Virus record (IMG/VR): IMGVR_UViG_3300030426_000089
Span: 1 to 23,527 of that record
DNA from: a virus
Strand: one strand, 5' to 3'
DNA: 23,527 nt
Made by a program: the position numbers and the translations under genes. Positions 1-23,527 of this stretch are shown here, one piece after another. The notes under the pieces were generated by a model. That model was given only the letters and a program-made list of their open reading frames with translations. It was not told the origin of the DNA and ran no database searches. The number at the start of each line of letters is the position of its first letter. Positions within the stretch are counted from its first letter, which is position 1.

Positions 1-834
1 TTATCCGTTTCTTTCTGGAAATATGACTCGTCGTGAACTGCTTACTTCCACGGTAATATTCCCGAAGTGTTTAGTTGAATAAACCTGTTTATTTGCCAGA
101 CCAGTATAATACGCGTAATCATAAGAGTGGCCATAATGATCAGAAATAATAACATAATCTGGTTTAATATGATTAAACACATCCTTTTCTATATTTTGGT
201 CGCTACCGTGGTGTGGAGCCAAGAATACGTCAGCTTTCAAAAAGGCAGGACCGTAGTTGGCCAAAATGTGGCGCCATGAGTCCTTTGTGGCATCACCACC
301 AAGTAAGATTCTAATTCCTTCATGCTCAATCATTAAAACGTAACTGCAATGATTGTACTCCCCTGAAGTGTTGGCCTTGGTTACCATTTCCTGGGAAGGA
401 GCAAGCACCGTTATATTATCTTCTTTCCAGTAACTTACTGGTTCGTCGCCTTGTTTAACATGTATAACTTTTGGGATATTTGATTGCTTTCGCAGTTTTT
501 GATAAAAATACCAATCTGCCTCATCATATCCACCGAGATGAATTTTTGACTCCTCGGCTGTTTTGTTGTTTTGCGTATCCCAAAAGTTTACGATGGTTCT
601 GAGGCTATTCAAATAGTTCAAGCCAGAAAAATGGTCCATGTCCGGATGGGTTAGAATGAAGCGAAATATCGATTGGTTTGGATAGTTCTCATTTAAAAAC
701 TCGATGGGATCTTGTAGTTGGTTACCGATTTCGACTTTTGAGTTGTCTATATCAATTATTGACAATCGACCGCTAGGGAATTTTACAATGACACAATTTC
801 CCTTTCCAACATTTAGGAAATGTACTTTTAGCAT
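1..834 (-). CDS. ComEC-like metallo-beta-lactamase-fold hydrolase
   Basis: A 277-residue stand-alone metallo-beta-lactamase-fold protein. Near residue 63 it has the metal-binding stretch THPDMDH, the HxDxDH form usual in the ComEC/Rec2-type branch. Later come LLGGDA and then LAPHHGSD, the two further metal-ligand motifs of that branch, and a late SDHYGHSYD stretch. There is no signal peptide or membrane segment, so it is likely cytosolic, and the substrate is unknown. The start is supported by an AGGAGA ribosome binding site seven bases upstream. It follows closely a small membrane-protein gene on the same strand, probably as a two-gene unit. It sits outside the core phage genes and is AT-richer than they are, which suggests an accessory cargo or host gene. 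The fold is confident, the role is not. Confidence 0.85.
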   Translation of the reverse strand: MLKVHFLNVGKGNCVIVKFPSGRLSIIDIDNSKVEIGNQLQDPIEFLNENYPNQSIFRFILTHPDMDHFSGLNYLNSLRTIVNFWDTQNNKTAEESKIHLGGYDEADWYFYQKLRKQSNIPKVIHVKQGDEPVSYWKEDNITVLAPSQEMVTKANTSGEYNHCSYVLMIEHEGIRILLGGDATKDSWRHILANYGPAFLKADVFLAPHHGSDQNIEKDVFNHIKPDYVIISDHYGHSYDYAYYTGLANKQVYSTKHFGNITVEVSSSRRVIFPERNG

Positions 835-868
835 TGTTTATCTCCTATCTAACGCCGATGGAAATACC

Positions 869-1126
869 TTAGCGAAACGAAAAGTTTTGGTTTCCAGCGC
901 CAGATTCCAAAAGTAAAGTCGATATTGTTGATGACTGTGGGGCGTTGCGAAACACTCGCACGTCGACCTTCGGCTGTCCAGGGCTTACTATTATTTGTTC
1001 TCCACAGTATCCTTGTAGCCTTTTACGCCGAGCAGAAAACGAGACATAAAGGGCTACGACAGCAGCCGACAAAGAACCAATGTCAGAAACCCAGTCAGCT
1101 ATAGAACCCCATTGAATTCCTGCCAC
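869..1126 (-). pseudogene. Small one-TM membrane protein, apparently frameshifted near its C-terminus
   Basis: Read from a GTG at 1126 with an AAAGGAG site just upstream (an ATG at 1156 is possible but has no good site), the frame encodes about 85 residues. It has one hydrophobic segment (WVSDIGSLSAAVVALYVSF) followed by basic residues. After about residue 64 the reading frame becomes low-complexity and stops at 869. Shifting frame by one base near position 945 gives a continuation with VINNIDFTFGIWRWK, which looks like the second half of the common small phage/plasmid membrane protein type and ends at a TAG at 849-851, only 14 bases before the MBL gene start. I infer a one-base deletion, an assembly error, or recoding. 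Function is unknown. Confidence 0.55.
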
Positions 1127-1156
1127 AAACTCTCCTTTGATGGTGGCTAACATCAA

Positions 1157-1332
1157 GCTTATTTGGATAGCGGCTTTTTGCTACGGGATCTAGGACGCAA
1201 AATTTGCCCGCAACACCTGTTTAAAGCACAAATTGTTGTTAATGAGTGAACCTTGAAGCGTATTGAGACTATAAATTAAAATCGGAACGATACTTTATCT
1301 AAAATAGCTGGTTAGGATGGGTCTTGTTCCTT
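1157..1332. other. AT-rich intergenic stretch, no gene seen
   Basis: This stretch lies between two minus-strand genes. I see no convincing reading frame, tRNA or terminator. A TATAGT hexamer occurs on the minus strand near 1270, but no matching -35 box stands upstream. The 9-mer TTGTTGTTA at 1233-1241 also occurs in the immunity region (2798-2806); in AT-rich DNA this may be chance. Confidence 0.5.
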
Positions 1333-2052
1333 TTATGGATTCAAAACCTCCGTATCCCATAAATCGTAATAGGAATTGCAAAGCTCGCGAATTCGGCGCA
1401 CTTCCGTTACCTCCATCTTTAATTCCAGAGCCAATTTTTTATAAGCCCGATCACCCTTAGTTTCATCCAACAAAACATCATGCGATCTATCAAGCCTGCT
1501 GTTTGCTGTGACCGTTTTAAGGTCTCCTTCGCTTATGGCGCCATATACTTTATGGTATTCGGATTCGATTTTTGCACCAAGCGTGAACTCTTCAAATGCC
1601 GGCAATCGAATAGGTGTAAGAGGATATCCCTTGCCATGTGGCGCTGCCAGCTGTTCGTCAGAGGGAATGAAAAACATCAGTTCAATTGATCCATTCTTGT
1701 AGGAAGCCTTCCCTATTTGGAAACCGTTTTTTATCCCACCTTCGGTATATAGCCAGACGTCGATCCAGTCGCAATTTGTGTCTTGCTGGTGAATACGCGT
1801 TAGGAGGCTGAGAAGGGTTGTCCGGGTTTTTTCGCGCGTGGTATTATAAGGAACATTGGCTGTCCCTTGGAGCATATAGCCGCACTTGCTTACCTTGGGG
1901 CTTTTCTTATCTATGGAGAGGCTGACTCGATCAATTTTGCCTTTCAGATCATCCTGTTTGACCAAGGCATGGAAGGGATCAACCTTTGAATTGCAAGCAA
2001 TTATCAGTATGGCTGCGAGGGTTATCGCGATCCGCCCGATAGCTATTTTCAT
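1333..2052 (-). CDS. Lipoprotein of unknown function
   Basis: A 239-residue protein with a typical lipoprotein signal: a short basic start, a hydrophobic stretch, and the lipobox IIAC with cysteine 20. It should be exported and lipidated, hence anchored to a membrane. The mature part is soluble and polar, with a central mixed stretch (CDWIDVWLYTEGG) and a basic helical C-terminus. I do not recognise a family with certainty. It lies just left of the phage repressor on the same strand, where Mu-like prophages often carry accessory (moron) genes expressed in the lysogen, so a surface or superinfection role is possible, but the sequence does not show this. The ribosome binding site is weak (GGAA). 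Confidence 0.75.
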   Translation of the reverse strand: MKIAIGRIAITLAAILIIACNSKVDPFHALVKQDDLKGKIDRVSLSIDKKSPKVSKCGYMLQGTANVPYNTTREKTRTTLLSLLTRIHQQDTNCDWIDVWLYTEGGIKNGFQIGKASYKNGSIELMFFIPSDEQLAAPHGKGYPLTPIRLPAFEEFTLGAKIESEYHKVYGAISEGDLKTVTANSRLDRSHDVLLDETKGDRAYKKLALELKMEVTEVRRIRELCNSYYDLWDTEVLNP

Positions 2053-2189
2053 GATGGCAATTCCGTTTGGTTGTCAGGGGTGAATATTGGCGCAATCGCA
2101 AACATTTAACCAGACGCATTTGACCTTGCCGCTTACGCACGGCTGTTTGTATAGGCATGGCGGTATTGGTTGAAACATGCACTGTCCCC
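2053..2189. other. Intergenic stretch left of the repressor; possible location of the prophage end
   Basis: There is no gene here. If the lipoprotein and the genes left of it are host DNA, the prophage left end would fall in this stretch. I looked for a TG-starting terminus with repeated transposase-binding motifs and found none that is convincing. A TGTATAGG stretch at about 2146 is too short to call. Confidence 0.3.
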
Positions 2190-2765
2190 TTACCCGTCTG
2201 AGCCGGCAGCTTTGTAATTCTTCCTCCGGTCCTGGCCGCTGCGCCTTTCCATTCCGTTTGGGATCTTGCCCGGCCTATGTTGTATTCGACGTTCGGCCTT
2301 GCGGCGATCCGGGCCATAGCGTGATTGCTTTTCGGCCAACTCGCGAATTGTGTCCACCGTCCCTTTTATATAGGACTCAATGCGTTTGAAAGCGTCTGCA
2401 TCCAGCCGCTCCAACTCCATCAGATGGCTATTGATATTGAGGGCTCGGGATTTGTCCTTAAACCCCTTCACAAGTTCCATATGGCGAATTTCGATTACGT
2501 TTTCTGATTTTGGTGTTGCCGGAGCGCTTTGCTCAATAGAATCAGCGAACTTGATAAATGGTTCGCCCTTGCCGGTTAAAAGCCAGTTCAAGTTGACGTT
2601 TAAATAACTACAAATGTTATTTAAACTTTCGGCATTCGGCATCCTGCCTTTAGTGTAATTATGTAAAGTAGCCTGCCTAATATTAGTTTTCTTAGCAAAT
2701 TCGGTAACATTCCCACCTGATACCTCATCTATAAGCCACTTCAGCCTATTGTTAAAATTTTCCAT
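2190..2765 (-). CDS. CI-type phage repressor (XRE helix-turn-helix)
   Basis: A 191-residue repressor. Residues 1-70 form an XRE/CI helix-turn-helix domain (FAKKTNIRQATLHNYTKGR, then SYLNVNLNWLLTGKGEP). After a linker, residues 90-145 contain the helical stretch GFKDKSRALNINSHLMELER, which is probably the oligomerisation part. There is no S24/LexA peptidase Ser/Lys pair, so RecA-driven self-cleavage is not expected. The tail has repeated DRRKAERR and ERRSGQDRRK motifs, a style I associate with Desulfobacterota regulators. I chose the ATG at 2765 because the frame upstream of it is operator DNA. It faces the Ner-like gene across an operator region, as c faces ner in Mu, and should silence the early operon. 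Confidence 0.88.
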   Translation of the reverse strand: MENFNNRLKWLIDEVSGGNVTEFAKKTNIRQATLHNYTKGRMPNAESLNNICSYLNVNLNWLLTGKGEPFIKFADSIEQSAPATPKSENVIEIRHMELVKGFKDKSRALNINSHLMELERLDADAFKRIESYIKGTVDTIRELAEKQSRYGPDRRKAERRIQHRPGKIPNGMERRSGQDRRKNYKAAGSDG

Positions 2766-2890
2766 TTGTTGTTTTTCTGTTTGACAGTTAATTACATTTG
2801 TTGTTATTGGACAATTACAGTTTGACAGATTGAACGAGTAAAAAGGCCGCCGCACAACTGTAAACCACAAAATATAACAAGAGGTAGATC
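2766..2890. promoter_or_regulatory. Divergent repressor/early operator-promoter region
   Basis: This AT-rich 125-bp gap lies between the minus-strand repressor and the plus-strand Ner-like gene. Direct repeats are visible: GTTTGACAG at 2779-2787 and 2820-2828, CATTTGTTGTT at 2763-2773 and 2795-2805, and AATTACA at 2790-2796 and 2813-2819. Each GTTTGACAG contains a perfect -35 hexamer TTGACA on the plus strand (2781-2786, 2822-2827). The first is followed after 18 bases only by a poor -10 (TATTGG). I infer operators for the repressor and Ner together with the early promoter. Confidence 0.7.
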
Positions 2891-3106
2891 GTGGAGCCTA
2901 TCGATATCAAACACGCCATTGAACGGGCCGGTCTTACGCAGAGCGATATCGCCAGGCGTCGGGGCGTTTCAAGATCACTAGTGAACTTGGTGATCCGGCA
3001 CGGCGCTGTTTCCACGCATGTGCGCGAGGAGATCGCCCGCGTGATTGGCCGGCCGGTGGAGCAAATTTGGCCAGCGTATTACGAGAGAAAGTCCCTCAAC
3101 CATTAA
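2891..3106 (+). CDS. ner: Ner-like/Cro-type HTH regulator
   Basis: A 71-residue single-domain DNA-binding protein starting with GTG, supported by AGAGG six bases upstream. The helix-turn-helix is clear: GLTQSDIARRRGVSRSLVNL at about residues 14-33, followed by a helix and VIGRPVEQIWP, the ending typical of Ner/Nlp-type proteins. In Mu, Ner is the first early gene and turns down both the repressor and the early promoter after induction. The position here, first gene opposite the repressor, fits that role. A generic Cro-like XRE regulator is the alternative name for the same job. Confidence 0.85.
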   Translation: MEPIDIKHAIERAGLTQSDIARRRGVSRSLVNLVIRHGAVSTHVREEIARVIGRPVEQIWPAYYERKSLNH

Positions 3107-3120
3107 ATAGGGATACCTCC

Positions 3121-3345
3121 ATGACATACAGCAAGACCACTACCATCGTCATCTCACATTGCCCCAAATGCGAAAACGAGCACATCGAGGTGGATCACAG
3201 TTTTTGCGGCCGCTGCGGCAACGATTTGCGCCCGTGCCAGGTTACTTTGGTGTGCTGTGGCCGGACGCAGTTGATCACGCATGACGGATGGAACTTTTGC
3301 CCCTTTTGCGGCGCTAATTCGACTCTGCGCTTTTTGGAGGCTTGA
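3121..3345 (+). CDS. Small double zinc-ribbon protein
   Basis: A 74-residue protein with four CxxC-type knuckles: CPKC, CGRC, a CC pair and CPFC. This predicts two small zinc-binding units. I do not recognise a named family, and it could bind nucleic acid or a protein partner. It follows the Ner-like gene by 14 bases, so it should be early. Its ATG at 3121 has only a weak ribosome binding site. Its last 32 bases overlap the end of a convergent gene on the other strand, which is also a zinc-ribbon protein. Confidence 0.75.
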   Translation: MTYSKTTTIVISHCPKCENEHIEVDHSFCGRCGNDLRPCQVTLVCCGRTQLITHDGWNFCPFCGANSTLRFLEA

Positions 3346-3526
3346 TGGATTTGCCACACCCAGAACAGAAGGCCGCGCCTTTATCGCGCAGTGGGCGGTC
3401 GCAATGGGGGCACTTCCAGTACATTTCATTGCCGCACTTTGGACAGAACTGATCCACCCCTTGTTCATAGCTGTTGGTTTTCGAAAACTCACATTCCGGC
3501 AAAGAGCAGACCATGACGTACCGCAT
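3314..3526 (-). CDS. Minus-strand zinc-ribbon protein inside the early operon
   Basis: A 70-residue protein on the strand opposite to the early operon. It has CSLPEC, CPKC, CPHC and CSGC, giving two zinc ribbons of clean composition (FCPKCGNEMYWKCPHC, then FCSGCGKS). The ATG at 3526 has a near-perfect AAAGGAGG site upstream, which strongly supports a real gene and this start. It overlaps the 3121-3345 gene tail to tail by 32 bases. It diverges from the gene at 3598, with an inverted repeat in the gap. Function is unknown. Its orientation suggests expression in the lysogen or control distinct from the early operon. Confidence 0.75.
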   Translation of the reverse strand: MRYVMVCSLPECEFSKTNSYEQGVDQFCPKCGNEMYWKCPHCDRPLRDKGAAFCSGCGKSIKPPKSAESN

Positions 3527-3545
3527 AACCAACCTCCTTTTAATA

Positions 3546-3562
3546 ATCAAATCAATTTTGAT
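3546..3562. promoter_or_regulatory. Inverted repeat ATCAAA-N5-TTTGAT, candidate operator
   Basis: A perfect 6-bp inverted repeat lies in the short AT-rich gap between the minus-strand zinc-ribbon gene and the plus-strand gene at 3598. On the minus strand it fills the 17-base spacer between TTGACC (3568-3563) and TATTAA (3545-3540), a fair sigma70-type arrangement. A start from this promoter would begin within the AAAGGAGG site, so its use for the zinc-ribbon gene is uncertain. Confidence 0.4.
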
Positions 3563-3597
3563 GGTCAACACTTATCCCGAAAACCAGGGGGTTGTCC

Positions 3598-4134
3598 ATG
3601 TCTAGGGGAGTAAAAAAAATAGACCCCAACCAGATGGAATTCGAATTCGATTTCGCAGAGCGCGTGGAACGCTATGTCGAGGCCCGCCAGCAGATCGCCG
3701 AAGCGATTGAAAAGGGGTCAGCGTCGAATCAAAAATTCGAAAACGAATTCGAGATCGGTATCGAGATCGCCGCGGCGGTCAAGCGCGCGATCCGCGAGTG
3801 GGGCGGATCGCGCGAACAGTTGGTGGATGAGATCAACGCCTTTTTCGGGCGCACGCCAGAGGGCGTTCTGGCCGATCCGCCAGAATGCCGCAAGCCGCTG
3901 ACGATCCACATGCTCAACAACTACTTGTCCAAACCAATTGAATACCCTTTGCCGGCCTATCTGATGGTGGCCATCCAGCACGCGACCGGCTTTTTGTACC
4001 CCTCGAAAACCATCGTGGCCTACGAGGGCGCCAAGGTGGCCACGGGCGCCGAGCTGCGCCAGATGACCCTGGGCAAACTGGAAGAATCCATGAACGAAAT
4101 GCGCCGGCTCAAGCGCGAACTGGGGAGACGCTGA
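3598..4134 (+). CDS. Conserved-type phage early protein, function unknown
   Basis: A 178-residue, highly charged and mostly helical protein. The ATG at 3598 has an AGGGGG stretch upstream. The middle (about residues 58-130) has the pattern of a compact helical domain (AAAVKRAIREWGG, LTIHMLNNYLSKPIEYPLPAYLMVAIQHATG) that resembles phage regulatory proteins found before the transposase in Mu-like elements. The C-terminal 25 residues form an amphipathic helix (KLEESMNEMRRLKREL). I do not recognise a named family. Its TGA overlaps the next ATG (ATGA), so it is translationally coupled to the downstream genes of the early operon. Confidence 0.7.
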   Translation: MSRGVKKIDPNQMEFEFDFAERVERYVEARQQIAEAIEKGSASNQKFENEFEIGIEIAAAVKRAIREWGGSREQLVDEINAFFGRTPEGVLADPPECRKPLTIHMLNNYLSKPIEYPLPAYLMVAIQHATGFLYPSKTIVAYEGAKVATGAELRQMTLGKLEESMNEMRRLKRELGRR

Positions 4135-4277
4135 TGAAAATCCATCACAACTACGCGCTCAATCCCGCAACGACCACACTGCCGGTTTGTCTGATCGGCT
4201 GCGGGAAACTTTTTCGGGTACTACTGGGCCATGCAAGCCTACGGACTGTATCCGTAAGAAAGGGTCGGCAGGCATGA
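4134..4277 (+). CDS. Small hypothetical ORF coupled at both ends, possibly frameshifted
   Basis: A 47-codon frame starts in the ATGA overlap with the upstream gene and ends in an ATGA overlap with the downstream lipoprotein gene; this packing supports translation. The product begins MKIHHNYALNPATTT and then becomes hydrophobic (LPVCLIG). After a run of five T (about 4210-4214) the frame turns basic. The +1 frame there reads GYYWAMQAYGLYP and stops near 4256, which looks more protein-like. A one-base indel in the T run, or recoding, is possible. Function is unknown. Confidence 0.4.
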   Translation: MKIHHNYALNPATTTLPVCLIGCGKLFRVLLGHASLRTVSVRKGRQA

Positions 4278-4663
4278 GAAAAACACTGTTAACGGTCATC
4301 ATTTCGACGGTTTTGTTTGGATGCGCAGGCTGGAGCCGGCAGGACGCCGCGTTGCAAGTGGCATACACGGCGCTGCACGTGGCCGACTGGGCACAGACTC
4401 GCGAAGTTGCCGGCACGCCCCATCGTTATTACGAAACGAACCCGATCCTCGGCGATCATCCGAGCAAACGGGATGTGGATCTCTATATGGGGGTCACTCT
4501 GCTCGGGCACTATTTGATCACAGACCTGTTGCCGGCAAAATGGCGCGTTCCCCTGTTCAATACCGATTTACGACCGCGCCAGTTGTGGCAGGGATTCACG
4601 ATCGGCATAGAAGCAACCTGCGTGATCAATAATTTTTCAATCGGACTTAGGGGGGAATTTTAA
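4274..4663 (+). CDS. Phage-type lipoprotein
   Basis: A 129-residue protein starting at an ATG that overlaps the preceding stop. The N-terminus is a lipoprotein signal with lipobox LFGC (Cys 17). The mature part has the stretch VADWAQTREVA, then YYETNPILGDHPS, a hydrophobic segment (LYMGVTLLGHYLITDLLP) and a second apolar segment near the C-terminus. The pattern DWxQTR...ETNPxLGxHPS is one I associate with small conserved proteins in phages and integrated elements, but no function is established to my knowledge. It would be membrane-associated and early expressed. Its TAA overlaps the next ATG. Confidence 0.7.
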   Translation: MRKTLLTVIISTVLFGCAGWSRQDAALQVAYTALHVADWAQTREVAGTPHRYYETNPILGDHPSKRDVDLYMGVTLLGHYLITDLLPAKWRVPLFNTDLRPRQLWQGFTIGIEATCVINNFSIGLRGEF

Positions 4664-4965
4664 TGACGACTTACAAACGTATTGCCGCCGTGGAGACAAC
4701 TATCCGGGTGCTGCGCTTTCTGGCCGATCAGAAAGCGCCGGTGGCCGGCACGCACATCGCGCGAGCGCTGGATATCCCGACCGGCACGACCATGTGCCAC
4801 TTGGTCACCTTGGAAGATGAGCGCCTGGTGCGGCGCATCGGCGAACACTGGGAACTGGGCGACGGCCTGGCACTGTTTTGGGCGCGCCGTAAGGCGCAGT
4901 TGGAAAGCGGCATCGATCGCATGAAGAGCAACCTTAGAGATTTGGGAGTGGAAGACAATGGCTAA
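4663..4965 (+). CDS. IclR-type winged-helix DNA-binding protein
   Basis: A 100-residue protein made of one IclR-like winged-helix domain: the recognition portion is GTHIARALDIPTGTTMCHL, followed by the wing (LEDERLVRRIGEHWELG) and an acidic/basic helical tail. The effector-binding domain of full IclR regulators (about 150 more residues) is absent, as is usual for the short phage versions. It is probably a transcription or replication accessory factor binding phage DNA. Start and stop overlap the neighbouring genes on both sides, so it is part of the early operon ahead of the transposase. Confidence 0.82.
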   Translation: MTTYKRIAAVETTIRVLRFLADQKAPVAGTHIARALDIPTGTTMCHLVTLEDERLVRRIGEHWELGDGLALFWARRKAQLESGIDRMKSNLRDLGVEDNG

Positions 4966-5896
4966 AAAGAACTTGAAACTGTTCAAGAAAACGGTTGTCG
5001 ACCCGGACACCGAAGCGGCGCTCTCTGTGGTGGAGATGGATAAGAAGCAGGAAGAATTGCGCATAGCCGAGCAGGAGCACCGGGAGAAGATGATCGGCCA
5101 GTGTTACAAAGCTATCGGCCAGGTGCAGACCTCGAACATGTTCGCGAAATTCGCGACCGTTAGCAGTTTGGTCTGGCTTCAGCAGGTTAAGGCATCGAAG
5201 GTCTACAGGGATATTCCAGGTATCGGAACATGGGATAAGTTCTGTGATTCCGTGGGGATGTCTCGCCAGAAGGTTGATGAAGACCTTGCGAATCTGGCCG
5301 CGTTCGGTGAGGAATTTTTGACGACATGTCAGCAATTATCGGTCGGCTACCGCGAACTGCGCAAGCTGCGCCAGCTCACCCATGACGGCTCGGTGGTCAT
5401 CGATGCCGAGTGCGTCAGGATCGGCGAAGAGCGCATCCCGTTATCCCCGGATCACAGCGAGGACCTGCAGGCCGCCATCGAGGCCTTGGTGGAGGCCAAA
5501 AACGCCGTCATCGATGAGCAAAAGGCCACCATGCGGGCCAAGGACAAGCTGCTATCGGCCAAAGAGCAGCTGATCAACAATCAGGAAAAGGAGATCGCCA
5601 GATACGAGGGGCGTGCCGAAAAGGCGGGCTATACGGCCGGTGAGGAGGCCCTCCTGCAGGATCTGGACAACTCGCGCACGATCCTGGACGGCTATCTGAT
5701 GCGCTACGACCCGGAGAAAAACCCGCTGCCGGAAGACGCCACCGTGCGCATGAAGGCCAAGTACATGCACACCCTGGATTACTTCAAACGCGTGATTTTG
5801 GCCGCCTATGACACGGCGGCCGACCTGTATGGCACGCCGGAAATCGATGACGACTGGGTTCCGCCGCACCTGCGGGCCAACAAAGCGGAGGAGTAA
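4958..5896 (+). CDS. Coiled-coil early phage protein, function unknown
   Basis: A 312-residue protein. Residues 25-50 and about 160-220 are strongly charged and probably coiled coil (EAKNAVIDEQKATMRAKDKL and the following residues). The region 75-110 (KASKVYRDIPGIGTWDKFCD, then SVGMSRQKVDEDL) looks like a helix-turn-helix-like unit of the type found in phage proteins that choose or bind DNA. The C-terminal third is helical and ends with DDDWVPPHLRA. I do not know its function. It overlaps the IclR-like gene and ends five bases before the transposase start, so it is probably made with the transposase. A GGGAG site supports the ATG at 4958. Confidence 0.75.
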   Translation: MAKKNLKLFKKTVVDPDTEAALSVVEMDKKQEELRIAEQEHREKMIGQCYKAIGQVQTSNMFAKFATVSSLVWLQQVKASKVYRDIPGIGTWDKFCDSVGMSRQKVDEDLANLAAFGEEFLTTCQQLSVGYRELRKLRQLTHDGSVVIDAECVRIGEERIPLSPDHSEDLQAAIEALVEAKNAVIDEQKATMRAKDKLLSAKEQLINNQEKEIARYEGRAEKAGYTAGEEALLQDLDNSRTILDGYLMRYDPEKNPLPEDATVRMKAKYMHTLDYFKRVILAAYDTAADLYGTPEIDDDWVPPHLRANKAEE

Positions 5897-5901
5897 ATGC
5901 C

Positions 5902-7575
5902 ATGGAGTGGGCGCAGGAAATGACACGCAGACTCTCGCAGGCCGTCAACGGCGAAAAAGACCGCATTGTCGCCGAATACCAGCATCTGACCGGAAAAAGC
6001 CCGGCCACCCTGTACCGTATTGCCAAACGACACGGTTTTGACAGCGGGCGCCGCCGCCGCTGCGACGCCGGTACATGCACCCTGAGCGACGGGCAGTTGC
6101 AGTTCGTGTCCACGCTCGTGCAGGCCACTGCCCGGCAGGTTAAAGGCAGTATACTGCCTGTTTCAGAGGCCCTGGATATCGCCATCGACAACGGCGTGAT
6201 CGCTCCCGGAGATATATCCGAAGGCCGCTTGTCCGCTCTGCTGCGCGAACGTGAAATGAACGGGGCAGCCCTAGACGCGCCTGCGCCGTGCATCCGCATG
6301 GCCAGTTTGCACCCCAACCACGTGCATGTTTTCGATGCCTCGATCTGCATCCAGTACTACCTGCGACGCGGCAAGGGGCTGGGGTTCATGGACGAGCGAG
6401 ATTTTAGGGAGAAAAAGCCGGCCAATTTCGCCAAAATCAAGGAGCGCATCTTCCGCCTGGTTCTGGCCGATCATTTTTCACACTACCTGTATGTCAAATA
6501 CTACCAGGCCAGCGGCGAAAACGCCCGCATGACGTTCGATTTTCTATCGTCCGCCTGGCGCGGTGGCCACCATGCAAAAGCCCCGTTTCGCGGGGTGCCT
6601 AAATTCGTGCTGATGGACGCGGGCAGCGCCAACGTTGCCAAGGGGGTTTTGGAACTGCTCAAGCGGCTGGAGATCGAAATCCCCGCGAACATGCCGCACA
6701 ATCCACGCCGCCAGGGCTCGGCCGAAAATGCGCAGAACCTGGTGGAAACCCACTTCGAGGCCCGCTTGCACCTGGAGCCGGCCACCACCATCGAGGAGCT
6801 CAATTGTTGGGTGACCGACTGGCTGGTGCGTTGGAACGGCAAGCGGCGCCACAGTCGGCACGGCATGACGCGCACGGCCTGCTGGCTGACTATCAGCCAG
6901 GAGCAGCTGATCGACCTGCCCTGTGACGAGATTCTGCGCGACTTGTTCGCCGAGCCGCAGGTCGAACGCACCGTGGCTGCCGACAACACCATATCGTTTC
7001 GCAGCCAGAACTATCGGCTCAAACACATCGAAGGCATCCGGCCAGGCAAAAAGGTGCAGGTGATCCTGCGGCCCTATCACTGGCCGGAGGTGGGCGTGGT
7101 GTTCAACGAGACCGAATACCTGGTCTCACCGGTGGGCGTGCTGGCGGGCGGTTTTTCGGCCGATGCGGCCATCATCGGAGAGCAGTACAAGGCCCAGCCC
7201 GACACGCAGGCCATGAAGGCCCGCAAGGCCAACGACAACCTGGCCTACGGCGAGGAAAAGAAAAAGGGCGATCTGCCCTTTGGCGGCACGCTGCAGGTGC
7301 ACGGCAATCACGCCGACAAGGTGGCCGCCATGCCTATGCCGCGCCGCGGCACGCCGATCGAGGTGGGACGCGACATGGCCGCCAAGGAAATACCGATCAT
7401 GGTGCTGCTCAAGCGGCTGCGCGATGCCGGGGTGACGCTCACGCGCGAGCTCAATGCCGAGCTGCGCGCCGAACTGGGAGAGTCGGTGCCCGTTGGCCGG
7501 GCCGACGAAGTGGTGACCGCGCTGTGCGATGGTGCGCAGTGGCGCTGCGGGCAGGCCGCGGCGCAGGCGCTTTGA
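5902..7575 (+). CDS. A: Mu-type DDE transposase (MuA-like)
   Basis: A 557-residue transposase. The catalytic triad can be read as D145 (HVFDASI), D239 (LMDAGSA) and E275 (GSAENAQ), with exactly 35 residues between the second Asp and the Glu, the classic D,D35E spacing. An N-terminal helix-turn-helix part (LTGKSPATLYRIAKRHGF) should help bind the ends. After the catalytic core comes a small beta domain (about 350-420, YRLKHIEGIRPGKKVQVIL) like the MuA C-terminal non-specific DNA-binding region. The last 100 residues would contact the ATPase partner. It is shorter than MuA (663 residues), mostly at the N-terminus, so the enhancer-binding domain may be reduced. It catalyses strand transfer in integration and replicative transposition. 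GGAGGAG precedes the ATG. Confidence 0.95.
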   Translation: MEWAQEMTRRLSQAVNGEKDRIVAEYQHLTGKSPATLYRIAKRHGFDSGRRRRCDAGTCTLSDGQLQFVSTLVQATARQVKGSILPVSEALDIAIDNGVIAPGDISEGRLSALLREREMNGAALDAPAPCIRMASLHPNHVHVFDASICIQYYLRRGKGLGFMDERDFREKKPANFAKIKERIFRLVLADHFSHYLYVKYYQASGENARMTFDFLSSAWRGGHHAKAPFRGVPKFVLMDAGSANVAKGVLELLKRLEIEIPANMPHNPRRQGSAENAQNLVETHFEARLHLEPATTIEELNCWVTDWLVRWNGKRRHSRHGMTRTACWLTISQEQLIDLPCDEILRDLFAEPQVERTVAADNTISFRSQNYRLKHIEGIRPGKKVQVILRPYHWPEVGVVFNETEYLVSPVGVLAGGFSADAAIIGEQYKAQPDTQAMKARKANDNLAYGEEKKKGDLPFGGTLQVHGNHADKVAAMPMPRRGTPIEVGRDMAAKEIPIMVLLKRLRDAGVTLTRELNAELRAELGESVPVGRADEVVTALCDGAQWRCGQAAAQAL

Positions 7576-7630
7576 AATTGCAAAACACCGGAAACAGAAA
7601 AGCTCACATAGGCAACCGAAAGGAGAACTC

Positions 7631-8854
7631 ATGTCGAGGCATGCTGCGTATGACAATGCGTTCGCGCCGCTGCGGATCAAAGCGGCGATCACGGCCTGCA
7701 ACATCAGCCAGGCCGATCTGGCCGCCGAGCTGGGCGTAAGCCGCGCAACGATCAATCTGGCGATCAACCGCGGGCATTTGCCGGCCAAGCCGGACGGGTT
7801 CCGCGAGGCCCTGGCCGAATCGCTTTGCGCGCGGCCGAATGTAGCGGCCTTTATGGGCGCGCAAGGCTGGACGGCGCTCGATTTGTGGCAGCCGCTGGGG
7901 CGCGACATGCGCCAGGCGCGCGGCCGCCGTGGTTTAGTCAACCGAGGACCGGCAATGGTGCCGGGCGATCCGATGCAACTAACGATCACATGGGAGGTGG
8001 AGATGATTTCTCAGGAAGCACTGCGGCATTTCAAGATTTTTCGCAATCCGTTCATCGACGATATCCAAAAAGACGCCGACATCTACATGAGCGACGAGCA
8101 CCGCTACATCGAGGCCGCCATGTTGGATGCGGCGCGCCACGGCGGTTTCCTGGCCGTGATCGGGGAGGTGGGATCGGGTAAAAGCGTCATGCGCCGCAAG
8201 GTGGTGGAGACGCTTAAAAAAGATGGCGGCGTGCTGGTGATCTACCCCCAGATGATCGATAAAACACGGCTGACGGCGGCTTCGATCTGCGATGCGATCA
8301 TCCAGGACATCAGCTCGGAGCGCTGCCGTTGCAAGCTGGAAGATAAAACGCGCCAGGTGCAACGCCTGTTGATGGACAGAAGTAAATCCGGCTACCGGCA
8401 CGTGCTGATCATCGAAGAGGCCCATGACCTGAACGTGCGCACGCTCAAATACCTGAAACGGTTTTACGAGTTGGAAGACGGCTATCGTAAATTGTTGGGC
8501 ATCGTCCTGATCGGCCAGAGCGAGCTGAAGCACATGTTCAACGAGGGCCAGAACGTGGACATGCGCGAGGTGATCCGCCGCGTGCAGGTGGCCGAGATCC
8601 GTGGGCTCAACGGCAACCTGAAGGACTATCTGTCGTTGAAATTCAAGCGCGTAGGCAAGGCGGCGGACGATATTTTCGCCAACGATGCCTATGCGGCCCT
8701 GTCACAGCGCCTCACATCGGTGTCGCGCGACGGCAAATCCAAGATCAGCCATGCCTACCCGCTGTTGGTCAACAACTACACGGCACGCGCGCTGAACATG
8801 GCCTGCGAGATGGGAGAACCTTTAATTTCCGCAGATGTCATCGCGGCCATGTAG
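7631..8854 (+). CDS. B: MuB-like AAA+ ATPase for transposition target selection
   Basis: A 407-residue ATPase. Residues 15-50 form a helix-turn-helix (ISQADLAAELGVSRATINLA), like the N-terminal domain of MuB. The AAA+ domain has Walker A GEVGSGKS at 178-185, Walker B HVLIIEEAH near 257-265 and a sensor-1 strand IVLIGQSE. Family knowledge: MuB polymerises on DNA in an ATP-dependent way, brings target DNA to the transposase and gives target immunity. The ATG at 7631 has AAAGGAG upstream. The FRNPF...YMSDEH lead-in to the ATPase domain resembles ExeA-type ATPases, as in many Mu relatives outside enterobacteria. An internal ATG at 8003 with GGGAGG could give a shorter ATPase-only form. Confidence 0.93.
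   Translation: MSRHAAYDNAFAPLRIKAAITACNISQADLAAELGVSRATINLAINRGHLPAKPDGFREALAESLCARPNVAAFMGAQGWTALDLWQPLGRDMRQARGRRGLVNRGPAMVPGDPMQLTITWEVEMISQEALRHFKIFRNPFIDDIQKDADIYMSDEHRYIEAAMLDAARHGGFLAVIGEVGSGKSVMRRKVVETLKKDGGVLVIYPQMIDKTRLTAASICDAIIQDISSERCRCKLEDKTRQVQRLLMDRSKSGYRHVLIIEEAHDLNVRTLKYLKRFYELEDGYRKLLGIVLIGQSELKHMFNEGQNVDMREVIRRVQVAEIRGLNGNLKDYLSLKFKRVGKAADDIFANDAYAALSQRLTSVSRDGKSKISHAYPLLVNNYTARALNMACEMGEPLISADVIAAM
7992..8005 (+). promoter_or_regulatory. Internal ribosome binding site and start codon in the B gene
   Basis: GGGAGG at 7992-7997 stands five bases before an in-frame ATG at 8003 (Met125 of the full protein). Translation from here would give an ATPase without the helix-turn-helix domain, about 283 residues long. 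Confidence 0.45.
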
Positions 8855-8863
8855 GAGGAGACC

Positions 8864-9223
8864 ATGCAGCAGGCCCTGACCCTTACCCGACATTTTGAGG
8901 AGCGCTGGCTGGAACGCGTTGGCAACTGGCCCACGGCCGAGGGCGTGGCGCAGTTTTGCGCCCAATCGGTCCGGGTGCAGCAATGCCAGGATTTCATACG
9001 CATGGACGGCACGCCGTACCGCATCCTGGCAATTTACTGGCACCCGGAGTTGGACCTGGTCATGAAGATCGATGAGATCAACCGTGCGGCGGTCACCGTG
9101 CTGTCGCGCGATCTGTACCGCAAACGCAGCCTGCCCTCCGGCACTATCGCGCGGCAGCCATCGGTATTGTCCGAACGCATTGGGCGGCTGCGCGCGGCCT
9201 TCGGATTTAAACGCAAACCATAG
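8864..9223 (+). CDS. Small phage protein, function unknown
   Basis: A 119-residue protein directly after the B gene, with GGAGGAG upstream of its ATG. The core (RHFEERWLERVG, DFIRMDGTPYRILAIYWHPELDLVMKIDE) has the alternating pattern of a small alpha/beta fold, somewhat like toxin-type DUF4258 proteins (helix with a conserved His/Arg, then strands). I would not claim that family. The C-terminal 40 residues are basic, consistent with DNA or RNA binding. It probably belongs to the early operon and to the replication phase. Confidence 0.7.
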   Translation: MQQALTLTRHFEERWLERVGNWPTAEGVAQFCAQSVRVQQCQDFIRMDGTPYRILAIYWHPELDLVMKIDEINRAAVTVLSRDLYRKRSLPSGTIARQPSVLSERIGRLRAAFGFKRKP

Positions 9224-9237
9224 AGGAGAACAACACC

Positions 9238-9609
9238 ATGTGGCCCGTTATCATCGCAATAGCCTGCATCGCGGCAACCATCGGCCTGTTAGCCGGATGC
9301 TTGATTTCTTCGGCACGCTGCAACGACTGCGCCGTGCTGCACCATAACGAACACACCCCCACTAAAAGGAGAATCCCCATGCCCATCATGATCCCGACCG
9401 ACGCCGAACAACAATCGATCAACGATCTGCGCATCGACCTGGCGCAGGCGAGCATCGATTTGACCGAACTTCGCTTGCCGCCGGGCGATAAAAACAGCCA
9501 GGCGCTCAAGGAGCGGCTCTTTGATCGGCTGCGCAGCATAGGCAGCCAAATGGACGCGCTGGGCATCCAGCACGCGTGTGCCCGCAGGTGCGCCCATGTC
9601 GGCGGTTAA
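9238..9609 (+). CDS. Membrane-anchored small protein with a possible second internal start
   Basis: The full frame encodes 123 residues. Residues 1-25 form a hydrophobic segment (IIAIACIAATIGLLAGCLIS, which includes a lipobox-like LAGC), and the rest is soluble and helical (INDLRIDLAQASIDLTELRL). At 9379 an in-frame ATG preceded by AAGGAG begins a 76-residue soluble form. No stop separates the two parts, so either one anchored protein or two products are made. The start at 9238 has a GGAG site (AGAGGAGAACAACACC). The function of both parts is unknown. It lies upstream of Gam in the early region. Confidence 0.6.
   Translation: MWPVIIAIACIAATIGLLAGCLISSARCNDCAVLHHNEHTPTKRRIPMPIMIPTDAEQQSINDLRIDLAQASIDLTELRLPPGDKNSQALKERLFDRLRSIGSQMDALGIQHACARRCAHVGG
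9366..9381 (+). promoter_or_regulatory. Internal ribosome binding site and start codon
   Basis: AAGGAG at 9366-9371 lies seven bases before the in-frame ATG at 9379, a better arrangement than that of many real starts here. It marks a probable second product beginning MPIMIPTDAEQQ. Confidence 0.5.
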
Positions 9610-9787
9610 TCCGGAGACGGTGCGCCAGTGGGCGGAACTGCTCAACGATGAGGCGCGGGCGTTTTCCATGCACACAACGCCCGCGCGCGCTCAAAACCTT
9701 CTGGTGCTGGCCGATTGCGTGAAAGCGGCCGCCACCGGGTACCTGATCAAACAGAAAATGGAGGATGTCATCAATGGCCAGAAGTAA
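9596..9787 (+). CDS. Small helical phage protein
   Basis: A 63-residue, mostly helical protein (ETVRQWAELLNDEARAFSMH, LLVLADCVKAAATGYLI). It overlaps the preceding gene by 14 bases and the following Gam gene by 14 bases, each in a different frame. I chose the ATG at 9596, with AGGTG upstream; a GTG at 9578 is the alternative. No family is recognised. Tight overlap with Gam suggests it is co-translated and made in similar amounts. Confidence 0.6.
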   Translation: MSAVNPETVRQWAELLNDEARAFSMHTTPARAQNLLVLADCVKAAATGYLIKQKMEDVINGQK

Positions 9788-10286
9788 ACCCAACAGCATT
9801 AAACCGATCGCCGATCTTGGCCAGGCCAACGAGGCCCTGGCCGAAATCGCCGGCATCAAGCGCCAGATCGCGGCCATCGAGGCGGATATGAATGCCGCCA
9901 TCGATCAGGTCAAGGCCCAAAGCGAGGCGCAGGCCGCGCCGTTGCAGGCCCGCATCACGGTCATCGAGGGCGGTTTGCAGGCGTTTGCCGAGTACAACAA
10001 AAAGACCCTGTTTGCCGACAAACGCAGCCGCGATCTGGATTACGGCGTGATCGGCTACCGCAAATCGAGCCAGATCAAGCCCAAGGTCAAGCACACCTGG
10101 GAGATGGTCCTGGGCCTGCTAAAGGATATGAAATTTGGGAGCGCCATCCGCACCAAAGAGGAGGTCAATAAAGAGGAGCTGGCCACCTGGCCGACCGAGC
10201 GGCTCGATCTGGTGGGCGCGCGGCGCGTGGATAAAGATGCCTTCTGGTACGAGACCAGCCAGGAGAAGATCACCGAAAAAGCCTGA
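9774..10286 (+). CDS. gam: Gam-like host-nuclease inhibitor
   Basis: A 170-residue protein of the Mu Gam type. It has a long N-terminal helical region (EIAGIKRQIAAIEADMNAAIDQVKAQ), then the family core FAEYNKKTLFADKRSRDLDYGVIGYRKS, and the ending ELATWPTERLDLVGARRVDKDAFWYE, all typical in order and spacing. Mu Gam is a Ku-like dimer that binds double-stranded DNA ends and blocks host exonuclease attack, and its length is about 174 residues, close to this one. The start at 9774 is chosen because GGAGG at 9760-9764 is nine bases away; the ATG at 9765 is directly next to that site and too close. Confidence 0.93.
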   Translation: MARSKPNSIKPIADLGQANEALAEIAGIKRQIAAIEADMNAAIDQVKAQSEAQAAPLQARITVIEGGLQAFAEYNKKTLFADKRSRDLDYGVIGYRKSSQIKPKVKHTWEMVLGLLKDMKFGSAIRTKEEVNKEELATWPTERLDLVGARRVDKDAFWYETSQEKITEKA

Positions 10287-10292
10287 TGCGAA

Positions 10293-10313
10293 ATCCCGCC
10301 CCAGTGGCGGGAT
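10293..10313 (+). other. Short perfect hairpin after gam
   Basis: ATCCCGCC and GGCGGGAT form an 8-bp stem with a five-base loop, seven bases after the Gam stop. No U-run follows, so a classical terminator is not supported. It may protect mRNA ends or lower expression of downstream genes. Confidence 0.45.
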
Positions 10314-10368
10314 CGTCGCCCGGTGGCGCGGGCGGCCTGATGAGCAGCCACAACCAAGGAGGCGAACG

Positions 10369-10650
10369 ATGTTGAGCAACAAGCGTATGAGCCAGGCGCA
10401 ACAGGACCAGCTGTTTTGCGTCACCCAGCTGCGCAGCACAGAGTGCCAGTGCGGCAGTAAAAAGCAGCGCGGCATGGCGTTTTGCTACCGGTGCTGGATG
10501 CAGCTTCCGGAAGATGCCCGCCGGGGGCTGTACAGCAAGGTCGGCAACGGGTTTGAGGCGGCCTACAACGCCGCTTGCCGGCTGCTGGCCGACGAACCGC
10601 ACGCCGATGAGCCCGAGCCGGTGGACATGCGCTGGGGTAAACGACTGTAA
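10369..10650 (+). CDS. Small zinc-finger phage protein
   Basis: A 93-residue protein with AAGGAGG upstream of its ATG. It has a CQCGSKK...FCYRCWMQLP pattern, that is two cysteine pairs about 15 residues apart, predicting one zinc knuckle. Helices follow (GLYSKVGNGFEAAYNAACRLL) and then an acidic tail. This style of short zinc-finger protein with the LPxDARRxLY ending is common in Mu-like prophages next to gam and gemA. No function is known to me; nucleic-acid binding is a reasonable guess. Confidence 0.75.
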   Translation: MLSNKRMSQAQQDQLFCVTQLRSTECQCGSKKQRGMAFCYRCWMQLPEDARRGLYSKVGNGFEAAYNAACRLLADEPHADEPEPVDMRWGKRL

Positions 10651-10662
10651 GGGGAGGTGGGT

Positions 10663-10875
10663 ATGCCAAAATGGAACAAACCAGATGACCTGCCCGACGC
10701 TGATTCGACCGTGCTGATGCGGCTCAACGACGAAGAGTTTCCCGTATGGCCGGGCTATCACGACGGAGAAGTGTGGCGAAACGCCGACGCCACGGAGGCC
10801 GGACCCGCCGTGCTCGGTTGGATCGATCTGGAAGAGGCGGCCGCCTGCCTTGATGGCGAAAGGGAAAAACGATGA
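10663..10875 (+). CDS. DUF551-like small protein
   Basis: A 70-residue protein preceded by GGGGAGG. The layout W-x-DDLPDADSTVLM, VWPGYHDGEVWRNADA, VLGWIDLEE matches the DUF551 pattern, in which a Trp near the start, a VL strand, a GYxDGxxW turn and a final W make a small beta-rich domain common in phages. Function is unknown in the family. It overlaps the GemA start by four bases (ATGA), so the two are coupled. Confidence 0.7.
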   Translation: MPKWNKPDDLPDADSTVLMRLNDEEFPVWPGYHDGEVWRNADATEAGPAVLGWIDLEEAAACLDGEREKR

Positions 10876-11462
10876 TCCCCTCTACCAAATCCCAGCGCCA
10901 ATTGATCGGCATCGCCTGCAGCCAACTGGGTATCGATAAGTCGCTCAAGGAGGATATGCTGCTGGCGCGCTACGGGCAGGCGAGCACGTGCGACATCAGC
11001 AAGGCCGAGGCGGACCATTTTTTAAAAGAGCTCAGGGCCAGGGGATTTCGCGTAGTGCGCAAGGGTAAGGGCCAGCGAAGGCGGCCGGCGCGCCAGACGA
11101 TTCCGCGTGCAGACGGCAAAACGGTGGCCATGGTCTCCAAGGTGGAGATCGCCAAGATCGCGGCGCTATCCGCGTTGGTCCCTTGGCGGCTGGAAAACGG
11201 CCTTGAGCTGTGGATGAAAAAGCGTCTGGGCATCGAGAAGATCCGCACGGGCAACGATGCCTACCGGGTCATCGAGGGCTTGAAAAAGATGTTCGCCAAC
11301 CACATGAAAAAAGAGCACGGCGAGGATTGGTGGGTGCGCATCTGGACGGATCCGGGTATCGAGACATTTATCCAGGAACACTGCCCGCAAAAGTATGCCG
11401 ATCGCATGTTCGGGGCACGCTGTGCGGCCGGTCTTGTGCGGCCGGAGCGGATCGATATCTGA
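10872..11462 (+). CDS. gemA: GemA-like regulatory protein (Mu gp16 family)
   Basis: A 196-residue protein of the gp16/GemA type. The N-terminal part has QRQLIGIACSQLGIDKSLKED and the helix SKAEADHFLKELRARGF. A basic linker (GKGQRRRP) leads to a helical C-terminal domain with GNDAYRVIEGLKKMFANH. Mu GemA changes expression of host genes and host DNA supercoiling and is semi-essential for phage growth. Its position after gam agrees with Mu. It starts in an overlap with the DUF551-like gene. The C-terminal extension after residue 130 is more variable in the family. Confidence 0.87.
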   Translation: MIPSTKSQRQLIGIACSQLGIDKSLKEDMLLARYGQASTCDISKAEADHFLKELRARGFRVVRKGKGQRRRPARQTIPRADGKTVAMVSKVEIAKIAALSALVPWRLENGLELWMKKRLGIEKIRTGNDAYRVIEGLKKMFANHMKKEHGEDWWVRIWTDPGIETFIQEHCPQKYADRMFGARCAAGLVRPERIDI

Positions 11463-11476
11463 AAAGGAGCTGATTA

Positions 11477-11698
11477 ATGGGAGAAGAAATGACGCCAAAA
11501 ACGGAAACAGCCTATGCCATTTACAACGAACGCGGCGGCATCGATCTGGGAACCATCTCCAGCCGCCGCACCAATGCCATCTCACAGCGCCAGACCAGAA
11601 TGGGCCTGACATGGTCGGAGTGTTACCGGCGCGGCGATCGGCCGGTCACGGTCAAGATCACCATCACGGACCTGAAAGTCGATGGGCATCATGGCTGA
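11477..11698 (+). CDS. Small phage protein, function unknown
   Basis: A 73-residue protein with AAAAGGAG upstream of the ATG at 11477. It seems to be a small beta-rich domain (AYAIYNERGGIDLGTISSRRT, VTVKITITDLKVDG) with no cysteines or membrane segment. The pattern AYAIxxxxGxIxLxTISxxR looks like a short conserved phage domain, but I cannot name it. It overlaps the following HTH gene by eight bases. Confidence 0.65.
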   Translation: MGEEMTPKTETAYAIYNERGGIDLGTISSRRTNAISQRQTRMGLTWSECYRRGDRPVTVKITITDLKVDGHHG

Positions 11699-11939
11699 TT
11701 CCGGCAGGCAAAAGCGCTACTCGGTGATCGAAAGAGCCATCAAAGCCATCCGCTTTATCGAGCTGCACCGCACCTGGACGATTGCGGATCTGTCCGAGGA
11801 GCTGGAGATCAACAAAAAGAACGGCCGGCAGTATCTGACGGCGCTGAGCTTGTATCTGCCGATCGCGCAGCTTAAGCCGCAGCGGCATGGCCCGGATGGC
11901 TTTATGCCGGCCATCTATTCATTGCAGAAAATGAAGTGA
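11691..11939 (+). CDS. Small winged-helix/HTH DNA-binding protein
   Basis: An 82-residue protein. Residues 12-55 form a helix-turn-helix: VIERAIKAIRFIEL, then WTIADLSEELEINKKNGRQYLTAL. The C-terminal part reads as a short wing (PDGFMPAIYSLQK). It is a likely regulator or DNA-bound accessory factor of the early phase. The start is uncertain, either the ATG at 11691 or the one at 11682, and neither has a strong ribosome binding site; coupling with the overlapping upstream gene may make up for that. Confidence 0.7.
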   Translation: MADSGRQKRYSVIERAIKAIRFIELHRTWTIADLSEELEINKKNGRQYLTALSLYLPIAQLKPQRHGPDGFMPAIYSLQKMK

Positions 11940-11958
11940 CCGATAGGGATTACTATCA

Positions 11959-12195
11959 ATGAAGAAATTTTTAATAGCTGAATACTGCCCAGGGCCGTTT
12001 TATATGGGATGGCACCTATATCTCCGCGAGAACAGGGCGCCTAAGCCAAATGCTGATGGTGGGTGGGGATGGGTGCGTGGATTGCGTCGCGACCCTATAG
12101 GCCCAGCCCTTTCGGCTGTAAAATTTCTTAAATCGATAGGAATCGAAATCACCGGCGATGGATCGTGTGATGATGATGGAATCGCTAAAAATTGA
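11959..12195 (+). CDS. Hypothetical protein in AT-richer patch
   Basis: A 78-residue protein rich in aromatic residues and glycine (YCPGPFYMGWHLYLRENR, GGWGWVRGLRRDP). The first gene of a four-gene stretch that is AT-richer and uses codons unlike its neighbours. There is no family match that I recognise, and the ribosome binding site is weak. The ordered amino-acid pattern supports coding. It may be a recently acquired accessory gene. Confidence 0.5.
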   Translation: MKKFLIAEYCPGPFYMGWHLYLRENRAPKPNADGGWGWVRGLRRDPIGPALSAVKFLKSIGIEITGDGSCDDDGIAKN

Positions 12196-12361
12196 GATGA
12201 TCGATCCGGCCAACCCACATGCAATTGTTGAACTAAAAAAGCGTCTTTTGCAAAATGCAGCCCTATCAATTGCGTTGATCGGGATCCTGCATTTTGGCCG
12301 ACCGATAGACATTGCGAATGATTTAATACCGTCGAACCTGCCTGAGTATGCAGGCTCGTAG
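12158..12361 (+). CDS. Hypothetical small protein overlapping its upstream neighbour
   Basis: A frame of 67 codons overlapping the preceding gene by 38 bases. The product has a helical stretch (AIVELKKRLLQNAALSIALIG) and no clear motif. Several ATG codons are possible (12158, 12170, 12173, 12176, 12197) and none has a good ribosome binding site. The ATG at 12197 lies just after the stop of the preceding gene and may be the real start by coupling. Coding is plausible but not certain. Confidence 0.42.
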   Translation: MDRVMMMESLKIEMIDPANPHAIVELKKRLLQNAALSIALIGILHFGRPIDIANDLIPSNLPEYAGS

Positions 12362-12385
12362 CGACCCCATAAGGGAGGTTTTTAA

Positions 12386-12664
12386 ATGAAAGCATTTATT
12401 GAGGCCGAAAACGATCTTTACACGATTTTCGACGAAATCATTACCAGGGCGCAACTTACCATGCCGCACCCATCTGGAATTGACTTTGTAACCCATAAGC
12501 ATGGAGAGGTCGAACTCATAAACGATCTGATGATGCGTTCGATGGAGGTTGTCAAAAAACACTTTTCGCCAAAACAACAGGCTATGACGCTGAGTTCACC
12601 GGCCCCATGTATGGTTGGAGGCAGAAAATGTGAAACATGCGGTTTTGATTGCCCATTAAGATAA
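12386..12664 (+). CDS. Small protein with C-terminal cysteine motif
   Basis: A 92-residue protein with GGGAGG upstream of the ATG. Most of it is helical and acidic (NDLYTIFDEIITRAQLTM, INDLMMRSMEVVKKHF). The C-terminus has KCETCGFDCPL plus an earlier cysteine, which could bind a metal ion. No family is recognised. It belongs to the AT-richer patch of accessory genes between the HTH gene and the Mor-like gene. Confidence 0.6.
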   Translation: MKAFIEAENDLYTIFDEIITRAQLTMPHPSGIDFVTHKHGEVELINDLMMRSMEVVKKHFSPKQQAMTLSSPAPCMVGGRKCETCGFDCPLR

Positions 12665-12701
12665 GGCCCGTAGTATGGACATCATAAAGGGAGGAAACCC
12701 A

Positions 12702-12878
12702 ATGGCAAAAGCTACGATTACACTGACAGACAATGAAGAAGAAGGCGGCGGCGTTACTATCAATCTGACATTTGACCCGGCTCTGCCAAACGAGGACAGC
12801 CAAGAACCGGACACACCAGCGCAATGGGCCGCTTGCAAGGCGTTGAAGTACCTGACAGAGCTGGCAGAAGAAGAATAG
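12702..12878 (+). CDS. Small acidic phage protein
   Basis: A 58-residue acidic protein with GGGAGG upstream of the ATG at 12702. It begins MAKATITLTDNEEEGGGVTI, a strand-turn-strand opening, and ends with a short helix (QWAACKALKYLTELAEEE). Short proteins with this ATITLTD...G opening and a C-terminal helix are common just before mor in Mu-like prophages. Function is unknown. The gene ends 11 bases before the Mor-like start. Confidence 0.65.
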   Translation: MAKATITLTDNEEEGGGVTINLTFDPALPNEDSQEPDTPAQWAACKALKYLTELAEEE

Positions 12879-12889
12879 GCAAAACGTTA

Positions 12890-13216
12890 ATGACCGATCC
12901 CATAAACGATATCCTTAACGAAGATCTGCCCGAAGATTTGCGGCAGATCGCCGAGATTATCGGGTTGGACAAGCTGCTGGAATTGTCCGCCCGGATGGGC
13001 GGCGACCGCATCCACATCCCGCTGCCCGAAAAGTTGGCCGTTGCAGCGCGCAACCGGGCGATCCGGAGCGCGTTCAACGGTCGCAACTACCGCGATTTGG
13101 CCATCCAGTACGGGTTGACCGTGCGCTGGATCCGGGCGATCGTCTCCGGCGAAACGGCTGCCGGCCGCCGCGCCGACGCCGACGAATCTGTTTACAAGCA
13201 GATCAAAATGTTTTAG
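12890..13216 (+). CDS. mor: Mor-family middle/late transcription activator
   Basis: A 108-residue protein of the Mor/C family. The N-terminal dimerisation part contains LPEDLRQIAEIIGLDKLLELSARMGG and IHIPLPEKL, and the C-terminal helix-turn-helix is RAIRSAFNGRNYRDLAIQYGLTVRWIRAIV. In Mu, Mor binds just upstream of the middle promoter and recruits RNA polymerase; C does the same for late promoters. Only one such gene is seen here, so it may do both jobs. It is the last gene before the lysis block, and its targets are likely to lie in the following gap. Confidence 0.9.
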   Translation: MTDPINDILNEDLPEDLRQIAEIIGLDKLLELSARMGGDRIHIPLPEKLAVAARNRAIRSAFNGRNYRDLAIQYGLTVRWIRAIVSGETAAGRRADADESVYKQIKMF

Positions 13217-13409
13217 CGTCTGTTTGTTATCCTGCCTGATTTTCAATCCCCCAAAGAGAAGCGATAAACTGCAGTACTTCGGTGGCGTTTTCCGCGCCGC
13301 GCCGGCTATTAGTAAATCCTGACGGGCTGGGAGAAGTTCTGAAGGTTGTGCGCCGCAAGGCGCGCAGCCTTCAGGACACACCCTTCTCAAACGCGAACAG
13401 GATTTTTCC
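13217..13409 (+). promoter_or_regulatory. Intergenic control region before the lysis genes
   Basis: This 193-bp gap between the Mor-like gene and the endolysin is the largest in the plus-strand part of the window. It should hold the Mor-dependent promoter. A possible -10 box TAAACT is at 13265-13270 without a good -35 box, as expected for an activator-dependent promoter. The downstream half holds a long hairpin (13339-13374). Confidence 0.5.
13339..13374 (+). other. Long hairpin with GCAA tetraloop upstream of the endolysin
   Basis: Two 16-base arms (13339-13354 and 13359-13374) pair throughout, with two G-U wobbles and a four-base GCAA loop of the stable GNRA type. The wobbles pair only in plus-strand RNA, so the structure is likely to act in the plus-strand transcript. 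A further GAGAAG/CTTCTC pairing (13331-13336 with 13383-13388) could extend it. There is no U-run after it. It may be a leader element of the late mRNA, an attenuator, or a small RNA. Confidence 0.65.
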
Positions 13410-13904
13410 ATGCCGGATGCCATTGTGCTGCACCACTCGCTGACCAGGGACGGCGCCACCGTCTCCTGGCCCGCCATTCGAAAATACCACACCTCGTACA
13501 AGTGCGAGGGCTATAGCGTCGATCCGGACCAGGTGCCGGCCTTGATCGCACAAGGCGCGCCGGTTACGCCCCCGTGGTCGGATATCGGCTACCACATCGG
13601 CATCGAGCTGGTCGATCAGCATTACGAGATCCTGATCGGGCGCATGCTGGACGCGCCGGGCGCGCACTGTCCGGCTGGCGGCATGAACCGCCGCGCGCTG
13701 GGTATTTTGTTCGTCGGCAACTTCGATTTGGCGCCACCGCCGCTCGACCAACTGGCCCTGGGCTTGCGCCTGGTGCGCTCGCTGCAGCAGCTCTTTGCCA
13801 TTCCCACGGAGCGCGTGTTCGGCCACAGGGAGGTCGCGCGCGACGGGCGCACCTGCCCCGGCAAATACTTTAATCTGCCACAATTCCGCAGCGATCTGGC
13901 TTAA
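13410..13904 (+). CDS. Endolysin: T7-lysozyme-type N-acetylmuramoyl-L-alanine amidase
   Basis: A 164-residue amidase of the Amidase_2/PGRP fold. Expected zinc ligands are His8 (LHHS), His139 (FGHRE) and Cys149 (TCPG), as in T7 lysozyme. Tyr61 of GYH and His86 of GAHC match the usual active-site positions. It cleaves the bond between muramic acid and the peptide stem of peptidoglycan. It has no signal peptide, so it should depend on a holin to leave the cytoplasm; a holin-like gene follows. The start at 13410 has an ACAGGA site. Confidence 0.9.
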   Translation: MPDAIVLHHSLTRDGATVSWPAIRKYHTSYKCEGYSVDPDQVPALIAQGAPVTPPWSDIGYHIGIELVDQHYEILIGRMLDAPGAHCPAGGMNRRALGILFVGNFDLAPPPLDQLALGLRLVRSLQQLFAIPTERVFGHREVARDGRTCPGKYFNLPQFRSDLA

Positions 13905-13968
13905 AGGCTCCTGACGCCAATGGCGGCGCAGGAAATGGCCCGACAATAACACACGCAAGGAGATGGTT

Positions 13969-14595
13969 ATGAAAACGGATAAATTCTGGATGAGCGCCAT
14001 ATGGGGACGCATCGGGGCGGCAGTGGTCCTGATCGTCGGTACCATTTTGCAGGGCCGCGGCGTGGATGTGACCCAGGAGCAGATGGACGGCGCCAACAAC
14101 ATCATCGGCAATTTGATCGACAATGTGCATGTGGTGATCGCGGCCTCCATGATGCTGATCAGCAAGCTGCGCGAGAACAGCAAGGCCACGCATAGCGCTG
14201 GACAGTCCGGGCAGATCTCCATGGGGATCGTTTTGGTCTTTGCGCTGGGGTGCGCCATCGTCCTTGGCACTCTGGCCGGCTGCGCGCCCAACCAGAGCGC
14301 CACCCAGCAGTTGCTTCAGCGGACCAGCGATCCCGGCACCATCGCTCTGGGCACGTTCGCCGATGCCCAGGACGCCTACATCGAAGCCCAGGAGCTGTAC
14401 CGGCCATACCAGGCGGCGCTGAAACAGAGCAACCCAGACTTGGATGCCGAAATCATCTCCTATTTCCGAAAGGCCAACGTGATCCTCAACAACTGGGAGA
14501 TGTACGGGGATGTGCCGCGCACCGACCAGGATAAATTCCGGCAGTATCTGCGCGATATAACGATCGGCGTGGCGCAGCGCATCGAAAGCAAATAG
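13969..14595 (+). CDS. Holin-like N-terminus fused to a lipoprotein-like C-terminus
   Basis: A 208-residue protein. Residues 1-70 resemble small phage holins: FWMSAIWGRIGAAVVLIVGTIL, an acidic loop with DVTQEQMD, then a second hydrophobic helix and a basic end. Residues 85-105 are a third hydrophobic segment that ends with a perfect lipobox LAGC (Cys105). The rest is a helical soluble domain (TFADAQDAYIEAQELYRPYQAAL) like stand-alone phage lipoproteins. No stop separates the two parts. A membrane-lysis role is inferred from position after the endolysin. A separate start at 14221 (Met85) has no good ribosome binding site. AAGGAG supports the ATG at 13969. Confidence 0.75.
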   Translation: MKTDKFWMSAIWGRIGAAVVLIVGTILQGRGVDVTQEQMDGANNIIGNLIDNVHVVIAASMMLISKLRENSKATHSAGQSGQISMGIVLVFALGCAIVLGTLAGCAPNQSATQQLLQRTSDPGTIALGTFADAQDAYIEAQELYRPYQAALKQSNPDLDAEIISYFRKANVILNNWEMYGDVPRTDQDKFRQYLRDITIGVAQRIESK

Positions 14596-14637
14596 TCGGC
14601 GCAAACCTTATAGCCGCTAACGCCAGGAGAAACGGGC

Positions 14638-14841
14638 ATGGGTAGCAAAATCATCGAGGACATCAAAGAGCTGCCGATCGTGGAGATCGCGGTCGGCCTG
14701 AACCTGATCTACGACATCATCGAACGCGTGCGCACGCGCACCGGCGTGACCATTACGCCCGATAACATCGGCCAGTACGTGGAGAGTCGCCGAGAACGCC
14801 GGGCCGAGCTCAATGCGCTGCTGGGCGTCACAGAGGGTTAA
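14638..14841 (+). CDS. Small protein of the lysis block, function unknown
   Basis: A 67-residue protein with CAGGAG upstream of its ATG. It is helical with a moderately hydrophobic first half (LPIVEIAVGLNLIYDIIERV) and a charged C-terminus (ESRRERRAELNALLG). It does not look like a full membrane segment. No family is recognised. It sits between the holin-like gene and the zinc-finger gene. Confidence 0.65.
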   Translation: MGSKIIEDIKELPIVEIAVGLNLIYDIIERVRTRTGVTITPDNIGQYVESRRERRAELNALLGVTEG

Positions 14842-14845
14842 TGGT

Positions 14846-15067
14846 GTGGATCAGGCGGAACGGGCCGGCGCGGATACCGAAGCGCACGAAGCGGCCTTCA
14901 TGAAGAACATGCGCCGAAAACGGGCTTGTTTTCGGCGCTCCCTGTCGCAGACGTGCAGCGACTGCGGCGAAACGATCCCGGCCGAACGGCGCGCGGCCAT
15001 GGCGGCCAACGGCATGCCCTGCGAACGCTGCGTGGCGTGTCAAACACGATTTGAAAAAGGATTTTGA
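14846..15067 (+). CDS. DksA/TraR-type zinc-finger protein
   Basis: A 73-residue protein. The core CSDCGETIPAERRAAM followed by CERCVACQ is the four-cysteine finger of the DksA/TraR family, with the usual GxxIPxxR spacing. Such short phage versions bind the secondary channel of RNA polymerase like TraR. I chose the GTG at 14846 because the product then starts (M)VDQAERA, typical of the family, and AGAGGG lies nine bases upstream. The usual DxxD catalytic-type acidic pair of DksA is not obvious here. It overlaps the next gene in a TGATG. Confidence 0.85.
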   Translation: MDQAERAGADTEAHEAAFMKNMRRKRACFRRSLSQTCSDCGETIPAERRAAMAANGMPCERCVACQTRFEKGF

Positions 15068-15471
15068 TGGAAGCGATTTCACTGCCACTGGCAACGATCA
15101 TTATCCAGATCCTCGGGCTGCCCGGCCTGGTGTTCATCATCTGGCACTTCGACAACAAGCGCGATCAGCGCAAAGACGAGCTGCGCCAGAAAGAGAATGC
15201 CGAAAAGGACGCACTGCGCCAAAAAGAGATCGCCGAGCGCGAAAAGTCGCTGGCGCTCACACTGAACCAGTACCGCGACGATATCGGGCAGATCAAACGG
15301 CTGTACGAGAACAACGTCTACCTGGTTAAAAACTACGAGACGACCTGCACCCGGTTAGAGCAGCTCTACAGCGAAACGATTTCGGTCATATCCCTCAACA
15401 CCCAGACACAGGCCCACCTGGTGGATTCGATCAAGCACAACCGATTCTGCCCGGCCGCGCGCCAGGAGTAA
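15067..15471 (+). CDS. One-TM coiled-coil protein, candidate i-spanin (Rz-like)
   Basis: A 134-residue protein with an N-terminal hydrophobic helix (LATIIIQILGLPGLVFIIWHF), then a long charged coiled-coil region (KRDQRKDELRQKENAEKDAL and onward to about residue 110). This is the architecture of inner-membrane spanins, and the gene is in the lysis block. I see no lipoprotein gene nested out of frame within it as in lambda Rz/Rz1. The outer partner could be the lipobox-bearing protein encoded at 13969-14595. The spanin role is an inference; other phage coiled-coil membrane proteins also fit. Confidence 0.6.
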   Translation: MEAISLPLATIIIQILGLPGLVFIIWHFDNKRDQRKDELRQKENAEKDALRQKEIAEREKSLALTLNQYRDDIGQIKRLYENNVYLVKNYETTCTRLEQLYSETISVISLNTQTQAHLVDSIKHNRFCPAARQE

Positions 15472-15478
15472 AAGCCGA

Positions 15479-15724
15479 ATGAACATGGAACGGGCCGCCA
15501 TGCGCGGCAAGCTGGCTGAAGAAAAAGAGCGCGCCGCGCGCCTGCGGCTGCGCATCGAGGGCAACTGCCGCGCGATCCGGACCGGGCTCAACACGGCGCT
15601 GACCCCGGTGGATGATTTGGAGGTGCCGATGATGGCCGGCCAGATGGATGAGCTGATCGCGGCCTGGGGCGAATTGCAGGCGGTGGTGTCCGATATTGCC
15701 CGGCTGGAAAAGGAGCTGGCATAG
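15479..15724 (+). CDS. Small coiled-coil protein before the packaging genes
   Basis: An 81-residue protein, helical throughout (KLAEEKERAARLRLRIEGNC at the start, WGELQAVVSDIARLEKELA at the end), with a central acidic turn. The GGAG of the preceding gene's end is eight bases upstream of its ATG. Proteins of this size and style, with RIEGNCRAIRTGLNTALTPVDDLEV, are regular neighbours of DUF1804 in Mu-like prophages. They correspond by place to Mu gp25/gp26. Function is unknown; a role in packaging or head assembly is guessed from position. Confidence 0.75.
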   Translation: MNMERAAMRGKLAEEKERAARLRLRIEGNCRAIRTGLNTALTPVDDLEVPMMAGQMDELIAAWGELQAVVSDIARLEKELA

Positions 15725-15725
15725 C

Positions 15726-16220
15726 ATGGCGGCCAAGGGCGACAAGGCGCGGCTCTACGATGTGGCCATGCGCATGTACATCGAAGGCCAGAGCCTGACC
15801 GAGATCGAGGCGGCCCTGGGCGTGAGCCGCCAGACGCTGGCCGTGTGGAAGGGCGATGCCAAGGTGCCGGGAGAAGAATACGACGAGTGGGACCGCGCCC
15901 GCCAGGTCAAGCGCAGCAACGTGCAGCGTTTGCGCAACTTGTTCGATCGGGAGCTGACGGCCCTGGAAGAGTCGGCGGCCGGCAGCTTGAACAATGTGAG
16001 CCTGGACGCGATCACCAAGCTGGGCACGCTGGTGCAGCGCTGGGAGCAAATGGCGCAGGCCGCCGCGCTCAAGAACGCGGCGCAGCGCTCGGCGCTGTTT
16101 CTGGAATTCGTGCGCGATTTGATCGCGTATGCGGCGCGCCACGATGAGGGTCTGCTCAATGCCCTGGAAGGCAATTTTGACGACATCATTGCCTGGGGCC
16201 ACGAAAAATACGGGGTGTAA
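15726..16220 (+). CDS. DUF1804 protein, probable small terminase (Mu gp27-like)
   Basis: A 164-residue protein of the DUF1804 type. Residues 10-45 form a helix-turn-helix (LYDVAMRMYIEGQSLTEIEA then ALGVSRQTLAVWKGD), followed by helices (NVQRLRNLFDRELTALEESA) that would make the oligomer. Directly before the large terminase, this is most likely the DNA-recognising small terminase subunit. AAGGAG stands upstream of the ATG at 15726. The TAA overlaps the terminase ATG. Confidence 0.87.
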   Translation: MAAKGDKARLYDVAMRMYIEGQSLTEIEAALGVSRQTLAVWKGDAKVPGEEYDEWDRARQVKRSNVQRLRNLFDRELTALEESAAGSLNNVSLDAITKLGTLVQRWEQMAQAAALKNAAQRSALFLEFVRDLIAYAARHDEGLLNALEGNFDDIIAWGHEKYGV

Positions 16221-17905
16221 TGGCAACTGCGGCCAAGCAAAAACTGTTCGACCGGGAAGTAGAGAACATCCGCCAGATGATCCAGGCGGCCGCGCGCCCC
16301 TTTCCGGAGGACAAAAAAGCCCAGAAGCAGCGCAAGGCGCGCGCTGAAAAGGACCTGGCCTATTTTTGCCAGACCTATTTTCCACACTATTTCCTGACCG
16401 CTGCCTCGGCCCTGCACCTGTATTTTGCCAGGCGCTACCCGGCCATGATCTTCCGGGCGATCGAGACCGGCGAAGGCGACCGCGAGGCCGATGCCGCCCC
16501 GCGCGGCAATGCCAAGTCGACCTGGACCACTTTCGGTTTGCCCCTGTGGAGCATCGCCTACCGGCACCGACGCTACATTCTACCGGTATCTGAAACGGCC
16601 GCCCAGGCAGAGAGCTTTCTGTCGTTCATCAAGCTGGAGCTGGAGAGCAACGAGCGTTTGAAACAGGACTTTCCCGAGATCTGCGGCGAAGGGCCGGTAT
16701 GGCGGGCCATGATGATCATCACGCGCAACGGCGTCAAGGTGCATGCGGCCGGCGCCGGCCAAAAACTGCGCGGTTTCCGGCACGGCAGCGTGCGGCCGGA
16801 TTTGGTGATCTGCGACGACCTGGAAAACGACGAGGCCGTGCGCAGCCCGGATCAGCGCAAGAAGCTCGAAGCATGGTTTTTCAAGGCGTTGATGAAGATC
16901 GGCCAGCCCGACACGGTGTTTATCGTGGTGGGCACGATCTTGCACTACGATTCGCTGCTGTCCGCCCTGCTGAAAAAGCCCGGCTGGAAGGGCTTAAAAT
17001 TCAAGGCCGTGATCCGCTACGCCACCTCCAGGCGCTGGGACGAATGGCAGAAGATCTTTGCCGATATCACCATCGGCAAAGAGGAGGCCGAGCGCGCGGC
17101 CGACGATTATTTCGAAGAGCACAAGGCCGATATGTTGGCCGGCGCCGAGGTGCTGTGGCCCGAGCGCGAGCCGTACTACTACCTGATGAAGATGCGCGTG
17201 TCCGAGGGCGCGGCCTATTTCGACAGCGAAAAGCAAAACGAGCCGATCAACCCGGAGGACTGCCTCTTTCGCGAAGACGAGATCCAGTACTGGGATGACG
17301 GCGACGTGGAGCTGACCGGCGAGCCGCTGTACGGTGCCCTGGATCCGTCAATGGGTAAAAAGAGCAAACGCCACGACCCGTCCGCCCTGCTGGCCGGGTA
17401 CTTCAAGCACGGCATTTTGTGGGTGGAGATTGCCGACATCGAAAAGCGCCACCCGTCGCGCATCATCGAGGACGTGCTGGCCTATCACGAGCGGCAGCGC
17501 TTTACCGCGATGGGCGTGGAGACCGTGCAGTTCCAGGAGTTTTTCAAGGATACGCTGGAAAGCGAGGCCCACAAGCGCAACCTGACTTTGAACGTGCAGG
17601 AGATCAAGAGCCACTCGGACAAGTACCTGCGCATCCAGACCCTGCAGCCGTGGATCAAAAACGGCTGGATCCGCATCAAACGCCACCACGCCATTTTGGT
17701 GCAACAGCTGATCCAGTACCCGATGGGCGATCATGACGACGGACCGGACGCCCTTGAGATGCTCAAGAGCCTGGTCGAGGCCGGCGCGGTCAAGGCCGCC
17801 GTGGCCCGGCCTGCCGAGGATGAGCGCACCGACGATTATCATGCCCCCAGGGGCGGCCGCCTGCTGGGGCGGATTTTGAATGGACTGCACAGGAGGGCGG
17901 CATAG
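16220..17905 (+). CDS. Large terminase subunit (Mu gp28-like)
   Basis: A 561-residue packaging motor. The ATPase part has Walker A PRGNAKST at about 94-101 and Walker B LVICDDLE at about 195-202, preceded by LRGFRHGSVRPD, typical of gp28-type terminases. The nuclease part has D375 (GALDPSMG), E434 (MGVETVQFQ) and a final D-rich loop (GDHDDGPDALEM, near 503-514), giving the expected acidic RNase H-like set. It drives DNA into proheads using ATP and cuts at the end of headful packaging. The start overlaps the small subunit stop. Confidence 0.93.
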   Translation: MATAAKQKLFDREVENIRQMIQAAARPFPEDKKAQKQRKARAEKDLAYFCQTYFPHYFLTAASALHLYFARRYPAMIFRAIETGEGDREADAAPRGNAKSTWTTFGLPLWSIAYRHRRYILPVSETAAQAESFLSFIKLELESNERLKQDFPEICGEGPVWRAMMIITRNGVKVHAAGAGQKLRGFRHGSVRPDLVICDDLENDEAVRSPDQRKKLEAWFFKALMKIGQPDTVFIVVGTILHYDSLLSALLKKPGWKGLKFKAVIRYATSRRWDEWQKIFADITIGKEEAERAADDYFEEHKADMLAGAEVLWPEREPYYYLMKMRVSEGAAYFDSEKQNEPINPEDCLFREDEIQYWDDGDVELTGEPLYGALDPSMGKKSKRHDPSALLAGYFKHGILWVEIADIEKRHPSRIIEDVLAYHERQRFTAMGVETVQFQEFFKDTLESEAHKRNLTLNVQEIKSHSDKYLRIQTLQPWIKNGWIRIKRHHAILVQQLIQYPMGDHDDGPDALEMLKSLVEAGAVKAAVARPAEDERTDDYHAPRGGRLLGRILNGLHRRAA

Positions 17906-19318
17906 ATGGGTTTGCGCGCGGCGATCGTCAAGAAATTTCTGGGCAGCGAGGTTGAGCGGCAGGTGGCCGAGCGGCTGCCGGCAGCGGTGGGAGAAAGTTT
18001 AGAGGAGATCGGGTTCCGCCGGCTGACCGGCGCGCCCACGCGCGAGCTGCCCTTGATGGTGCAAGAACGCGCCATCGAGGTGGCCTACTGGCTGTGGAAG
18101 ACCAACCCGCTGGCCAAGTGGATCATCGAAGTGGTGACCGCCTTCGTGGCGGCCAAGGGCATGCCGTTTACCTGCATCAACGATGCTGTTCAAGAGCTTC
18201 TGAAAAACTTCTGGCAGGACTCGGTCAACCGCATGGACATGCATTGGGAAAACTTCGTGCGCGAGCTGGGCATCTACGGCGAGCAGTGCTGGCCGGTGTT
18301 CGTGGCCGAGCAGACCGGCCGGGTGCGCCTGGGCTATCTGGATCCGGCCTTGATCGATGAGGTGTTTCCCGACCCGCAAAACGTCAAGATCAAAGTGGGC
18401 CTGACGGTCAAGGCCGAAAACGGGGCCTCCGGCGGCCGGCGGCTAAAGATCGTGCTGGATGCCGAAAACGAGGACTTTTTATCCGAGCCTGGCCGCGCCC
18501 TGCGCGAGACCTTCACCGACGGGCAATGCTTTTTCTTCACCGTCAACGCGCTGACCAACGAGATGCGCGGCAGCTCCGATCTGTTCACCGTGGCCGACCA
18601 CCTGGACGGCTATGAGCAGTTTTTGTTCGACAGCTCGGATAAGTACGCGCGCTTTAACTCGTTTTACTATGACATCACCGTCGACGGGGCGGACGAAAAA
18701 AAGCTCAACGATGAACGCAAAAATTACGAGCCGCCAAAGACCGGCGGGGCCTTTATCCACAACGAGAAGGTGAAATCGGAAGCGATCTCGCCGGACCTGA
18801 AGGCCAGCGACTCTGAAAAGGCGGCGCGCCTGCACCGCAACCATATCCTGGGATCGCTGGGCTTGCCCGAACACTGGTTCGGCGGCGGCGGCGATGTCAA
18901 CCGGGCCACGGCGGCCGAGATGGACGCCCCGGCGCGCAAGATCATCAGCGCGCGGCAGGAAAAGACCAAGAACATGCTGGAGATGATCTTTGATTTTGTC
19001 ATCTCCTGCGCGGTCAACGCGCGCTATCTGACCGGCGTGCCCGAAGATGAGCTGTACGGCTATGACGTTCAGACCCCGGAGATCTCCGACAAGGACGTGG
19101 CCAAGCTGTCGACCATGTTGACGCAGGTCTCGGCCGCGCTGACCGTGGCCGAGACCCAGGGCTGGATGCCCAAGGAGGAGGCCAAAAAAGCCTTCGCCTA
19201 TTTCCTGGCCTTCATCGGCTACGAGTACGACCCGGAGGCCGAGGAGATCGCGCCGGAGTATGACGATTACAAGAAGAACCCCAAGAAGAACCCCGAGCCC
19301 GCAAAGGATGCCCGATAG
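17906..19318 (+). CDS. Phage portal protein
   Basis: A 470-residue protein directly after the large terminase and just before the F-type head protein, the standard portal position. The N-terminal part contains IEVAYWLWKTNPLAKWIIEVVT. The middle contains ELGIYGEQCWPVFV and VRLGYLDPALIDEVFPDP, typical of portal wings. The C-terminal clip and crown part contains LGLPEHWFGG and then the helix PARKIISARQEKTKNMLEMI. The C-terminus is rich in Lys and Pro. It should form the dodecameric channel for DNA. It is not clearly of the DUF935 (Mu gp29) branch. AGGAGG supports the ATG. Confidence 0.88.
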   Translation: MGLRAAIVKKFLGSEVERQVAERLPAAVGESLEEIGFRRLTGAPTRELPLMVQERAIEVAYWLWKTNPLAKWIIEVVTAFVAAKGMPFTCINDAVQELLKNFWQDSVNRMDMHWENFVRELGIYGEQCWPVFVAEQTGRVRLGYLDPALIDEVFPDPQNVKIKVGLTVKAENGASGGRRLKIVLDAENEDFLSEPGRALRETFTDGQCFFFTVNALTNEMRGSSDLFTVADHLDGYEQFLFDSSDKYARFNSFYYDITVDGADEKKLNDERKNYEPPKTGGAFIHNEKVKSEAISPDLKASDSEKAARLHRNHILGSLGLPEHWFGGGGDVNRATAAEMDAPARKIISARQEKTKNMLEMIFDFVISCAVNARYLTGVPEDELYGYDVQTPEISDKDVAKLSTMLTQVSAALTVAETQGWMPKEEAKKAFAYFLAFIGYEYDPEAEEIAPEYDDYKKNPKKNPEPAKDAR

Positions 19319-20164
19319 ATGGCAACCGTCACCGCCGAAATCAAACGCCTTTTGAAAGCCAAGGATGCCAGGCAGCTGTCCGGCCAGCAGGCCCTGGGCG
19401 GTCTGATGGCTGAGGTCAAGCGCCAGGTGACCGAAGAGCTGGCGTTCGTGCGCGCAGAGACCTACACGGCCCAGATGCTCAAGAGCAATCTGGCCAGCAT
19501 CGAGCTGTACCTGTCGGCCTTTGAGACCCGCGCCGGCGCCGAAATGGGCACCTTGCTCGATGCGGCCTGGGAGGCGGGCGCCGATCTGGTGCCGGCGGCC
19601 ATGCGGCAAGGCGGGCTGTTCGTGGCCTTCGGACACATACCGGGGCCGATGCTGGCGACATTGAAAGAGTTTTCGTTTTTCCGCATCGCGGGCCTGGCCG
19701 AAGACGCCTTTGCAAAAGTGCGCGGCGAGCTCTCCCTGGGGTTGCTGGGTGTCAAAACCCCTCAGCAGGTAGTGCAGGCCATCGCCGGCAGCCTGGATTC
19801 GCCGGGCGTGTTCAAGAGCCTTGAGGCCCGCGCCGAGACCATCGCCAAGGTGGAGATGGGCCGGGCGCAGTCGGCGGCCACCGTTGAGAGCCTCAAGCAG
19901 GCGGCCGACAGCGTGCCGCAGATGCAAAAGGAGTGGTGGCACGCCGGGCATCCCAAGGTGCCGCGCCTCACCCATGTGCGCCTGAACGGCCAACGCCAGC
20001 CGGTGGACAAGCCCTTCCATTACGGCGGGCTGATCATCGAGTACCCCAGGGCGCCGAGTTCGCCGCCCCAGGAGACCATCAACTGCGCCTGCGAGGTGGT
20101 GCCCTGGCACCCGTCCTGGGGTGCCAAAACGGCCGCCGCCCAGACCGGCCCTGTGAGCGCCTGA
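19319..20164 (+). CDS. Phage head morphogenesis protein (Mu gpF/gp30-like)
   Basis: A 281-residue minor head protein starting right after the portal stop (TAGATG). The C-terminal third has the family pattern: KVEMGRAQSAATVESLKQA, KEWWHAGHPKVPRLTHVRLN, PFHYGGLIIEYPRAP, then ETINCACEVV. This is the Mu F/SPP1 gp7 signature. It is found inside or on the prohead and helps assembly. The N-terminal half is helical and more variable. Confidence 0.9.
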   Translation: MATVTAEIKRLLKAKDARQLSGQQALGGLMAEVKRQVTEELAFVRAETYTAQMLKSNLASIELYLSAFETRAGAEMGTLLDAAWEAGADLVPAAMRQGGLFVAFGHIPGPMLATLKEFSFFRIAGLAEDAFAKVRGELSLGLLGVKTPQQVVQAIAGSLDSPGVFKSLEARAETIAKVEMGRAQSAATVESLKQAADSVPQMQKEWWHAGHPKVPRLTHVRLNGQRQPVDKPFHYGGLIIEYPRAPSSPPQETINCACEVVPWHPSWGAKTAAAQTGPVSA

Positions 20165-20177
20165 GAGGCGATTTGAG

Positions 20178-20201
20178 CGGGGTGCCTGAAAATGCACCCC
20201 G
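20178..20201 (+). other. Perfect 8-bp hairpin after the minor head gene
   Basis: CGGGGTGC (20178-20185) pairs with GCACCCCG (20194-20201) across an eight-base loop. It lies 13 bases after the stop of the minor head gene. There is no U-run, so a classical terminator is not supported. Confidence 0.5.
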
Positions 20202-20245
20202 ATATACGGCCCAGGAAAATCGACCGCGCCGTAAACCGGCGTAAA

Positions 20246-20259
20246 CGGTTTATAAACCG
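20246..20259. promoter_or_regulatory. 14-bp perfect palindrome CGGTTTATAAACCG
   Basis: The palindrome lies 40 bases before the gene at 20299. A third copy of the half-site (TAAACCG, 20232-20238) lies upstream and could pair instead with the first half. It could be an operator or an RNA switch between two pairings; chance cannot be excluded. Confidence 0.4.
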
Positions 20260-20298
20260 AACCCAGCAACCACAAGAACGCACACGAGGAGACACGAC

Positions 20299-20553
20299 AT
20301 GGCAGAGGCAAAAAACAGCGATCCGAGCAAAATCAATCCGGCCTGGCTCAAGGGCCTGCGTTTCCGCTCCCACAAACGGCGCACCGTCGATGACGAGGGC
20401 CGCAAAACAGTCAAGTACGAGGCGCAGGAGCGGCCCGCCCAGGAAAAAGACGTGCTGGCCTTCCGCGACTACGGCGACCGCGTGGTGCTGGTGCTGGCCG
20501 ATGGCCAGAAGGTCAGCGTCGAGCAGACTGGCAAAAAAGCCACCGCCGAATAA
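20299..20553 (+). CDS. Small protein before the capsid gene, function unknown
   Basis: An 84-residue protein with GAGGAG upstream of its ATG. It is basic in the middle (LRFRSHKRRTVDDEGRKTVKYE) and ends with a beta hairpin (DRVVLVLADGQKVSVEQ). Its place between minor head protein and protease/capsid gene suggests a virion or assembly role. I recognise no family; the final VLVxADGxKxxV hairpin is often seen in small phage proteins. Confidence 0.65.
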   Translation: MAEAKNSDPSKINPAWLKGLRFRSHKRRTVDDEGRKTVKYEAQERPAQEKDVLAFRDYGDRVVLVLADGQKVSVEQTGKKATAE

Positions 20554-20568
20554 ACCAAGGGGGGACGG

Positions 20569-22848
20569 ATGAAACTCAGTTTCGAACAGATTACCAAGCT
20601 GGTGCGCGAAGCCGTCAAGGCAGCGCTGGGCGGCAATGGCTACCCCTACATCGTGGAGCTGTACCCGGACCAGGTGGTCTACGAGGTGGAGGCCACGCCG
20701 CCAGCGGCGCCGGCGACCGGTTATTACCAGCGCACCTACGCCATCGTGGATGGCAAGGTGACCCTGGGAGAGGCCACGGCCGTGCAGCGCCGGGTCGAAT
20801 TCGTCCCGCTCAAGGCGGCCTGCAGCTTTGTGGCCGCAACCGAAAACAGCCCGGCCGGGTTGCGCTGGCGGGTCAAAGTGATCGAATTCGGGCCGGACAA
20901 GGCCGGGTCGATCTTTTGGGACAAGGCCGCGCTCACAGCGGCGCTGCCGATGTTCGAGGGGGCCAAGGTGTTCGCGCTCAATGCCTCCCAACACCAGGAC
21001 AAACGCAACCGCTTCGGCAAGAGCCCGCGCGAGTTGGTCGGCGCTCTGACCGCTCCGACGGCCGATGACGGGGCCATCTACGCCGAGATCGTGATCATGC
21101 CGTCGGCCCACTGGTTGTCCGAGGATCTGGTCGCCTGCGAGCAGAACCAGATCCCCTATGTCTACGGGCTATCGGTGGATATCTCGGCCAAGGCGGGCAC
21201 GGTGGCCGTGGGCGGCAAAAAAATGCTCTATCCGCAACAGATCCAGGCCGTGCAGGTGGATGTGGTTTACGATCCGGCAGCCGGCGGTGGTTTTTTACAA
21301 CAAATGGCCGCGGCGGTGTCCGCGGGCGAACAGGAGGATCCCATGTTTAAAAAGTTACTAGCCGCCCTGGCGGCCAAGCGCCCGGATCTGTATGCCCAGA
21401 TTCAGGCCCAGATGAACAATGGCACCCTCGGCGAAGAGGCGGCCATGACGCAGATCGTGGCGGCCATGGACGGCGGCCAGACGGTGACCGCCGGCGAGGA
21501 TTTAAAGGCCTCGGTGGCGGCCCTGGTGGCGGCTGAAATGGCCCGCCAGGCTCCGGCCGGCGGGCAAGGCCAAGGAACTGTGGCCAACGAGGCGTTGCAG
21601 GCCACCCAGCTGTTGGCCTGCAAGCTGGTGCTGCGCGATGAGCTGGGCGCCAGCAAGCTGCCCGATCCGGTGCAGGCCAAGGTCCGGCGGCGCTTCGAGG
21701 GGCAGATTTTCGCGCCCGATCAGTTGCAGGCCGCGATCAAGGAGGAAAAAGAGGTGCTCGACCAGTTGACGGCCTCGGGGGCCGTGTCGGGCGCCGGCGG
21801 CGTGCGCCTGACGGTCGATTCGACTGAAAAGGCCGTGCAGCATCTGGATGATTTTTTCGATGGCAAAACCCACAGCTTCAAGGCGGCCTACATCGATATC
21901 ACCGGCGACGATCGCGTATCCGGCCAGATGAGCCAGGCCATGCGCTTGACGGCCGCGCTGAATTCGGGGTCGTTTGCCTTGCTGCTGGGCGATTCGATCA
22001 CCCGGCGCATGATCAAAGAGTACAACCTGGCCGGCTTGAGCGACTGGCGCAAGATCGTGGAGGTGGTGCCGCTGGCCGATTTTCGCACCCAGCGCCGCGC
22101 CCGCTTCGGCGGTTACGGCGATTTGCCGGGGGTGCTCGAAGCCGGCCCGTATGTGCCCCTGGTCAGCCCTGCCGATGAAGAGGCCACCTATGCGCCATCC
22201 AAGCGCGGCGGGGTCGAGACGATCACCCTGGAGATGATCAAAAACGACGATGTGGGCTCTATCCGGCGCATTCCGACCAAGCTGGCGCGGGCCGCCGCAC
22301 GCACCCTGTACCGGTTCGTGTTCAACTTCATGGCCAGCAACGCAGTGATCTACGATGCGGTGGCCCTGTTTAACGCCGCCCACGCCAACTTGCTGGTGGC
22401 GCCGCTGGCCGGGCCGGCCTTGCAGGCGGCGCGTTTGCAGATGATCCAGCAACAGGACATGGGCGCCAATGATTTTCTGGGCATCCCGCCCAAATACCTG
22501 GTGGTGCCGGCGGCCCTGGAAGATACGGCCTACACGCTGACCGTGCAGCCCAACGCCGGGGCTTTTGTGCCGACCGCCCCGGACGCGGTGCGCCGCCAGA
22601 CCTGGGAGCTGATCGTCAATCCTTACTGGGTGGATGCCAACAACTGGTACCTGGTGGCCGATCCCAAAGACATTCCCACCATCGAGATCGGTTTTCTCGA
22701 TGGCCGCGAGGATCCCGAGCTGTTCTTGCAGGACATGCCCAACGTGGGCTCGATGTTCTCCAATGACCAGTTGACCTACAAGATCCGCCACATCTACGGC
22801 GGGGCGGTGGTCGATTATCGCGGGTTCCAGGGCAACGTCGTGCCTTAA
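20569..22848 (+). CDS. Prohead protease / scaffold / major capsid fusion protein
   Basis: A 759-residue fusion. Residues about 85-245 form a prohead protease: KVIEFGPDKAG, His142 in NASQHQDK, ELVGAL, and Ser202 in YGLSVDIS, with the ending DVVYDPAAGGGF typical of the family. Residues about 246-420 are helical and Ala/Gln-rich, like a scaffold (KRPDLYAQIQAQMNNG, LVAAEMARQ). Residues about 430-759 are an HK97-fold capsid with RRMIKEYNLAGLSDWRKIVEVV, LYRFVFNFMASN, an ending WYLVADPKD and YGGAVVDYRGF. An internal start at 21343 would give scaffold plus capsid without protease. The Mu equivalents are the separate genes I, Z and T. GGGGGA precedes the ATG. Confidence 0.9.
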   Translation: MKLSFEQITKLVREAVKAALGGNGYPYIVELYPDQVVYEVEATPPAAPATGYYQRTYAIVDGKVTLGEATAVQRRVEFVPLKAACSFVAATENSPAGLRWRVKVIEFGPDKAGSIFWDKAALTAALPMFEGAKVFALNASQHQDKRNRFGKSPRELVGALTAPTADDGAIYAEIVIMPSAHWLSEDLVACEQNQIPYVYGLSVDISAKAGTVAVGGKKMLYPQQIQAVQVDVVYDPAAGGGFLQQMAAAVSAGEQEDPMFKKLLAALAAKRPDLYAQIQAQMNNGTLGEEAAMTQIVAAMDGGQTVTAGEDLKASVAALVAAEMARQAPAGGQGQGTVANEALQATQLLACKLVLRDELGASKLPDPVQAKVRRRFEGQIFAPDQLQAAIKEEKEVLDQLTASGAVSGAGGVRLTVDSTEKAVQHLDDFFDGKTHSFKAAYIDITGDDRVSGQMSQAMRLTAALNSGSFALLLGDSITRRMIKEYNLAGLSDWRKIVEVVPLADFRTQRRARFGGYGDLPGVLEAGPYVPLVSPADEEATYAPSKRGGVETITLEMIKNDDVGSIRRIPTKLARAAARTLYRFVFNFMASNAVIYDAVALFNAAHANLLVAPLAGPALQAARLQMIQQQDMGANDFLGIPPKYLVVPAALEDTAYTLTVQPNAGAFVPTAPDAVRRQTWELIVNPYWVDANNWYLVADPKDIPTIEIGFLDGREDPELFLQDMPNVGSMFSNDQLTYKIRHIYGGAVVDYRGFQGNVVP
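21332..21345 (+). promoter_or_regulatory. Internal ribosome binding site and start within the protease-capsid gene
   Basis: AGGAGG at 21332-21337 lies five bases before the in-frame ATG at 21343 (Met259), exactly at the junction after the protease domain. It would let many scaffold-capsid molecules be made for each protease, as nested starts do in Mu I/Z and lambda C/Nu3. Confidence 0.7.
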
Positions 22849-22882
22849 GCCAAAAAATTATCCAATAAACCCCACGCGAGAA

Positions 22883-22915
22883 GGGGCCGGGCCGGGTGCG
22901 CAACGGCTCGGCCCC
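22883..22915 (+). terminator. Strong GC hairpin after the capsid gene
   Basis: Two 12-base arms (22883-22894 and 22904-22915) pair with one G-U wobble that fits plus-strand RNA; the loop has nine bases. It lies 34 bases after the capsid stop. There is no U-run, so partial termination or stabilisation of the capsid mRNA 3' end are both possible. Confidence 0.45.
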
Positions 22916-22933
22916 GATTGACCCGGAGATGAT

Positions 22934-23527
22934 ATGGCGCTGATCGACCAGGTAGAAAGCAAGACCAAAGATGACAGCGGCCGGCTGACTTACATCGATG
23001 ATTACGAACCGGCCATCGTGGCAGCCCTTGAGCGTTATTCCAAGGCGCGGCCGGCCGATGTGGTGGTGGACCTGACCGGCGACGGATCGCACGATCTGGC
23101 CTTGCCGGCCAACTGGGTGACCGAATTTTCGCAAGTGCGCCGGGTGGAGTACCCCCTGGGGGCGGTGCCGGCCACGCTGCTGTCGCGCGATCGCTGCACG
23201 ATCTATCACACCCCGGCCGGGCCGGTGCTGCGCCTGCTGGACCATATCCCGGCGCCTGGCGAGCAGGTGCGCGTGACCATCACGGTGCCGCGCAACGAAG
23301 CGCAGATCATCGCCGGCGACGCCGACGCCGTGGCCAACCTGGCCGCATCGATCTGCTGCGAGACCTTGGCCAACCTGTTTGCCCAGACCAATGACCCGAC
23401 GATCGCGGCCGATGTGGTCAATTACCGCACCAAAAGCGCCGAGTTTGCCGCCCGCGCCAAGCGCTTGCGCCAACTGTATCTGGATCACATCGGCCTGGAA
23501 GCCGACGGTGGCGCGCCGGCCAGCGCG
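22934..23527 (+). CDS. Probable head-tail connector/adaptor protein (cut by the window end)
   Basis: An open frame of 198 codons that runs off the window, so the protein is partial at its C-terminus. The ATG has GGAG five bases upstream. It has an N-terminal helix (TYIDDYEPAIVAALERYSKARP), a beta-rich middle (DVVVDLTGDGSHDLALPANW and YHTPAGPVLRLL) and a C-terminal helical pair (ADAVANLAASICCETLANLF, AEFAARAKRLRQLYLDHI). The place after the capsid and the helix-sheet-helix plan fit connector proteins of the gp36/HK97 gp6 kind. No exact family is recognised. Confidence 0.65.
   Translation, partial: MALIDQVESKTKDDSGRLTYIDDYEPAIVAALERYSKARPADVVVDLTGDGSHDLALPANWVTEFSQVRRVEYPLGAVPATLLSRDRCTIYHTPAGPVLRLLDHIPAPGEQVRVTITVPRNEAQIIAGDADAVANLAASICCETLANLFAQTNDPTIAADVVNYRTKSAEFAARAKRLRQLYLDHIGLEADGGAPASA

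Follow-up and report, generated by a model that had tools for sequence, protein, structure and literature searches.

A possible start-site-dependent translational lock in the endolysin leader of a clade of Mu-like phages

The window analyzed here is a 23,527-base contig of a Mu-like phage, in which a Pfam search recognizes Mu Gam, GemA, Mor and a DUF1804-like protein. A mor-like activator gene encoding 108 amino acids (plus strand, 12890-13216; PF08765 Mor, 58.4 bits, E 8.4e-16) is the last gene ahead of a leader of 193 nt. The leader runs directly into the gene for an endolysin, an N-acetylmuramoyl-L-alanine amidase (plus strand, 13410-13904; PF01510 Amidase_2, E 1.9e-13), whose ATG start at 13410 is consistent with the starts in relatives. 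Searches of viral contigs that used the Mor and amidase proteins as queries, both singly and as alignments, yielded eight more complete leaders. Specifically, L002, L005, L006, L009 and L034 precede the amidase type found in the window, and L032, L033 and L035 precede other endolysins. The order of mor, a gap of about 150-210 nt and an endolysin gene is common to all nine phages, the window included. These comparisons draw on metagenomic virus contigs with no host assigned; no useful close relatives were found among named phages, plasmids or 199 genomes of the bacterial class to which one further contig, L007, has been binned.

The nine leaders share the motif GAAG-N7-CTGNAGTRCTTCGGTRG, or a near match, followed after 23 nt by a -10-like hexamer. 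The hexamers of the window and L033 were assigned by the 23-nt rule taken from the other seven leaders, such that the spacing in these two is not independent evidence; the -10 sequences chosen at first had been off by 2 nt (window) and 11 nt (L033). In the window, the predicted Mor site conserved across the nine leaders is ACTGCAGTACTTCGGT (plus strand, 13268-13283), an imperfect dyad with six of eight positions symmetric, and the predicted hexamer, TATTAG (plus strand, 13307-13312), lies 23 nt after the motif. If the late transcript begins seven bases past the hexamer, at about 13319 (range 13316-13322, with 13319-13322 likely and 13316 possible), then the dyad is centered at -43.5, given a 16-bp frame that was chosen so as to end with the conserved block. 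This is the position of the 16-bp Mor element in the Pm promoter of Mu, where a dyad centered at -43.5 likewise takes the place of a -35 element and is served by a Mor-family activator (PMC4390567). Thus, the features of a Mor-dependent middle promoter, namely a dyad centered at -43.5, a -10 sequence and an adjacent Mor-family gene, occur together, and from these sequence elements we predict both Mor binding and a Mor-dependent late promoter. Unlike Pm, the predicted promoter drives an endolysin gene immediately after mor, whereas in Mu it is C that precedes the endolysin and the gap contains a hairpin with a T-run.

The motif GAAG-N7-CTGNAGTRCTTCGGTRG occurs only once in the window (13253-13286) and could serve as a search pattern for Mor-dependent promoters within the clade. 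L007, a contig assigned to a genome bin labeled Anaerolineae, carries a Mor relative and the same promoter motif at 5001-5420; its leader ends at the contig edge and is not among the nine complete leaders. Such a Mor is absent from every other genome among the 199 of Anaerolineae, and therefore the L007 contig may be mis-binned.

Downstream of the predicted start, the leader folds into a long hairpin, P3 (plus strand, 13336-13377), whose arms (13336-13354 and 13359-13377) form 16 Watson-Crick and three U-G pairs, with a C-G pair closing a GCAA tetraloop at 13355-13358. An initial annotation of this DNA had reported the hairpin and its loop correctly, with a stem of 16 pairs including two G-U pairs; the stem in fact has 19 pairs, three of them G-U. 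The outer helix in that description also exists, in the sequence and in the fold of RNA from 13307, as helix P2 (GAGAA at 13331-13335 and TTCTC at 13384-13388, plus strand), which is set apart from the main stem by a 6-nt bulge at 13378-13383. P2 has five rather than six base pairs, because the claimed sixth pair shares G13336 with the main stem. The judgment that this structure is far beyond chance holds: the fold of 13320-13400 (-44.9 kcal/mol, z -5.6) was equaled by none of 200 dinucleotide shuffles, and the hairpin is the most stable 60-nt fold (-41.3) among 9,388 such segments on both strands (mean -16.1, sd 6.0).

A long hairpin exceeds chance in five of the six amidase leaders (the window, L005, L006, L009 and L034) and is marginal in the sixth, L002 (p 0.055). 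It is not significant in the three leaders of other endolysins, L032, L033 and L035. Because alignment of the leaders with MAFFT left the hairpins unaligned, the arms were compared directly and no covariance model was used. This comparison revealed compensatory changes in relatives. Between the window and L005, 14 loop-side pairs align free of gaps, of which eight are identical, two differ on one side and four differ on both sides. All changed pairs remain standard, and nine of the 14 bases in the 5′ arm are the same (p 0.007). In the hairpin arms of the relatives, G-U outnumber A-C combinations six to two, which is a weak hint that the plus-strand RNA is the form that matters.

The relatives' hairpins share no conserved loop or sequence motif. 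Between 13200 and 13450, no Rfam family reaches its gathering score (mir-938 falls far below the cut-off and on the opposite strand), and a known riboswitch, ribozyme or small RNA family was rejected on these grounds. A repeat element was likewise rejected, since the window record holds no second copy and an exact-pattern search of viral contigs gave no match. An RNA anti-CRISPR that mimics a CRISPR repeat was considered since phages carry such solitary hairpins (PMC10651486), and was set aside because sequence varies without constraint among the hairpins of the relatives, which are part of an mRNA leader.

An additional helix, P1, lies just outside the region that the initial annotation had marked. 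This outermost helix of 8 bp joins an anti-Shine-Dalgarno strand, AAATCCTG (plus strand, 13314-13321), located mostly upstream of the predicted +1, to CAGGATTT (plus strand, 13398-13405), which includes the endolysin Shine-Dalgarno sequence CAGGA at 13398-13402. The P1 duplex is valued at -9.8 kcal/mol, and none of 2000 shuffles equaled it. Its mean pair probability is 0.97 in a transcript that starts at 13217, at the mor stop, and 0.87 when the RNA begins at the hexamer.

The relationship between the two P1 strands was tested by comparing own with exchanged partners. For each of the nine leaders, the 10 nt that follow the -10 hexamer were matched to the 24 nt immediately preceding a start codon, either in the same leader or in another. 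The own pairings sum to -75.4 kcal/mol, compared with -52.2 (sd 5.5) for permuted ones, and only one in 100,000 permutations is as good (overall z about -4, p<5e-5). When one leader of each similar pair is dropped, the seven less redundant leaders still give p values of 2-3e-4; sequence common to related leaders would make this permutation err, if at all, on the conservative side. As the segment is slid in 3-nt steps, with offsets counted from the first base of the hexamer, a clear signal appears only at +3 (z -4.1) and +6 (z -4.2), and none of the 20 other offsets gives a p value below 0.03 (two are at about 0.04). Targets that omit at least 12 nt nearest the start codon give no signal, and the result is robust to segment size. 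The signal in the nine leaders is therefore restricted to the segment between the -10 sequence and the +1, as far as starts that are themselves predicted can define it. From these pairings we conclude that, at the level of sequence, the -10/+1 stretch co-varies with the ribosome-binding region of its own lysis gene.

Folding calculations indicate how the presence of this stretch could affect translation. With the initiation region defined as 16 nt before the gene to 3 nt inside it, the fold model predicts that more energy is needed to open this region in read-through RNA than in late transcripts, with a mean difference of 2.8-4.6 kcal/mol; the difference has this sign in eight to nine of the nine leaders. 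Because a longer RNA has more chance partners, segments were also swapped between leaders. Own segments raise the opening cost over swapped ones (p=0.0025), with an effect that is clear in only four of the nine leaders (the window, L002, L006 and L032). The own segment does no better than those of others in L005, L009, L034 and L033, and it brings little gain in L035. When accessibility of the Shine-Dalgarno sequence alone is considered, L006 shifts in the opposite direction, L005 is mixed and L032 remains closed; in the late transcript of the window, this sequence is just 40% open. A late start at or before 13316 would leave much of P1 in the late mRNA.

Shuffling the 5′ arm of the long hairpin lowers the P1 probability from 0.87 to a mean of 0.41 in RNA that begins at the hexamer. 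In long transcripts with the same alteration, P1 still forms with a probability of 0.83-0.86 (mean 0.84), versus 0.97 with the natural arm. As modeled, the hairpin thus aids the closure of this helix but is not the sole means of closing it.

Among the three roles offered in the initial annotation, a leader that controls the lysis gene is the best supported, given that the position is kept in relatives, that compensatory changes are present and that co-variation ties the outer helix to the ribosome-binding region. That annotation placed control in the hairpin itself. Instead, the co-varying control element looks like the helix just beyond it, and the long hairpin looks like a bridge that closes this outer helix. 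A free small RNA finds no support, as the hairpin has no promoter and terminator pair of its own, and an attenuator finds none in the form of a terminator. Specifically, a terminator scan found no intrinsic terminator on the plus strand of the window between 12800 and 14100, and no plus-strand match in this gap in L002, L005, L006, L009 or L034. The scan is not sensitive, as it also misses a hairpin in the phage FP_Mushu. The window, L005, L006, L009 and L034 all lack a T-run after the hairpin, in agreement with the earlier remark that this is not a standard terminator.

We lean, by a modest degree, toward a reading in which translation of the endolysin gene is locked in a start-site-dependent manner and the hairpin acts as the bridge of this lock. 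Because the scan finds no intrinsic terminator between mor and the lysis gene, we infer that early transcripts continue through mor into the latter. In this read-through RNA, folding and co-variation suggest that 13314-13321 would pair with the Shine-Dalgarno region at 13398-13405, as the long hairpin, together with P2 (13331-13388), brings the two strands together. Ribosome loading would thereby be blocked and premature lysis prevented. Once Mor accumulates, the predicted promoter would start transcripts near 13319, omitting most of the anti-Shine-Dalgarno strand. The read-through mRNA would carry the lock and the late mRNA would not, because the 5′ strand of P1 lies almost wholly before the predicted start. 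Late mRNA would retain the hairpin with a freed ribosome-binding site, and endolysin would be made. In such an arrangement, the lock would take over the task of a terminator.

The logic of this lock is known from phage T4, and it is the setting and the build that are new. For T4 gene e, experiments described in PMC3014915 (section 29) demonstrate a start-site-dependent lock of about 100-fold. There, a helix masks the ribosome-binding site in long early transcripts, and the late mRNA starts too far downstream to include the 5′ strand of that helix; soc, 49 and I-TevI are grouped with the gene e leader. The two systems have in common a lysis gene, a helix in long RNA that hides the ribosome-binding site and, given the start predicted here, the placement of the late promoter; in the present leader, the helix over the Shine-Dalgarno and start region is predicted for long transcripts. 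The arrangement described here differs in that the phage is unrelated, the predicted promoter depends on Mor and the system is known from computation. Furthermore, the strands are 76 nt apart and joined by a long bridging hairpin, and their sequences co-vary between phages.

We are evenly divided on the broader proposal that this clade of Mu-like phages times lysis by a self-contained RNA lock, independent of that of T4, whose key strand is the -10/+1 stretch of the late promoter. As part of this joint proposal, the same DNA segment would act as a promoter in the late phase and as an anti-Shine-Dalgarno sequence early, and it would drift together with the ribosome-binding site. In a literature whose coverage was thin for subscription journals, we found no description of a leader of this kind from a Mu-like phage.

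Other functions for the hairpin must be weighed against the translational lock. Leaders of the ompA type carry a 5′ stabilizing hairpin that protects against decay dependent on the 5′ end, and the stem-loop described here resembles these in being stable and close to the 5′ end of an mRNA. If it shields the late mRNA in this manner, then the complementarity within P1 would be secondary. The predicted +1 lies 10-20 nt ahead of the stem in the window, and the position of the hairpin is kept in five of six amidase leaders despite sequence change, as expected for a stabilizer. However, the stem stands off the very 5′ end, a significant hairpin is missing from three related leaders, and the co-varying helix uses bases upstream of +1 that are missing from the late mRNA, which protection of that mRNA leaves unexplained. 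We therefore regard stabilization as an unlikely primary role, although it is compatible with a lock and the two are not mutually exclusive.

A second alternative is that the hairpin ends early mor transcripts as a factor-dependent or otherwise non-canonical terminator or attenuator. Terminator-like hairpins with T-runs can be seen by eye between mor or C and the first late gene in FP_Mushu (L047, 1880-1918), BalMu-1 (L048, 1868-1905) and Mu (L049, 880-909), which is the same place in the operon, and the present structure shares with intrinsic terminators a GC-rich hairpin between two operon parts. In contrast, it has a GNRA loop, the U-run is missing from the window and four of its amidase relatives, where the insensitive scan, as in L002, was also empty, and it is positioned inside the late leader, where a terminator would halt late transcripts too. 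This explanation appears doubtful.

RNase III cuts long RNA stems, and the put sites of HK022 are antitermination signals read by RNA polymerase. The stems observed here, which span 13-19 bp with few or no mismatches, would suit RNase III, and they sit where a long late operon begins, so that either a processing site or a put-like element could aid late transcription. Both leave P1 unexplained, and the conserved loop or sequence motif expected of a polymerase-binding element is not seen among the relatives, making this role improbable. Least probable is a DNA-level element or chance (a protein-bound palindrome, a mobile hairpin or a functionless GC-rich inverted repeat), given that the arms keep pairing even as their sequences diverge among phages with Mor proteins 60-72% identical to that of the window, that neither the window record nor viral contigs hold another copy and that the fold is far beyond shuffles, even though inverted repeats are symmetric in DNA and the excess of G-U over A-C is merely six to two.

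If the lock operates as proposed, then transposable phages evolved the lysozyme trick of T4 a second time, using one promoter segment for two purposes. This would explain how these phages avoid early lysis without a terminator between the activator gene and the endolysin gene. Own-versus-cross pairing of the -10/+1 segment with the ribosome-binding region is a simple computed signature for which other phages can be screened.

The window also carries a type II hammerhead ribozyme (RF02276, 57.3 bits; plus strand, 10286-10353) directly after Mu gam. It is kept in three related phages: in L006 at 1493-1557 on the plus strand, and on the minus strand in the contigs that contain L005 (L027, 4918-4982) and L009 (L029, 13848-13914). 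Such ribozymes are already known from prophage operons (PMC3088659), and the one described here may separate gam from gemA by cutting the early transcript.
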